DNA from: Sphingomonas sp. BT-65
Lineage (GTDB): Bacteria > Pseudomonadota > Alphaproteobacteria > Sphingomonadales > Sphingomonadaceae
Assembly (NCBI RefSeq): GCF_026107375.2
Contig: NZ_JAPCIA010000001.1
Coordinates: forward strand, 682,001-746,000
Direction: 5' to 3'
Length of the DNA stretch: 64,000 nt
Each line of letters opens with the position of its first letter. Position 1 is the stretch's first letter. The position numbers were made by a program, and so were the translations under genes. The notes beneath the pieces were generated by a model that did not search any database, was not told the origin of the DNA, and saw only the letters and a program-made list of their open reading frames with translations. This document shows positions 1 through 64,000 of this stretch, in pieces.

Positions 1-1
1 G

Positions 2-1663
2 ATGACCGGCATGGCCGCGACGCTTGACGCCGCGGGGCTCAAGGCTGGCGAGCACGCCGCCGCGCTCGATGCGCAGCTCACGGTGCTCGCCGAACGCGGG
101 CGCGAGGCGGACAATGTCGCCGGCGGCGCCGCCCAGCGCCTCGCCGCGCATATCGCCAAGATGGAGGCGACCAGCGAGACCGCCGGCGCGCGGCTCGAAG
201 GCGTGGCGGGCGAGATGTCGGCGACCGTCGACGCCATGCTCGACCGCGCCGCCGCAGCGGTGGACGAGGCGCGCAAGGGCATCGCCGCGCAGGGTGAGGC
301 GATGATGGCGATGCTCGCCGCCAACCAGGCCTCGCTCGACGCCGCGGGCCGCGAAAGCGTCGAGACGGTCGGCGCGCGCATCGCGCAGGTCGAGGAGACG
401 ATCGCCCGCATCGCCGACAAGCTCGGCGAGGAGCAGACTCGCGTCGACATCCTGCTCGCTTCGGTCACCGGCGGCATCGCCCAGGCCGATGGCGCGATGG
501 CCGCGCTCCATTCGGCCGGGATGGAGCGGACCCAGACGCTGTCCGCCTCGATCAGCGCGCTCGACAGCTCGACCGCGGCGATGACCGAGACGCTCAAGGT
601 CGGCGACGAGACCGCGCGCCGCGTCATCGCCACCGCCGAGGAGCTGCTCGTGGCGCTCGATTCCTCGGCACGCGAGATCGACGAGACGATGCCCGAGGCG
701 CTCGCCCGGCTCGAGGACCGGATCGGCGCCACCCGCCAGGTCATCGCCGGCTCCAAGCCCGAGCTGCTCGCCCTCGTCACCGCTGCCGAGAGCACGCACG
801 ACGCGATCGAGGCGATCGCCGACGTCGTCTCGAAGCAACGCGACACGCTCGCCAAGACCCAGGCCTCGCTCCTCGAAAGCCTCGAATCCGGCCACGCCAA
901 GACCGACCAGCTTGAGGAGATCGTCGACCGCGCGATCACCAACGCGCGCCGCTTCGCCGACGAGGCCGCGCCGCAGCTGGTCGACGCGCTGCTCCGCATC
1001 CGTGAGACCGCCAGCGCCGCCTCCGATCAGGCGCGCGCCACGCTCGCCGGCCTCGTGCCCGAGGCCGAGCGCCGGCTGGAGGAAGCAGGCAGCGCCGCGA
1101 TGCGCCGCGCGCTCGATAGCGGCCTCCGCCAGCAGCTGTTTGAGCTCGGCGAGGTCTCGGAGGCGGCGGTGACCGCCGCGTCGCTTGCCTCGGACCGGCT
1201 CACCCAGCAGATGCTCAGCATCGGCGAGGCGACGGCCGCGGTCGAGCGCCGCATCGAGGAAGCCCGCGCCGAGCGCGAGGAGGCCGATCGCGACAATTTC
1301 GCCCGCCGCGTCTCGCTGCTGGTCGAAGCGCTCAACTCCGCGTCGATCGACATCAGCAAGGCCTTCGCGCACGAGGTGTCGGACAGCGCCTGGTCGGCCT
1401 ATCTCAAGGGCGATCGCGGCGTTTTCACCCGCCGCGCCGTCCGCCTGCTCGACACCGGCGACGCACGCGAGATCGCGACGCTCTATGACAACGACCCCGG
1501 CTTCCGCGAGCAGGTCAACCGCTACATCCATGATTTCGAGGCGATGCTGCGCCAGGTGCTGGCGCTGCGCGACGGCTCACCGCTCGGCGTGACCTTGCTT
1601 TCGTCGGACATGGGCAAGCTCTACGTCGCGCTCGCCCAGGCGATCGAGCGGCTGCGGACCTGA
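2..1663 (+). CDS. Large coiled-coil protein, 3' part only (possible TipN-like polarity factor)
   Basis: The open frame runs in from the left edge, so the N-terminus is missing and the first methionine seen is not a supported start. About 430 residues are Ala/Glu/Arg-rich with few prolines and heptad-like spacing, as in a long coiled coil. The last ~110 residues are more globular. They contain YLKGDRGVFTRRAVRLLD and, near the end, SSDMGKLYVALAQAIERL, a tail I associate with large alphaproteobacterial coiled-coil proteins, including the Caulobacter pole marker TipN. The match to TipN is from memory and is an inference. It could equally be an unrelated structural or chemoreceptor-like coiled-coil protein. 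The gene ends 3 bases before the convergent hydrolase gene. Confidence 0.75.
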   Translation: MTGMAATLDAAGLKAGEHAAALDAQLTVLAERGREADNVAGGAAQRLAAHIAKMEATSETAGARLEGVAGEMSATVDAMLDRAAAAVDEARKGIAAQGEAMMAMLAANQASLDAAGRESVETVGARIAQVEETIARIADKLGEEQTRVDILLASVTGGIAQADGAMAALHSAGMERTQTLSASISALDSSTAAMTETLKVGDETARRVIATAEELLVALDSSAREIDETMPEALARLEDRIGATRQVIAGSKPELLALVTAAESTHDAIEAIADVVSKQRDTLAKTQASLLESLESGHAKTDQLEEIVDRAITNARRFADEAAPQLVDALLRIRETASAASDQARATLAGLVPEAERRLEEAGSAAMRRALDSGLRQQLFELGEVSEAAVTAASLASDRLTQQMLSIGEATAAVERRIEEARAEREEADRDNFARRVSLLVEALNSASIDISKAFAHEVSDSAWSAYLKGDRGVFTRRAVRLLDTGDAREIATLYDNDPGFREQVNRYIHDFEAMLRQVLALRDGSPLGVTLLSSDMGKLYVALAQAIERLRT

Positions 1664-1666
1664 CGG

Positions 1667-2833
1667 CTACTTCTTCGCCGCTTCGAGAACCTTGAGCGCG
1701 AACGCCAGCCGCTCCTGGCGCATCGCCTGGTCGGTCGCCTTGGGCCAGGCGCTGCTGGTGACCATCACCAGCTTGGTCGCCGGATCGACCAGGATGACCT
1801 GCCCGAAGATGCCCTGCGCGGCGTAATAGCCGCCGGGCAGCGTCCACCACTGATAGCCATAGCCGCCGCCGGGGAAAGTGGCGTGGGTGCGGGTCGCGTC
1901 GGCGAACCAGCCTTCCGGCACGATCCCCTTGCCGCCGTCGAGCGTCATCTGCCCGATCCGGGCGTAGTCGCGCAGCGAGACCGAGAGGCAGCAGCCGCTC
2001 ACCTCCGCGCCGCTCTGGTCGGTCATCCAGAAGGCGTCGCGCTCCATGCCGTAGCGCCGCCACACCTTCTCGGTCAGATAGTCCGCCAGCTTCTTGCCCG
2101 TCGCGCGCCGCACCAGCACGCCGATCAGGTTGGTCTCGCCGGTCTTGTAGACGAACTTGCTGCCCGGCGGATCAACGCGGGGCAGCTTGCGCATATAGGC
2201 GACGGTCGGGTCCTGCCCCGCCGGCACCGCCTCGGCGAACATGCGTGCGACGTCGCTATTGGGATCGGTATAATCCTCGTTCCATTTGACCCCCGAGGTC
2301 ATGGTGAGGATCTGCTTGATCGTGACTCCGTCATAGCCCGCACCGGCGAGGTCGGGGATGTATTTGGTCACCGGCTCGTCGAGCGACTTGATATAGCCGT
2401 CCCTGATCGCCGCACCGACCAAGGTCGAGGTCACCGACTTGGCGACCGAGAAGCTGGTCCACCGCCCCTCGCGCGAATAACCCAGCGCATAGCGCTCGAG
2501 CCGCACCTTGCCGTCCTGCAGCACGATCAGCCCGGCGACGTTCTGCGCCTTCATGAAGGCATCGACGTCGGTCGCGGCAATCGGTAGCGGGGCGCCGTCG
2601 GGCAGCGGTTTCACCTTGCCGCCCGCCCTGACGGTGTTGCCGGGGAAGATCTTCTCCATCGCCGGGAAGTTCTTGAGCCGCTCCTCTTGCGACCAGAACA
2701 GCACTGCCGCGCCGACCTGGCGCAGCCGGGCTTCGTCCTTGGCAGCCGCGGCAGGAGCCGGTGCGGGAGCCTCGGCCCTGGGCGCGCAGCTCCACAGTGC
2801 CACCGCCGAAAGCGCGATCCAGGCCGTCCGCAT
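1667..2833 (-). CDS. Serine hydrolase of the beta-lactamase (class C / 6-aminohexanoate-dimer hydrolase) family, lipoprotein
   Basis: The 388-residue protein starts with a short signal peptide ending in LWSC, so Cys16 is a likely lipidation site. Tryptophan at -2 is unusual for a lipobox. The SxxK motif SVAK puts the nucleophile at Ser129 and the general base at Lys132. A later Y-x-T-G-E-T-N segment fits the Tyr motif position. These features match the penicillin-binding-protein fold of class C beta-lactamases, esterases and NylB-like amidases. The substrate cannot be deduced; a cell-envelope esterase or peptidase role is as likely as antibiotic hydrolysis. A purine-rich GAGAGGGG lies just upstream of the ATG. 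It stands 12 bases downstream of cfa on the same strand and may be co-transcribed. Confidence 0.88.
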   Translation of the reverse strand: MRTAWIALSAVALWSCAPRAEAPAPAPAAAAKDEARLRQVGAAVLFWSQEERLKNFPAMEKIFPGNTVRAGGKVKPLPDGAPLPIAATDVDAFMKAQNVAGLIVLQDGKVRLERYALGYSREGRWTSFSVAKSVTSTLVGAAIRDGYIKSLDEPVTKYIPDLAGAGYDGVTIKQILTMTSGVKWNEDYTDPNSDVARMFAEAVPAGQDPTVAYMRKLPRVDPPGSKFVYKTGETNLIGVLVRRATGKKLADYLTEKVWRRYGMERDAFWMTDQSGAEVSGCCLSVSLRDYARIGQMTLDGGKGIVPEGWFADATRTHATFPGGGYGYQWWTLPGGYYAAQGIFGQVILVDPATKLVMVTSSAWPKATDQAMRQERLAFALKVLEAAKK

Positions 2834-2845
2834 GCCCCTCTCCCT

Positions 2846-4171
2846 TCAGTCTTTTATGAGCGTAACCTGCGCCACCCAGATCCCACCGCCGCGGAACCCG
2901 CCTTCACAATACATGAGATAGTAGCGCCACAAATCCAGGAAATGCGGGTCGAATTCGGCCGGAATGCGCCCTGCTGCCACCGCCATATTGAACCGCTCGT
3001 GCCAGCTTTTCAGCGTCTCGGCATAATCGAGCCCGAAGACGTGCTGGTCATGCCAGCTCAGCCCCTGCTCCGCGGCGATCGCGCGGAAGCGGCTTTCCGA
3101 CAGCAGCATGCCGCCCGGGAAGACATAGGTCTGGATGAAGTCGACGTTGCGCGCGTACGCCTCGAAGATCGCGTCGTCGATCGCGATATACTGGATCGCG
3201 GCGCGCCCGCCCGGCTTCAGCGCGCGGGAGATCGCGCCGAGATAGGCGGGCCAATATTCCTCGCCCACCGCCTCGACCATCTCGATGCTGGCAACGGCGT
3301 CATATTGCCCCGAAATGTCGCGATAGTCGGTCAGCGACACCTCGACCCCGTCGAGCGCGGCCGCGGCCATCCGCGCCTCGACATGCGCCTTCTGCTCGGT
3401 CGAGAGCGTGATGCCATGCACGCGCCGCCCGCCCCGCGCCGCGACCTCGGCGAACGGGCCCCAGCCGCAGCCGATCTCGAGGATGCGCTCGCCCGGCGCG
3501 GTGCCGGTCCGCGCGAGGATCGCGGCAAGCTTGGCCTGCTGCGCCGTCTCCAGCGTCATGCCCGGATCGGCGAACAGCGCGCTCGAATAGGTCATGCTGG
3601 CGTCGAGCCAGGGGGCGTAGAAGTCGTTCCCCAGGTCATAGTGATAGGCGATGTTGCGCCGCGCCCCGTCACGATCGTTGCGGCGCATCCAGTGCCACAC
3701 GCGCTTCGCCAGCCGCGTCACCCCATGCGCCCGCCCGGCATTCCCCAGCGTCGCGCGATTGCGCATGAACAGGTCGAACAGCGGCACCGGATCGGGGCTG
3801 GTCCATTCGCGCGCCTGCCACGCTTCGTACCAGCCGATCGAGCCGCCCGTGGCGAGCCGCCAGAGCGCCCGCCAGCTGCGGATATCGACAATCGCCTGCG
3901 GGCCGGCGCTGCGACCGCCCAGCCACCGCCGGCTTCCCCCGGGCAGCGTCACGTCGATCGCTCCCTCGGCGAGCCCCGCGTCGATCCGGTCGAGCAATTT
4001 GCGCAGCAGCGGCGTCAGGAGCGTCGCGAGCACGCCTCCGCCCAGCGCCCTGGCGCCGTCGCCCCAGCCATCCCGGCGGCCCCTGTTTCGTGCCGGCGCC
4101 TGCATCGTCGCGCACAAACCACGCATGATTGAGTCGGGCAAGCGGCAAGTTGCCGTTTGCGTAACGATCAC
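2846..4171 (-). CDS. cfa: Cyclopropane-fatty-acyl-phospholipid synthase family methyltransferase
   Basis: The enzyme transfers a methylene group from S-adenosylmethionine to the double bond of an unsaturated acyl chain in membrane phospholipids. The SAM-binding motif EIGCGWGPF lies at about residues 232-240 and is preceded by the family segments YHYDLGNDFY (176-185) and MTYSSALF (193-200). The length of 441 residues is normal, with an N-terminal lipid-binding part. The chosen start is a GTG whose GTGA overlaps the korB stop codon, which suggests translational coupling, with AAGGA about 12 bases upstream. ATG codons at 4126 and 4105 are alternatives without better ribosome sites. The C-terminus is complete. 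Co-transcription with korAB is inferred from the overlap. Confidence 0.9.
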   Translation of the reverse strand: MIVTQTATCRLPDSIMRGLCATMQAPARNRGRRDGWGDGARALGGGVLATLLTPLLRKLLDRIDAGLAEGAIDVTLPGGSRRWLGGRSAGPQAIVDIRSWRALWRLATGGSIGWYEAWQAREWTSPDPVPLFDLFMRNRATLGNAGRAHGVTRLAKRVWHWMRRNDRDGARRNIAYHYDLGNDFYAPWLDASMTYSSALFADPGMTLETAQQAKLAAILARTGTAPGERILEIGCGWGPFAEVAARGGRRVHGITLSTEQKAHVEARMAAAALDGVEVSLTDYRDISGQYDAVASIEMVEAVGEEYWPAYLGAISRALKPGGRAAIQYIAIDDAIFEAYARNVDFIQTYVFPGGMLLSESRFRAIAAEQGLSWHDQHVFGLDYAETLKSWHERFNMAVAAGRIPAEFDPHFLDLWRYYLMYCEGGFRGGGIWVAQVTLIKD

Positions 4172-5199
4172 ATCGCGTGCGGTTCCTTCTCGACCATCCA
4201 GGTCTGGCCCTTGCTGACGAGCTTCTGGAGATCGGCGACCTTGCCTTCGCTGGCGGCGCGGTTCTGCGCCACCACCGCGCTCTCGAAGGTCGGTGCGGGA
4301 TCGTCGTAGAGTACGCCCAATGCCATCGGGAACGGGCCGAACGGCATCTCGACCAACATGTGGGCGACCGTGCGGTTGGCGACGTTATGGACGATCACGC
4401 CGGCGGCCTGCCAGTCACCTTCGACCACATCTACAATTTTCAACGTAAGCCGTTCAGTATCAAGCGCAATTCCCTTGGTTCCGCCGGCAAAGAGCATCGG
4501 CTGGCCATGCTCGAGCCAGAGCTGGTGCCCGGCATTGGCCTTCTCGGTGAAGGGCGCGAAGACGTCGTCATTGTAGACGATGCAGTTCTGGAAGATCTCG
4601 ATGAACGCCGCGCCCTGATGGGCATGCGCCGCCTTGAGCACGCTCGGCAGATTCTTGTGCACGTCGATCCCGCGCGCGATGAACCGCGCGCCGCTGCCCA
4701 GCGCATAGGCGCAGGGCTTGGCCGGGTGATCGACCGAGCCGAAGGGGGTGGAGGGCGAGCGCGTCCCCTCGCGACTGGTCGGCGAATATTGGCCCTTGGT
4801 CAGGCCGTAGATCTCGTTGTTGAACAGCAGCACCTGGCAATTCAGGTTGCGCCGCAGCAGGTGCATCGTGTGGTTGCCGCCGATCGACAGGCCATCGCCG
4901 TCGCCGGTGATGATCCACACGTCGAGATCGGGATTGGCGAGCTTGACCCCCGTCGCCACCGCCGGCGCGCGGCCGTGGATGGTGTGGAAGCCATAGGTCT
5001 CCATATAATAGGGGAAGCGCGACGAGCAGCCGATGCCGCTGATGAACACGGTGTTCTCGGGCGTCGCGCCGATCTCCGGCATCGTCCGCTGAACCGCCTT
5101 GAGGATCGCATAGTCGCCGCAGCCCGGGCACCAGCGGACCTCCTGATCGGTCTCCCAGTCCTTGGGCGTCGAAGGCTTGATGGTGGTGATCTCGTTCAT
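4168..5199 (-). CDS. korB: 2-oxoglutarate:ferredoxin oxidoreductase, beta subunit
   Basis: This is the thiamine-diphosphate subunit of the CoA-dependent 2-oxoacid oxidoreductase that decarboxylates 2-oxoglutarate to succinyl-CoA and reduces ferredoxin. The 343-residue protein has the WCPGCGDY motif (Cys24, Cys27) and Cys58 in GIGCSSR, cysteines that normally ligate a 4Fe-4S cluster. GDGDGLSIGGN at 99-109 is the TPP/Mg-binding motif. The ATG overlaps the stop of the small membrane protein gene by ATGA, and the stop overlaps the cfa start, so the block is one transcription unit. No separate delta (ferredoxin-like) subunit is present, consistent with the two-subunit KorAB type. The substrate could be another 2-oxoacid, but the sequence resembles KorB best. 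Confidence 0.93.
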   Translation of the reverse strand: MNEITTIKPSTPKDWETDQEVRWCPGCGDYAILKAVQRTMPEIGATPENTVFISGIGCSSRFPYYMETYGFHTIHGRAPAVATGVKLANPDLDVWIITGDGDGLSIGGNHTMHLLRRNLNCQVLLFNNEIYGLTKGQYSPTSREGTRSPSTPFGSVDHPAKPCAYALGSGARFIARGIDVHKNLPSVLKAAHAHQGAAFIEIFQNCIVYNDDVFAPFTEKANAGHQLWLEHGQPMLFAGGTKGIALDTERLTLKIVDVVEGDWQAAGVIVHNVANRTVAHMLVEMPFGPFPMALGVLYDDPAPTFESAVVAQNRAASEGKVADLQKLVSKGQTWMVEKEPHAM

Positions 5200-5489
5200 G
5201 GCAGGTCCCGTTCCGTCCGATTGCCGCGAAGCCAGAGCGCCAGAAGCGTCGCCAGGCCGACAACGACCGCACTGATGCAGATGTGCATGACTATGGCGAG
5301 GCCATGGAGAGGGCCGTAGTTGAAGTCCGGATTGGCGATCCTGAAAACAATCTCCGAAGCGGCCATCGCGAGGCCGATCGACGCAAAGAATATGGCGCCG
5401 CCGTTGAGTCTCGAAAATCGAGCAAGAACCGGTGGGGCCACCGCGGACACCACGAAGACGGACCCGGTCAGCAAGGGTTCAATCGCCAC
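5196..5489 (-). CDS. Small three-helix membrane protein encoded between korA and korB
   Basis: I do not recognise a named family. The chosen start is a GTG (at 5487-5489) inside the last codons of korA, and the stop overlaps the korB ATG as ATGA. The product is 97 residues, VAIEPLLTGSVF... to ...RTERDLP. It has three hydrophobic stretches, at about residues 5-25, 34-54 and 63-90, separated by short charged loops (LARFSRLNGG, RIANPDFNYGP). Overlap at both ends means that ribosomes could pass from korA through this gene to korB. That arrangement argues for a functional link, for example a membrane anchor or electron-transfer partner of the KorAB complex, but this is inference. A longer frame reading back to 5567 lies inside korA and has no supporting start. 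Confidence 0.7.
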   Translation of the reverse strand: MAIEPLLTGSVFVVSAVAPPVLARFSRLNGGAIFFASIGLAMAASEIVFRIANPDFNYGPLHGLAIVMHICISAVVVGLATLLALWLRGNRTERDLP

Positions 5490-7362
5490 GGAGCGCCTCC
5501 TCGATGGCAGCCTCGATCTCATGGATGCGGAAGGGCTGACCGCTGACCTTGTTGAGCGGCTTGGCATCGACCAGGAACTGGTCGCGCAGCACTGTCTTGA
5601 GCTGGCCGGTGTTCATTTCCGGTACGAGGATACGCTCGTAACTCTTTAGCAACGGCCCAAGATTCTTCGGCATCGGCCAGATATGGCGGATATGGACATG
5701 GCTGACATCCAGCCCCTTGCGGCGCGCGCGGCGGACCGCCTGGGTGATCGGGCCATAGGTCGAACCCCAACCGACCACGACGAGCTTGCCGCCCGCCTCG
5801 CCCTGCTCGATTGCCTGATCGGGCACGTCGATCCCCTCGACCTTGGCCTTGCGGATGTCGGTCATCGCCTGATGCGTGTCGGGGGAATAGTCGATATTGC
5901 CCGTCCCCAGTGCCTTCTCGATCCCGCCGATGCGGTGGAGCAGGCCCGGCGTGCCCGGCTTGACCCAGGGGCGCTTCAATTTCTCGTCGCGGGCATAGGG
6001 CAGGAATTTCTCCCCCTCGGCCGGAAGCTCGGTGTGGAACTCCACCGGGAACGGCTTGTAGTCGCTCATGTCCGGCACCTTCCACGGCTCGGCCGCGTTC
6101 TGGAGATAGCCGTCGGTGAGCAGCATCACCGGGGTCATGTATTGCGTGGCGATACGCACCGCCTCGATCGCGCAATCGAAGCAGTCCGCGGCCGAGCGCG
6201 TCGCGATCACCGGCACCGGGGAGTCGCCGTTGCGGCCATAGACCGCCTGATAGAGATCCGACTGCTCGGTCTTGGTCGGCAGGCCGGTCGAGGGCCCGCC
6301 GCGCTGGGCGTTGACGATCACCAGCGGCAGCTCGGTCATGATCGCCAGCCCGATCGCCTCGGTCTTGAGCGCGATGCCCGGCCCCGAGGAGCAAGTGACG
6401 CCAAGGCTTCCCGCATAGGAGGCGCCCAGCGCCGAGGCGACCGCGGCGATCTCGTCCTCCGCCTGGAATGTGGTGACGCCGAACTCCTTGAGCCGCGCGA
6501 GATGGTGAAGGATCGCCGAGGCCGGCGTGATCGGATAGCCGCCATAGAAGAGCGGCAGCCCCGCGAGCTGCGCGCCAGCGACCAGCCCCAGGCTGATCGA
6601 ATCCGCGCCGGTGACGGTGCGATAGAGGCCGGGCTCGACCGGCGCAGCGGGAACATGGAGCTGCCCGACGCCCTGCGCACCGAGCTCGGCGGTCTCGCCA
6701 TAGGCATGGCCGGCGTTGAGTGCGGCGATGTTCGCCTCGGCCAGCTCGGGCGCCTTGGCGAATTTGGTGCGCAGCCAGTCGACCAGCGGCGCGCGGTCGC
6801 GGTCGAACATCCACAGCGCGAGGCCCAGCGTCCACATATTCTTGCAGCGCAGCGCTTCCTTGTTGCCGAGGCCGAACGGCTTCACGGCTTCCAGCGTAAG
6901 CTGCGAGATGTTGAGCTTGAGCAGCTGCCATTTGGCGAGGCTGCCGTCCTCGAGCGGGTTCTCGGCGTATTTCGCCTTGTCGAGATTGCGTTTGTTGAAC
7001 TCGCCCTCGTCGGCGATGATCAGGCCCCCGGGCTTCAAATCGCCGACATTGGTCTTGAGCGCCGCCGGGTTCATCGCGACCAGCACGTCCGGCGCGTCGC
7101 CCGCGGTCTCGATCGCGGCGGAGCCGAAGTTGATCTGGAACGCCGAGACGCCGAACAGCGTGCCCTGCGGCGCGCGGATCTCGGCGGGGAAATCGGGGAA
7201 GGTCGCGAGATCGTTGCCCGCCAGCGCGGTCGACAGCGTGAACTGCCCGCCCGTCAGCTGCATGCCGTCGCCGGAGTCGCCGGCGAAGCGGACGACGACC
7301 GCCTCGGGCTGGGGATTGGCTGAAGCTTCTTCGGGCGTCACCTGGTGGACGGCGGTGGCCAT
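5479..7362 (-). CDS. korA: 2-oxoglutarate:ferredoxin oxidoreductase, fused gamma-alpha subunit
   Basis: The 627-residue protein joins the gamma domain (about residues 20-200, with FAGDSGDG at 27-33) to the alpha or pyrimidine-binding domain and a C-terminal transketolase-like domain ending before residue 620. The fusion is normal for KorA of the two-subunit type. With KorB it oxidises 2-oxoglutarate to succinyl-CoA using ferredoxin, either beside or in place of the NAD-linked dehydrogenase. It is the first gene of the unit korA - small membrane protein - korB - cfa. The ATG is preceded by AGGAAGAGA at a suitable distance. The 5' neighbour is a 590-base intergenic stretch that should hold the promoter, but I cannot name its elements. 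Confidence 0.93.
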   Translation of the reverse strand: MATAVHQVTPEEASANPQPEAVVVRFAGDSGDGMQLTGGQFTLSTALAGNDLATFPDFPAEIRAPQGTLFGVSAFQINFGSAAIETAGDAPDVLVAMNPAALKTNVGDLKPGGLIIADEGEFNKRNLDKAKYAENPLEDGSLAKWQLLKLNISQLTLEAVKPFGLGNKEALRCKNMWTLGLALWMFDRDRAPLVDWLRTKFAKAPELAEANIAALNAGHAYGETAELGAQGVGQLHVPAAPVEPGLYRTVTGADSISLGLVAGAQLAGLPLFYGGYPITPASAILHHLARLKEFGVTTFQAEDEIAAVASALGASYAGSLGVTCSSGPGIALKTEAIGLAIMTELPLVIVNAQRGGPSTGLPTKTEQSDLYQAVYGRNGDSPVPVIATRSAADCFDCAIEAVRIATQYMTPVMLLTDGYLQNAAEPWKVPDMSDYKPFPVEFHTELPAEGEKFLPYARDEKLKRPWVKPGTPGLLHRIGGIEKALGTGNIDYSPDTHQAMTDIRKAKVEGIDVPDQAIEQGEAGGKLVVVGWGSTYGPITQAVRRARRKGLDVSHVHIRHIWPMPKNLGPLLKSYERILVPEMNTGQLKTVLRDQFLVDAKPLNKVSGQPFRIHEIEAAIEEALRGD

Positions 7363-7797
7363 TCAGTCTCTTCCTGCAATTTTCCCGCACCCTCTACGCA
7401 TCGGGGGCTGACTCCAAGGTAGAATGACAGGGCGTGGTTGCAATCGCTTCTTTCATAACGCTTTGCGTGCGGGAAAGATCGATTGTTTCCACTTTGTCTC
7501 CGGCTGTGTCCTTGTTTGTTCGAGTATAGGCAGGATGAGGGTGTGTAGGAAAGCGAGGTGGGGTTTTTGGCGGATTTCTGCGGGTTTCGGGCGGTGTCTT
7601 GCGGGCGGCGAAGCTCCGGGAAGAGTGGCTGGCGGCGGGCTGGGGCCAAGGCCGAGCGAACCTTAAAACGGAACAAGTCGATGCCGATGTTTGGGAATCG
7701 GGGATTCCATTGTTCCGCGATTGGGTGGCGAGGCGGGCAGGTTGTCGACGCAGGCGGATAGAGGCCGGGTTGATCGAGTCGATATTGTGACGGGAGG
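7363..7797. other. Intergenic stretch without a recognisable gene
   Basis: This is the upstream region of korA together with sequence leading to the repeat at 7798. It is less GC-rich than its neighbours near 7430-7530, as expected for a promoter region. I found no convincing open frame, tRNA or known riboswitch. The short frames here have sphingomonad-atypical codon use and no ribosome sites. Confidence 0.5.
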
Positions 7798-7947
7798 ATC
7801 CTCCCCCTCCGGGGGAGGTGGCATCGCACAGCGATGACGGAGGGGCGGCCGCGGAGACGGCCGAAACATCGTCAAGAATACCGCCCTCTGCGGGGCGGCC
7901 CCTCCACCAGCCTTCGGCTGGTCCCCCTCCCCCGTTGGGGGAGGATT
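7798..7947. repeat. Intergenic palindromic repeat, family A, copy 1
   Basis: It begins ATCCTCCCCCTCCGGGGGAG and ends in GGGGGAGGATT, with inner arms GGTGGCATCGCACAGCGATG and a CACCAGCCTTCGGCTGGTC hairpin. The whole forms an imperfect palindrome of about 150 bases. Related copies lie at 11158, 17838 and 38058. This copy sits just downstream of the ABC-F gene and may serve as its transcript end. Confidence 0.8.
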
Positions 7948-7956
7948 CAATCCCTA

Positions 7957-9825
7957 TCAGGCCGCCAGGGCCTCCAGCGCCTCGCTGGCTTCCATCCAGG
8001 TCAGCTCGGCCGCCTCGATCTGCTTCGCCACGGCGTCACGCTGCTTCATCAGCTCGGTCATGGTGAGCTTGGCGAGGTCGGGGGCGGCGCTCGCGGGATC
8101 GAACATCGCGCGGTCGATCGCGGAGAGCTTCTCGTTGAGCTTGGCGAGCTCGGCCTCCGCCGCCTTGGCCGACTTGCGCAGGGCGTTGCCCTTCTCGCGC
8201 GCCTCGGCGGCTTCGCGGCGGGCGTCCTTGCGGTTGACGCCCCCCTTCCCGCCTTCCGGCTTGGGCTCCTTGGCCAGCACGAAGGCGATATAGTCGTCGA
8301 GATTGCCGTCGAACGGCCGCGCCGTCCCCTGATCGACCAGCACGAGGCGATCGGCGGTCATCTCGATCATGTGGCGGTCGTGGCTGACGATCACCACCGC
8401 GCCGGTATAGGCGGCGAGCGCCTGGATCAGCGCCTCGCGCGCGTCGACGTCGAGGTGGTTGGTCGGCTCGTCGAGGATCAGCATGTGCGGCGCGTCGCGC
8501 GTGATCAGCGCGAGCGCGAGGCGAGCGCGCTCGCCACCCGAGAGCTTGCCGACCTGAGTCACCGCCTTGTCACCGGGGAAACCGAAGCGGCCGAGCTGGG
8601 CGCGGACAGCGGCGGACTTCTGGCCCTCCATTAGGCGCGCCATATGGTCGTAGGGCGTTTCGTCGCTGTGCAGTTCCTCCACCTGATACTGGGTGAAATA
8701 GCCGACGCGCATCTTGCCCGAGGCTGCCTTCTGCCCCTCGATCGGCGCGAGCTGCGCGGCGAGCAGGCGGGCGAGCGTGGTCTTGCCGTTGCCGTTGCGG
8801 CCGAGCAGCGCGATGCGGTCGTCCGGATCGATGCGCAGGTTGAGCCGCTGGAGGATCGGCACGCCGTCATAGCCGACGCTGGCGTGATCGAGCGTGATCA
8901 GCGGCGGGCGCAGCTGCTCGGGATCGGGGAAGCCGAAGGAGAGCGTGGGATCGTCGACCACCGCCGCGATCGGCTGCATGCGGGCGAGCGCCTTGGCGCG
9001 CGACTGGGCCTGCTTGGCGGTGGACGCGCGGGCCGAGTTGCGCGCGACATAGTCCTGCAGCTTGGCGCGCTCGGCGAGCTGCTTCTCGCGCGCCGCGGCC
9101 TGCTGCGCCTGACGCTCGGCGCGCTGCCGCTCGAACGAGTCGTAGCCGCCCGGGTAGAGGGTGAGCTTGCCGCGCTCGAGGTGGAGGATATGGTCCACCA
9201 CATTGTTGAGGAAATCGCGCTCGTGGCTGACGATGACGATCGTCGCGGGATAGCTCTGGAGGAAATCCTCGAGCCACAGCACGGCTTCGAGATCGAGGTG
9301 GTTCGAGGGTTCGTCGAGGAGGAGCAGGTCGGGCTGGCTGAACAGGAGCGCGGCGAGCGCGACGCGCATGCGCCAGCCGCCCGAGAAGCTGTCGAGCGGG
9401 CGGTGCTGCGCGTCCTCGTCGAAGCCGAGGCCGACCAGGATGCGCGAGGCGCGCGAGGGCGCGGAATAGGCGTCGATCGCGCCCAGCCGCTCGTGGATCT
9501 CGCCGAGGCGGTGCGGGTCTTCGAGCCCCTCGGCCTCGGCCATCAGCGCGGCGCGCTCGATGTCGGCGGCGAGCACGGTCTCGAACGGGGTGGTCTTTCC
9601 GGCGGGAGCTTCCTGCGCGACATAGCCGAGGCGCGCGCCGCGCGGCATCTCGGCGCTGCCCTCGTCCGGGTCGATCTGGCCGGCGATCACCTTGACCAGG
9701 GTCGACTTGCCCGCGCCGTTGCGCCCGACCAGCCCGATGCGGCCGCGCGGGGGCAGCGCGGCGCTGGCGCGGTCGATGATGACGCGGCCGCCGAGACGGA
9801 CGGTGATGGCGGAGAGGTTCAGCAT
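7957..9825 (-). CDS. ABC-F family ATP-binding protein (Uup/YheS-like)
   Basis: The protein has two ABC cassettes on one chain and no membrane segments, which defines ABC-F proteins. These act on ribosomes in translation or antibiotic resistance rather than in transport. Cassette 1 has Walker A GRNGAGKST (34-42), signature SFSGGWRMR and Walker B LLLLDEPSNHLD. Cassette 2 has GRNGNGKTT, signature KLSGGERARL and Walker B MLILDEPTNHLD. The linker of about 70 charged residues between the cassettes is the expected arm or P-site tRNA interaction motif. The C-terminus (about 530-622) is a charged coiled coil, as in Uup and YheS. The length of 622 residues is typical. The subfamily was not resolved. 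Confidence 0.9.
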   Translation of the reverse strand: MLNLSAITVRLGGRVIIDRASAALPPRGRIGLVGRNGAGKSTLVKVIAGQIDPDEGSAEMPRGARLGYVAQEAPAGKTTPFETVLAADIERAALMAEAEGLEDPHRLGEIHERLGAIDAYSAPSRASRILVGLGFDEDAQHRPLDSFSGGWRMRVALAALLFSQPDLLLLDEPSNHLDLEAVLWLEDFLQSYPATIVIVSHERDFLNNVVDHILHLERGKLTLYPGGYDSFERQRAERQAQQAAAREKQLAERAKLQDYVARNSARASTAKQAQSRAKALARMQPIAAVVDDPTLSFGFPDPEQLRPPLITLDHASVGYDGVPILQRLNLRIDPDDRIALLGRNGNGKTTLARLLAAQLAPIEGQKAASGKMRVGYFTQYQVEELHSDETPYDHMARLMEGQKSAAVRAQLGRFGFPGDKAVTQVGKLSGGERARLALALITRDAPHMLILDEPTNHLDVDAREALIQALAAYTGAVVIVSHDRHMIEMTADRLVLVDQGTARPFDGNLDDYIAFVLAKEPKPEGGKGGVNRKDARREAAEAREKGNALRKSAKAAEAELAKLNEKLSAIDRAMFDPASAAPDLAKLTMTELMKQRDAVAKQIEAAELTWMEASEALEALAA

Positions 9826-9857
9826 GGACTGGTCAGATTGCTCGACTAAAAATTGAT

Positions 9858-9941
9858 CCGTTCGCCCTGAGCTTGTCGAAGGGCTGTTCTTCTCGCTCGC
9901 CTAGGAAAAGAACGGTGCTTCGACAAGCTCAGCACGAACGG
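9858..9941. repeat. Intergenic inverted repeat, family B
   Basis: The left arm CCGTTCGCCCTGAGCTTGTCGAAGG (9858-9882) is mirrored by GTGCTTCGACAAGCTCAGCACGAACGG (9915-9941), about 30 bases apart. The core CTGAGCTTGTCGAAG / CTTCGACAAGCTCAG is exact. I recall this sequence as a very common intergenic repeat in sphingomonads. It fills the gap between nspC and the ABC-F gene and can fold into a long hairpin. Confidence 0.8.
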
Positions 9942-9949
9942 GGGTTGGA

Positions 9950-11146
<1,197 letters not shown>

Positions 11147-11157
11147 GGCTTACTCCA

Positions 11158-11294
11158 GTCCTCCCCCGGAGGGGGAGGGGGACCAGCCAAAGGCTGGTGG
11201 AGGGGTAGTCTCCCCAAGCGAACCGGTGCTTTTGTGGAGACCTACCCCTCCACCACCGCTTCGCGGCGGTCCCCCTCCCCCTCCGGGGGAGGAA
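11158..11294. repeat. Intergenic palindromic repeat, family A, copy 2
   Basis: The ends are CCTCCCCCGGAGGGGGAGG and CCCCCTCCGGGGGAGGA. Inner elements include CCAGCCAAAGGCTGG and CCACCGCTTCGCGGCGG hairpins. It lies between nspC and the upstream dehydrogenase gene, that is, inside a probable operon. Transcription through it would give a strongly folded spacer. Confidence 0.8.
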
Positions 11295-11315
11295 TTGGGA
11301 GACGCCGCGTGTCGA

Positions 11316-12521
<1,206 letters not shown>

Positions 12522-12618
12522 GCCTTGTCCTTCCTCAAAATGTCCCGGGGAAATGGCGCTCCCATATTTGACCAACGCCCCGGATGCAAAGGGCGATCCT
12601 GTCGGCTAGCATTATGAC

Positions 12619-13611
12619 ATGGGCACGACGATCGATCGCAGGGCATTCATCGGGGGCGCCGCTGCGCTTGGTTTCGCGGGTGAGGCGCACGCGCAGATCA
12701 GACCGCCCCGGATCTTCGCCCCCGCCCCGCCCTGGCCGCCGCGCGAGCATTTCATGCTGTGGCCCGGCCTGGCGCCGGGCACGCCGCCGGGGATCCCGCG
12801 CTCGAACGTGCCCGTCCCGCTCCCGCTCGGCGCCGCGCAGCGCTGGGAGAAGGGCATCCGCTATCCCTATGTCGGCGTGTTCCGCCCCGTCCGGCCCGAC
12901 GGCCGCGCGGTGCTGGTGATGCCCGGCGGCGGCTATGTGTTCGTCAGCCTGATCAACGAGGGGGTGAACGTCGCCCGGGCGCTCAACCCGCGCGGCATCA
13001 CCGTGTTTGTGCTCGCCTATCGTCTGCCCGGCGAAGGCTGGCTCAATCGCACCGACGTGCCGCTGCAGGACGCGCAGCGGGCGATGCGGCTGATCCGCGC
13101 GCGGGCAACCGAGTTCCGCATCGATCCGGCCAAGCTCGGCATTTGCGGATTCTCGGCGGGCGGGCACCTCGGCGGCACGCTGACCGTCGGGCATGAAGAT
13201 CCGGTCTATCGCCCGATCGATGCCGCCGACCGGCTCTCGGCGCGGCCCGCCTTTTCCGGGCTGATCTATCCCGTCACCCAGTTCGCCAGCGCCGGACCGA
13301 GCAGCGTATCCGGGCCCAATCTGCTGGGCCCCGCCCCGCCACCGGGCGGCGCCGCGCGTTTCGATATCCTCGCCCGCGTCAGTGCCGCGCTGCCGCCCCT
13401 GTTCCTCTGCCACGCGATGGACGACCGCACCGTGCCAGTCAGCCAAAGCATCGCGCTGATGGAGGCCGCGCGGCGCCATCGCGTGCCGGTCGAGGCGCAT
13501 TTCCTCGAGCGCGGCGGCCATGGTTTCGGGGCGCTCAACCTGCCCGCGGCCAATCCCGGCGCGAAGTGGCTCGACTGGTTCGCGGCGTGGACCGCGACGC
13601 ACGTCCGATAG
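12619..13611 (+). CDS. Secreted alpha/beta hydrolase (acetyl-esterase-like)
   Basis: The N-terminus DRRAFIGGAAALGFAG followed by AHAQ looks like a Tat-type signal peptide with cleavage near residue 26. The alpha/beta-hydrolase core shows the nucleophile elbow GFSAGGH with Ser179, the oxyanion segment MPGGGY (101-106), Asp268/269 in AMDDRTVP and His301 in GGHGFG, so the triad is complete. The family includes xylan and pectin acetylesterases and BD-FAE-like esterases, which makes a carbohydrate-ester substrate likely. The length of 330 residues is normal. It is divergent from the polyamine dehydrogenase. No carbohydrate-degradation genes lie next to it, so the substrate is open. Confidence 0.85.
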   Translation: MGTTIDRRAFIGGAAALGFAGEAHAQIRPPRIFAPAPPWPPREHFMLWPGLAPGTPPGIPRSNVPVPLPLGAAQRWEKGIRYPYVGVFRPVRPDGRAVLVMPGGGYVFVSLINEGVNVARALNPRGITVFVLAYRLPGEGWLNRTDVPLQDAQRAMRLIRARATEFRIDPAKLGICGFSAGGHLGGTLTVGHEDPVYRPIDAADRLSARPAFSGLIYPVTQFASAGPSSVSGPNLLGPAPPPGGAARFDILARVSAALPPLFLCHAMDDRTVPVSQSIALMEAARRHRVPVEAHFLERGGHGFGALNLPAANPGAKWLDWFAAWTATHVR

Positions 13612-13657
13612 CATCAATGTTCTTGAAATGTTCCGTCCGCGAGCGTAGTTTCAGCGG

Positions 13658-14728
13658 ATGGCAAAGACCCGCCCCGTGCGCGGGGCCACGCATAACCGCG
13701 AAAGTATTCGCTTCAACCTGCCCGAGCGGGAGGCCGATGGCGACTGGCTCGACGCGCGCGAGGATATCGACGGCGAGCTGCCGCCGCTGCGCACCACGGT
13801 GACGGTCGAGAAGCCGAAGACGATCCTGACGCGCAACCAGTCGCCCGACATCGCCTTCGACCGGTCGGTGAACCCCTATCGCGGGTGCGAGCATGGCTGC
13901 ATCTATTGCTTCGCGCGGCCGACGCATGCCTATCACGACCTGTCGCCGGGGCTGGATTTCGAGACCAAGCTGTTCGCCAAGCCCGACGCCCCCGCCCTGC
14001 TGCGCGACACGCTGGCGAAGCGCGGCTATGTCTGCCAGCCGATCGCGTTCGGCACCAACACCGATCCCTACCAGCCGATCGAGGCGGAATGGCGGATCAC
14101 GCGGGGCTGCATCGAGGTGCTGGCCGAGTGCAACCACCCGATCACCATCACCACCAAGTCCGACCGGGTGACGCGCGACATCGACCTGCTCGCCCCGATG
14201 GCGGCGAATGGGCTGGCGGCGGTGATGATCTCGGTCACCTCGCTCGATCCGAAGGTCGCGCGCACGGTCGAGCCGCGCGCGCCGCATCCCGAGCGGCGGC
14301 TGGCGGCGGTGGCGAAGCTGCGTGCGGCGGGCATCCCGGTCTATGTCTCGCTCTCGCCGGTGATCCCGCAGATCACCGATCACGAGATGGAGCATATCAT
14401 GGAGCGCGCGGCGGAGGCCGGGGCGCTGGGCTGCTTCTACCTCCCCGTGCGGCTGCCGCACGAGGTGGCGCCGCTGTTCCGCGCGTGGCTCGACACGCAT
14501 TTCCCCGACCGCGCGGGCAAGGTGATGGCGACGATCCAGTCGATCCGCGGCGGGCGCGACAACGACCCCGATTTCCACACGCGCTTTCGCGGCCAGGGAC
14601 CCTGGGCTGAGCTGCTGCGCACCCGCTTCAAGCGCGCGGCGCGGCGCTATGGCCTCGACAAGGAATATATCCCGCTTCGCCGCGACCTGTTCCGGCCGCC
14701 GGCAGGGGCGCAGGGGGAGCTGTTCTAG
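13658..14728 (+). CDS. PA0069-family radical SAM protein (spore photoproduct lyase-like)
   Basis: The radical SAM motif is C77-x3-C81-x2-C84 within YRGCEHGCIYCFARP, which would ligate a 4Fe-4S cluster for S-adenosylmethionine cleavage. The 356-residue length and the segments TKLFAK, GTNTDPYQPIE and TKSDRVTRDIDLL match the uncharacterised PA0069 group, related to spore photoproduct lyase. The reaction is not known. The gene begins 46 bases after the hydrolase stop and is followed directly by the LuxR-type gene, whose probable TTG start abuts this stop codon, so co-expression is likely. Confidence 0.9.
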   Translation: MAKTRPVRGATHNRESIRFNLPEREADGDWLDAREDIDGELPPLRTTVTVEKPKTILTRNQSPDIAFDRSVNPYRGCEHGCIYCFARPTHAYHDLSPGLDFETKLFAKPDAPALLRDTLAKRGYVCQPIAFGTNTDPYQPIEAEWRITRGCIEVLAECNHPITITTKSDRVTRDIDLLAPMAANGLAAVMISVTSLDPKVARTVEPRAPHPERRLAAVAKLRAAGIPVYVSLSPVIPQITDHEMEHIMERAAEAGALGCFYLPVRLPHEVAPLFRAWLDTHFPDRAGKVMATIQSIRGGRDNDPDFHTRFRGQGPWAELLRTRFKRAARRYGLDKEYIPLRRDLFRPPAGAQGELF

Positions 14729-15202
14729 TTGCGTCACGGCGACCGCCGCGCGATGTTCGCGGCGATGCGGTCAATGCGGCTTCCCTCCTGGTGGCGCCAG
14801 GCGCTGCTCTATGGCGCCTTGCTGGCGCTCGGCACGGCATTGCTGCAATGGCTCGACTATCGCTGGCTCGCGCGCAGCCATTCGATCGAGCTCTACCTGC
14901 TGGTCGTTGCGGCCGCCTTTCTCGCGATCGGCCTCCTGATCGGCGCGCGCGTACTCGGCCGTAGCGCCCCGCCCCGCCCTGATGGCAATCCCGCCGCGCA
15001 AGCATCGCTCGGCATCAGCGAGCGCGAGATGACCGTGCTGCGCGAGCTCGCGGCGGGCCATGCCAACAAGCAGATCGCGCGCAATCTCGGCATCTCGCCC
15101 AATACCGTGAAGACGCATGTCGCGCGCCTGTTCGAGAAGCTCGGGGCCAGTCGTCGCACTGAAGCGCTTGCCCGCGCCCGCGAGCTGGGGCTGCTCGGCT
15201 GA
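14729..15202 (+). CDS. Membrane-anchored LuxR-type helix-turn-helix protein
   Basis: The protein has two hydrophobic segments (LLYGALLALGTALLQWL and LYLLVVAAAFLAIGLLIGA) followed by a C-terminal LuxR/GerE helix-turn-helix, ISEREMTVLRELAAGHANKQ to TRAEAL-like SRRTEALARARELG. There is no receiver or ligand domain, so this is a small regulator tethered to the inner membrane. A TTG directly after the radical SAM stop (with GGGGGAG upstream) gives 157 residues. The ATG at 14753 gives 149 residues and is a good alternative. Targets are unknown. Membrane attachment suggests a response to an envelope signal, which is inference. Confidence 0.8.
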   Translation: MRHGDRRAMFAAMRSMRLPSWWRQALLYGALLALGTALLQWLDYRWLARSHSIELYLLVVAAAFLAIGLLIGARVLGRSAPPRPDGNPAAQASLGISEREMTVLRELAAGHANKQIARNLGISPNTVKTHVARLFEKLGASRRTEALARARELGLLG

Positions 15203-15250
15203 GCAACCGTGTCCGGCCGCAGGCGTTGTGTCGCGATCCGGGAGGATGGA

Positions 15251-15526
15251 ATGCGCTGGAACGATCGAACCCTGGCAATGCTGTGGATCGCCGCGATGCT
15301 CGGCTGCGGTGTCACGCCCGCAAGTGCGCAATATACCATCGATACCGCGATCCAGGGCTCGGTGCTGGGCGAGACCCGCAAGATCGATGGGAAGGCGAGG
15401 CCAAGCCAGCGCATGACGGCGGAGCAGCGCGCCTTCTGGAAGAAATATTGCGCGCGCTGGCCTGAGGGCGGTTCGTGCGACCGCTATCGCCGCGAAGTCG
15501 CGCGCTATCCGGATCGCAGGCGCTAG
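15251..15526 (+). CDS. Small secreted protein of unknown function
   Basis: The ATG at 15251 is preceded by GGAGG at 15239-15245, which decides the start over the longer frame from 15209. The 91-residue product has a signal peptide (MLWIAAMLGCGVTPASAQ) with cleavage expected after ASA. The mature part of about 65 residues is basic and polar, with EQRAFWKKYC and GGSCDRYRREV giving two cysteines that could form a disulfide. I recognise no family. It follows the LuxR-type gene by about 50 bases on the same strand. Confidence 0.65.
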   Translation: MRWNDRTLAMLWIAAMLGCGVTPASAQYTIDTAIQGSVLGETRKIDGKARPSQRMTAEQRAFWKKYCARWPEGGSCDRYRREVARYPDRRR

Positions 15527-15640
15527 CTTCCCGTCATTCCTTCGGGCGAGATGCGGCAAATCACCCATTCAGGCGATTGCCCCGCCGCGCGCGCTGGCTG
15601 ATCACCCGCCGCATCGAACGCATGCAACAGGGGATATGAC

Positions 15641-16210
15641 ATGCAGCGCCTGATCCTGATCTATGGCCTCATCGCCGGCGTGGTGGTGAGCGTTCCGCTT
15701 TTCCTGATGGGCACGCTGATGGCCGACAATCCGCCGACCGGCGCGGCCGGCATGGCGATCGGCTATCTCACCATGCTGATCGCGCTCAGCGCGGTGTTCG
15801 TCGCGATCAAGCGGCGGCGCGACCACGATCTCGGCGGCGCGATCCGCTTCTGGCCGGCCTTCGGGCTCGGCGTCGCCATCTCGGTGGTCGCGGCGCTGCT
15901 CTACGTGCTCACCTGGGAGGCCGTGCTCGCGATCAACGGCGGCGACTTCATCGCTGACATGAGCGCGAAGATGCTCGAACAGAAGCGCGCAGCGGGTGCC
16001 AGCGCAAGCGAGCTCGCAGCATTCCGGGCGCAGATGGACCAGATGCGCGAACTCTACGCCAATCCCATCCTGCGCATGCTGATCACGCTCACGGAGATCC
16101 TGCCGGTCGGCCTGCTCGTCTCGCTCGTCTCGGCCGCGCTGCTGCGCAATCCGCGCTTCATGCCGCTGCGAACTGAAACCCGCGATACTGCTCCCGAATC
16201 GCGGTCTTGA
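15641..16210 (+). CDS. DUF4199-family membrane protein
   Basis: The protein has four hydrophobic segments (residues about 4-26, 38-56, 68-92 and 144-166) and a charged loop between the third and fourth rich in Gln, Lys and Glu ([12 protein letters not shown]...MDQMREL). This layout matches DUF4199 proteins, whose function is not known. AGGGGAT lies upstream of the ATG. The last 53 bases overlap the 3' end of the convergent acyl-CoA ligase gene, so both reading frames use the same DNA there. Confidence 0.8.
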
Positions 16211-17753
16211 GCAGCTTGCCGGTGGCGGTGTGCGGCAGTGCCTCGACGAAGTGGATCTCGTCGGGGAGCCACCATTTGGCGACATGCTTGGCGAGGTGCT
16301 GCTGGACCTCCTCGGCGGTCACCATGCTGCCCGGCTTGCGGATCACCAATAGCAGCGGACGCTCGTCCCATTTGGGGTGATGAATACCGATCGCCGCCGC
16401 CTCAGCCACGCCCGCGCAGCCGACAGCGGCATTCTCCAGCTCGACCGAGCTGATCCACTCGCCGCCCGACTTGATCACGTCCTTGGCGCGATCGGTGATC
16501 TGCATCACGCCGTCGGGATGGAGGATCGCGACGTCGCCGGTGTCGAACCAGCCGTCCCCGGTGAGGCACGGGCCGCCCTCATCCTGGAAATATTGCTTGA
16601 TGATCCAGGGACCGCGCACCTGCAGCCGGCCCGAGCTCTCGCCGTCGCGCGGCAGGACGACGCCATTGTCGTCGACCGTGCGCAGCTCGACGCCGAACGG
16701 CGCGCGGCCCTGGAACACGGTCTTGTCGACCTTGGCGTCGAAGTCGAGCTCGTCCCAGTCATAGCTCGGCGCGCCCATCGTGCCGATCGGGGAGGTCTCG
16801 GTCATGCCCCAGGCGTGGTTGACCCGCGCGCCCATCTTCATGATCCGCTCGATCATCGCGCGCGGCGCGGCCGAGCCGCCGATCGTGACGACCTTCAAAT
16901 ATTTCGGCGTCTCGCCGGTCTCGTCCATGTACTGGAACATCGCGAACCACACGGTCGGCACGCCGGCGGTGTGCGTGACCTTCTCGCGGTTCATCAGCTC
17001 GCACAGCACCTTGCCCTCGTTGATCGCGGACATGACGAGCTTCACGCCGACCATCGGCGCGGCGAAGGGCAGGCCCCAGCCGACCGCATGGAACATCGGC
17101 ACCACGGGCAGCACCACGGCCTGGGTCGACAGGTCGAACACCGCCGGCTGCAGCTCGGCCATGGCGTGGATCACCGAGGAGCGGTGCGAGTAGAGTACGC
17201 CCTTGGGGTTGCCCGTCGTGCCACTGGTGTAGCAGAGCATGCAAGGCTCGCGCTCGTCGCCCTCGACCCAGCGATAGTCGCCGTCCTCGGCGCCAATCAC
17301 CGCCTCGAAGCTGTCGAGGCCGTCGCCATCGAAGACGATGTAATGCTCGATCGTCTTCCATTCGGGCTTCATCTTGTCGACGATCGGCTGGAACATGCGG
17401 TCGTAGATCAGCACGCGGTCTTCGGCGTGGTTGGCGATGAAGGCGAGCTGGTCGGCGAACAGCCGCGGGTTGATGGTGTGGATGATCCCGCCCATGCCGA
17501 TCGTGCCGTGCCAGGCGACGAGGTGGCGGCTGTGGTTCATCGCCATCGTCGCGACGCGATCCCCCGGCATGATCCCCATGCGTTCAAGGGCTTGCGCCAG
17601 CTTGCGTGAATCGCGCGCGATCCCGGCCCAGTCGGTGCGCGTCTCGCTGCCGTCGGCCCAGCGGCTGATGATCTCGCGGCTGCCGTGCTCGCGCTCGGCA
17701 TGCTCGATCAGCCGCGGTACCCGAAGCTCGAAATCCTGCATCGCGCCCAGCAT
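16158..17753 (-). CDS. Long-chain fatty-acid / acyl-CoA ligase (AMP-binding)
   Basis: This adenylate-forming enzyme activates a carboxylic acid with ATP and CoA. The P-loop-like motif is [16 protein letters not shown], followed by the AMP-site segment [19 protein letters not shown], and the C-terminal hinge and lysine region [16 protein letters not shown] and [11 protein letters not shown]. The length of 531 residues is usual for medium- or long-chain acyl-CoA synthetases of the FadD/AlkK type. The chain-length preference is not visible. The gene stands alone on the minus strand between dnaE and the DUF4199 gene, with which it overlaps tail to tail by 53 bases. Confidence 0.9.
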
Positions 17754-17837
17754 GATCCTCTCCTTATCCGCACGGGTTTCCGTGTCCGTAAGGGCATCCT
17801 GCGGATTTGAAGGGTGGGATGCAAGGGGGACGAATTG

Positions 17838-17955
17838 ATCCTCCCCCGCAAGGGGGAGGTGGCGCCGAAGGCGACGGAGGGGGAGGAAACGATGCGGCCC
17901 GCCGTCCTCCCCCTCCGTCAGGCTGCGCCTGCCACCTCCCCCTGGCGGGGGAAGA
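17838..17955. repeat. Intergenic palindromic repeat, family A, copy 3
   Basis: The outer arms are ATCCTCCCCCGCAAGGGGGAGG and CCTCCCCCTGGCGGGGGAAGAT. The inner part has GGTGGCGCCGAAGGCGACGG and CCGTCAGGCTGCGCCTGCC, so the sequence folds on itself over about 118 bases. It lies between the dnaE 3' end and the acyl-CoA ligase start, both on the minus strand. Confidence 0.8.
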
Positions 17956-17967
17956 TAAAAAAACGGA

Positions 17968-20900
17968 TCAACTCGCCAGCGCGAGCCTAGGCTGTTCGGT
18001 GGGCTTGAGCTCGGCGGTGACCACGCCGGGGAGCGCCTCGATCCGCGCCGCGAGCTCGCCGTCGAGGCGGAAATTGCGCCCGAGCACCAATTCCGCCTCG
18101 CCGCCGCCGGGCAGCGGGGCGTCGAGGATCACCTCGCAGCGTCCGCCACGCGCATCCTCGAGCAGGCGGGCGATCATCGGCAGCACGCTGGAATCGTTCA
18201 CCGCCACGCGCAGGGTCAGGCGAACGTCCTTGGCCATTCCCTCGAACAGCTGGACCTTGCGGACGGTGACGCGCGCGCTGTCCTCACCCGCGCGGCGGTC
18301 GAGTTCGAGCGTCAGGATGCCGCAGCCGCCGGTACGCGAGGCGTCCTCCATGTCCTTGGCGGTGAGGTCGTCGAAGCAGGTACAGGGCACGGTACCGCTC
18401 GCGTCGGACAAGGTCGCCATCAGGTAGCGCTTGCCCCGCGCCGAGGTGCGCCAGCGCGCATCCTCGATCAGCGCGGCGATCGTCGCGCCGGCGCGGCCGC
18501 CCTCGGCGATTTCGATGTCGTTGAGGCTGACGATGGTGCGCGCCGAATGCAGCCGGGCGAGATGCTGGTAGCGGTCGAGCGGGTGGGCGGAGAAGAAGAA
18601 ACCGAACGAATCCTTCTCCGCCTCGATCCGCTGGCCGAGCGTCCAGTGCGCGCTCTTGGGGAGCTGGATCGCGGCGCCGACCGGCTCGGCCTCGCCGAAC
18701 AGGCCGCCCTGCCCGCTGGTGCGGTTCTCGTGCGTGCGCTGCGCCACCGCGAGGATCGTCTCGGCCGCGGCATGCACGCCGGGCCGGTCGGGCGCGATGC
18801 TGTCGAAGCCCCCCGCCCCGGCCAGTGCCTCGACCTGGCGCTTGTTGAGCAGCCGCGGATCGACGCGCCGCGCGAAATCGTCGAGGCTCTGGAAGCGGCC
18901 CTTGGCGTGGCGCTCCTCGACGAGCAGCTCCATCGCCTTCTCGCCCACGCCCTTGAGCCCGGCGAGCGCGTAGCGCACTGCGAACCCGTCCTCGACCGCC
19001 TCGACCGAGAACTCAGCCTCGCTGGCGTTGATGTCAGGGGGCAAGCACGGAACGCCGAGCCGCTTCATGTCCTCGACGAACACCGCGAGCTTCTCGGTCT
19101 GGCCGAGTTCGAAGCACATCGAGGCGGCGTAGAATTCGTGCGGGTAATGCGCCTTGAGCCAGGCGGTGTGGTAGGCGAGCAGCGCATAGGCCGCGGCGTG
19201 CGACTTGTTGAAGCCATAGCCCGCGAACTTGTCGATCAAGTCGAACAGCTCGTTCGCCTTGGCCTCGGGGATCGCGTTCACCTTGGCGCAGCCCTCGACG
19301 AACAGTGCGCGCTGCGCGTCCATTTCGGCCTTGATCTTCTTGCCCATCGCGCGGCGCAGCAGGTCGGCGCCGCCGAGCGAATAGCCGGCCAGGATCTGCG
19401 CGGCCTGCATCACCTGTTCCTGGTAGACGAAGATCCCGTAAGTCTCCTGCAGGATCCCCTCGAGCAGCGGGTGCGGGTATTCGATCGGCTCCTGCCCCTG
19501 CTTGCGCCGGCCGAACATCGGGATGTTGTCCATCGGGCCGGGGCGGTAGAGCGAGACGAGCGCGATGATGTCGCCGAAATTGGTGGGCCGCACTGCGGTC
19601 AGCGTGCGGCGCATGCCCTCCGATTCGAGCTGGAACACGCCGACCGTGTCGCCGCGCTGGAGCAATTCGTAGACCGCGGGATCGTCCCAGCCGAGCGTGG
19701 CGAGATCGATCTCGATGTTGCGCGCGGCGAGCAGCTCGACCGCCTTCTGCAGCACCGACAGCGTCTTGAGGCCGAGGAAGTCGAACTTCACCAGGCCCGC
19801 ACCCTCGACATATTTCATGTCGAACTGCGTGACCGGCATGTCCGAGCGCGGATCGCGGTAGAGCGGGACCAGCTCGGCGAGCGGGCGGTCGCCGATCACC
19901 ACGCCCGCGGCGTGAGTGGACGAGTGGCGCGGCAGACCCTCGAGCCGCATCGCGAGGTCGATCAGGTGGCGGACGCCCTCGTCACCGTCATACTCGGCCT
20001 TGAACTCGCTGACGCCGTTGAGCGAGCGCGGCAGCGTCCACGGATCGGTCGGGTGGTTGGGGACGAGCTTGGCGAGGCGGTCGACCTGGCCGTAGCTCAT
20101 CTGCAGCACGCGCCCGGTGTCCTTGAGCACCGCGCGCGCCTTCATCGTTCCGAAGGTGATGATCTGCGCGACCTGGTTGCGGCCGTATTTCGCCTGGACG
20201 TAGCGGATCACCTCGCCGCGCCGGGTTTCGCAGAAGTCGATGTCGAAGTCGGGCATCGACACGCGTTCCGGGTTGAGGAAGCGTTCGAACAACAGGCCGA
20301 GCTCGAGCGGATCCAGATCGGTGATGGTGAGCGACCAGGCGACCACCGAGCCCGCGCCCGAGCCGCGGCCCGGGCCGACGGGAATGCCGTTGTTCTTGGC
20401 CCATTTGATGAAGTCCGCGACGATCAGGAAATAGCCGGGGAAGCCCATCTGGATGATGATGTCGGTCTCGAACGCGAGCCGCTCGAAATACTCGCGGCGC
20501 CGCTCGGGATCGGTGATCCCGGCCTTTTCCAGCCGCGCTTCGAGCCCCGCCCGCGCGTCCTCGCGCAGCTGTGCCGCCTCGCCCTCGAGATCGCCGGCGA
20601 GGCTCGGCAGGATCGGCTTGCGCTTGGGCGCGGCATAGGCGCAGCGCTGCGCGACGACGAGCGTGTTCGCGATCGCCTCGGGCAAGTCGTCGAACAGCCG
20701 CTTCATCTCCGCGGCGGGCTTCATCCACGCGTCGGGCGAGGAACGCGCGCGCTCGTCGCTCGCGACATAGGCCGAGCCGGCGATGCACAGCATCGCGTCA
20801 TGCGCCTCGTGGAAATTGGGCTCGGCGTAGCAGGCGGGGTTGGTCGCGACGATCGGGATGCCGCGATCATAGGCGAGGTCGAGCAGTTTCGGCTCCGCCT

Positions 20901-21450
20901 TGCCCTCGACCTCGTCGAGCCGCCGGACGATCTCGATATAGAGCCGGTCGCCGAACAAAGCCTGCAGCCGGTCGGCATAGGCGAGCGCAGCGCTGTCCTG
21001 CTCCTCCGCGAACAGGCGGGCGAGCGCGCCTTCCTTGCCCGCGGTGAGCGCGATCACCCCGTCGGAGCGGCCCTCTAGATCGGAAAAGAGGACGTGCGCG
21101 TCCTTCTCGATCGGGCGTTCGAGATGCGCGCGCGACACCAGCTCGCACAGATTCTCGTAGCCGCGCTGGTCCTGCGCGAACAGCGCCAGCCAATCGAGCG
21201 GCGGCTCGACGCCGTCGGGCATGTCGGGCCGCGCCACGCTGAGCAGCGTGCCGACGATCGGCTGCACGCCCGCCTTCTTCGCCGCATCGCCGAACGGCAT
21301 TGCCGCGTAAAGCCCGTTGCGGTCGCACAGCGCCGCCGCCGGAAAGCCAAGCTCGCGCGCCCGCGCCGCGATCGCCTTGGGCTCGATCGCGCCCTCCAGC
21401 ATCGTGTAGGCGGAGAAGATGCGCAGGGGGACGAAGCCGGAATGGGGCAT
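17968..21450 (-). CDS. dnaE: DNA polymerase III, alpha subunit
   Basis: This is the replicative polymerase, 1160 residues, the normal length for DnaE1. The N-terminal PHP domain starts FVPLRIFSAYTMLEGA. The polymerase palm is marked by GPGRGSGAGSVVAW and PDFDIDFCETRR, the latter giving two of the catalytic aspartates. A helix-hairpin-helix region (LAGLKGVGEKAMELL) and a C-terminal OB fold (ARTIVSLNDIEI... onward) follow. The protein is complete, with both ends conserved. An uncoupled gene position, with neither dnaE operon partners nor imuAB nearby, supports the housekeeping copy rather than the error-prone DnaE2. Confidence 0.96.
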   Translation of the reverse strand: MPHSGFVPLRIFSAYTMLEGAIEPKAIAARARELGFPAAALCDRNGLYAAMPFGDAAKKAGVQPIVGTLLSVARPDMPDGVEPPLDWLALFAQDQRGYENLCELVSRAHLERPIEKDAHVLFSDLEGRSDGVIALTAGKEGALARLFAEEQDSAALAYADRLQALFGDRLYIEIVRRLDEVEGKAEPKLLDLAYDRGIPIVATNPACYAEPNFHEAHDAMLCIAGSAYVASDERARSSPDAWMKPAAEMKRLFDDLPEAIANTLVVAQRCAYAAPKRKPILPSLAGDLEGEAAQLREDARAGLEARLEKAGITDPERRREYFERLAFETDIIIQMGFPGYFLIVADFIKWAKNNGIPVGPGRGSGAGSVVAWSLTITDLDPLELGLLFERFLNPERVSMPDFDIDFCETRRGEVIRYVQAKYGRNQVAQIITFGTMKARAVLKDTGRVLQMSYGQVDRLAKLVPNHPTDPWTLPRSLNGVSEFKAEYDGDEGVRHLIDLAMRLEGLPRHSSTHAAGVVIGDRPLAELVPLYRDPRSDMPVTQFDMKYVEGAGLVKFDFLGLKTLSVLQKAVELLAARNIEIDLATLGWDDPAVYELLQRGDTVGVFQLESEGMRRTLTAVRPTNFGDIIALVSLYRPGPMDNIPMFGRRKQGQEPIEYPHPLLEGILQETYGIFVYQEQVMQAAQILAGYSLGGADLLRRAMGKKIKAEMDAQRALFVEGCAKVNAIPEAKANELFDLIDKFAGYGFNKSHAAAYALLAYHTAWLKAHYPHEFYAASMCFELGQTEKLAVFVEDMKRLGVPCLPPDINASEAEFSVEAVEDGFAVRYALAGLKGVGEKAMELLVEERHAKGRFQSLDDFARRVDPRLLNKRQVEALAGAGGFDSIAPDRPGVHAAAETILAVAQRTHENRTSGQGGLFGEAEPVGAAIQLPKSAHWTLGQRIEAEKDSFGFFFSAHPLDRYQHLARLHSARTIVSLNDIEIAEGGRAGATIAALIEDARWRTSARGKRYLMATLSDASGTVPCTCFDDLTAKDMEDASRTGGCGILTLELDRRAGEDSARVTVRKVQLFEGMAKDVRLTLRVAVNDSSVLPMIARLLEDARGGRCEVILDAPLPGGGEAELVLGRNFRLDGELAARIEALPGVVTAELKPTEQPRLALAS

Positions 21451-21629
21451 GACGCCAACCTAAGGACCGGAGGCAGAAATGGCCAGCCGGGGGCCCGGCT
21501 TACCCACAGCTTTCATCATGCCGTGGCATGGCTCGGGCGGCGCGACCATTAACGTCGGATTCGGTCTTTTCCGCTGTCGACTTGTTGGAAACAGATCGCT
21601 CTGATGCCGCCGCAGCAAGGAGGGTGGTC

Positions 21630-23150
21630 ATGGCAGTCTACAACGGAACGAGCGGCAACGATTGGTACGGCGGCACCGCCGGATCCGATTCGATCTACGG
21701 CTTCGGCGGCGCCGACAACCTGCTCGGCGGGGACGGCGCCGACTATATCGATGGCGGCGACGGCAACGACAATGTCCTCGACTTCGACAGCATGGGCCCC
21801 GACCTTTATTCGGACACGCTCAGCGGCGGCGGCGGCAACGATTTCATCTACGGCGGATATCTGGACAATATCTATGGCGGCTCGGGGACCGATACCCTGA
21901 TCATCCGCCTCGACTATGCCCCCAGCGGGATCGTGTTCGATTTCACCGCGCTGTGGACCGGGGCCACCTACACGCTCGCCGGCGCGACGATCCAGGGCAT
22001 GGAGAAGCTGCAATATTGCGTCGGCAGCGCCTATAGCGACATCCTGACGACGGGCACGCCGGCGGGACAGATCGCCGAGATCCGCGGCCTCGGCGGCAGC
22101 GATCTGCTCACCGGCGGCGCCGGCACCGACTATCTCGCCGGTTATAGCGGGGTCGGTCCCTATGGAGTGGGCTACGACACCAGCTACGACGAACTTTATG
22201 GCTTGGGCGGAAATGACTTCCTGTCCTGCGGAATCGGCGACTATGTCGACGGCGGAAGCGGGACCGACCGGCTCAGCCTCGATCTGAATACGAGCAGCAC
22301 CGGGGTCACGATCGATTTCACCACCCTGGTGACGAGCGGTAGTGACACGATCCTCGGCAGCACCTTCATCAGCCTTGAAGACATCGGCTACATAATGGGG
22401 TCGAGCGGCGACGACACCATCTACGCGTGGGCCGATCCGACCGCGACATTTCTCTATGGCCGCGACGGCAACGACACGCTGATCACCGGCAACGGCAACG
22501 ACGTCCTCGATGGCGGCACCGGCGCGGATGCGCTCTACGGCGGCGGCGGCGACGACGAATATCGTGTCGATAATCTCGGCGACACCGTCGTCGAGAATGG
22601 CGGCCGGGACACGGTCGTCACGACAATCTCGCTCACCCTGGCGAACGATGTCGAGATCCTGAATCTCGACTATAGTGCCGGCGCGATCGACGGCACCGGC
22701 AACGGCCTCGCCAATATCATCAACGCCAACAGCTCGGCCAACGTCCTGAACGGCGCGGGCGGCGACGACTGGTTGAGCGGTCAGGACGGCGACGACGTAC
22801 TGATCGGCGGTACCGGTCGGGACGAGTTGATCGGCGGCAGCGGCGCCGACCGGTATGTGTTCGACGATGGCGATATGGCCAGCACCAGCTGGGGCACCAC
22901 CGATCGCATCTTCGGCTTCAACAGTGCGCAAGGCGACCGCATCGACTTGTCCCGAATCGATGCGATTGCGGGCGGGGCGGACGACGCCTTCAGCTTCATC
23001 GGCACCGCGGCGTTCAGCGGGGTGGCGGGCCAGCTGCGCTACGACACCGGCGGGGTGATCTATGGCGACCTCAACGGCGACGGCCTCGCCGATTTCGCGA
23101 TCGGCTACAACACGGCGGTGACGCTGACGGGGACCGACTTCTTTCTGTGA
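21630..23150 (+). CDS. RTX-type calcium-binding repeat protein, probably type I secreted
   Basis: AAGGAGG at 21617-21623 decides the ATG at 21630, giving 506 residues. The protein has no N-terminal signal peptide. It is built of hemolysin-type nonapeptides such as GGDGADYID, GGGGNDFIY, GRDGNDTLI, GNGNDVLDG and GGGGDDEYR in about five clusters separated by beta-rich spacers. The last 120 residues resemble the serralysin C-terminal domain and end in TGTDFFL, the hydrophobic tail used as a type I secretion signal. No protease or lipase active site was seen, so it may be a structural, surface or biofilm protein. No ABC/HlyD secretion genes are near; secretion would depend on machinery elsewhere. 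Confidence 0.88.
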   Translation: MAVYNGTSGNDWYGGTAGSDSIYGFGGADNLLGGDGADYIDGGDGNDNVLDFDSMGPDLYSDTLSGGGGNDFIYGGYLDNIYGGSGTDTLIIRLDYAPSGIVFDFTALWTGATYTLAGATIQGMEKLQYCVGSAYSDILTTGTPAGQIAEIRGLGGSDLLTGGAGTDYLAGYSGVGPYGVGYDTSYDELYGLGGNDFLSCGIGDYVDGGSGTDRLSLDLNTSSTGVTIDFTTLVTSGSDTILGSTFISLEDIGYIMGSSGDDTIYAWADPTATFLYGRDGNDTLITGNGNDVLDGGTGADALYGGGGDDEYRVDNLGDTVVENGGRDTVVTTISLTLANDVEILNLDYSAGAIDGTGNGLANIINANSSANVLNGAGGDDWLSGQDGDDVLIGGTGRDELIGGSGADRYVFDDGDMASTSWGTTDRIFGFNSAQGDRIDLSRIDAIAGGADDAFSFIGTAAFSGVAGQLRYDTGGVIYGDLNGDGLADFAIGYNTAVTLTGTDFFL

Positions 23151-23157
23151 CGGATGC

Positions 23158-23186
23158 GGGAGCCGGTCGCGGCCGGCTCCCGTTTT
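23158..23186 (+). terminator. Rho-independent terminator after the RTX gene
   Basis: A perfect 9-base-pair stem GGGAGCCGG / CCGGCTCCC with loop TCGCGG is followed by GTTTT. It starts 8 bases after the RTX stop codon. Confidence 0.85.
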
Positions 23187-23193
23187 CCGATCC

Positions 23194-23672
<479 letters not shown>

Positions 23673-23673
<1 letters not shown>

Positions 23674-24269
23674 CAGCGCGCGAACTTGCCGGCCATGCCG
23701 ATGATGTCGTCGAGCGGGTTGCCGTCGCCGTCGAGGTCGATGAGCTTGCCGAGGCCGCCGAGCCCGCCGCCCGCCGGTGCCGCGGCGCCGCCACCCCCGC
23801 CGAGGATGCTGCCGAGCAGCCCGCCAAGGCCGCCGAGCCCACCGCCCGCGCCTGCCTGGCCGCCTTGCCCGCCCTGCTTGGCGAGATAGCCCGCCACCAG
23901 CATCGCGAGGATCGGCAGCATCTTCTTGAGCAGTCCGGAATCGAGCCCGGTCTGCGCCGAGGCCTGGCCGGCGACGGTGCGGCTGACGTCCTTCGATCCG
24001 AAGATCTGCCCGAGCACGTCGTTGCCCTGATCGACCGGCGTCGGCTGCGCGCCCAGCACCGCGTCGAGCAGGCCGCCGCCGCCGAGCTGACCGAGCAGCC
24101 CGCCCAACCCCTCGAGGCCGCCGCTGGCCTGCGCCTGCTTCTTGAAGCCGCCGAGGATCGCGGGCAGCAGCGCGTCGGCGCCGGTCTTCGCCACTTCGGG
24201 CGACACGCCCAGATCCTTCGCCATCGATTCGATGCCGCCCGCCTGGGCGAGGATGTCGGTGAGATTCAT
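23673..24269 (-). CDS. DUF937-domain protein
   Basis: The 198-residue protein begins with the helical DUF937/YidB-like part (MNLTDILAQAGGIESMAKDL, PEVAKTGADALLPAILGGF). Long glycine-rich runs follow (GGLEGLGGLLGQLGGGGLLD; GGLGGLGGLLGSILGGGGG) with a hydrophobic stretch KMLPILAMLVAGYLA between them. The C-terminus, LGKLIDLDGDGNPLDDIIG, looks like a calcium-binding EF-hand-like or dockerin-like loop. The function is unknown. It precedes and is coupled to the peroxidase gene. Confidence 0.8.
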
Positions 24270-24368
24270 GCGCTTTTCTCCTCAGGGTCGGGAATGGACG
24301 AGGATTGGCCGTGAACCACTATAGCACCCCAGCGCCGCGCCGCGAGCCATTCCCGCGCCGACGCCGCG

Positions 24369-24902
24369 TCATTCGGACCCGGCGCGCCCCTTCTTCGCGG
24401 GGCGATAGGTGAAGTCGAAGCTCGGCGTCCAGGTTGCGCCCTTGTCGCTCGAATTCTCGCCCAGCTGCCGCACCGACCCGTCCGGGTTGCGGCGATAGGT
24501 CATCCGCGTCAGCGCGCCGTTGGCGGCGAAGCCGGTGCCGGTCAGCACCATCGCCTTGCCGTCGAACGCGCCGCGGAACTCCGCCCAACTCGCCGATGAA
24601 TCGGTCCAGAGCTGGCGCCATTCCTTCGCGCCCGCAACATAGGTATTGAGGCTGCCGCCGTCATTGCCATTGAGCGGCATCCAGTTCTCGCGGATCGCGC
24701 AGCCATTGTAGAGCTTCTCGATCCGGCTGTGCGCGACCAGCTTGTCGCCGCCGGTGGGATAGACGTCCCACTCGCCCACCCAGAAATCGAATTGCGCGAA
24801 CTCGGGCGCGGTGCAAGCGGGTGGCGAGGCGGCCGGCGACGCGGTTTGCGCCGATGCGGGGATCGAGAGAAGCATCGTCCCCAGGACCATCATGCCACGC
24901 AT
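24369..24902 (-). CDS. Periplasmic protein with FWVGEWDV motif, unknown function
   Basis: The 177-residue product has a signal peptide (MMVLGTMLLSIPASAQ). The mature protein contains FDFWVGEWDVYP, the hallmark of a small family of beta-rich exported proteins (DUF1579-like) of unknown role, and later WRQLWTDSSASWAEFRG. Two cysteines (in PPACTAPEF and NGCAIREN) could pair. It lies 18 bases downstream of the signal peptidase gene on the same strand. Confidence 0.75.
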   Translation of the reverse strand: MRGMMVLGTMLLSIPASAQTASPAASPPACTAPEFAQFDFWVGEWDVYPTGGDKLVAHSRIEKLYNGCAIRENWMPLNGNDGGSLNTYVAGAKEWRQLWTDSSASWAEFRGAFDGKAMVLTGTGFAANGALTRMTYRRNPDGSVRQLGENSSDKGATWTPSFDFTYRPAKKGRAGSE

Positions 24903-24919
24903 CCTCGCCTCCTCTGGCT

Positions 24920-25524
24920 TCAGCCCTCCACATCCTCCGGCTGTATGGTGCCGTATACATCGTCGAACGCGACCATGCCCCCGCCCATACTCCCCGCCGT
25001 CGCCGGGAATCGGCTGTCCATCGAATTGTCGCGGTTGTCGCCGAGCAGGAAGAGCCTGCCCGGCGGCACCATCACCGCCGCCATCTCGTCGCCCGGCGTC
25101 GCGCCCTGATCCAGCACCTGGTGCGCCGCGATTTCGCCGGGCAATTGCTCGGAACGGATCGCGGCCGCCTCTCCCTCGATCTCAATCCTTCCGGCATCGG
25201 TCTGGGGCACCGGCTTCCCGTTGAGGAGGACAAGCCCGCCACGCATCTCGACCCGGTCGCCGGGCAAGCCGACCACGCGCTTGATCCACATCGTGTCGCC
25301 GACCGCAAAGGCGATCACGTCACCGCGTTGCAGTTTCGAAGCCGGCCTGGGCCACGCGGTCAGCCGCTGACCCTCCCGGATGGTCGGCGCCATATTCTCT
25401 GATGCCGCGCGCAAGAACTTCCATGGCGGCCAGCCCGCATCACCTCGGGCGATCGTGACCGCGCCATAGGACGCCACGCCCAGCACCGCGGCGCCCGCGA
25501 GCCCGGCGGGAACGGCCCACCATT

Positions 25525-25528
<4 letters not shown>
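24920..25528 (-). CDS. lepB: Signal peptidase I
   Basis: This membrane-anchored serine protease removes signal peptides from exported proteins. An N-terminal hydrophobic helix (residues about 4-26) is followed by the catalytic Ser43 in SENMAPTI and Lys83 in [11 protein letters not shown]. The box [11 protein letters not shown] closes the fold. The serine motif reads SENM where most proteins have SGSM or SxSM. At 202 residues it is short, with a single anchor, so it may be a second peptidase rather than the main LepB, which usually sits with rnc. The ATG overlaps the lolD stop (TGAATG region), so the gene follows the lol genes in one transcript. Confidence 0.88.
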
Positions 25529-26191
<663 letters not shown>

Positions 26192-26199
<8 letters not shown>

Positions 26200-27442
26200 A
26201 GCGCAGCACCTGAACCGGATCGGTGCTCGCCGCCTTGAAGGCAGGGTAGAGCGTGGCGAGGAAGCTGAACACCAGCGCCATCAGCGCGATCCCCGCCACC
26301 TCGACCGGATCGGTCTTGGCGGGCAGCTCGGTGAGGTAGCGCATCGACGGGTCCCAGATTTGCTGCCCGGTGACGAAGCCGAGGAAACCCAGCACGCCCT
26401 GGCGGAAATAGAGCAGGATGAACCCCAGGATCAGCCCGGCGAGGATGCCGAGCGAGCCGATCACGGTGCCGACGGTCACGAAGATCTTGATGAGCCCGCT
26501 GCGCGTCGCGCCCATCGTGCGCAGGATCGCGATGTCGCGCGTCTTGGCACGCACCAGCATGATCAGCGAGGACAGGATGTTGAACACCGCGACCAGGATC
26601 AGGATCGAGAGTACGGTGAAGGTGACGAGCCGGTCTACCGCCAGCGCCTCGAACAGGGTCGCGTTGAGCGTGCGCCAGTCGGTGAGCTGGCCTGAGCCCG
26701 CCACCTGCTGCGCGAGCGGGCGAAGGATGTCGCCGACCTTGTCAGGATTGTTCGTGTCGATCTCGACCATCCCCACCGTGTCGCCCATCAGCAGCAGCGT
26801 CTGCGCGTCCTGCATCGGCATCACGACGAAGGCCTTGTCGTAATCATAGACGCCGACCTCGAAGATCGCGGCGACGCGGTAGGAGACGATGCGCGGCACC
26901 GTGCCGAACGGGCTGGTCAGCCCCTGCGGGCTGAGCAGCGAGACGCTGCTGCCGGGCGAGGCGCCGAGCGACTGCGCCAGCCGCGATCCGATCGCGATGC
27001 ACTCGCAGCCCGGCGTGAGCCGCTTCAGGTCGCCGATCAGGACATTCTTGTTGAGCGTCGGATTGGCGCGGATGTCGGCGACGTTCATGCCGCGCACCAG
27101 CACGCCCTCGACCCGGCCCTGGAAGCTCGCCATCAGCGGCTGCTCGATCAGCGGAGTGGCGCTGGTGACGCCGGGGGTCTTGCGCGCCTGTTCGACGATC
27201 TCGCGCCAGTCGCGTAGCTGCCCGCCATAGCCCTGCACCACGGCGTGGCCGTTGAGCCCGGTGATCTTGTCGAACAGCTCGGCGCGGAAGCCGTTCATCA
27301 CGCTCATCACGATCACCAGCGCGGCGACGCCGAGCATCACCGCGATCAGGCTGATCGACGCGACCAGGAAGATGAACGCCTCCCCCCGCCCGGGCAGAAG
27401 GTAGCGGCGGGCGATCATCCGCTCATATCGGGAAAGCAACAT
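26192..27442 (-). CDS. Lipoprotein-releasing ABC transporter permease (LolC/E family)
   Basis: The 416-residue protein has one N-terminal transmembrane helix (about residues 22-50, [20 protein letters not shown]), a periplasmic domain of about 220 residues and three C-terminal helices (around 270-300, 318-350 and 375-400). Segments such as [13 protein letters not shown] and [16 protein letters not shown] are typical of LolC/LolE. Only one permease gene is seen beside lolD, as in alphaproteobacteria where a single protein is thought to act as a homodimer. Confidence 0.93.
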
Positions 27443-27543
27443 ATGGAGGGGTTGTTAGGGCCGCGCGAGGGTGGGCGCAATCCGCCCTGTTGCCAAATAA
27501 ACACAGGATGAACGCAAAGCGTTGCGGGTGACGTCATAGCCCC

Positions 27544-27570
27544 GTGACAAGCGGCCGAGGCCATCCTAGC
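27544..27570 (+). promoter_or_regulatory. Candidate promoter of a stable RNA
   Basis: GTGACA (27544-27549), 15 bases, then CCTAGC (27565-27570). The arrangement resembles the candidate promoter in front of the tRNA-Lys gene (TTGCAA, 15 bases, GCTAGG). It points away from lolC/E toward the structured segment that follows. Confidence 0.3.
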
Positions 27571-27576
27571 ACGTCC

Positions 27577-27724
27577 CTACGAAGCGCAGGCAATGGCCGT
27601 GGTTCGGGGAGGCTCCTTCGCCCCGTCTTTCTCGAAAGGCGCGTGGGCAGAGGTGGCCACAAGGGGGCTGACGAGGCATCGTCACGCAGGCGCCCGGGCT
27701 GGAAACGGCCCGGGCGTTTCCGCG
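27577..27724 (+). ncRNA. Candidate structured small RNA, unidentified
   Basis: There is no convincing open frame here, but hairpins follow one another. They are CGGGG / CCCCG (27605-27609 with 27621-27625), CTTT-CTCG-AAAG (27627-27638), TGACGA-GGCA-TCGTCA (27669-27684), and a final CGCCCGGGC / GCCCGGGCG stem (27691-27716) followed by TTTCC. The last stem overlaps an alternative one, GGAAACG / CGTTTCC (27701-27721). TGGCC near 27595 could pair with GGCCA near 27656 to close a multi-branched fold. It does not contain the conserved loops of SRP RNA, RNase P or tmRNA that I know. The 5' end and the whole call are inference. Confidence 0.4.
27691..27719 (+). terminator. Terminator-like hairpin at the end of the candidate small RNA
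   Basis: A perfect 9-base-pair stem CGCCCGGGC / GCCCGGGCG with an 8-base loop is followed by TTT. The T run is short. Confidence 0.5.
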
Positions 27725-27755
27725 TTTGTAGCCCATCGCTAGACGAGATCGTGAA

Positions 27756-27901
27756 ACCTGTTGGCTCTGGATTTGGGCCAGACGGAACCGAAAAGTGTGA
27801 TTTGCGAGCACCGGAGCGCAGCGTACTTCAGTACGTGAGCACCGGAGCACAGCAAATCGCGCTTTGCAGGCCCGTATGGCCCAAATCCAGAGCCAACAGG
27901 T
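27756..27901. repeat. Long palindromic repeat, family D, with 25-base perfect arms
   Basis: The left arm 27756-27780 (ACCTGTTGGCTCTGGATTTG...) and right arm 27877-27901 are exact reverse complements over 25 bases. The interior carries GAGCACCGGAGC twice (near 27806 and 27837) around GCGTACTTCAGTACGTG. The whole could form a cruciform or a long RNA hairpin. It lies between the candidate small RNA and the 3' end of the receptor gene. Confidence 0.85.
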
Positions 27902-28007
27902 CGGGGAGGAGCCGCAGGAGCCTGGTTGCGGCCCCTCCCCTGGCATCTGTCGTCCGCGCTGGCCTGTTGCTGTTCAATCGCGGCGGCAGATACGTCTCTT
28001 GTCGGGG

Positions 28008-30476
28008 CTAGAAGCTCAGCCCCACGGTCACGCCATAAGTGCGCGGGTCGCCGACATTGCCGGAGATCAGGCCGGTGTTGCCCGGGGTGGTCGCCAGCAC
28101 GTCGAAATATTGCTCGTCGAACGCGTTGCGCACCCAGCCGAAGATGTTCAACCCCTCGTCGGTGCGGAAGCCGAGGCGGAAGTTGGCCAGCGTGTAGCCG
28201 TCGATATCGGTGTAGATCGAGCGCGAGGCGTTGGACGAGAATTTGGACCGCGAGTTCGCGTCCACGCCCAGATAGACCTCGCCATCCTTGCCGAAGATCT
28301 TCGCGGGCACGTTGTATTCCGCGCCGTAGGAGAAGGCCCAGTTGGAGATGCCGGGCAGCCACTGGCCGGAGATGTCGCACACAACCGGGCTCGGCGCCCC
28401 CGGCACGCCCGGCGCGCCGACCGGATTCGCCGCGGTTGGAGCCGGGCCGCCCGACAGTTCGGGCGGGCACGGCGCGTTGGTGAACTCGACATATTCATGG
28501 TCGGTATAGGCGCCGTTGACATAGAGGTTGAGCCGCTCGCTCGGGCGGATCGAGAAGTCCGCCTCGATCCCGCGCACGCGCACCTCGCCGGCATTGGCGA
28601 GATAGCCGCGCAGCGTGGTGTTCTGCCCGTCGTTCACCAGCGCCTGGTAATCCTTGATGATCGTCCAGAAGCCGGTGATGTTGAAGGTCGCCTTGCGGTC
28701 CCAGAACTGGGTCTTGGCGCCGATCTCGAAGTGATCGACCTTCTCGGGATCGACCTGGGCGAGCTGAGTCTGCGCGACGCCCGCCACCACCGGCACGCCG
28801 TTCAAGTTGAGGCCGCCCGATTTGAAGGTGTGGGCATAGGTCGCATAGAGCAGCACGTCACGCGACGGCTTGTACGACGCGGTAAGGTCGTAGGAGACGT
28901 TCCACGCGCGATAGGCCTCGTCCTCGAACGCCTGCGGCTGGAGCGCGGTGCGCTGCTCCACCTGGCGCGGGGTGCCGCCGGTCGCCGGGACCAGGTTGCC
29001 CTGCCCGTCGCGCACGATCGAGATATAGCTGCCGACCTTGTCGTCATAATTGACGCGGATGCCCGGCGAGAGCGTGATCTCGTCGGTCACGTTCCAGTTG
29101 AGCTTGCCGAACAGCGCGCCGCTGAAGTTCTTGAGGCGGATGTCGTTCTCGGCGGTCAGCCCGTCGAGCACGGTCGGGTCGTTCGACAATGCATTGCTCG
29201 GGTTGATCAGCCAGCGGCTTGCCGCCGGGCCCTGCCGCTGCGTGCCGGTGGTGTGGATGTCCTGGTAGAAGGCGAAGGCGCCGATCACATAGTCGAACCC
29301 TTTGCCCTCGCCGGCAAAACGGAATTCCTGGGTGAACTGGTCCTGCCGCGTCGGGTTCTGCGACAGCGTGGTGATCGGGAGACCCGTGAAGTCGCGGTCG
29401 TTCGCCGGCAGCCAGTCCCAGAAGCGCCACGCCGTCACCGAGGTCAGCGTGCCCGGCCCGACATCCCACTCGGCGCGCAGCGAGACGCCGCCCAGCGTGT
29501 TCCGGGCGTTGAGATCGGCGTCGAGGTCGGTCAGCCGGTCGAACGGATTGGTGCTCGGCGGGGCATAGCCGAACGCCGCAGTCAGCGCCGGATATTGCCG
29601 GTTCGCGGCGCGCTGGGTCGGCCCGTATTTCACATAGATCTGGGCGCAGCATTCGGGATTCTGGCGACTATAGTCGGCGCTCAGCGTCAGGTTGAGATTG
29701 TCGGTCGCACGCCACAGCAGCGCGCCGCGCAGGCCGATATTGTCCTGCTCGTTGACATAGTTGCCGGTGGCGACGTTGAACACGGTGCCGCGCCGGCTGG
29801 TCGCCGCGACGCCGAGGCGCACCGCGACGTCCTTGCCCAGCGGGCCGGAGATCGAGGCCTTGGCCTGCTTGAACTCGAGATTGCCGACCGACAGCTCGGC
29901 GCGCCCCTCGAAGTTGAAGCTCGGCGCCTTGCTGGTGATGTTGATCGCGCCGGCGACGGTGTTCTTGCCGTAGAGCGTACCCTGCGGCCCGCGCAGCGTC
30001 TCGATCTGCGCGACGTCGAGGAAGTCGAGCGTCGCGACCGCCACGCGGCTCAGATACACCTGGTCGATATAGACGCCGACCCCTTGGTCGATGCCGTCGT
30101 TGGTGAGGCCGAGCGGCGCGCCGAGGCCGCGGATGTTGACCGACGAGTTGCGCGGGTTGGTCGAGTAGAATTGCAGCGTCGGCTGAAGCTGCGCGAGGCG
30201 CGCGACGTTGAAGCTGCCGGTGTTGTCGAGCTCCTTCACGCCGACCACGCTGATCGGGATCGGCACGTCCTGCACCTGCTCCTCGCGGCGGCGCGCGGTG
30301 ACGACGATGTCGGCCGACGCCGAGCTTCGCTGCACGTCCTCGGGATCGCGCTGAGTCTCGCCCGGCACCGTCGGGCGCTGGGCTTCCTGCACGGTTACGT
30401 CCGGCGGCGTCTCCTGCGCGAGCGCGGCGGGCGATGCGCCGGCGAGCAGCAGCATTGAAAGTGTGTTCAGGCTCAC
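28008..30476 (-). CDS. TonB-dependent outer-membrane receptor
   Basis: The protein imports an unknown ligand across the outer membrane with energy from TonB-ExbBD. A signal peptide (VSLNTLSMLLLAGASPAALAQ) precedes the TonB-box-like ADIVVTARRR, the plug domain (PISVVGVKELDN... to TLRGPQGTLYGKNTVAGAINI) and a barrel that ends ...TYGVTVGLSF with a terminal Phe. The GTG at 30476 was chosen because AAGGGGAG lies upstream and the signal peptide then starts correctly; the protein has 822 residues. Two adjacent cysteines (ECCAQIY) in the barrel are unusual. No substrate-specific enzyme genes are nearby. The style resembles the large receptor families of sphingomonads that take up aromatics, siderophores or glycans. 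Confidence 0.93.
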   Translation of the reverse strand: MSLNTLSMLLLAGASPAALAQETPPDVTVQEAQRPTVPGETQRDPEDVQRSSASADIVVTARRREEQVQDVPIPISVVGVKELDNTGSFNVARLAQLQPTLQFYSTNPRNSSVNIRGLGAPLGLTNDGIDQGVGVYIDQVYLSRVAVATLDFLDVAQIETLRGPQGTLYGKNTVAGAINITSKAPSFNFEGRAELSVGNLEFKQAKASISGPLGKDVAVRLGVAATSRRGTVFNVATGNYVNEQDNIGLRGALLWRATDNLNLTLSADYSRQNPECCAQIYVKYGPTQRAANRQYPALTAAFGYAPPSTNPFDRLTDLDADLNARNTLGGVSLRAEWDVGPGTLTSVTAWRFWDWLPANDRDFTGLPITTLSQNPTRQDQFTQEFRFAGEGKGFDYVIGAFAFYQDIHTTGTQRQGPAASRWLINPSNALSNDPTVLDGLTAENDIRLKNFSGALFGKLNWNVTDEITLSPGIRVNYDDKVGSYISIVRDGQGNLVPATGGTPRQVEQRTALQPQAFEDEAYRAWNVSYDLTASYKPSRDVLLYATYAHTFKSGGLNLNGVPVVAGVAQTQLAQVDPEKVDHFEIGAKTQFWDRKATFNITGFWTIIKDYQALVNDGQNTTLRGYLANAGEVRVRGIEADFSIRPSERLNLYVNGAYTDHEYVEFTNAPCPPELSGGPAPTAANPVGAPGVPGAPSPVVCDISGQWLPGISNWAFSYGAEYNVPAKIFGKDGEVYLGVDANSRSKFSSNASRSIYTDIDGYTLANFRLGFRTDEGLNIFGWVRNAFDEQYFDVLATTPGNTGLISGNVGDPRTYGVTVGLSF

Positions 30477-30603
30477 TTTGATGGCTCCCCTTGTGGTGTC
30501 CCAGGCAAACTCCACTAAGTTGATAGGTTTTAGCTACAAAGCGATTCTATTCCTATCTGATTGATGGGCTTTACATCGCGATCCAGGCACAGTTCGTCGC
30601 GCC

Positions 30604-30631
30604 CTTGAAACCGCCGGACGGCACCCCAGAT
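30604..30631 (+). promoter_or_regulatory. Heat-shock sigma-32 (RpoH) promoter of hsp20
   Basis: CTTGAAA (30604-30610), a 13-base spacer, then CCCCAGAT (30624-30631). This matches the RpoH consensus CTTGAAA - 11 to 16 bases - CCCCATnT with one mismatch. The position, about 100 bases before the hsp20 start, fits the ROSE leader that follows. Confidence 0.8.
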
Positions 30632-30639
30632 CAGCGCAG

Positions 30640-30727
30640 CACGGCGCCTTCGGGGTCGCGCGAACCGGCATCGCAGCCAAGCTGGATGCCACAAGACGTT
30701 GAAATTGCTCATTGGAGGATTCAGACC
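30640..30727 (+). promoter_or_regulatory. ROSE-type RNA thermometer in the hsp20 leader
   Basis: The last hairpin pairs TTGCTC (30705-30710) with the ribosome site GGAGGAT (30714-30720) around a short loop. The pairs are C10-G15, T9-A16, C8-G17, an opposed G7 and G18, and T6-A19 (last two digits). This TTGCT/AGGA pairing with an opposed G-G is the signature of ROSE elements, which hide the ribosome site at low temperature and melt on heating. A second hairpin, GGCATC..AGC-CAA-GCT..GATGCC, lies at 30667-30690. ROSE elements are known in front of small heat-shock genes of alphaproteobacteria. Confidence 0.8.
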
Positions 30728-31201
30728 ATGCGTCAGATTGATCTCACCCCGTTCCGCCGCTCGACGATCGGCTTCGACCGGCTCTTCGACATGCTCGAAG
30801 CGACCGCGCGCCAGTCCAGCAGCGAGAATTATCCCCCCTTCAACCTCGAGCGGATCTCCGACGACCGCTACCGGATCACGATCGCCGTGGCCGGCTTCAA
30901 GCCCGACGAGATCGACATCACCGCGCAGCAGAACCTGCTGCTGGTCACCGGGAAGAAGGCCGAGTCGCAGGACAACAACGCCGCGCAGATGCTGCATCTC
31001 GGCATCGCCAATCGCGGGTTCGAGCGCCGTTTCGAGCTGGCCGATTTCGTCCGTGTCGAGAGCGCCAACCTCAACGACGGTCTGCTCGTGATCGCGCTGG
31101 TGCGTGAGGTGCCCGAGGCGATGAAGCCCAAGAAGATCGCCATCGGCGCCGGCGACGAGACCGGCGGCGACGGCGCAATCGAGCACCGCTCGGTCGCCTG
31201 A
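30728..31201 (+). CDS. Hsp20-family small heat-shock protein
   Basis: This ATP-independent chaperone holds unfolding proteins. The 157-residue protein has a short N-terminal arm beginning MRQIDLTPFRRSTIGFDRLF, as in alphaproteobacterial HspH/IbpA types. The alpha-crystallin domain runs from about residue 38 to 128 (YPPFNLERISDDRYRITIAV, GKKAESQDNN, GIANRGFERRFELADFV), followed by a basic tail with KPKKIAI. The ATG at 30728 is fixed by GGAGGA within the thermometer hairpin; the open frame extends upstream but only through the leader. A strong terminator follows. Confidence 0.93.
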   Translation: MRQIDLTPFRRSTIGFDRLFDMLEATARQSSSENYPPFNLERISDDRYRITIAVAGFKPDEIDITAQQNLLLVTGKKAESQDNNAAQMLHLGIANRGFERRFELADFVRVESANLNDGLLVIALVREVPEAMKPKKIAIGAGDETGGDGAIEHRSVA

Positions 31202-31250
31202 GCGACACACCAAAGGCGGCGCGACCTACCCCCTTGCGCGCCGCCCCTGG

Positions 31251-31282
31251 GGGCGTCCGGACGACAGTCCGGGCGCCCTTTT
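31251..31282 (+). terminator. Rho-independent terminator after hsp20
   Basis: A 12-base-pair stem GGGCGTCCGGAC / GTCCGGGCGCCC with one T-G wobble and loop GACA is followed by TTTT (31279-31282). Confidence 0.88.
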
Positions 31283-31426
31283 GCTTGCTCGAGGAGCAAT
31301 GGGATAACAATTCCTCCCTCGGAGGGGAGGAATTGCATGCCTCTCATCTGCTTGTCACCCGGCTGTGGCTGATGCATCCCTCACCTGCCGGACCAGCGGC
31401 AGGACGAGGCAAGGGTTTCCAGAAGA

Positions 31427-32497
31427 ATGTCCTCGGCAAGCTATCGCTTCGAAGGCTTCCACCTCGATCCCGGCAACCGCCGCCTGACGCGTCACGGCGA
31501 AGCGATCGAGCTCAACGCGCGCTATCTCGACGCCCTGACCCTGCTCGTCCGCGAGCCGGGCCAGCTCGTGTCCAAGGACAGCTTCATGAGCGAGGTGTGG
31601 CGCGGCGTGCCCGTCACCGACGAGGCGCTGACGCAGTGCATCCGCACGCTGCGCCGCCAGCTCGGCGACGATGCTGCCAGCCCGCGCTTCATCGAGACGG
31701 TGCCCAAGCACGGCTATCGCTTCATCGCCGCGGTCGAGGGAGATGCAGTGCCCTTGCCTCCCGCATCGCCCACTATTTCCGCCCCCTCCACCCGCCGCGA
31801 CGACGCGGCGCTCACCGCCGGGTTCGGCATCGTCGGGGGTAGCATCGCCGGGGTGATCGGCGGGCTGGTCTACGGCTTTGCCGGGGCGTCGCAGCCCTTG
31901 CAGGCGAGCATGGGGGCGGCGTCGGTGATGCTCGTGCTGCTCAGCGTCACCATCCTGATCGGCACGATCGGCGCGGCAGCGGTGAGCATCGGCATCGCGG
32001 CGGCCAATGCGCTGTCGGCCAAGCCGTGGCGGTGGAGCGTGGTCGGCGGCGCAGCGGGCGGCTTGGTCATCGGCGCGATCGGCAAGCTGGTCGGGCTCGA
32101 CGCCTTCACCTTGCTGCTGGGCCAGTCGCCCGGCGACATCACCGGCGCGGCGGAGGGAATGCTGCTCGGCGGCGGAGTCGGCCTCGGCGCCTGGCTCGCG
32201 CATCGCGTGCCCGCGCCCTCGCCGCGCCGCGGCCTGGCGCTCGGCGCGCTGGCGGGCGGCGCGGCCGGGCTGGCGGCGTCATTGCTCGGCGGACGGCTGC
32301 TCGCGGGAAGCCTGGCGTTGCTCGCCATGCACTTCCCCAATTCGCGCCTGCGCCTCGATCAGATCGGCGCGCTGTTCGGCGAAGGCAGCTTCGGGCCGGT
32401 CAGCCATGCCGTCACCGCCACCTTCGAGGGCGCGCTGTTCGGCGCCTGCATCGTCGGGGCGATGATCCTCGCCCGGCGCGAGCGCGGGAACAGCTAG
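31427..32497 (+). CDS. Winged-helix (OmpR/CadC-type) transcriptional regulator fused to a polytopic membrane domain
   Basis: Residues about 5-100 form a Trans_reg_C winged helix: YRFEGFHLDPGNRRLTRHGE, NARYLDALTLLVREPGQLVS, VTDEALTQCIRTLRRQLGDD, and FIETVPKHGYRFIAAVEG. The rest, about residues 125-350, contains six or seven hydrophobic, Gly/Ala-rich segments (for example GGSIAGVIGGLVYGFAG, SVMLVLLSVTILIGTIGAAA, GAAGGLVIGAIGKLVG, GLALGALAGGAAGLAASLLGG). CadC and ToxR have one membrane pass and a periplasmic sensor; here the sensor part appears to be the membrane domain itself. No response-regulator receiver is present. The target genes are unknown. A family C repeat follows the stop codon. Confidence 0.82.
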   Translation: MSSASYRFEGFHLDPGNRRLTRHGEAIELNARYLDALTLLVREPGQLVSKDSFMSEVWRGVPVTDEALTQCIRTLRRQLGDDAASPRFIETVPKHGYRFIAAVEGDAVPLPPASPTISAPSTRRDDAALTAGFGIVGGSIAGVIGGLVYGFAGASQPLQASMGAASVMLVLLSVTILIGTIGAAAVSIGIAAANALSAKPWRWSVVGGAAGGLVIGAIGKLVGLDAFTLLLGQSPGDITGAAEGMLLGGGVGLGAWLAHRVPAPSPRRGLALGALAGGAAGLAASLLGGRLLAGSLALLAMHFPNSRLRLDQIGALFGEGSFGPVSHAVTATFEGALFGACIVGAMILARRERGNS

Positions 32498-32510
32498 CCC
32501 ACCTTTCTGC

Positions 32511-32601
32511 CGTCATGCTGAACTTGTTTCAGCATCCATCTCTCCAGAGGCGACGGAGCCGATTGGGGCACAATGGACCCTGAAACAAGTTCAGGGTGAC
32601 G
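32511..32601. repeat. Intergenic inverted repeat, family C
   Basis: The arms are CGTCATGCTGAACTTGTTTC (32511-32530) and its counterpart GAAACAAGTTCAGGGTGACG (32582-32601), about 50 bases apart; they match except for two positions. It lies between the convergent regulator and pyrG genes and could act as a two-way transcript end. I recall similar sequences (TGAACTTGTTTCAG) as frequent in alphaproteobacterial intergenic DNA. Confidence 0.78.
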
Positions 32602-32634
32602 TAATGAAGGGAATAATGAAGAGAAGGCGGCGTC

Positions 32635-34272
32635 TCAGACCAGCCGCGACTGCCGCACTGCCGCCTCGATGAAGCTCGCGAACAACGGGTGCGGATCGAA
32701 CGGCTTGGATTTCAGCTCCGGGTGGAACTGCACACCGACGAACCAGGGATGGTCGGGCCGCTCGACGATCTCGGGCAGCATGCCGTCGGGCGACATGCCC
32801 GAGAACACCAGCCCGCCCTGCTCGAGCGCATCGCGATAGCCGGTGTTTACCTCATAGCGGTGGCGGTGGCGCTCACTGATCTCGTCTTCGCCATAGATCG
32901 ACGCGACCACCGAATTGCCGGTGAGCTTCGCGGGATAGGCGCCGAGCCGCATCGTGCCGCCCAGGTCGCCGCCCTCCTCGCGCTTCTCGATCCCCGCGGC
33001 GCTCATCCATTCGGTGATGATGCCGACTACCGGCTCCGGCGTCGGGCCGAACTCGGTCGAGGAGGCGTTGGCCACGCCCGCCAGGTTCCGCGCACCCTCG
33101 ACGCACGCCATCTGCATGCCGAAGCAGATGCCGAAATAGGGCACTTTCCGCTCGCGCGCAAAGCGGACGCTGGCGATCTTGCCCTCGGCGCCGCGCGATC
33201 CGAATGCGCCAGGCACCAGGATCGCGTGGCACGGCTCCAGGCTCGCGGCGACCTCGGCATCGTCGCCGGTCTCGAACAGCTCGGCGTCGATCCAGCGGAT
33301 GTTGACCTTCACCCTGTTGGCGATGCCGCCATGGACCAGCGCCTCGTTGAGCGACTTGTAGGCGTCCGGCAGGCCGACATATTTGCCGACCACGCCGACC
33401 GTCACCTCGCCCTCGGGGTTGAACAGCCGGTCGGTGATCTCGGTCCAGCGCGACAGGTTAGGCTCGGCACCCGGTTCGATGCCGAAGGCACGCAGCACTT
33501 CGCCGTCCAGCCCCTCGGCATGATATTGCAGCGGCACCGCGTAGATGCTCGGCGCGTCGAGCGCGGGAATGACGGCGCTGGCCGGCACGTTGCAGAATTG
33601 CGCGATCTTGGCGCGCTCGCCCGCGGGCAGCGGCTTCTCGCAGCGGCACACCAGCACGTCGGGCTGAACGCCCAATGAGGCGAGCTCGCGCACGCTGTGC
33701 TGGGTCGGCTTGGTCTTGAGCTCGCCCGCGGCGGCGATGTACGGCACCAGCGTCACATGGATGCTGATCGAGCGGCCGCGGCCGAGCTCGTTCTTGAGCT
33801 GGCGGATCGCCTCGATGAACGGCAGCGATTCGATGTCGCCGACGGTGCCGCCGATCTCGCACAGCACGAAATCGAGATCCTCGGTCTCGGTCTGGGCGAA
33901 GTCCTTGATCGCGTCGGTGACGTGCGGGATCACCTGCACCGTCGCGCCGAGATAGTCGCCGCGCCGCTCGCGCTCGATGATCGTCTTGTAGATCCGGCCC
34001 GAGGTGACGTTGTCCGACTGCCGCGAGGCGACGCCGGTAAAGCGCTCGTAATGGCCGAGGTCGAGGTCGGTTTCGGCTCCGTCGTCGGTCACATAGACCT
34101 CGCCGTGCTGATACGGGCTCATCGTGCCCGGATCGACGTTGAGATAGGGGTCGAACTTCCGGATGCGGACCTTGTACCCGCGCGCCTGGAGGAGCGCCGC
34201 GAGGCTCGCCGCCATCAGGCCTTTTCCAAGCGAGGAGACCACGCCGCCGGTGATGAAAATATACCGCGTCAT
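32635..34272 (-). CDS. pyrG: CTP synthase
   Basis: The enzyme aminates UTP to CTP with ATP and glutamine-derived ammonia. The N-terminal amidoligase domain begins [20 protein letters not shown] and includes [28 protein letters not shown]. The C-terminal class I glutaminase domain has the nucleophile Cys in FGICFGMQ and His-Glu in FHPEL. The ATG at 34272 starts directly at the conserved N-terminus (545 residues); an in-frame GTG at 34281 adds three residues. secG lies 83 bases upstream on the same strand, a common alphaproteobacterial neighbour. Confidence 0.96.
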
Positions 34273-34355
34273 GGGAGTCACCGCTTAGCCTCTATGCACG
34301 AGTTGGGGCAAGCGCCCGAATCCGGACGCTGCCGAAAAAGTTGTTCGAAAGCCGC

Positions 34356-34727
34356 TTAGTTCGCGAGCGGAACAGCGCCGTTGTCGGCCGGGGCGGCCGG
34401 TACGGCGGTCGGCTGCGTCGCGGGAGCGGGGCCGCCGGTGACCGGGCCGGGTGCGGTCTGCGCGGGCTGGGTCACCCGGCTGGTGTCGATCGTGTCGGCG
34501 CCGCGAGTCGCCGCCAGCACCGCGAGCACGATGCTCATCACCACGAACAACGTCGCGAGGACCGCGGTCGCGCGCGTCAGGAAGTTCGCCGCGCCGCGCG
34601 CCGACATCAGGCCCGACGGGCTGCCGCCCGTGGTCAGGCCGCCGCCCTCGGACTTCTGCATCAGGATCACCGTCACCAGCAGCGCGGCGATGATGGCATG
34701 GACGACGAGGAGGAAGGTGAACAGCAT
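34356..34727 (-). CDS. secG: Preprotein translocase subunit SecG
   Basis: SecG is the small accessory subunit of the SecYEG channel. The 123-residue protein has an N-terminal helix (LFTFLLVVHAIIAALLVTVILMQ), the conserved cytoplasmic loop KSEGGGLTTGGSPSGLMSARGAANFLTRAT, and a second helix (AVLATLFVVMSIVLAVLAA). A Pro/Ala-rich tail typical of alphaproteobacterial SecG follows. It precedes pyrG. The tpiA gene that often lies upstream is absent; a MarR gene is divergent instead. Confidence 0.93.
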   Translation of the reverse strand: MLFTFLLVVHAIIAALLVTVILMQKSEGGGLTTGGSPSGLMSARGAANFLTRATAVLATLFVVMSIVLAVLAATRGADTIDTSRVTQPAQTAPGPVTGGPAPATQPTAVPAAPADNGAVPLAN

Positions 34728-34849
34728 GTCGATCTTTCGCGGGAAAGCGGCGACATAGTGGAGGTAACCGGCGCGATCAACCGTCCAGAGCTCCGGAAAA
34801 CGTCACAGAAGCGGAACATTTCGGCGCAGCACTGAAACCCCTTGGCTAG

Positions 34850-34867
34850 CGGGGCGTTAATGCCCCG
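34850..34867. other. Short hairpin in the secG / MarR divergent region
   Basis: CGGGGC-GTTAAT-GCCCCG forms a 6-base-pair stem. It lies upstream of the MarR gene and may be an operator or leader hairpin; no more can be said. Confidence 0.35.
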
Positions 34868-34914
34868 GAAAGCCCGGCTCCTTGCGGGCCTGTAACTAAC
34901 ATGAGTGCAGCGCG

Positions 34915-35274
34915 ATGAACGCCATGAGCGACCAGTCGCTATACAGCTGGAAGAACACGCTGATCGACTATGTCCGGTCGGGCGAGCCGGATCTCACCAA
35001 CCGACAGATGGCGCTGATGCTGCTCGTCTACCTCGATCCCGGCCCGCATACGGTGCGCGGATTGGCCAAGGCGCTCAACGTCTCCAAGCCCGTGGTCACG
35101 CGCGCCTTGAACAGGTTGGGCGCCCTCGGCTATCTGCGCCGCCAGCGCGACGAGACCGACAAGCGGAACATCTTCGTCGCACGTACACCGGAAGGGGCGG
35201 ACTTTCTTGCAGAATTCGGGCATTTCGTCAGTGGCGACAACGGGGCAGGACAAGCAGTCAGGCGCAGCGCGTAA
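34915..35274 (+). CDS. MarR-family winged-helix transcriptional regulator
   Basis: The 119-residue protein contains a winged helix (LTNRQMALMLLVYLDPGPHT, VRGLAKALNVSKPVVTRALN, LGALGYLRRQRDETDKRNIF) matching MarR recognition helix and wing. The usual N-terminal dimerisation helix is short and the C-terminal one nearly absent, so the protein is small for MarR (140-160 residues). It may regulate itself or the divergent secG-pyrG, which is inference. The next gene begins inside its 3' end in another frame. Confidence 0.83.
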   Translation: MNAMSDQSLYSWKNTLIDYVRSGEPDLTNRQMALMLLVYLDPGPHTVRGLAKALNVSKPVVTRALNRLGALGYLRRQRDETDKRNIFVARTPEGADFLAEFGHFVSGDNGAGQAVRRSA

Positions 35275-35584
35275 CCGATTCGCGCTGACCGGCCGTTCGG
35301 TCCTGATCGACCCGCGCACCGACGCTGCCCGCCGCGATCTCGCGGATGTCCGCCTCGCCGATCGCGTCTTCGCGCCGCATTATGCCGCACCGGTCGCCTA
35401 TGTCGTCGCCGCGTCTGTCGCGCTGCGTGCCGCCAAGGAAGCCGATGCGGAGGCACTGGCACAACTCGCCGCCGGCGACGTCTTCGAGGTGCTCGAGCTG
35501 TCCGCCGGCACCGCCTGGGGCCGCGCGCCAGGCGTCGGGCTGGTCGGCTATGTCGACGCCGCCAAGCTGAGGGCCGCCGCATGA
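35207..35584 (+). CDS. Stand-alone SH3-like domain protein
   Basis: The 125-residue product (TTG start with GGAAGGGG upstream; a GTG at 35231 is an alternative) resembles the N-terminal SH3-like part of NlpC/P60 peptidases: DPRTDAARRDLADVRLADRV, then AAPVAYVVAASVALRAAKEA and a final WGRAPGVGLVGYVDAAKL. In peptidases this part is followed by a catalytic Cys-His domain, which is missing here. The gene overlaps the MarR gene by about 68 bases and the argC start by 4 (ATGA), so all three are probably one transcript. It has no signal peptide. The role is unknown; peptidoglycan-ligand binding is only a family-based guess. Confidence 0.7.
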   Translation: MQNSGISSVATTGQDKQSGAARNRFALTGRSVLIDPRTDAARRDLADVRLADRVFAPHYAAPVAYVVAASVALRAAKEADAEALAQLAAGDVFEVLELSAGTAWGRAPGVGLVGYVDAAKLRAAA

Positions 35585-36513
35585 AGGTCAGCGTGTTCAT
35601 CGACGGTGCCGCCGGCACCACCGGGCTCGAGATCCGCGAGCGGCTCGCCACGCGCGCCGAGATCGAGCTGATCGCGCTCGACGACGCCGACCGCAAGGAC
35701 CCGGCGAAACGCTCCGAAGCGCTCAACACCGCCGACTTCGTCATCCTCTGCCTGCCCGACGACGCCGCACGCGAGGCGGTCGAGCTCGTTACCAACGAGC
35801 GCACGCGGATCATCGACGCCTCGACCGCGCATCGCGTCGCCGAGGGCTGGACCTATGGCTTCGCCGAGCTCGAACCCTCTCAGGGGGCCGCGATCGCGGA
35901 GGCGCGCTATGTCAGCAACCCCGGCTGCTGGCCGACCGGCTTCCTCGCGCTGGTGCGGCCGCTGGTCCGCGCCGGCCTGATCCCGCCCGACTGGGTGCTC
36001 ACCACCGGCGGCGCCTCGGGCTATTCGGGCGGCGGCAAGTCGATGATCGCCGAGTTCGAGGATGGCGGCGAGACCAGCGGCTTCCGCGCCTATGGCCTCA
36101 ATCTCGAGCACAAGCACCTGCCCGAGATGCAGAAGCATGCGCGCATCGATCACGCCCCGATCTTCCAGCCCGCGGTCGCGCGCGTCTATCGCGGCATGCT
36201 GATCGAAGTGCCGCTGCCGCTCCAGGCGCTGCCGCGCAAGCCCTCGCCCGCCCAGATCGAGGCGGCGCTGACCGACGCCTATGCCGATTCGCCGATCGTG
36301 CGCGTGCTGCCCGCCGACGACGTCTCGCTGGTGCGGATCGAGGACGATGCCGGGACCGATCGGTTGACGATCCGCGTGTTCGGCAACGCCGAGCGCGGCC
36401 AGGCGCGGCTCGTCGCGACGTTCGACAATCTCGGCAAGGGTGCGGGCGGCGGCGCGGTGCAGAACCTCAACATCATGGCGGGGTTCGACCAGACCGCGGG
36501 GCTGGTGCTTTAG
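35581..36513 (+). CDS. argC: N-acetyl-gamma-glutamyl-phosphate reductase (short type)
   Basis: This is the NADPH-dependent third step of arginine synthesis. The Rossmann start is VFIDGAAGTTGLEI, and the catalytic Cys116 lies in NPGCWPTG. The 310-residue length is that of the type 2 ArgC, which lacks the insertions of the 340-residue form. GGASGYSGGGKSMI and HKHLPEM are conserved. The ATG overlaps the preceding stop (ATGA). No other arg genes are near. Confidence 0.94.
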   Translation: MKVSVFIDGAAGTTGLEIRERLATRAEIELIALDDADRKDPAKRSEALNTADFVILCLPDDAAREAVELVTNERTRIIDASTAHRVAEGWTYGFAELEPSQGAAIAEARYVSNPGCWPTGFLALVRPLVRAGLIPPDWVLTTGGASGYSGGGKSMIAEFEDGGETSGFRAYGLNLEHKHLPEMQKHARIDHAPIFQPAVARVYRGMLIEVPLPLQALPRKPSPAQIEAALTDAYADSPIVRVLPADDVSLVRIEDDAGTDRLTIRVFGNAERGQARLVATFDNLGKGAGGGAVQNLNIMAGFDQTAGLVL

Positions 36514-36588
36514 CGGAGAATAGCTATGCGCGCTTCGCACAGCGCGCATCCGCTGCTAGGGGGAGCCCGCAAGACATTGGGAGGATCG

Positions 36589-38046
36589 ATGCGACAGCCA
36601 TTCGGCAAGCTGCTGCTCTTCGGAGCCACCGGAGATCTCTCGCAGCGCATGCTGATTCCGTCGCTCTACGGCCTCCATGCGGACGGCTTGCTGCCCGACG
36701 GCCTGACGATCACGGGAACCGCACGGTCAACGCTGTCAGATGCCGAGTTCCGCGATTTCGCCGCCAAGGCGCTCGACACGCATCTGCCCGGGGACCGCAA
36801 GGACAAGGGCGCGATCGCCGCCTTTCTCGAACGGCTGCAGTACCAGGCGCTCGATGCCGCCAATATCGACGGCTATGCGGCGCTCGCCGAAAAGCTGGGC
36901 GACATCTCCAACGGCCTCGCCATCTTCCTGTCGACCGCGCCCAAATTCTTCGAGCCGACGATCAAGGGCCTCGCCGCCGCGGGGCTTGCGGGCAGCAATG
37001 TCCGCATCGGCCTCGAAAAGCCGCTCGGCACCGATCTCCAGTCCAGCCGCGAGATCAACGACGCGGTCGCCTCGGTCTTCCCCGAGGACCGCACCTTCCG
37101 CATCGATCACTATCTCGGCAAGGAGACGGTCCAGAACATCCTCGCGCTGCGCTTCGGCAACTCGCTGTTCGAGCCGATCTGGAACGCCGCGGGGATCGAG
37201 CATATCCAGATCACCGTCTCCGAGACGGTCGGCCTGGAGGGCCGCGCGGGCTATTATGACGATGTCGGTGCGCTGCGCGACATGGTCCAGAACCATATCC
37301 TCCAGCTGCTCGCGCTGATCGCGATGGAGCCCCCCGCCCGCTTCGATGGCACCTCGATCCGTGACGAGAAGGTCAAGGTGCTCCGCTCGCTCCGCCCGAT
37401 CGCGGGGCAGGAAGCCGCCAACCTTACCGTCACCGGGCAATATACCGGCGGCGCCTCGACCGGGAAGATCGTCGCCGGCTATGCCGAGGAGCTCGAAAAA
37501 CCCTCGCGCACCGAAACCTTCGTCGCGATCAAGGCGCATGTCGACAATTGGCGCTGGCAGGGCGTGCCCTTCTACCTGCGCACCGGCAAACGCATGACCG
37601 AGCGGCGCTCGGAAATCGTCGTCCAGTTCAAACACGTGCCCCACTCGATCTTCGCCGAGCGCGGCGGGGTGCTCCAGTCGAACACGCTGATCATCCGCAT
37701 CCAGCCCGAGGAATATGTCCGCCTGCTGGTGATGGCCAAGGAGCCGGGCCTCGACCGCGAGGGCATCCGCCTGCGCGAGGTGCCGCTCAATCTCAGCCTC
37801 GAGCACGAGTTCGCCGGCACCCGCCGCCGCATCGCCTATGAGCGCCTGCTGCTGGACTTGCTCGAGGGCGACCCCACATTGTTCGTGCGCCGCGACGAGG
37901 TGGAAGCGCAATGGACCTGGATCGACGCGATCCGCGCCGGCTGGGACCAGGCCGACGTCAAGCCCAAGCCCTATGCCGCCGGCACCTGGGGTCCGAGCGC
38001 CGCGATCGCGCTGACCGAGCGGGATGGCGTGACATGGAACGAGTAG
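36589..38046 (+). CDS. zwf: Glucose-6-phosphate 1-dehydrogenase
   Basis: The enzyme oxidises glucose-6-phosphate to 6-phosphogluconolactone with NADP, the entry to the Entner-Doudoroff route. The coenzyme motif is FGATGDLSQRML near the N-terminus, and the substrate and catalytic motif is RIDHYLGKETVQNIL. GGGAGGATCG just before the ATG at 36589 decides the start, giving 485 residues; the frame is open upstream to 36526 but that part is not conserved-looking. This is the first gene of the cluster zwf-pgl-edd-glk-eda, all on the plus strand. Confidence 0.95.
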   Translation: MRQPFGKLLLFGATGDLSQRMLIPSLYGLHADGLLPDGLTITGTARSTLSDAEFRDFAAKALDTHLPGDRKDKGAIAAFLERLQYQALDAANIDGYAALAEKLGDISNGLAIFLSTAPKFFEPTIKGLAAAGLAGSNVRIGLEKPLGTDLQSSREINDAVASVFPEDRTFRIDHYLGKETVQNILALRFGNSLFEPIWNAAGIEHIQITVSETVGLEGRAGYYDDVGALRDMVQNHILQLLALIAMEPPARFDGTSIRDEKVKVLRSLRPIAGQEAANLTVTGQYTGGASTGKIVAGYAEELEKPSRTETFVAIKAHVDNWRWQGVPFYLRTGKRMTERRSEIVVQFKHVPHSIFAERGGVLQSNTLIIRIQPEEYVRLLVMAKEPGLDREGIRLREVPLNLSLEHEFAGTRRRIAYERLLLDLLEGDPTLFVRRDEVEAQWTWIDAIRAGWDQADVKPKPYAAGTWGPSAAIALTERDGVTWNE

Positions 38047-38057
38047 TGGCGGCAACC

Positions 38058-38186
38058 ATTCCTCCCCCGGAGGGGGAGGTGGCATCGCGCAGCGATGACG
38101 GAGGGGTATTCTCCCCACGGGACATCGCTTGTGGTGACTACCCCTCCACCGCTTCGCGGTCCCCCTCCCCCTCGGGGGGAGGATTT
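38058..38186. repeat. Intergenic palindromic repeat, family A, copy 4
   Basis: The ends are ATTCCTCCCCCGGAGGGGGAGG and CCCCCTCGGGGGGAGGATTT. The inner part contains GGTGGCATCGCGCAGCGATG and CCACCGCTTCGCGGT. It fills the gap between zwf and pgl inside the Entner-Doudoroff cluster. Confidence 0.82.
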
Positions 38187-38217
38187 GAAACCTACATCCC
38201 ACCGGAGAACGACTAGA

Positions 38218-38925
38218 ATGGCCGAAGAAATCGAATGGTGGGAGTATGAGGAAGCCGGGGAGTGGAGCGATGCGCTCGCCGGCGACATCGGCTTCATCAT
38301 CGAGAGCGCGATCGATGCGCGCGGCGGCGCGGTGATCGCGCTGGCGGGCGGGCGCACCCCTGCACCGGTCTATGAGAAGCTCGTCGCGGCCAAGATCGAC
38401 TGGAAGCGCGTGACGATCGTCCCGACCGACGACCGCATCGTCCCGCTCGGCGATGCGATGTCCAACGTCACTGGCCTCGGCAAGACCTTCCTCCCCAAAG
38501 GCGCGCGCGTGATCCCGCTCGTCAGCGAGAAGGCCGAGGACTACAAGGCCGCCGGCCGCGCCGCCGATGCCCGCCTCGCCGATTTCCACTGGCCGCTCGA
38601 TCTCGTCCTGCTCGGCATGGGCGCCGACGGGCACACCGCGTCGATCTTCCCCGGCCCCGACCTCAACGAGGCGCTGAACGGCCCCAAGGAGCGCCGCGCG
38701 CTCGGTGTGATGCCCGATCCGCTGCCGCCCGAGGCACCCGTCGCCCGCGTCACCCTCTCCGGCACCGCCATCGCCAACGCCAAGTCGCTGATGATCGCGA
38801 TCACCGGCGCCGAGAAGCGCAAGGTGCTCGAAGCCGCGATCAAGCAGGGTGCGTCGAGCGCCTACCCGATCGGCCGCGTGCTCGCCGAGACCGAACTGCC
38901 GGTCGATATCCACTGGCTGGGATGA
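38218..38925 (+). CDS. pgl: 6-phosphogluconolactonase
   Basis: The enzyme hydrolyses the lactone made by Zwf to 6-phosphogluconate. The 235-residue protein shows the family segments VIALAGGRTPAPVYEKL, WKRVTIVPTDDRIVPL and DLVLLGMGADGHTASIFPG, the last holding the catalytic His. The ATG at 38218 follows GGAGA at 38204-38208. The open frame extends upstream into the repeat, but those residues are repeat-derived. Confidence 0.94.
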   Translation: MAEEIEWWEYEEAGEWSDALAGDIGFIIESAIDARGGAVIALAGGRTPAPVYEKLVAAKIDWKRVTIVPTDDRIVPLGDAMSNVTGLGKTFLPKGARVIPLVSEKAEDYKAAGRAADARLADFHWPLDLVLLGMGADGHTASIFPGPDLNEALNGPKERRALGVMPDPLPPEAPVARVTLSGTAIANAKSLMIAITGAEKRKVLEAAIKQGASSAYPIGRVLAETELPVDIHWLG

Positions 38926-38930
38926 CCATG

Positions 38931-39028
38931 TCACCCTCACCCTTCCCACTCGCTACGCTCGCGGGCCCCTTCCCTCTCCCATTGGGAGAGGGAGGGAGGC
39001 GCCGAAGGCGCCGGAAGGGTGAGGGTGA
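38931..39028. repeat. Intergenic palindrome between pgl and edd
   Basis: The outer arms are TCACCCTCACCCTTCC (38931-38946) and GGAAGGGTGAGGGTGA (39013-39028), exact reverse complements. Inside are CCTCTCCCATTGGGAGAGG and GGCGCCGAAGGCGCC. It is related in design to family A but has a different sequence. Confidence 0.82.
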
Positions 39029-39055
39029 CCCGCTCTCCGAAGTGCGAGACGAAGC

Positions 39056-40882
<1,827 letters not shown>

Positions 40883-40902
40883 GAGAAGAGCGAGGGGTAG
40901 CC

Positions 40903-41874
40903 ATGGAAGTCGTCGCGGTCGATATTGGCGGAACGCATGCGCGCTTCGCCATCGCCGAGGTCGAGGGCGGCCGCGTCGTCTCGATCGGCGAACCGGTCAC
41001 CCAGAAGACCGCCGAGCATGGCAGCTTCCAGCTCGCCTGGCAGGCCTCGGCGCGCGAGTTCGGGCGCGACATGCCGCGTGCCGCGGCGATCGCCATCGCC
41101 TCGCCGATCAACGACGAGCTGATCAAGCTCACCAACAACCCGTGGATCATCCGCCCGCCGCTGATCAAGGAACGGCTCGACGTCGACAGCTATTCGCTGA
41201 TCAACGATTTCGGCGCGGTCGGCCATGCCGTCGCCCAGCTCCCCTCGGAGCATTTCCTGCACCTGTCCGGCCCTGACGAACCCTTTGCCGAGAAGGGTTC
41301 GATCACCGTCTGCGGTCCCGGCACCGGGCTCGGTGTCGCGCAGGTCTTCCGCACCGGCACGCTCAGCTACCACGTCATCTCGACCGAGGGCGGGCATATG
41401 GACTTCGCCCCGCTCGACGGAATCGAGGACGCGATCGTCAAGCGCCTGCGCACCACCTACACCCGCGTCTCGGCCGAGCGGATCTGCGCCGGGCCCGGCA
41501 TCGTCCCGATCTACGAGACGCTCGCCCAGCTTGAGGGCAAGCCGGTCAAGAGCCGCAATGACAAGGAGATCTGGAGCCTCGCGCTGGAGGGGCAGGACAG
41601 CCTCGCCGTCGCCGCGCTCGACCGCTTCTGTTTGAGCCTCGGCGCGGTCGCGGGCGATCTCGCGCTCGCGCACGGGCCGACCGGCGTGGTCATCGCCGGT
41701 GGCCTCGGGCTTCGGCTCAAGGACCATCTGCTCGCCTCTGGCTTTGCCCAGCGTTTCGTCGCAAAGGGCCGGTTCCAGGGATTGATGGCCTCGATCCCGG
41801 TCAAGCTCATCACCCACCCCCAGCCCGGCCTCTACGGCGCCGCGGCCGCCTACGCGCAGGAGCATACGCAGTGA
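40903..41874 (+). CDS. glk: Glucokinase
   Basis: This ATP-dependent kinase makes glucose-6-phosphate for the pathway. The 323-residue protein has the phosphate motif VDIGGTHARFAIAEV, the segment LINDFGAVGHAV with the catalytic Asp, and CGPGTGLGVAQVF and STEGGHMDFAPL. It is a Glk-type (not ROK) glucokinase. Its stop codon overlaps the GTG start of eda. Confidence 0.94.
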   Translation: MEVVAVDIGGTHARFAIAEVEGGRVVSIGEPVTQKTAEHGSFQLAWQASAREFGRDMPRAAAIAIASPINDELIKLTNNPWIIRPPLIKERLDVDSYSLINDFGAVGHAVAQLPSEHFLHLSGPDEPFAEKGSITVCGPGTGLGVAQVFRTGTLSYHVISTEGGHMDFAPLDGIEDAIVKRLRTTYTRVSAERICAGPGIVPIYETLAQLEGKPVKSRNDKEIWSLALEGQDSLAVAALDRFCLSLGAVAGDLALAHGPTGVVIAGGLGLRLKDHLLASGFAQRFVAKGRFQGLMASIPVKLITHPQPGLYGAAAAYAQEHTQ

Positions 41875-42479
41875 GCATCGAAACCATCATGCGCACCAGC
41901 GCGGTCATCCCCGTGCTGGTGATCGAGGACGCCGCCACCGCCCGCCCGCTTGCTGAGGCGCTGGTGAAGGGCGGCCTCAAGGTGCTCGAGGTGACGATGC
42001 GCACCGCCGCCGCGCTCGACGCGATCCGCGAGATGAAGAAGGTCGAGGGCGCGATCGTCGGCGCCGGCACGGTGGTCAACACCGAGCAGTTCGCGCAGGT
42101 GATGGATGCGGGCGCCGAGTTCATCGTCTCCCCCGGCCTGACCATGCGGCTCGGCGAAGTGATCGTGCAGAGCGGCGTGCCGTTCCTGCCCGGCGTGACC
42201 AATGCCGGCGATATCATGCGCGGCTATGACCTGGGTCTCCGCCACTTCAAATTCTTCCCCGCCGAGACCAGCGGCGGCCTCAAGGCGCTGAAAGCCCTCG
42301 CCGCGCCCTTCTACGAGGCGAAATTCTGCCCCACCGGCGGCATCAGCCCCGCCACCGCGCCCGACTGGCTCGGCTTTGATCCGGTGTTGTGCGTCGGCGG
42401 CAGCTGGGTCACGCCCAAGGGCGCGAGCTATGACGAGGTCGAGCAGCTCGCCCGCGACGCGGCGGGGCTGGCGCGCTGA
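41871..42479 (+). CDS. eda: 2-dehydro-3-deoxy-6-phosphogluconate aldolase
   Basis: This is the last step of the Entner-Doudoroff route, giving pyruvate and glyceraldehyde-3-phosphate. The 202-residue protein has the Schiff-base lysine in HFKFFPAE, and VGAGTVVN, SPGLT, PGVTNAGD and PTGGI as in the trimeric class I aldolases. The start is the GTG in GTGA, which overlaps the glk stop, so translation is coupled. Confidence 0.95.
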   Translation: MSIETIMRTSAVIPVLVIEDAATARPLAEALVKGGLKVLEVTMRTAAALDAIREMKKVEGAIVGAGTVVNTEQFAQVMDAGAEFIVSPGLTMRLGEVIVQSGVPFLPGVTNAGDIMRGYDLGLRHFKFFPAETSGGLKALKALAAPFYEAKFCPTGGISPATAPDWLGFDPVLCVGGSWVTPKGASYDEVEQLARDAAGLAR

Positions 42480-42488
42480 CGGTTCGTC

Positions 42489-42896
42489 TCAGTTCAACGC
42501 GTCGTCATGGGCGCGCTGCGCTGCGGCCACGTCCGGCATATGGGTTTCGGCCCAATCGATCATCGATTGCAACGATCCGATCAGCCCGTAGCCGAGCGGC
42601 GTGATCGCATAGGTGACGGTCACCGGCACGGTCGCCACCACCGTCCGGCTAACCAGCCCGTCGCGCTCTAGCGACCGCAGCGTCTGGCTCAGCATCTTCT
42701 GCGAAACGCCTTCGACCCGCCGCTTGAGCGCGTTGAAGCGCATCTCCTCCTGCCCGAGCAGCAGCAGGATCAGCACGCTCCATTTGTCCGCGATCCGGTC
42801 GAGCAGCTTCCGCGTCGGACAATCGGCGGCATAGACATCGCCGCGCACGCCGGTTTCCCCAGGGTGACCAGCTATCCTCGAAGTGCCTTCTTGCAT
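42489..42896 (-). CDS. HxlR-family transcriptional regulator
   Basis: The 135-residue winged-helix protein has Cys26 in the segment DCPTRKLLDRIADKWSVLIL, typical of HxlR/YodB regulators, where this cysteine can sense quinones or electrophiles. The recognition part is VEGVSQKMLSQTLRSLERDGLV. It is divergent from an NAD(P)-binding oxidoreductase gene with a 57-base gap, the usual layout in which the regulator represses its neighbour. Confidence 0.88.
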   Translation of the reverse strand: MQEGTSRIAGHPGETGVRGDVYAADCPTRKLLDRIADKWSVLILLLLGQEEMRFNALKRRVEGVSQKMLSQTLRSLERDGLVSRTVVATVPVTVTYAITPLGYGLIGSLQSMIDWAETHMPDVAAAQRAHDDALN

Positions 42897-42953
42897 GATT
42901 AGTATCTATACCCGACTTGGTATCCATTGGAAACCTAAACAAGGGAATCGAGC

Positions 42954-43562
42954 ATGAAGGTGGCAGTTGTCGGCGCGAGCGGACGCGCGGGATCGGAGAT
43001 CACGAAGGAGCTTGCGGCTCGCGGCCATACGGTTGTCGCGATCGCGCGCAAGCCGCAGGCCATCCCGCAGGTGCCGGGCGTCACGCCGCGCGCGGGCGAC
43101 GCCGCCGCGCCGGAAGCTCTCGCTGATCTCATCCGCGGCAGCGACGCCCTCATCAGCGCGCTGCACTTCGACGTCTCCGCCGAAACCTTGCTGTCGGCGC
43201 TGAAGCTGGCCGGGGTTCCGCGCCTGCTCGTTACCGGCGGCGCGGCGGGCCTTGAAGTCGCGCCCGGAGTCCGCGTGATCGACGACCCGGCGTTCCCGGA
43301 GGAATGGAAGGGCGCGGCGCTGGGCGGTATCGCCTTCCTCGAAGCGCTGCGCAGCGAGACGGAGATCGACTGGACCTATTTCTCGCCCGCCGCGCTGCTG
43401 TTCGAAGGCCACCGCCTCGGCACTTATCGCGGCGGCACCGACCAACTCGTCACCGATGCGAATGGCGAGAGCAAGATCAGCTTCGCAGATTATGCGATCG
43501 CGATGGTCGACGAGCTGGAACAGCGCCGCCACAGCCACGCGCGCTTCACCGCCGCCTATTGA
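42954..43562 (+). CDS. NAD(P)-binding Rossmann protein (NmrA / YwnB-like)
   Basis: The 202-residue protein begins MKVAVVGASGRAGSEITKEL, a GxxGxxG dinucleotide motif. It continues with an atypical short-chain dehydrogenase fold (LLVTGGAAGLEVAPG, DWTYFSPAALL, ISFADYAIAMVDELE). Proteins of this type include flavin and quinone reductases and unknown redox sensors. It is divergent from the HxlR gene and is probably its target. Confidence 0.87.
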   Translation: MKVAVVGASGRAGSEITKELAARGHTVVAIARKPQAIPQVPGVTPRAGDAAAPEALADLIRGSDALISALHFDVSAETLLSALKLAGVPRLLVTGGAAGLEVAPGVRVIDDPAFPEEWKGAALGGIAFLEALRSETEIDWTYFSPAALLFEGHRLGTYRGGTDQLVTDANGESKISFADYAIAMVDELEQRRHSHARFTAAY

Positions 43563-43605
43563 CCCCGCCCAGGCGCGGCGCGCTCGGCGGCGAGCCGCGC
43601 GCTCA

Positions 43606-45357
43606 TCACTTGTCTGCGAATGCGAGGCTATCGATCTCGCAATCGGTGCAGGAATCTGCCTTCAGCACCAGCCGGTTCCGGCCCTGCATCAGCTCGACAC
43701 CGGCGAACCGGACCGTCGTCCACGCGCTCCCGGCGGGGATGGCGATCGATACCGGTGCCCGTCCGTTCACCGCGAGTGAGAGCGTGCCGCCCGCGCCCCC
43801 TCGCGCACGGACGCTCAGGCTCCGCACGCCCGCCTGCTCGGCATCGACGGTATATTGCAGCCATTCGCCCGCCTGCACGCTAGTCACGTAGGGTGCGCCC
43901 TTGGCATCGACGGCGATATCGACGCCGTCGTTGCGGTAGGTCGTGCCCGAATTCCACGTCACTCGCTCGGCCCCGGTCGCGACATGGTAATTGGCGTCCT
44001 CGCGGTCCCAATAGGCATAGCCAGCCCGGCCAAGGTCGAAGTCCACCGCCGCGATCCTTCCGCCCGCCCGGCCAATCCGGTTCGCCTTGAACGCCAGCGT
44101 CGCATTGGTGTGCGGCTGGCGGAACATCGCGTCGATCACATCGGGATGCTGCAGGTTGTTCGCATAGCGCACGTCATGCGTCGCCAGCCGCATCAACGCC
44201 GCCTCCGCCGCCGCCCCGCTCGGTTTCGGCCCCTTGCCCAGCCAGTACGCAACCAGCGCATGCCACCCGGGATTGGCGTTCACCTGCAGCGGGTTGTTGT
44301 AGCGGATCTTCTTGAGCGGCCACCACGCCCAGCCGATCCCCTCGCCCTCGACCAGCGCGATCGCATCGCGGAACCAGGTGTTCGAATTCTCGCCCGTCTC
44401 CCCCAGCCACAGCGGCAGATCCAGCTTGTCGCGCAGCGCCAGATGCCCTTCGATCGACACGCGATCGTTGCGGTTCCAGTATTTGTGGAAGCTCAGCGCG
44501 GAGTTCGCATCGAGCGGCGCGTCGAGGCCGCCATAATTGTTGCCCCAGCAATTGCCCTCGATGATGATCATGTGGTTGCGGTCGACCGAGCGGATCGCCG
44601 CGATCACCTCGCGATAAAAGTCCCACAGCTGCACATTCGCCTTCGACGTGCAGCCATGCCCCTGTTTCGGCCCGTCGAAATCCCAATTGGGCTCGTTGAG
44701 CACGTCATAGGCGGCGATCCCCGGCTCGTTCGCATAGCGCTCGGCGAGCTTCTTCCACAGCGCCACCGTCTTGCGCCGGTTCTCCGCGCTCTCCCATAGC
44801 GAGGGCTTGGCGGGGTCGCGGTCGCTGATCGGCAGGTCGTTGCCCTGTCCGCCCGGCGCCGCGTGCAGATCGAGGATCAGGTGCATGTTGTTGGCACGCG
44901 TCCATTCGAGCAGCCGGTCGACCCGCGCGAAGCCGTCCTCGATCCACGTGTCCCGCCCCGCCACCGGCTCGCGTTCGATCGGCAGCGTGAACAGGTTGTA
45001 GTGCATCGGCAGCCGCACCGAGTTGAACCCCCAGCGCGCCATCGCGTCGATATCCGCCTTGGTCGTGAAATTATCGAGCCAGGCGCGATAGAAGGCCGCG
45101 GCCTTCTCTTCGCCGACCAGCTCGGTGATCCTGCGCCGGATCACATGCTGCTGACCTTTCTCGAGCCCGCCGAGCTCGAGCATATAGCCCTCCTGCAGCA
45201 TCCAGCCGCCCAGCCCCATGCCGCGCAACAGCAGCGGCCGCCCCTCGGCATCGACGATCTGCTTGCCCTCGCGATGGACGAACCCCTGGGCGGCCGCAGG
45301 CGCAGCTCCGCCGAGCATCGACGCCGCCAGCGCCGCCATCATCCAACGCGTCCACGC
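43606..45357 (-). CDS. Secreted glycoside hydrolase family 5 enzyme with C-terminal CBM6-like domain
   Basis: The 583-residue protein starts at a GTG with GGAGGGG seven bases upstream, giving a signal peptide (WMMAALAASMLGGAAPAAAQG). The GH5 barrel has the acid/base Glu in DVLNEPNWDF and the nucleophile Glu in WLGETGENSNTWF. HKYWNRND and WAWWPLKK also fit cellulase or beta-1,3/1,6-glucanase subfamilies. The last about 120 residues (from GRAGGRIAAVDFDLG) form a beta-sandwich like CBM6, ending near LVLKADSCTDCEIDSLAF. The substrate is not resolved. A LacI-like palindrome lies upstream. Confidence 0.9.
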   Translation of the reverse strand, partial: AWTRWMMAALAASMLGGAAPAAAQGFVHREGKQIVDAEGRPLLLRGMGLGGWMLQEGYMLELGGLEKGQQHVIRRRITELVGEEKAAAFYRAWLDNFTTKADIDAMARWGFNSVRLPMHYNLFTLPIEREPVAGRDTWIEDGFARVDRLLEWTRANNMHLILDLHAAPGGQGNDLPISDRDPAKPSLWESAENRRKTVALWKKLAERYANEPGIAAYDVLNEPNWDFDGPKQGHGCTSKANVQLWDFYREVIAAIRSVDRNHMIIIEGNCWGNNYGGLDAPLDANSALSFHKYWNRNDRVSIEGHLALRDKLDLPLWLGETGENSNTWFRDAIALVEGEGIGWAWWPLKKIRYNNPLQVNANPGWHALVAYWLGKGPKPSGAAAEAALMRLATHDVRYANNLQHPDVIDAMFRQPHTNATLAFKANRIGRAGGRIAAVDFDLGRAGYAYWDREDANYHVATGAERVTWNSGTTYRNDGVDIAVDAKGAPYVTSVQAGEWLQYTVDAEQAGVRSLSVRARGGAGGTLSLAVNGRAPVSIAIPAGSAWTTVRFAGVELMQGRNRLVLKADSCTDCEIDSLAFADK

Positions 45358-45390
45358 CACCGGCCGTCCCCTCCAACGATTCTGTGTCGT

Positions 45391-45406
45391 TGGGAACGTT
45401 ATCAAT
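45391..45406 (-). promoter_or_regulatory. Possible LacI-family operator upstream of the GH5 gene
   Basis: On the gene strand the site reads ATTGATAACGTTCCCA, centred on the palindromic AACGTT. A CG-centred palindrome of about 16 bases before a glycosidase gene fits LacI-type sugar regulators. No regulator gene is nearby. Confidence 0.35.
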
Positions 45407-45449
45407 CCCGGAAAACCGCGTAAACGGCTTAGTCGGTCAGCGCCTCAGG

Positions 45450-46421
45450 TCACATCTCGCCGCGCGCGCGGCGCAGCGCATACCATTTCTGGACGTTGGC
45501 GTTGTGCTGCTCGAGCGTGTCGGCGAACACATGCCCGCCGCTCCCGTCCGCGACGAAGTAGAGCGCGTTGGTCTCCGCCGGGTTGAGCACCGCGTCGATG
45601 CTCGCGCGGCCCGGATTGGCGATCGGCCCCACCGGCAGCCCGGCGCTGGCATAGGTGTTGTAGCCGTTCCTGTCCTGCAGCTCCGAGCGCAGGATGCGCC
45701 GCCCCAGCGGCTTGCCCCTGGTCACCGGGTAGATCACCGTCGGATCGGCCTGCAGCGGCATGCCGCGCTTCAAGCGGTTGGAATAGACTCCCGCAACCAT
45801 CCGCCGCTCCTCGGGCTTGCCCGTCTCCTTCTCGACGATCGAGGCGAGGATGATCGCCTGTTCGGGCGTGCTCACCGCGATCCCCGGCTTCCGCTTGGCC
45901 CAGGCCTGGGCGAGATATTTGCGCATCGCCGCCTGCATCCGGTCGAGCACCGCCTGCCGGCTGTCGCCGCGGTTATAGGCATAGCTGTCGGGCAGCACGC
46001 TGCCCTCGGCGGGCGCCGCCACCTTGCCCCCCATCTGCGGCGCCGCGTTCAGCCGCTCCTGCACCAGGATCGAGGGCATCCCCTCGGGCACCATCACGAA
46101 GCGCTGGAGCGTCTTGCCGCCCTGCAGCATCTTGAGGATGTCTGCCTGGCTGAGGCGAGCCGGCACGCGATACTCGCCCGCCTGGATCGGCTCGCCGCCG
46201 CCGAAGATGCGCGCCATCCACAGGAAGGTGCCGGCGTCCTCGATCGCGCCTGCCTTCTCCAGCGCCTCCGCCGCAGCGGTCATCGTCGCGCCAGCGGGCA
46301 CCTCGACCGTCACATTGGCCTTGGCCGGCCCCGGCCCGCCCCATTGGTTCGCCGCCCAGAAGGCCGCGCCCACCACGAGGAGGACGGCGATGACACCCAG
46401 GCACCCAAGCTTGCGCAGCAT
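45450..46421 (-). CDS. mltG: Endolytic murein transglycosylase MltG
   Basis: This inner-membrane lytic transglycosylase cuts nascent peptidoglycan strands. The 323-residue protein has an N-terminal membrane helix (LGVIAVLLVVGAAFWAANQW), then the YceG domain with the catalytic Glu in LASIVEKETGKPEERRMVAG. EGSVLPDSYAY and QADPTVIY are also conserved. It lies 24 bases downstream of fabF, the usual placement in alphaproteobacteria. Confidence 0.94.
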   Translation of the reverse strand: MLRKLGCLGVIAVLLVVGAAFWAANQWGGPGPAKANVTVEVPAGATMTAAAEALEKAGAIEDAGTFLWMARIFGGGEPIQAGEYRVPARLSQADILKMLQGGKTLQRFVMVPEGMPSILVQERLNAAPQMGGKVAAPAEGSVLPDSYAYNRGDSRQAVLDRMQAAMRKYLAQAWAKRKPGIAVSTPEQAIILASIVEKETGKPEERRMVAGVYSNRLKRGMPLQADPTVIYPVTRGKPLGRRILRSELQDRNGYNTYASAGLPVGPIANPGRASIDAVLNPAETNALYFVADGSGGHVFADTLEQHNANVQKWYALRRARGEM

Positions 46422-46445
46422 CGCCGTGTTTCTCCTATGGAGAGA

Positions 46446-47705
46446 TCAGACCGCTTTCATCACCAGCGACGCGTTGGTCCCGCCGAAGCCGAACGAGTTG
46501 TTCAGCACCGCCTTGACCTTACGCTCCTTGGCGGTGTGCGGCACCAGGTCCACGCCCGCGCAATTCTCGCTCGGATTGTCGAGGTTGAGCGTGGGCGGCA
46601 CCACTTGGTCGCGCAGCGCGAGGATGCAGAAAATGCTCTCCACCGCGCCCGCGCCGCCCAGCAGGTGCCCGATCGCCGACTTGGTCGAGCTCATCGACAG
46701 GTCGCCGATCGCATTGCCGAACAGTTTCCGGACTGCGCCCAGCTCCAGCTCGTCGCCGAGCGGGGTCGAGGTGCCGTGCGCGTTGATATAGTCGATGTCG
46801 GAGAGGCTCAGCCCCGACTTCCGCATCGCCATTTCCATCGAGCGGAACGCGCCCGAGCCCTCGGGATGCGGCGCGGTCACGTGATAGGCGTCGCCCGACA
46901 GGCCATAGCCCACCACCTCGGCATAGATCTTCGCGCCGCGTGCCTTGGCCCGCTCATATTCCTCGAGCACCACCACGCCCGCGCCCTCGCCCATCACGAA
47001 GCCGTCGCGGCCCTCGTCCCACGGGCGGCTCGCCCGCCACGGCTCGTCGCGAAAGCCGGTCGACAGCGCGCGCGCCTGGCCGAAGCCGGCGATTCCGATC
47101 GGGCAGATCGCGCCCTCGGCGCCGCCCGCGAGCATCACATCGGCATCGTCCATCGCGATCATCCGCGCCGCGTCGCCGATCGCATGCGCGCCGGTCGAGC
47201 AGGCGGTGACCACCGCATGGTTCGGCCCCATCAGCCCGTATTTGATCTGCACCTGGCCGGTGATCAGGTTGATCAGCCGCCCATGGACGAAGTGCGGCGA
47301 GACGCGCTTCGGCCCCTTCTCGGCCAGCACCAGCGATTCGCTCTCGATCCCCGGCAGACCGCCGATGCCCGAACCGATCGAGCAGCCGGCGCGCAGCCGC
47401 TCGGCCTCGCTCATTTCGGTCAGGCCCGCATCCTCCAGCGCCTGGCCGGCGGCGTCGATGCCATAGACAATGAACGGATCGACCTGGCGCTGGACCTTGT
47501 GGTCGACGCGCTTGCCCGGATCGAAGCCGTATTCATGGTCCGCCGGCTTCACCTCGCACGCATAGTTGCTGTGGAAGTCGGTGGCGTCGAACCGGGTGAT
47601 CGTCCCCGCGCCCGATTTGGCCGCGATGATGTTCTTCCAGGCGGTCTCGACATCGGCACCCAGCGGGGTCACGAGGCCAAGGCCAGTCACGACGACGCGG
47701 CGCAT
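46446..47705 (-). CDS. fabF: Beta-ketoacyl-ACP synthase II
   Basis: This is the elongation condensing enzyme of fatty acid synthesis. The catalytic Cys lies in TACSTGAHAIGDAARM, and the two histidines in NAHGTSTPLGD and KSAIGHLLGGAGAVE. The C-terminal NNSFGFGGTNASLV is typical. The 419-residue length is normal. A terminator lies between it and acpP, so it may have its own promoter in the 165-base gap or rely on read-through. Confidence 0.96.
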   Translation of the reverse strand: MRRVVVTGLGLVTPLGADVETAWKNIIAAKSGAGTITRFDATDFHSNYACEVKPADHEYGFDPGKRVDHKVQRQVDPFIVYGIDAAGQALEDAGLTEMSEAERLRAGCSIGSGIGGLPGIESESLVLAEKGPKRVSPHFVHGRLINLITGQVQIKYGLMGPNHAVVTACSTGAHAIGDAARMIAMDDADVMLAGGAEGAICPIGIAGFGQARALSTGFRDEPWRASRPWDEGRDGFVMGEGAGVVVLEEYERAKARGAKIYAEVVGYGLSGDAYHVTAPHPEGSGAFRSMEMAMRKSGLSLSDIDYINAHGTSTPLGDELELGAVRKLFGNAIGDLSMSSTKSAIGHLLGGAGAVESIFCILALRDQVVPPTLNLDNPSENCAGVDLVPHTAKERKVKAVLNNSFGFGGTNASLVMKAV

Positions 47706-47793
47706 AATCTGTCTCCGTTAGGGCATCGTGCTGAAAGCTGGGTAGCGGTTTTCAGCGACAACGATGCGGCATCCAATAGTCTCAAAACCGAAA

Positions 47794-47826
47794 CGGCTCC
47801 CCGCCCCTTTCCGGGACCGGGAGCCG
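47794..47826 (-). terminator. Terminator between acpP and fabF
   Basis: An 8-base-pair stem CGGCTCCC / GGGAGCCG with a GC-rich loop, followed on the minus strand by TTTCGGTTTT. It should end most acpP transcripts before fabF. Confidence 0.75.
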
Positions 47827-47870
47827 TTCGTCAATTCCTGCCCGCAAGGGCGGCCATGCGGTTTGCCCGC

Positions 47871-48107
47871 TTAGCCCTGATTCTCGTCGATATAGGTGAT
47901 CGCGTCCTTGACGGTCGTGATCTTCTCGGCGGCATCATCGGGGATCTCGACGCCGAATTCCTCTTCGAACGCCATCACCAGCTCGACGATGTCGAGGCTG
48001 TCCGCGCCCAGGTCGTCGATGAAGCTCGCGTCCTCGGTCACCTTCTCGGCCTCGACGCCGAGGTGCTCGACGACGATCTTCTTCACGCGATCGGCGGTCT
48101 CGCTCAT
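47871..48107 (-). CDS. acpP: Acyl carrier protein
   Basis: The 78-residue acidic protein [20 protein letters not shown]... carries the phosphopantetheine site Ser37 in [14 protein letters not shown]. The start at 48107 is preceded by AAGGAACAGGG; the frame extends to 48158 but the extra residues are untypical. It stands between fabG and fabF, as in most proteobacteria. Confidence 0.97.
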
Positions 48108-48209
48108 ACCCTGTTCCTTCTTAAATTGGGCCGTTGGATTGCTGTTTCCTGAACGCACGTAGAACGCCGCCCGGCCCCGCGCAAGGGGGCGCGAGCGGTT
48201 CGCAGCGCG

Positions 48210-48947
48210 TCAGATCATCGCCATGCCGCCATTCACGTGCAGCGTCTGGCCGGTGACGTAACCGGCTTCCTTGCTCGCCAGATACACCACCGCCGCGCCG
48301 ATATCCTCACCGGTGCCGAGGTCGCCCGCAGGGATGCGGCCGAGCAGCGCGGCCTTCTGCGCCTCCGGCAGCACATCGGTCATCGCCGAGCGGATGAAGC
48401 CGGGTGCGACGCAGTTGACGGTGATGTTGCGGCTGGCCAGCTCCTGCGCCAGCGCCTTGGACATGCCGACCAGCCCCGCCTTCGACGCGGCATAATTGGC
48501 CTGCCCCGGATTGCCGGTCGCGCCGACCACCGAGGTGATCGAAACGATACGGCCATAGCGCGCCTTCATCATCGGCTTGGCGGCGGCGCGCATCAGGCGG
48601 AACGCAGCCTCCAGATTCACCCGGATCACCGTATCCCACTCCTCGTCCTTCATCCGCATCGCGAGGTTGTCGCGGGTGACGCCGGCATTGTTGACGAGGA
48701 TGTCGAGCTTGCCCAGCGCCTCCACCGCCGAGGGCACCAGCGCGTCAACCGCCGCGCCGTCCGACAGGTCGCACTGGAGCGCGACATGATCCCCGCCGAG
48801 CTCCGCGCGAAACGCCTCCAGCTTCCCGGCATTGGACCCGGACACCGCCAGCCGCGCCCCCTGGCTGGCAAGCGCCCTGGCGATCGCCGACCCGATCCCT
48901 CCCGAAGCGCCGGTCACCAGCGCGGTCATGCCTGTAAGGTCGAACAT
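48210..48947 (-). CDS. fabG: 3-oxoacyl-ACP reductase
   Basis: This is the NADPH-dependent reductase of fatty acid synthesis. The Rossmann motif is TGASGGIGSAIA, and the catalytic Tyr-x3-Lys lies in YAASKAG, with Ser in SITSVVG. The second of two adjacent ATG codons (48947) gives the usual MFDLTGMTALVTG start and 245 residues; the first (48950) adds one Met. AAGGA precedes both. The 5' leader now contains the end of the GxxExxY element, whose reading frame stops across the fabG start. Confidence 0.95.
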   Translation of the reverse strand: MFDLTGMTALVTGASGGIGSAIARALASQGARLAVSGSNAGKLEAFRAELGGDHVALQCDLSDGAAVDALVPSAVEALGKLDILVNNAGVTRDNLAMRMKDEEWDTVIRVNLEAAFRLMRAAAKPMMKARYGRIVSITSVVGATGNPGQANYAASKAGLVGMSKALAQELASRNITVNCVAPGFIRSAMTDVLPEAQKAALLGRIPAGDLGTGEDIGAAVVYLASKEAGYVTGQTLHVNGGMAMI

Positions 48948-49381
48948 CATGTCATTCCTTGATTTTGGTTCACGCGAAGGCGCGAAGGCGCAAAGGGCTT
49001 GTAGTCGTTGACGACCCGCTTCAGCCCTTCCTTGAGCGTTTCGCCGCCAAAGTTGATGAGCAGCCCAAGGGGCTGCTTGGTTAGTCGTAGATACGTCAGC
49101 AGTTGCTTCGAGTGAGCGCCGGTCAGGCGCTCCTCTATCGATTTGATCTCGATGAGGAGGCGTCCATCAATCAACAAATCGATCCGAAACGCATTCTCGA
49201 ACCGTAAACCGTCGAACTCGATATCGACCGGTTGCTGCCGTAGCGCGACATAACCCATCTGGGTCAATCTACCTGCAAGTAGCACCTCGTAAACGCTCTC
49301 AAGTAGTCCCGGACCCAGTTCACGGTGCAGTTTCAGCGCAACGTCGATGACGTCGGATGCGATCGCCTCCAGGTCTGACAT
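48947..49381 (-). CDS. GxxExxY protein
   Basis: The 144-residue protein shows the family hallmark GPGLLESVYEVLL (G-x-x-E-x-x-Y), then QQPVDIEFDGL, FRIDLLIDGRLLIEIKSIE and LGLLINFG. The IDLLI...LIEIKS core resembles a PD-(D/E)xK nuclease fold. The function is unknown. Its last residues, PSRLRVNQ, are encoded by the right-hand inverted repeat of the element and the stop lies outside it, in the fabG leader. No other accessory gene accompanies it. Confidence 0.85.
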   Translation of the reverse strand: MSDLEAIASDVIDVALKLHRELGPGLLESVYEVLLAGRLTQMGYVALRQQPVDIEFDGLRFENAFRIDLLIDGRLLIEIKSIEERLTGAHSKQLLTYLRLTKQPLGLLINFGGETLKEGLKRVVNDYKPFAPSRLRVNQNQGMT

Positions 49382-49412
49382 CTTCGCGCCTCCGCGCCTT
49401 CGCGTGAACCAA
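48965..49412. mobile_element. Element with 27-base terminal inverted repeats carrying the GxxExxY gene
   Basis: The left end TTGGTTCACGCGAAGGCGCG... (48965-48991) and right end (49386-49412, ending TTCGCGTGAACCAA) are reverse complements at 26 of 27 positions. The 448-base element contains only the GxxExxY gene and no transposase. A target-site duplication was not clear. It may be mobilised in trans or be a long-resident domesticated insertion between fabD and fabG. Confidence 0.6.
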
Positions 49413-49429
49413 TCCTTCTTCTTACCGCT

Positions 49430-50365
49430 TCAAAGCGCCTTCTCCAGCGCCTCGATATCATCCATCGTCACCACGCTCGTGACCGCGGCATCCGGCGCAA
49501 TGCGCTTGACCATCGCGCCCAGCACCTTGCCGCCCAGCTCGACGAACTCGCCTACGCCCGCGTCGAACATCGCCGCCACCGACTCGCGCCAGCGCACCAT
49601 GCCGGTCACCTGCTCGACCAGCAGCGTGCGGATCGTATCCGGGTCGTGCACCGGCGAGGCGGTTACGTTCGCATAGACCGGCACCAGCGGCGGACGGATC
49701 GCGACCTGCGCCAGCGCCTTCTCCATCGCGTCGGCCGCGGGCTGCATCATCGGGCAGTGGAACGGCGCCGAGACCGGCAGCAGCACCGCGCGCTTGGCGC
49801 CATGATCCTTGGCAAGTCCCACCGCGCGGTCGATCGCGCCCTTGGCGCCCGAGATCACCACCTGCGAAGGATCATTGTCATTGGCGACGGTGCAAACCTC
49901 ACCCTCGGCCGCGGCATCGGCGATCGCCTGCGCCTTGACCAGATCCGCGCCGAGCAAGGCCGCCATCGCGCCCTCGCCCACCGGCACCGCCGCCTGCATC
50001 GCCTGCCCGCGCAGCTTGAGCAGCTTTGCCGTCACGCCCAGATCGAGCGCCCCCGCGGCGCACAGCGCGGTATATTCACCCAGCGAGTGCCCCGCGACGA
50101 AATCGGCCTTCTCCGCCAGCCGCACGCCGCCTTCCCTCTCCAGCACGCGCAGCACCGCGATGGCATGCGCCATGATCGCCGGCTGGGCGTTCTCGGTCAG
50201 CAGCAGGTCGCCCTCCGGCCCCTCGGTCATCAGCTTGAACAGCTTCTGTCCCAGCGCTTCGTCCACTTCCTGGAACACTTCGCGCGCCGCCACGCTCGCC
50301 TGCGCCAGCGCAAGGCCCATGCCGACCGACTGGCTTCCCTGCCCCGGAAAGATGAAGGCACGCAT
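49430..50365 (-). CDS. fabD: Malonyl-CoA:ACP transacylase
   Basis: The enzyme loads malonyl groups on ACP. The 311-residue protein starts MRAFIFPGQGSQSVGMGLAL; the nucleophile Ser lies in GHSLGEYTALCAAGAL, and APFHCPMM holds the catalytic His. The ATG at 50365 gives the conserved N-terminus; the frame is open much further upstream but that part is antisense to the RcnB-like gene. fabD, fabG, acpP and fabF are in order on one strand, interrupted only by the GxxExxY element. Confidence 0.96.
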   Translation of the reverse strand: MRAFIFPGQGSQSVGMGLALAQASVAAREVFQEVDEALGQKLFKLMTEGPEGDLLLTENAQPAIMAHAIAVLRVLEREGGVRLAEKADFVAGHSLGEYTALCAAGALDLGVTAKLLKLRGQAMQAAVPVGEGAMAALLGADLVKAQAIADAAAEGEVCTVANDNDPSQVVISGAKGAIDRAVGLAKDHGAKRAVLLPVSAPFHCPMMQPAADAMEKALAQVAIRPPLVPVYANVTASPVHDPDTIRTLLVEQVTGMVRWRESVAAMFDAGVGEFVELGGKVLGAMVKRIAPDAAVTSVVTMDDIEALEKAL

Positions 50366-50557
50366 GTTCAGGCTCCTCTCGAAATCAGGCGGCTGCCCTA
50401 AGACCCGCGCTCGCCGACCGCAAGATGAACGAACGCGACAGGCTTGCGACAATCGGTGACCATTTTCGGGAGCGCGTGCGAAACTTCCGCGACACGCCAC
50501 CCCCAAACATGTCCCTGTGGCCGCTGAGGGCGACTGCATGAAGTGAGGAGACAGGAT

Positions 50558-50923
50558 ATGAAGAAGTTCGTGCTCGCGGCGGTCGCCGCCTCGATGATCG
50601 CCAGCCCGGTGCTGATGGCCACCCCTGCCGCCGCCGCGCCGCAGCGGCAGACCACCACCGTGGTCAAGCACAAGCCGAACGGCAAGGTCGTGGTCAAGAG
50701 GACCACGGTGAAGAAGGCGCCGGTCCAGTATCGCAGCTGGAAGCGTGGCCAGCGCTTCGACAGCCGCTACGCCCGCAACTACCGGCAGATCGACTATCGC
50801 CACTATCGCGGCCTCAAGGCGCCGCCCCGCGGCTACCGCTACGTCCAGTCGGGCAATGACGCGGTGCTGGTCGGCGTCACCAGCGGCATCGTCGCCGCGG
50901 TGATCGCGAACATCATCCGGTAA
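50558..50923 (+). CDS. RcnB-family exported protein
   Basis: The 121-residue protein has a signal peptide (KKFVLAAVAASMIASPVLMATPAAAA) and a basic mature part. The motif WKRGQRFDSRYARNYRQIDYRHY followed by LKAPPRGYRYVQSGNDAVLV is that of RcnB/YohN-type periplasmic proteins. E. coli RcnB takes part in nickel and cobalt balance, but the sphingomonad members are not characterised. GAGGAGACAGG precedes the ATG. Confidence 0.88.
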   Translation: MKKFVLAAVAASMIASPVLMATPAAAAPQRQTTTVVKHKPNGKVVVKRTTVKKAPVQYRSWKRGQRFDSRYARNYRQIDYRHYRGLKAPPRGYRYVQSGNDAVLVGVTSGIVAAVIANIIR

Positions 50924-50957
50924 GCCCGCACAGGCCTACCAAACTCAGCTTCCTCCG

Positions 50958-50986
50958 GGCGGCGGGGTGTCAACCACCCCGCCGCC
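50958..50986 (+). terminator. Strong hairpin, probable terminator after the RcnB-like gene
   Basis: A perfect 12-base-pair stem GGCGGCGGGGTG / CACCCCGCCGCC with loop TCAAC. Only TT follows, so rho-independent action is uncertain. Confidence 0.65.
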
Positions 50987-51145
50987 TTCGCGCATGCGTG
51001 ATTTTCTGCTTTCAATGTTGGAATTCAGATGCTTGCATCACTTCATGTAGAGATGATGCGAGCTCGCGAATGACACCGACACCCCTCAAAACTGTCAACC
51101 GATCTTGTCAACTTCGTCAACTTTGGCGTGAAGAATCAACCTTCC
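50987..51145. other. AT-richer intergenic stretch upstream of the rpsF promoter
   Basis: With the features listed next to it, this fills the 360 bases between the RcnB-like gene and rpsF. It is AT-richer than the window average. TTGTCAACTTCGTCAAC contains two TCAAC repeats. No gene is seen. Confidence 0.4.
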
Positions 51146-51174
51146 CTTGCAATTCGCCGCACCCCGGCGTAGAG
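51146..51174 (+). promoter_or_regulatory. Candidate promoter of the rpsF operon
   Basis: CTTGCA (51146-51151), a 17-base spacer, then GTAGAG (51169-51174). This is the GC-rich form of a sigma-70-type promoter common before ribosomal genes. It would give a leader of about 105 bases. Confidence 0.4.
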
Positions 51175-51186
51175 GCGCCACCGTTG

Positions 51187-51213
51187 AGCGGCAGCCTCGG
51201 CTGGCCGCTTTTC
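51187..51213 (+). promoter_or_regulatory. Leader hairpin upstream of rpsF, possible autoregulatory site
   Basis: AGCGGC-AGC-CTCG-GCT-G-GCCGCT folds into a stem of nine pairs with one bulged G and ends in TTTTC. It could be an attenuator or a ribosomal-protein (S6:S18) binding site. No firm match to the published motif was made. Confidence 0.4.
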
Positions 51214-51285
51214 GTATTTGGAACGACAGCCGGAGGGGCGTCGCACGGTGCGGCGTCAGCGATCGGCCAACAGTGAGAAAGACGC

Positions 51286-51684
51286 ATGGCTCTGTACGAG
51301 CATGTGTTCCTTGCGCGCCAGGATCTGGCACAGGCGCAGGTGGACGCACTGGCGGAAACCGCCACCAAGATCGTCGAGGACAACGCCGGCAAGGTCGTCA
51401 AGACCGAGACCTGGGGTCTTCGTTCGCTCGCCTACAAGATCGCGAAGAACCGCAAGGCGCATTACGTGATGCTCGAGATCGACGCCCCCGCGGGTGTCGT
51501 CGCCGAGCTCGAGCGCCAGACGCAGATCAACGAGGACGTGATCCGCTACATGACCGTCCGCGTGGACGAGCTGGAGCAGGGCCCGACCGTGATGATGCGC
51601 AAGGGTCAGGACCGCGAGCGCGGCCGCGGCCGTCGTGATCGTGAAGAAGGTGGCAACACCGGCTTCGGCGGCCAGGGCGAGTAA
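51286..51684 (+). CDS. rpsF: 30S ribosomal protein S6
   Basis: The 132-residue protein starts [20 protein letters not shown] and contains [20 protein letters not shown] and [17 protein letters not shown], the S6 fold. The C-terminal arginine-rich tail ([16 protein letters not shown]) is usual for alphaproteobacterial S6. First gene of rpsF-rpsR-rplI. Confidence 0.97.
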
Positions 51685-51696
51685 GGAGAGAGTATC

Positions 51697-51921
51697 ATGG
51701 CACGACCCTTTTTCCGCCGCCGCAAGAGCTGCCCCTTCTCCGCGAAGGACGCGCCCCGGATCGACTATAAGGACGTCCGCCTGCTGCAGGGCTTCGTCTC
51801 CGAGCGTGGCAAGATCGTCCCCTCGCGTATCACCTCGGTGAGCGCGAAGAAGCAGCGCGAGCTCGCCATCGCGATCAAGCGCGCCCGTCACCTGGGCCTG
51901 CTGCCCTTCATCGTTAAGTAA
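51697..51921 (+). CDS. rpsR: 30S ribosomal protein S18
   Basis: The 74-residue protein starts [20 protein letters not shown] and has the S18 core [20 protein letters not shown] and [20 protein letters not shown]. It pairs with S6 in the ribosome platform. It lies 12 bases after rpsF, with AAGGAGAG before the ATG. Confidence 0.97.
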
Positions 51922-51932
51922 GGAGCGGACCC

Positions 51933-52532
51933 ATGGAAGTCATTCTGCTCGAGCGGGTCGAGAAGCTCGGCCATATCGGCGACGTGGTGAAGGTGAAGGA
52001 CGGGTTCGCCCGCAACTTCCTGCTCCCGAACAAGAAGGCGCTGCGCGCCAACGAGGCCAACCGCAAGGTCTTCGAAGCCAATCGTGATCGCCTGGTCGCC
52101 GAGAACGCCGCCAAGCGTAGCGAGGCCGAGAAGGAATCGAAGGGCCTCGAGGGCGTTTCGGTCACCCTGATCCGCCAGGCGTCGAACACCGGCCAGCTCT
52201 ACGGCTCGGTCGCGGTGCGCGACATCGTCGAGGCGCTGGTCGCCGACGGCCACAAGGTCAACAAGTCGCAGGTCGTCCTCGACAAGCCGATCAAGGCGAT
52301 CGGCCTGTCCGAGGTCAAGGTCGCGCTCCACGCCGAGGTCGCGGTGACCGTCAAGGTCAACGTCGCCCGCTCGCCCGAAGAGGCCGAGATGCAGGCGCAG
52401 GGCGTCGACGTCATGGCCGCGATGTTCGAGAAGGACGAGACCGGCTTCGTGGAAGCCCGCGACCCCAACCTCGAGCCCGGCGAGATCGCCGCGGATGAGG
52501 CCCCGGCCGCCGAGGAGCAGGCCGAGGGCTGA
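51933..52532 (+). CDS. rplI: 50S ribosomal protein L9
   Basis: The 199-residue protein starts MEVILLERVEKLGHIGDVVK. The conserved GYARNFL-like segment reads GFARNFLLPNKKALRA. A long connecting helix follows, then the C-terminal domain with SVAVRDIVEAL. The acidic extension after residue 150 (EKDETGFVEARD, EAPAAEEQAEG) makes it longer than the E. coli protein (149), as is common in sphingomonads. GGAG precedes the ATG. Confidence 0.96.
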   Translation: MEVILLERVEKLGHIGDVVKVKDGFARNFLLPNKKALRANEANRKVFEANRDRLVAENAAKRSEAEKESKGLEGVSVTLIRQASNTGQLYGSVAVRDIVEALVADGHKVNKSQVVLDKPIKAIGLSEVKVALHAEVAVTVKVNVARSPEEAEMQAQGVDVMAAMFEKDETGFVEARDPNLEPGEIAADEAPAAEEQAEG

Positions 52533-52560
52533 CCCCTCGCCATTCCGGCACGAAACAGAG

Positions 52561-52590
52561 AAGGCCGTCCGGCAAACCGGGCGGCCTTTT
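52561..52590 (+). terminator. Rho-independent terminator of the rpsF-rpsR-rplI operon
   Basis: A 12-base-pair stem AAGGCCGTCCGG / CCGGGCGGCCTT with one T-G wobble and loop CAAA, then TTTT (52587-52590). Confidence 0.88.
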
Positions 52591-52678
52591 CCGTTTCCGG
52601 CCGCTTGCAATGTTGGATTTCGCTTGCTCAACTGGTCTTGTGGCTGACGCCATCGCTCTTTGACTTGTCGATCAACCG

Positions 52679-53294
52679 ATGATCTTCGCCATTCACTTCA
52701 TTGTCGCCCTTTCTCTGCTCGCCTCACCCACCGCTGCCAGTTCGGCGCTGGAACGCGAGATCATCGCCGAGCTCAACCGTGCTCGCACCGACCCGGACGG
52801 CTATGCCGACCGACTCGCCGTCTATCGCCGCTATTTCAACGGCAAGATCGCCCGCTACCCCGGCAATCCTGACGGACTGCGCACCGCCGAAGGGGTTGCG
52901 GCGGTCGACGAAGCGATCCGCGTACTGCGGCGGCAGCCGCCCGTCCGGACCGTCAGCGCCGCTGCGTTGCTCGCTCGCGCCGCGCGACCACGTCGAGGAA
53001 CAGGGGCCGCGCGGCGTCACCGGCCACCCTTCGGCCAATGGCGACCGCGTCCGCCAGCGGCTCGTCCGCCGTGGGGGCGGCGCCTATGTCGCGGAGGTCA
53101 TCACTTACGGCCCGCCCAGCGCGGTCGAGGTAGTTCGGCAGCTGATCGTCGACGACAATGTGCCCGATCGCGGGCATCGCCGGTCGGTCTATGCCGCACA
53201 ATGGGCCTATGCCGGTGCCGCCTGCGGACCGCACAAGCGCTACAAGGTGATGTGCGTCGTCACCTTCGCACGAACGGCGAACGGTCACCCCTGA
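52679..53294 (+). pseudogene. Frameshifted CAP (SCP)-domain exported protein gene
   Basis: The first frame encodes a signal peptide (MIFAIHFIVALSLLASPTAASSAL) and the start of a CAP domain (EREIIAELNRARTDPDGYAD, YFNGKIARYPG). Near 52980-52986 the frame is lost in the run CGCGCCGCGCGACC. The domain continues two frames on, from Asp at 52986: DHVEEQGPRGVTGHPSANGD, then YVAEVITYGPPSAVEVVRQL and RRSVYAAQWAYAGAACGPHK to the stop at 53292-53294. Loss of two bases (CG) in the GC repeat would explain it, restoring AARDHVEE. A sequencing error in the GC run is as likely as a true mutation. Intact, the product would be about 205 residues. Confidence 0.8.
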
Positions 53295-53299
53295 CGTGA

Positions 53300-55078
53300 C
53301 TATTTCCGCCCGAACAGTTTCTCGATGTCGCCATGCGCCAGCTTCACCCAGGTCGGGCGGCCGTGGTTGCACTGGCCCGAGTGGGGCGTGACCTCCATCT
53401 CGCGGAGCAGCGCGTTCATCTCCGCCACCGACAGCACCCGCCCTGCGCGCACCGATCCGTGGCACGCCATCGTCGCCGCGACATGGTCGAGCCGCTCCTT
53501 GAGGCTCAGCGCCTCGTCGAACGCCGCCAGCTCGTCGGCGATGTCGGTGACCAAAGCGGTCACGTCGCCCCCGCCGAGCATCGCCGGGGTCGCCCGCACC
53601 AGCATCGCCCGCGGCCCGAAGCGTTCAAGCTCGAGACCGAACTCGGCCAGCTCCGCCGCCCGCGCCTCAAGCCGGTCGCAGGCCGGCTCGTCGAGCTCGA
53701 CTACTTCGGGCAGCAGCAGCGCCTGGCTCGCCACCCCGCCATTGCTCATCGCCCGCCGCATCCGCTCGAGCACCAGCCGCTCGTGCGCGGCATGCTGGTC
53801 GACCAGCACCAAGCCATCCTCGGCCTCGGCGACGATATAGGTGCGCGCCACCTGCCCCCGCGCCACGCCGAGCGGGAAGCTGGTGACACCCGGCACTGGC
53901 TCAGCCGCCGGTTCGGCGCGGGCCTGGGGCGGCGCGATGAAGCTCGCCCGGCGGTCGAACACGGCATGGGGTCGCACGAGCGTCGTGTCACCGGCGCCCA
54001 CGCCCCACAAATTTTGCTGCGGCTCAGGCGTTGGTGCCGGCTGCTCGGACTGCCACAGCCCCATCACGGCGGCATCGGCCCGCTGCACGCTGCGGTGCCC
54101 CGCCTCGTCCAGCGCGCGCCGCAGCCCGCTGACGATCAGCCCGCGCGCCAGCTGCGGATCGCGGAAGCGCACCTCGGTCTTGGCCGGATGCACGTTCACG
54201 TCGACCTGGTCGGCGGGCACGTCGAGGAACAGCGCCACCACCGGATGCCGGTCGCGCGCCAGCATCTCGGCATATGCGCCGCGCACCGCTCCGGCGAGCA
54301 GCCGGTCCTTCACCGGCCGCCCGTTGACGAACAGATATTGATGGTCCGCCACGCCACGGTTGAAGGTCGGCAGCCCGGCAACCCCGCCCAGCACATGCCC
54401 CTCGCGCTCGAAATCGACCCCGACGCTGTTCGCCGCCAGCTCGCGATCGGTCAGCGCCGCCACCCGCTCCGGCCGGGTCATCCCCTTCTGTACGCTGAGC
54501 ACGCGCCGCCCGTCATGCTCGACCGAAAAGCCGATATCCGGCCGCGCCATCGCCAGCCGCTTCACCACGTCGAGGCACGCCGCATATTCGGCGCGAGTCG
54601 AGCGCAGGAACTTGCGCCGCGCCGGCACCTTCTCGAACAGCCCCTCGACCCGCACCCGCGTGCCTGGCGGGAGCGCGGCGGGGCCCTCGCCCGCCAGTGC
54701 GCCATTGTCGACGGTACGCGCCCAGCCTTCCGCTCCACGCACCCGGCTCTCGATCGTCAGCCGCGCGACGCTGGCGATCGACGGCAGCGCCTCGCCACGA
54801 AAGCCCAGGGTCGTCACCGCTTCGATCGCGTCATCGGGCAGTTTCGAGGTCGCGTGCCGTTCCAGCGCAAGTGCCATTTCGGCGCGGTCCATGCCGCAGC
54901 CGTCATCGGTCACCTCGATCAGGTCGATACCGCCGCCCGCGAGCCGCACCGCGATCCGCGAGGCGCCGGAATCGATCGCATTTTCCACAAGTTCCTTGAG
55001 CGCGCTGGCAGGGCGCTCCACCACTTCGCCCGCGGCAATTCGATTGACAAGATGCTCCGGGAGACGGCGTATTGACAT
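53300..55078 (-). CDS. mutL: DNA mismatch repair protein MutL
   Basis: MutL couples mismatch recognition by MutS to strand incision. The N-terminal GHKL ATPase has ELVENAIDSGASRI, DDGCGM and TLGFRGEALPSIASV. The C-terminal dimerisation domain contains DQHAAHERLVLERM, the metal-binding motif DQHA(X)2E(X)4E of MutL endonucleases, in keeping with bacteria that lack MutH. The 592-residue length is normal. Confidence 0.96.
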   Translation of the reverse strand: MSIRRLPEHLVNRIAAGEVVERPASALKELVENAIDSGASRIAVRLAGGGIDLIEVTDDGCGMDRAEMALALERHATSKLPDDAIEAVTTLGFRGEALPSIASVARLTIESRVRGAEGWARTVDNGALAGEGPAALPPGTRVRVEGLFEKVPARRKFLRSTRAEYAACLDVVKRLAMARPDIGFSVEHDGRRVLSVQKGMTRPERVAALTDRELAANSVGVDFEREGHVLGGVAGLPTFNRGVADHQYLFVNGRPVKDRLLAGAVRGAYAEMLARDRHPVVALFLDVPADQVDVNVHPAKTEVRFRDPQLARGLIVSGLRRALDEAGHRSVQRADAAVMGLWQSEQPAPTPEPQQNLWGVGAGDTTLVRPHAVFDRRASFIAPPQARAEPAAEPVPGVTSFPLGVARGQVARTYIVAEAEDGLVLVDQHAAHERLVLERMRRAMSNGGVASQALLLPEVVELDEPACDRLEARAAELAEFGLELERFGPRAMLVRATPAMLGGGDVTALVTDIADELAAFDEALSLKERLDHVAATMACHGSVRAGRVLSVAEMNALLREMEVTPHSGQCNHGRPTWVKLAHGDIEKLFGRK

Positions 55079-55174
55079 GGACGCCGGTGTAGCCCAAGCG
55101 GCGCCATTCCGCGACCCGTATCCGCCAGATTTCCCCGGCCGGAGTCGATCCGCCGGGGCGGGTCAGGATTATAG

Positions 55175-56269
<1,095 letters not shown>

Positions 56270-56284
56270 CGGGGACGAGAGGAA

Positions 56285-57166
56285 ATGGCGCCGCCACGTA
56301 ACCGGCGCCCCGGATTTTCACGGCGGGCGCAATACGGCCTCTTCATCAGCTATGTCCTCGCGGCTGGCGGCGCGCTGGTCGGCGTGGTGTTGCTGGTGCT
56401 CTCCTTCCTCCACCCGCCGGCCTATGCGGTGGCGCGCGGCACGCTGGCCGAGCTCGTGACGCCGATCGCCTCGGGGCTCGACTGGACGCGGCGCGGCATC
56501 TCCGGCATCCCTGAGGGCATCGGCAGCTATTTCGGCGTGCGCGGCGAGAATGCGCGGCTGCGCGCCGAGGCCGAAGCCAACCGCAAGCTGGTCGACGAAG
56601 CGCGCACCATCGCCTATGACAACAAGCGTCTGCGGGCCGTGCTCAAGCTGCGCGACCGCGTCGCCCAGCCCGTGGCGACCGCGCGCCTCGTCTATTCGAC
56701 TGGATCGAGCACCCGGCGCTTCGCGACGCTCAACGCCGGATCGTGGCAGGGCGTGCGCGCTGGCCAGCCCGTGCGCGGGCCCGACGGGCTGATCGGCCGG
56801 GTGATCGAGGTCAGCCCCAACACCGCACGCATCCTGCTGATCCTCGATCCCGAGAGCATCGTCCCGGTGCGCCGCGTCCGCGACGGCCTGCCGGCGATCG
56901 CCGCGGGCCGCGGCGACGGGCTGATCGAGATCCGCTCGGCCGGCGCGGCGCAGGTACTGTTCGAGCCGGGCGACGCCTTCGTCACCTCCGGCACCGGCGG
57001 CATCTTCCCGCCCAACATCGCAGTGGCGCAGGTGCGCCGCCGCTCGCGCGACACCGCGGAAGCGGCGACCTTCGCCAGCCCGGATTCGCTCGACTATGCG
57101 ATCGTGCAGCAAGCCTATTTCCCGGAGGCGGGCGACATCCGTGTCCGCGAGGCTGCACCACAGTGA
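56285..57166 (+). CDS. mreC: Rod-shape-determining protein MreC
   Basis: The 293-residue protein has one N-terminal membrane helix (YGLFISYVLAAGGALVGVVLLVLSFL), a short coiled coil (NARLRAEAEANRKLVDEARTI) and a periplasmic beta-barrel domain containing GPDGLIGRVIEVSPNTARIL and SGTGGIFPPNIAVAQV. It links MreB to the wall enzymes. Its stop overlaps the mreD GTG start. Confidence 0.95.
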   Translation: MAPPRNRRPGFSRRAQYGLFISYVLAAGGALVGVVLLVLSFLHPPAYAVARGTLAELVTPIASGLDWTRRGISGIPEGIGSYFGVRGENARLRAEAEANRKLVDEARTIAYDNKRLRAVLKLRDRVAQPVATARLVYSTGSSTRRFATLNAGSWQGVRAGQPVRGPDGLIGRVIEVSPNTARILLILDPESIVPVRRVRDGLPAIAAGRGDGLIEIRSAGAAQVLFEPGDAFVTSGTGGIFPPNIAVAQVRRRSRDTAEAATFASPDSLDYAIVQQAYFPEAGDIRVREAAPQ

Positions 57167-57675
57167 GCGGATCGCCCTATGCCGGCCTCGGCAAGGCCGA
57201 CACCTCGACTCGCGCCCGCTGGCTCGCTCCCCTGACGATCGTCATCGGCTCGCTGATGACGATCGTGCCGTTCAAGGCCTCCTTCCCGATCCTCCCGCCC
57301 TTCGGGCTGATGATGCTGCTCGCCTGGCGGCTTCATCGCCCTGACCTGCTCAAGCCGTGGGCGCCGGTGCTGCTCGGCTTCGTCGATGATTTGATCAGCG
57401 GCCAGCCGCTCGGCAATTCGATGCTGTTCTGGACGGTGTCGTTCATCGCCATCGATGTGCTAGATACCCGGATCGTGTGGCGGGATTTCCTGCAGGATTG
57501 GCTTCTGGCCGCGGGTGCGATCGGCTTCTGCCTGATCGGCGGCCGCCTCGTCGCGTCGCCGCTCGGCGCGCATGTCGATACCGTACTGCTGATCCAGATC
57601 GTCATCGCGGTTGCGCTGTTCCCGGTGTTCTCGCGCCTCGTCGCCCGCCTTGACGGCAAGCGGAGAGGGCGATGA
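57163..57675 (+). CDS. mreD: Rod-shape-determining protein MreD
   Basis: The start is the GTG of GTGA that overlaps the mreC stop, giving 170 residues. Five hydrophobic segments (around 22-40, 46-56, 66-85, 100-125 and 135-155) and the charged motif LLGFVDDLISGQPLG, typical of MreD, are present. The open frame extends back inside mreC without meaning. Confidence 0.92.
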   Translation: MSGSPYAGLGKADTSTRARWLAPLTIVIGSLMTIVPFKASFPILPPFGLMMLLAWRLHRPDLLKPWAPVLLGFVDDLISGQPLGNSMLFWTVSFIAIDVLDTRIVWRDFLQDWLLAAGAIGFCLIGGRLVASPLGAHVDTVLLIQIVIAVALFPVFSRLVARLDGKRRGR

Positions 57676-59705
57676 ACGGCCCGGTCCGCATGATTACCGA
57701 GGCGCAGCAGGGCTACAGCTTCTCGCGCCGCGCGCTGTTCCTCGGCGGTGCGCAGGTGGTCGGCGGCCTGATCCTCGCCGCACGCATGACCTGGCTCTCG
57801 GTCTATGAGAACGACAAGTACAAGCTGCTGGCCGAGAGCAACCGCGTCAATCTGACGCTGATTCCACCGCGCCGCGGCTGGATCGTCGACCGGGCCGGCG
57901 TGCCGATCGCCAACAACCGCACCGATTTCCGCGTCGACATCATCCCCGACCGGATGGAGAAGGAAAGCCGCGACCGCGTGCTTGGCCAGCTGCGCGACCT
58001 GCTGGCGCTGACCGCCGAGGATGTCGCGCGGATCCAGGAGGACCTCAAGGGCGCTGCCGGCTTCCAGCCGGTGCAGGTCGCCGAGAATCTCGACTGGGAG
58101 CGGTTCGCCGCGGTCAGCGTGCGCCTGCCCGAACTGCCCGGCGTCGCGCCGACGCGCGGGTTCGCGCGTAACTATCCCGCGGGCGCCGCGGTCGCCCATC
58201 TCATCGGCTATGTCGGCGCGGCGACCGCCGAGCAGTTCAAGGAGACCAAGGACCCGCTGCTCGTCACCCCGGGGTTCAAGCTCGGCAAGGACGGGCTCGA
58301 GAAGGTCCTGGAGAGCCCGCTGCGCGGCAAAGCCGGCGCCAAGCGGGTCGAGGTCACCGCGCGGGGCAAGCTGGTGCGCGAGCTCGCCACGCGCCCGGAT
58401 GACCCGGGCAGCACGGTGCGCCTCACCATCGATGCCGGGCTCCAGGAATATACCGCGCGGCGCCTCGGCAACGAATCCGGCTCGGTCACCGTGTTCGACG
58501 TCACCAATGGCGACATCCTCGCGATGGTGTCGATGCCGGCTTACGACCCCAACGCCTTTTCCGACGGGATCAGCCGCACCGAGTGGAAGATGCTGTCGGA
58601 GGACGACCATCTTCCACTGACCAACAAGACGCTCCAGGGCCTCTACCCGCCCGGATCGACCTTCAAGCCCGCGACCGCGCTCGCCATCCTCGGCGCTGGG
58701 GTCGATCCCAAGCGCGTGGTCTATTGCAATGGCGGCTATCAGCTCGGCAATCGCCGCTTCGGCTGCCTCGGCCGCCACGGGCCGATGACGATGCACACGG
58801 CGATTGCGCGCAGCTGCAACACCTATTTCTACACGATGGGACGCGAGATCGGGATCGAGGCGATCGCCGCAGCCGCGCGCAAGCTCGGCTTCGGCGCCGA
58901 GTTCGATCTTCCCCTGCCCTCGCAGCGCTACGGCACGGTGCCCGACAGCGCGTGGAAGCTGCGCCGCTACAAGCAGGAATGGACTCAGGCGGACACGCTC
59001 AATGCCGCGATCGGCCAGGGCTATGTGCTCGTCAGCCCCTTCCAGCTGGCGCTCTCGGCTGCGCGCGTCGCTTCGGGCCGCGCGCTGATCCCGGCGCTGC
59101 TCACCAGCCGGCGGCAGACCGCGCAGCATCTCGATTTCCCCGAGGAGCATCTCGCGATCGTCCGCGCCGGGATGGACGAGGTGGTCAACGGCCACGGCAC
59201 CGCCGGCGCCTCGCGCCTCCGGCTCGACGGGATCCGCATGGGCGGCAAGACCGGCACGGCGCAGGTCCGCCGCATCATGGACCGCAATCGCGGCCAGGGC
59301 GGCGAGTGGAAATATCGCGACCATGGTCTGTTCGTCTGCTTCGCGCCGGTCGACAATCCGCGCTACGCCGCCTCGGTGGTGATCGAGCACGGCATGGGCG
59401 GCGCCCGCGCCGCCGCGCCGGTGGCGAAGGACGTGCTCACCTGGCTGTTCGACCGGCAGCAGGCGATGGACACGCTGGCGCGCTTCGAGACCGAATGGGG
59501 CGGCGATATCCGCGCGCGCATGGCGGCGAAGGAGCTTGCCTATCGCGCGGCGCAGGGCCTGCCCGCCGCGGCGCCGACGCCGGGGGCCTCTCCCCTGCCC
59601 GCGCCGACCGCGACGCCCTCGCCTGGCGCGACGCCTGTGCCAGGCCCCTCACCCTCCGCGACGCCGCCTGCGGCTGCCGCGACGCCAGGGATCATTGCCG
59701 AATGA
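57672..59705 (+). CDS. mrdA: Penicillin-binding protein 2 (elongasome transpeptidase)
   Basis: This is the monofunctional DD-transpeptidase of lateral wall growth. The N-terminal membrane helix is near residues 24-40. The transpeptidase motifs are STFK in PPGSTFKPATAL, SCN in ARSCNTYFYTMG, and KTG in GGKTGTAQVRR. After about residue 630 the protein has a Pro/Ala/Thr-rich tail of about 45 residues (PTPGASPLPAPTATPSPGAT...) that is not part of the PBP2 fold. The ATG overlaps the mreD stop, and its own stop overlaps the rodA ATG. Confidence 0.95.
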   Translation: MNGPVRMITEAQQGYSFSRRALFLGGAQVVGGLILAARMTWLSVYENDKYKLLAESNRVNLTLIPPRRGWIVDRAGVPIANNRTDFRVDIIPDRMEKESRDRVLGQLRDLLALTAEDVARIQEDLKGAAGFQPVQVAENLDWERFAAVSVRLPELPGVAPTRGFARNYPAGAAVAHLIGYVGAATAEQFKETKDPLLVTPGFKLGKDGLEKVLESPLRGKAGAKRVEVTARGKLVRELATRPDDPGSTVRLTIDAGLQEYTARRLGNESGSVTVFDVTNGDILAMVSMPAYDPNAFSDGISRTEWKMLSEDDHLPLTNKTLQGLYPPGSTFKPATALAILGAGVDPKRVVYCNGGYQLGNRRFGCLGRHGPMTMHTAIARSCNTYFYTMGREIGIEAIAAAARKLGFGAEFDLPLPSQRYGTVPDSAWKLRRYKQEWTQADTLNAAIGQGYVLVSPFQLALSAARVASGRALIPALLTSRRQTAQHLDFPEEHLAIVRAGMDEVVNGHGTAGASRLRLDGIRMGGKTGTAQVRRIMDRNRGQGGEWKYRDHGLFVCFAPVDNPRYAASVVIEHGMGGARAAAPVAKDVLTWLFDRQQAMDTLARFETEWGGDIRARMAAKELAYRAAQGLPAAAPTPGASPLPAPTATPSPGATPVPGPSPSATPPAAAATPGIIAE

Positions 59706-60835
59706 CCCGCTCCGGTTCCAGCTCCGGTTTCGTCCCTGCGCCGCTCGCGCAATTGCCATGGCTGGTGATTCTGCTGATCTGTGCGATCGGTGGGTTCGGG
59801 GTGCTCGTGCTGTTCTCGGCAGCGGGCGGCGACCCCAAATGGGCGATGCCTCAGGGGATCCGCTTCGCCGGCTTCCTCGTCATGGCGCTGGCGATCTCCT
59901 ATGTGCCGATGCGCTGGTGGTCGTCCGCAGCCTTTCCGCTCTATGGCCTGTTCCTCGTCATGCTGATCGGCGTCGAGCTGCTCGGCGCGGTCGCCGGTGG
60001 CAGCCAGCGCTGGCTCGACCTCGGCATCATCCGCATCCAGCCGTCGGAGATGATGAAGGTCGCCATCGTCCTTGCCTGCGCCAAATTCTACGAGATGCTG
60101 CCCGCAAGCGAGATCCGCAAGTTCGGCGCGATCTGGCCGGCCGCGGTGATGATCGGCCTGCCCGCGGCGCTGGTGATGCTGCAGCCCGATCTCGGCACCG
60201 CGCTGATGATCACTGCGGGCGGGCTTGCCGTCATGTTTCTCGCCGGGGTACCGCTGCGCCTGTTCATCGGCGGCACGCTCGCGCTCGCGGTGTCGGTGCC
60301 GATCATCGTCAACTATGTGCTGCACGACTATCAGCGCAACCGCGTGCTCACCTTCCTCAACCCCGAGAACGACCCGCTCGGCACCGGCTATCACATCAGC
60401 CAGTCCAAGATCGCGATCGGCTCCGGCGGGTGGTTCGGCAAGGGGTTCCTCAACGGTACGCAGAGCCATCTCGATTATCTGCCCGAGGGCCACACCGATT
60501 TCGCGCTGGCGACGATGATGGAGGAATGGGGGCTGATGGGCGGCCTGTTCGTGATCATCGCCTATGGCCTGCTGATTCGCTGGGGGATCGCCGTCGGCGT
60601 GCGCAGCCAGACGCGCTTCGCCAAGCTGACCGCCGCAGGCATCTCGACCACCATTTTCTTCTACGTCTTCATCAACATGGCGATGGTGGTCGGCTTGGCG
60701 CCGGTCGTCGGCATCCCCTTGCCGCTGATCAGTTTCGGTGGATCGGCGCAGATGACGACGCTGATCTGCGTCGGGATCCTGATGTCGCTCGATCGCGAGA
60801 ACCGGCTCAACCGGCGCACGTCGAGCTGGCAGTGA
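59702..60835 (+). CDS. rodA: Peptidoglycan glycosyltransferase RodA (SEDS family)
   Basis: The start is the ATG of ATGA that overlaps the mrdA stop, giving 377 residues. Ten hydrophobic segments are visible. GSQRWLDLGIIRIQPSEMMK, GTGYHISQSKIAIGSGGWFGKG and LPEGHTDFALATMMEEWG are SEDS hallmarks, the last with the catalytic Asp region. ISFGGSAQMTTLICVGILMS closes the protein. It works with PBP2 to polymerise lipid II. Confidence 0.96.
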   Translation: MTRSGSSSGFVPAPLAQLPWLVILLICAIGGFGVLVLFSAAGGDPKWAMPQGIRFAGFLVMALAISYVPMRWWSSAAFPLYGLFLVMLIGVELLGAVAGGSQRWLDLGIIRIQPSEMMKVAIVLACAKFYEMLPASEIRKFGAIWPAAVMIGLPAALVMLQPDLGTALMITAGGLAVMFLAGVPLRLFIGGTLALAVSVPIIVNYVLHDYQRNRVLTFLNPENDPLGTGYHISQSKIAIGSGGWFGKGFLNGTQSHLDYLPEGHTDFALATMMEEWGLMGGLFVIIAYGLLIRWGIAVGVRSQTRFAKLTAAGISTTIFFYVFINMAMVVGLAPVVGIPLPLISFGGSAQMTTLICVGILMSLDRENRLNRRTSSWQ

Positions 60836-60854
60836 ATTTTTGCGGCAAAGAGTG

Positions 60855-60881
60855 TTGCAATCGCAAAACCCCGATGCTAGG
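60855..60881 (+). promoter_or_regulatory. Candidate promoter of tRNA-Lys
   Basis: TTGCAA (60855-60860), 15 bases, then GCTAGG (60876-60881), about 55 bases before the tRNA. The spacing is short for sigma-70, so the assignment is tentative. Confidence 0.35.
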
Positions 60882-60937
60882 CGCGCCGCTCCCGACCGAG
60901 GCAGCGCTCTCCAACAGCGCTCCTGATCGCCCGGAAT

Positions 60938-61013
<76 letters not shown>

Positions 61014-61067
61014 CCATTTTCAATGACTTAGCCGGAAAATTGACCTCTCTCAGAGGCTCTATTTTCG

Positions 61068-61089
61068 CCACGTAATCACCACGTAATCA
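61068..61089. repeat. Tandem 11-base direct repeat after tRNA-Lys
   Basis: CCACGTAATCA occurs twice in direct succession (61068-61078 and 61079-61089), 55 bases after the tRNA. It lies where an integrated element would join a tRNA gene, but no integrase is visible in the window. Confidence 0.6.
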
Positions 61090-61157
61090 AACACGCGCGA
61101 TGGCTATTTGCGGGTGAATCGTTGCGCGATTGCGACTAATTGCGACCGAGGCGGCGC

Positions 61158-61613
61158 CTAAGCCGGATCGGTCGAGACGGCTCGCAACGCCTTCAACGCG
61201 TCGACAAATGGCTGGACGAGCTGCCGGACGGATTGCCGAATCCCGTCGATCAATGCGCGCATCGCATCCGTTTGCGCGTCCTCACCATGCACCATGATGA
61301 ATTTGGAATAGGCCCTTGCCAGCATGAAGAAGCCGTCAAGGGGCGTGAGTTCACGTTCGTTGCCCGGAGCATCGTGCTTGAGCCAGTCGCGAACGTGATT
61401 CAGGTGCTGCGCGATGACCTGCTTTTCCGGGATTTGCAGCGCTTCGGCGCCAGCGACCTTGAGCCACCCGAACAATGTCCCGCCCTCGGGTTCCGGCAGC
61501 GAGCTCTCGGCCGCGCCGGCCAGGGTCACCGACGATGCGTAGAATCCCTCCTGCCAAAGCCTGATTGCCTGATCGATCTGCTCCGCGGCGGCTGCCTTCT
61601 TCGTCATTGGCAT
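61158..61613 (-). CDS. Uncharacterised HEPN-like protein
   Basis: The ATG at 61613 has GGAAG eight bases upstream, giving 151 residues; ATG 61628 is an alternative. The helical protein contains AIRLWQEGFYASSVTLAGAAE and then HLNHVRDWLKHD. R-DWLK-H (Arg75, His80) fits the RX4-6H motif of HEPN ribonucleases and minimal nucleotidyltransferase partners. The family call is recognition-based and could be wrong; many helical proteins have such spacing. It is the last of three genes that run toward tRNA-Lys on the minus strand. Confidence 0.65.
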   Translation of the reverse strand: MPMTKKAAAAEQIDQAIRLWQEGFYASSVTLAGAAESSLPEPEGGTLFGWLKVAGAEALQIPEKQVIAQHLNHVRDWLKHDAPGNERELTPLDGFFMLARAYSKFIMVHGEDAQTDAMRALIDGIRQSVRQLVQPFVDALKALRAVSTDPA

Positions 61614-61722
61614 GGTGTAAACTTCCATGGAACGCGCTTGGATCGAACCGTGACGCAGGCAGGCAGTGCCCGCAACCGGACGAGCATGCGGCAATGTCTT
61701 TCGGTTCTCTCCAAGACGTTTT

Positions 61723-62577
61723 TCAAGGCACTCGCTGATCGAAGCGCCGAAGCAGCAGCCGGGCGGTCACCAGATTGATCTGGAGACGGAAGGTCGCATC
61801 CTCCTCCTCGGAGAGACCGGGATGTCCTCCATGGGGATGCATCCGGCTCATCAAGCCCTGAATATATTGCGGCTTCTGATTGTTGACGTTCCATTCGTTG
61901 TAGTCGGACAGCAAGAACGGCGGATTGAGCTGGCCGAGAAAATCGCGTTTCAACTTGCTGTCCTGTGGCCCGCTGTAGCCAAGCCTCTCCGCAATTTCGT
62001 TGAGGTAGGACTCATAGAAGTTCCGCAATGCGCCATTGGCGGACGCCCATTCTCCCCGGCCGAAGGCGGACAGGGCTTGCTTCAGATGCCCTTTGGTCAC
62101 GGTCAGGCAGTACCGATCGATCAGCAGCATGACTTCGCTTTCCGCTTCCCGAAAATCGAGTTCGGGAATGTCCGCGGGCAACATGCGGACCAGGTTCAAC
62201 GAGGTGCTGGTTCTCCCGCTCTGCCAGGAGAAATCGGACTCGCCATCGGTTTGGTCTTCGACCAGCTCAAATCCATCGAAGCGCAATCCGGCGACCAATC
62301 TGGTCCATTCGGGCTTGGCTTTCGTCTTGGGAGGCGCCTGGATGGCGGTCTCGATCAAGGCTCTCCCCAGCGGGACAGGCCCATGTTCTGTGAACGCCTC
62401 GATGTCTTCCTCGATGGCGATCTTCGCCAGGCTCGCCACGCGTCCAGCCTTACTCGAGGCGTCGCATCGCCCATCGATCCCCCATTGAACTTCAAGAACG
62501 TCCATGTCGCTGTGCGACTTGAAGTCGGCCACGACTTCGGCGGCCGCCACGAGGGTCAGGCGATTGAATTTGGTCAT
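61723..62577 (-). CDS. Uncharacterised protein with C-terminal HEPN-like motif
   Basis: The chosen ATG gives 284 residues (MTKFNRLTLVAAAEVVADFK...); an upstream ATG at 62649 gives 308. No clear Shine-Dalgarno sequence decides. The N-terminal part is mixed alpha/beta (MDVLEVQWGIDGRCDASSKA). The C-terminal half is helical: RGEWASANGALRNFYESYLN, then a segment SRMHPHGGHPG in which R-MHPHGG-H (Arg245, His252) is an RX6H motif, and FRLQINLVTARLLLRRFDQR. This layout recalls the C-terminal HEPN domain of AbiJ-type abortive-infection proteins, an inference only. Confidence 0.65.
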   Translation of the reverse strand: MTKFNRLTLVAAAEVVADFKSHSDMDVLEVQWGIDGRCDASSKAGRVASLAKIAIEEDIEAFTEHGPVPLGRALIETAIQAPPKTKAKPEWTRLVAGLRFDGFELVEDQTDGESDFSWQSGRTSTSLNLVRMLPADIPELDFREAESEVMLLIDRYCLTVTKGHLKQALSAFGRGEWASANGALRNFYESYLNEIAERLGYSGPQDSKLKRDFLGQLNPPFLLSDYNEWNVNNQKPQYIQGLMSRMHPHGGHPGLSEEEDATFRLQINLVTARLLLRRFDQRVP

Positions 62578-62666
62578 GACACCCGTCTGCCCGAACGGGA
62601 CGCGGAGAGGGAGGAAAAATCCACGGGCCGATCGGCGGCGATCCGTCATGGGCTGACGTTGCCGTG

Positions 62667-63536
62667 CTAAGCCCGGTCGGTCTCCGGCGCCGGCGCCGCA
62701 TTGTCATGGATGGCGACCGCGAGGCGCTGCAGGCTCGGCGAGCCGCCGAGCGCCTGGCCGATGGACAGCAACTCGAAATAGAGCCCTTCCGTCTTGTCGC
62801 AGGCGATCCGCTGCTCGAGCTCGGCCACCAGTTCGAACAGCGCGCGCTTCTCGGCATTGGCATTGCCCGCCGCGCGGTCGAGATGGACGCCGCCGGCATA
62901 GTTGGCGAAATAGTCTATGATCTGCTTGCGCGAGATCGTCTGGCCGCGCCGGACCGCCGCGGGCGTATCGAGATAGGCGCTCAAGCGCCATTCGCGTTCG
63001 ACGAGGGGTTTGAGGGCATTGTCCTCGCTCTCGCCGCGCGTGTCGCGCAGGATCGCGCCGGTGCTCACGGCGAATCCTTCCTCGGCATCGGCCGGCACGC
63101 CGGTCTTGGGATGGTCCACGCGCCAGACGCCCACCATGCTCATCTGCGCATGATCGACCGTCGCGCCGCCCGCGACCAGCGAAGCCGCGTGCCGCAATTC
63201 CATATGCTCATGGGCAGCGATTGCGGCCAGGTCCGGTGCGACGACCGTAGGGACGCCCTCCAAGCCGTGATGGCGCCAGGCGCGCTGGATCATGTTCTCG
63301 TTCAGCAACCGCCGCAGGGTCGCGCTGCCTCGGCGAAGCTCGCCGTCCGATGGCGGCTTGGGTGCGTGCAGCCAAGTGTCGCGGAGCCAATCGAGATCCT
63401 CGGCGATAGGTAAATAGGGCGACGCGGGAACCCGCTCGGCGCCGGAGCGCAGGACGTTGCGGAAGCGCATGGGCTTGGGTTCCGGCGCAGCCGCTTCATG
63501 GGGCGGCGCAATGCCTGCGGCTTCTTCCTCATCCAT
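62667..63536 (-). CDS. Uncharacterised protein, cassette partner
   Basis: The 289-residue protein is preceded by GGAAGGAAGCG. I do not recognise a named family. It has a proline-rich, acidic N-terminus (MDEEEAAGIAPPHEAAAPEP), a middle part with WLHAPKPPSDGELRRGSATL and WRLSAYLDTPAAVRRGQTIS, and a core ISRKQIIDYFANYAGGVHLD followed by LYFELLSIGQALGGSPSLQR. I recall that last pair as a conserved block in unnamed proteins. It lies 89 bases upstream of the second cassette gene and is probably in one transcript with it. Confidence 0.65.
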   Translation of the reverse strand: MDEEEAAGIAPPHEAAAPEPKPMRFRNVLRSGAERVPASPYLPIAEDLDWLRDTWLHAPKPPSDGELRRGSATLRRLLNENMIQRAWRHHGLEGVPTVVAPDLAAIAAHEHMELRHAASLVAGGATVDHAQMSMVGVWRVDHPKTGVPADAEEGFAVSTGAILRDTRGESEDNALKPLVEREWRLSAYLDTPAAVRRGQTISRKQIIDYFANYAGGVHLDRAAGNANAEKRALFELVAELEQRIACDKTEGLYFELLSIGQALGGSPSLQRLAVAIHDNAAPAPETDRA

Positions 63537-64000
63537 ATCGCTTCCTTCCGATCCCGGTTCGGCGGGTTTAGCTCAGAAGCATTGTGAAAGGACAATTTGG
63601 CGCTTCCCTTCGGGACCGACGCTCTATCTCCGCTCCGCTCCGACCGAACCCCTGGCGGGTTTCGGCCTGCCGGTGACGATCACCGTAGCGCGGCGGCGAT
63701 GGTCTCGCCGCTGAATGCACGCGGGGTCCAGAGGAGCGCACACTGACGGCCTTCTTGCGAAGGCCGCAGGGGTCGCGCGTTTTCGTGGCCGCGTGGCACT
63801 CTTGCTCTGGCCGGAGGGCGCGGCGGCGGCTGGCCCCCAGGTCCGCGCGCACGCCGCCGCGCCGGCCGTCCGCCGCAAGGGTGCATCTGTTTGCGGGCGC
63901 CGCCAGGGCGGCGCGGTGCTTGGGGCTCCGCCCCCGGCGCACTTCGGAGCGTCTTCCGCCCAGCTTCCTCCGCGCGTGCCGCGCTCCGTGCAGCCGGTTC
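63537..64000. other. Gene-poor GC-rich end of the window
   Basis: No frame here has codon use, a ribosome site or a motif that supports a gene. A perfect 8-base-pair hairpin CGGCCTTC-TTGC-GAAGGCCG lies at 63747-63766. The first 70 bases upstream of the cassette gene are likely its promoter region. The rest resembles non-coding stretches that I associate with integrative elements, but I cannot show it. Confidence 0.4.

Follow-up and report, generated by a model that had tools for sequence, protein, structure and literature searches.

Gene organization at the tRNA-Lys locus

The window analysed here, a stretch of 64,000 nucleotides from Sphingomonas sp. BT-65, carries near its end a tRNA-Lys gene (anticodon CTT; 60938..61013, plus strand; identified with ARAGORN) which is the insertion site of a mobile element. 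The gene is followed by three minus-strand open reading frames, p1 (61158-61613), p2 (61723-62577) and p3 (62667-63536), as the initial annotation had reported; since they lie past the tRNA on the opposite strand, the genes converge on it. The p1 product (151 aa) looks all-helical and HEPN-like, judged by its predicted fold and motif conservation. The p2 product (284 aa), for which an upstream ATG at 62649 is a possible alternative start, has an N-terminal mixed domain (residues 1 to about 131) and a C-terminal HEPN-like helical domain, the part aligning with HEPN structures being residues 140-284 (61726..62160, minus strand). p3 encodes a conserved protein of 289 aa with no assigned fold or function. 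Beyond it a long ParB-like ORF with a putative start, part of the ICE backbone, begins at 63715 on the plus strand and leaves the window at 64000 (3216-5609 in locus L004); its ParB matches are weak and fall under the Pfam cut-offs.

The border proposed at the tRNA was confirmed. An attachment core made up of the 3'-terminal 45 bp of the tRNA gene (60969..61013, plus strand), which reach from the anticodon loop to the CCA end, recurs twice farther along the same contig, at about 786985 with two mismatches and at about 878952 with none, and the same core is found at the matching element end in Sphingobium sp. OAS761 (L012). The first repeat is flanked on both sides by genes of the phage-integrase family. 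Past the window, the ParB-like gene is followed by genes for a DUF736 protein, a regulator with a RovC-type DNA-binding domain, a RepA-type initiator, ParA and a DUF3363 protein; type IV secretion genes (TraG-like, TrbE/VirB4-like, TrbL, VirB8 and CagX) are also present there. The att repeats, integrase and conjugation genes by which an ICE is recognised were all found, and the p1-p3 locus is the tRNA-Lys-proximal end of this ICE, with defence-type cargo.

The simplest reading of the sequence is that a putative ICE of about 44 kb and a second element of about 92 kb were inserted in tandem, the second being suggested by the third copy of the tRNA core. This second element, behind the first (about 787000-878967 of the contig), has its own integrase, and TrbI/TrbG-like ORFs were recognised in it by eye. 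In six congeneric relatives (G001, G010, G011, G025, G028 and G033) a single contig carries two core copies in the same orientation, about 8-120 kb apart, so the tRNA-Lys site is probably a recurrent one, though one of the two copies may be a second tRNA gene. At the other end of the ICE (about 776966-786839 of the contig; 14467-19432 in L005 and 422-5340 in L055) lies a second defence-type cluster with genes for a cytosine methyltransferase, a GHKL-ATPase protein whose N-terminal region gives REase_II matches in PADLOC, unknown proteins, a PDC-M33A-like protein and a Vsr endonuclease, followed by the integrase. The earlier suggestion of a defence-type locus at an island site is supported by this setting in a mobile element with more defence-type cargo.

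In the OAS761 element the order p3, p2, p1 is the same, with identities of 89% for p2, 94% for p1 and 89% for p3, and the DNA similarity to the window stops where the 45-bp core begins. There p1 starts about 16 bases past the p2 stop; the spacing in the window is longer by about 95 bases, which lie at 61627-61722 and have no counterpart in OAS761. Metagenomic homologues of p2 (P0010) and p3 (P0130) each come from 2591-bp contigs of one source, and the shared length and source suggest that the two are probably neighbours. A conserved p1-p2-p3 module, as first supposed, was rejected because tblastn detected p1 and p3 only in OAS761 among 43 p2 loci, 42 of the 43 lacking p1 and likewise 42 lacking p3. 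Two distant p1 relatives lie apart from p2. The first is encoded on a plasmid, with a phosphorothioation-associated gene at a distance of some 4 kb, and the second is found among apparent housekeeping genes.

p3 was found next to p2 only in the window and in OAS761, and its suggested role as a sensor gained no support from the analysis. Its 76 homologues, some of them N-terminally extended, have a conserved FFANYAGGVHLD stretch; Mesorhizobium, for example, has longer forms of 450-485 aa. The database names one homologue (P0173) Holliday junction resolvase, to which NCBIfam gives no support. p3 matched 1 of 289 genomes of the class (the window's own), p1 matched 2 of 337 (its own and one distant) and p2 matched 3 of 150 (its own and two weak). 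p2 had no match in the phage collection, and p3 had none in plasmids or among the viral contigs scanned. None of the three proteins could be assigned with confidence to a family of Pfam, PADLOC, NCBIfam or PHROGs. The weak matches were to Pfam E1_4HB (E 0.18) and DUF5863 (0.23) for p2, and to NCBIfam PriL (0.036, far below its cut-off) and PHROG 7805 (0.0044, unknown function) for p3.

Similarity of p1 and p2 to HEPN proteins

The motifs described in the initial annotation are present, RDWLKH (R-x4-H; codons at 61374..61391, minus strand) in p1 and RMHPHGGH (R-x6-H, from R245 to H252; codons at 61822..61845, minus strand) in p2. Presence of such a motif was rejected as stand-alone evidence, because among the 55 ATG ORFs of at least 100 aa in the window, which hardly overlap, 34 contain R-x4-6-H (12 of the 26 between 120 and 320 aa); its conservation in homologues, on the other hand, is informative. 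In p1 the R is retained in 11 of 12 aligned sequences, K replacing it in L070, and the H in all 12. In p2 the R is retained in 136 of 137 rows, being lost in L008, and the H in all 137; these rows comprise 120 listed of 768 proteins, 15 of the 43 loci, L007 and L008, and they include the window itself and near-duplicates. The structure-comparison lists for the p1 and p2 models are both headed by HEPN chains, and both models look HEPN-like. The predicted folds and the conserved R and H residues together uphold the HEPN likeness that had been proposed for the two proteins, which have no detectable sequence similarity to each other.

When PDB sequences were searched with profiles of p1 and p2, no match had an E-value below 0.2, and p2 had no match in the viral fold library at E ≤0.001. 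Membership of p2 in Abi_C was rejected, and membership in Ymh gained no support; p2 matched neither the Abi_C (PF14355) nor the Ymh (PF09509, TIGR02391) models at E 1 or better. Comparisons with hhalign were not significant for p2 or p1 with Abi_C, for p2 with Ymh or for p1 with p2; the Prob values of p2, obtained with thin alignments, were 3.4 for Abi_C (7 of the 9 loci fetched, after removal of one that contained a stop and another that fell under the cut-off) and 1.5 for Ymh (2 of 3 loci). A counter-sign is the UniRef name of the p2 homologue P0099, 'TIGR02391 family protein'. By eye, Abi_C has the same layout as p2, and some of its members, such as L057 and L058, carry an LRNLYGxGHG R-x6-H stretch. 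The 284-aa p2 protein is too small to hold the ABC ATPase of PrrC and RloC. p1 keeps the motif H, whereas in AbiV of Lactococcus the H of R-x4-6-H is reported to be typically absent, an alternative histidine taking its place (PMC3710099); p1 had no family match either, and AbiV membership was rejected.

Relatives of p2 in restriction-modification operons

The p2 alignment was used to locate 43 genome loci, and the proteins of locus L014 were analyzed with Pfam and PADLOC. The p2 family is strongly conserved, and its commonest place in the fetched loci is as second gene of a four-gene restriction-modification (R-M) operon: in 29 of the 43 loci an MmeI-like methyltransferase gene, p2, a gene for a helicase of the DEAD/ResIII translocase kind and a T5orf172/GIY-YIG gene follow one another on one strand. 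The usual partners of p2 are thus the methyltransferase, the helicase and the GIY-YIG nuclease, which were out of sight in the initial annotation. In 27 of the 29 operons the methyltransferase match ends at most about 40 bases from p2, an intervening gene being present in L021 and L026. No GIY-YIG gene is seen in L020, where the contig stops short of it, and L022, L025 and L037 match the methyltransferase over part of its length. Between p2 and the helicase gene, 10 of the 29 operons (L020, L021, L031, L032, L035, L038, L039, L048, L049 and L050) have 0.99-2.9 kb of DNA, suggesting a slot for cargo or accessory effectors. The same gene set is found on a Sulfitobacter plasmid (methyltransferase 72%, helicase 80%, GIY-YIG protein 63%), with a gene for an ATP-binding protein in this slot and the helicase annotated as a pseudomurein-binding repeat protein. 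Hosts of the operon belong to Pseudomonadota, Acidobacteriota, Verrucomicrobiota and Chlorobiota, several of them represented by MAGs; a detached copy of p2 was found in Planctomycetota.

The operon enzymes keep their motifs: the SAM motif and NPPY in the methyltransferase, Walker A and DEFHH in the helicase, and the GIY-YIG core. Read by eye, the MmeI-like N-terminus has no conserved E-x-K, the same as described for OspHL35III, a Type IIG-like system whose MmeI-like methyltransferase lacks an endonuclease motif and whose other two proteins are a translocase and one of the GIY-YIG kind (PMC4752239). The same three kinds of gene flank the p2 relatives in the 29 operons. OspHL35III is the prototype of several hundred members in REBASE (PMC4752239), yet its tested Bacillus subtilis counterpart, DnmA-YeeB-YeeC, gave no phage protection (PMC9973331). 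The latter paper also cites Vibrio crassostreae mutants with raised phage sensitivity and remarks that the system might have another member among the uncharacterised families encoded close to dnmA (PMC9973331). Both papers describe three proteins; p2 adds a gene, placed between those for the first and the second. The presence within an R-M operon of a HEPN-like domain with R-x4-6-H recalls the R-M-coupled HEPN nucleases of the PrrC, RloC and Ymh families, and a multi-pronged defence by HEPN domains and R-M systems has been proposed (PMC3710099). No description of p2 as fourth gene of such systems was found in the literature searched, a coverage that excludes most subscription journals. In many cases, then, a relative of p2 is a fourth gene that has been overlooked in R-M defence systems of a known type.

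Detached copies of p2 and possible function

In the remaining 14 of the 43 loci no such partners adjoin p2; one of them (L053) has a similar operon on the opposite strand, at a distance of about 4.4 kb. At the window locus the methyltransferase, helicase and GIY-YIG genes are all absent beside p2, and no homologue of the three L014 proteins was detected in the window's genome; the L014 genome, from which the queries came, matched each time. The L014 helicase and GIY-YIG protein had no homologue in the genomes of the window, L012, L018, L041 and L042. No methyltransferase homologue was found in the genomes of the window, L018 and L042, and in those of L012 and L041 the query matched longer frames at a distance (about 30%). 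On the p2 tree, which omits L044 and L046 because they have a stop in the plain frame, the window p2 groups with L012, P0010 and P0011 (97/92). The detached label needs three changes on this tree (13 detached versus 29 operon rows), the deep branch order not being settled by it.

p2 could serve the MmeI/helicase/GIY-YIG complex as a structural component or adaptor, its HEPN-like fold being devoid of RNase activity, in which case the detached copies would be remnants or serve a different system. Such a role is consistent with the conservation of p2, which is about that of the operon enzymes (best-piece identity to L014 of 49-93% for p2, 60-85% for the helicase, 50-74% for the methyltransferase and 51-71% for the GIY-YIG protein), with the near-invariant HPHGGHPGLSEEED stretch of p2 and with decay as a cause of the stops in 2 of the 14 detached loci. 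We consider it rather unlikely, since p2 stands detached in about a third of the loci, with three changes on the tree, and since five genomes keep it without helicase and GIY-YIG homologues, two of the five having only the distant methyltransferase match.

The neighbours of detached p2 copies include a reverse transcriptase (RT) gene in L041 and a PD-T7-5-like gene in L042. A 207-209 aa protein with the motif VRCALLHEA is encoded directly before p2 in four rhizobial loci (L042, L044, L046 and L051) and on plasmid pAoF64/95 (L085), beside defence-type genes. The order on the plasmid is 209-aa protein, p2, PD-T7-5-like gene and Lit-family gene, with a 7-cyano-7-deazaguanine synthase gene annotated upstream. 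The 207-209 aa protein had no Pfam or PADLOC match; in our own reading it may be another small HEPN-like partner. This arrangement, and the fact that in the window as in OAS761 p1 is the next gene after p2 in the direction of reading, would fit a toxin-antitoxin pair in which one HEPN-like protein curbs the other and which serves chiefly to hold the ICE in its host. With no p1 homologue found by tblastn in 42 of the 43 loci, and no nucleotidyltransferase (MNT) match in Pfam for p3 or the ParB-like neighbour, we regard such a pair as improbable. That the three genes merely do ICE housekeeping (ParB-linked regulation or entry exclusion), their HEPN likeness being a common helical-bundle resemblance, is very unlikely given the 29 R-M operons, the rarity of p3 beside p2 and the HEPN chains that top the lists for two proteins of dissimilar sequence.

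The explanation that we prefer, and to which we give an even chance, is that p2 is a HEPN nuclease of R-M operons that here, at the end of an ICE, is detached and works with p1. The analysis shows the ICE end, the order of the genes, the association with the operon, the conserved motifs and the HEPN-like models; we infer an RNase activity of p2, set off by a trigger, assisted by p1 and protecting against phage. The N-terminal domain of p2 would take its cue from unmodified or restriction-engaged DNA, from a partner protein or from a product of the phage, upon which a dimer of the HEPN half would cleave RNA. Growth arrest would in this way reinforce DNA restriction, a scheme already proposed for HEPN nucleases of the PrrC type beside R-M systems. 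In the present ICE, p2 would have become detached from the R-M genes, and p1, encoded just downstream, may act as a partner RNase or as a modulator of p2. More tentatively, and with some doubt, p2 may represent an undescribed family of HEPN RNases that is the fourth subunit of widespread MmeI-like/helicase/GIY-YIG systems, turns failed restriction into an RNA-cleaving arrest, and has repeatedly left its operon to form, with various small HEPN-like partners, stand-alone defence modules of ICEs and plasmids.

A fourth gene with an RNase-like fold would be a concrete reason to test four-gene versions of these systems, and one more case of DNA restriction backed by RNA cleavage would be at hand. 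Should p2 and p1 also function on their own, they would illustrate how one subunit of a multi-gene system turns into a mobile module. A distant relative of p2 (L086, about 32%) was also observed on a Xanthomonas plasmid, two genes from an annotated HEPN/Toprim-associated protein.
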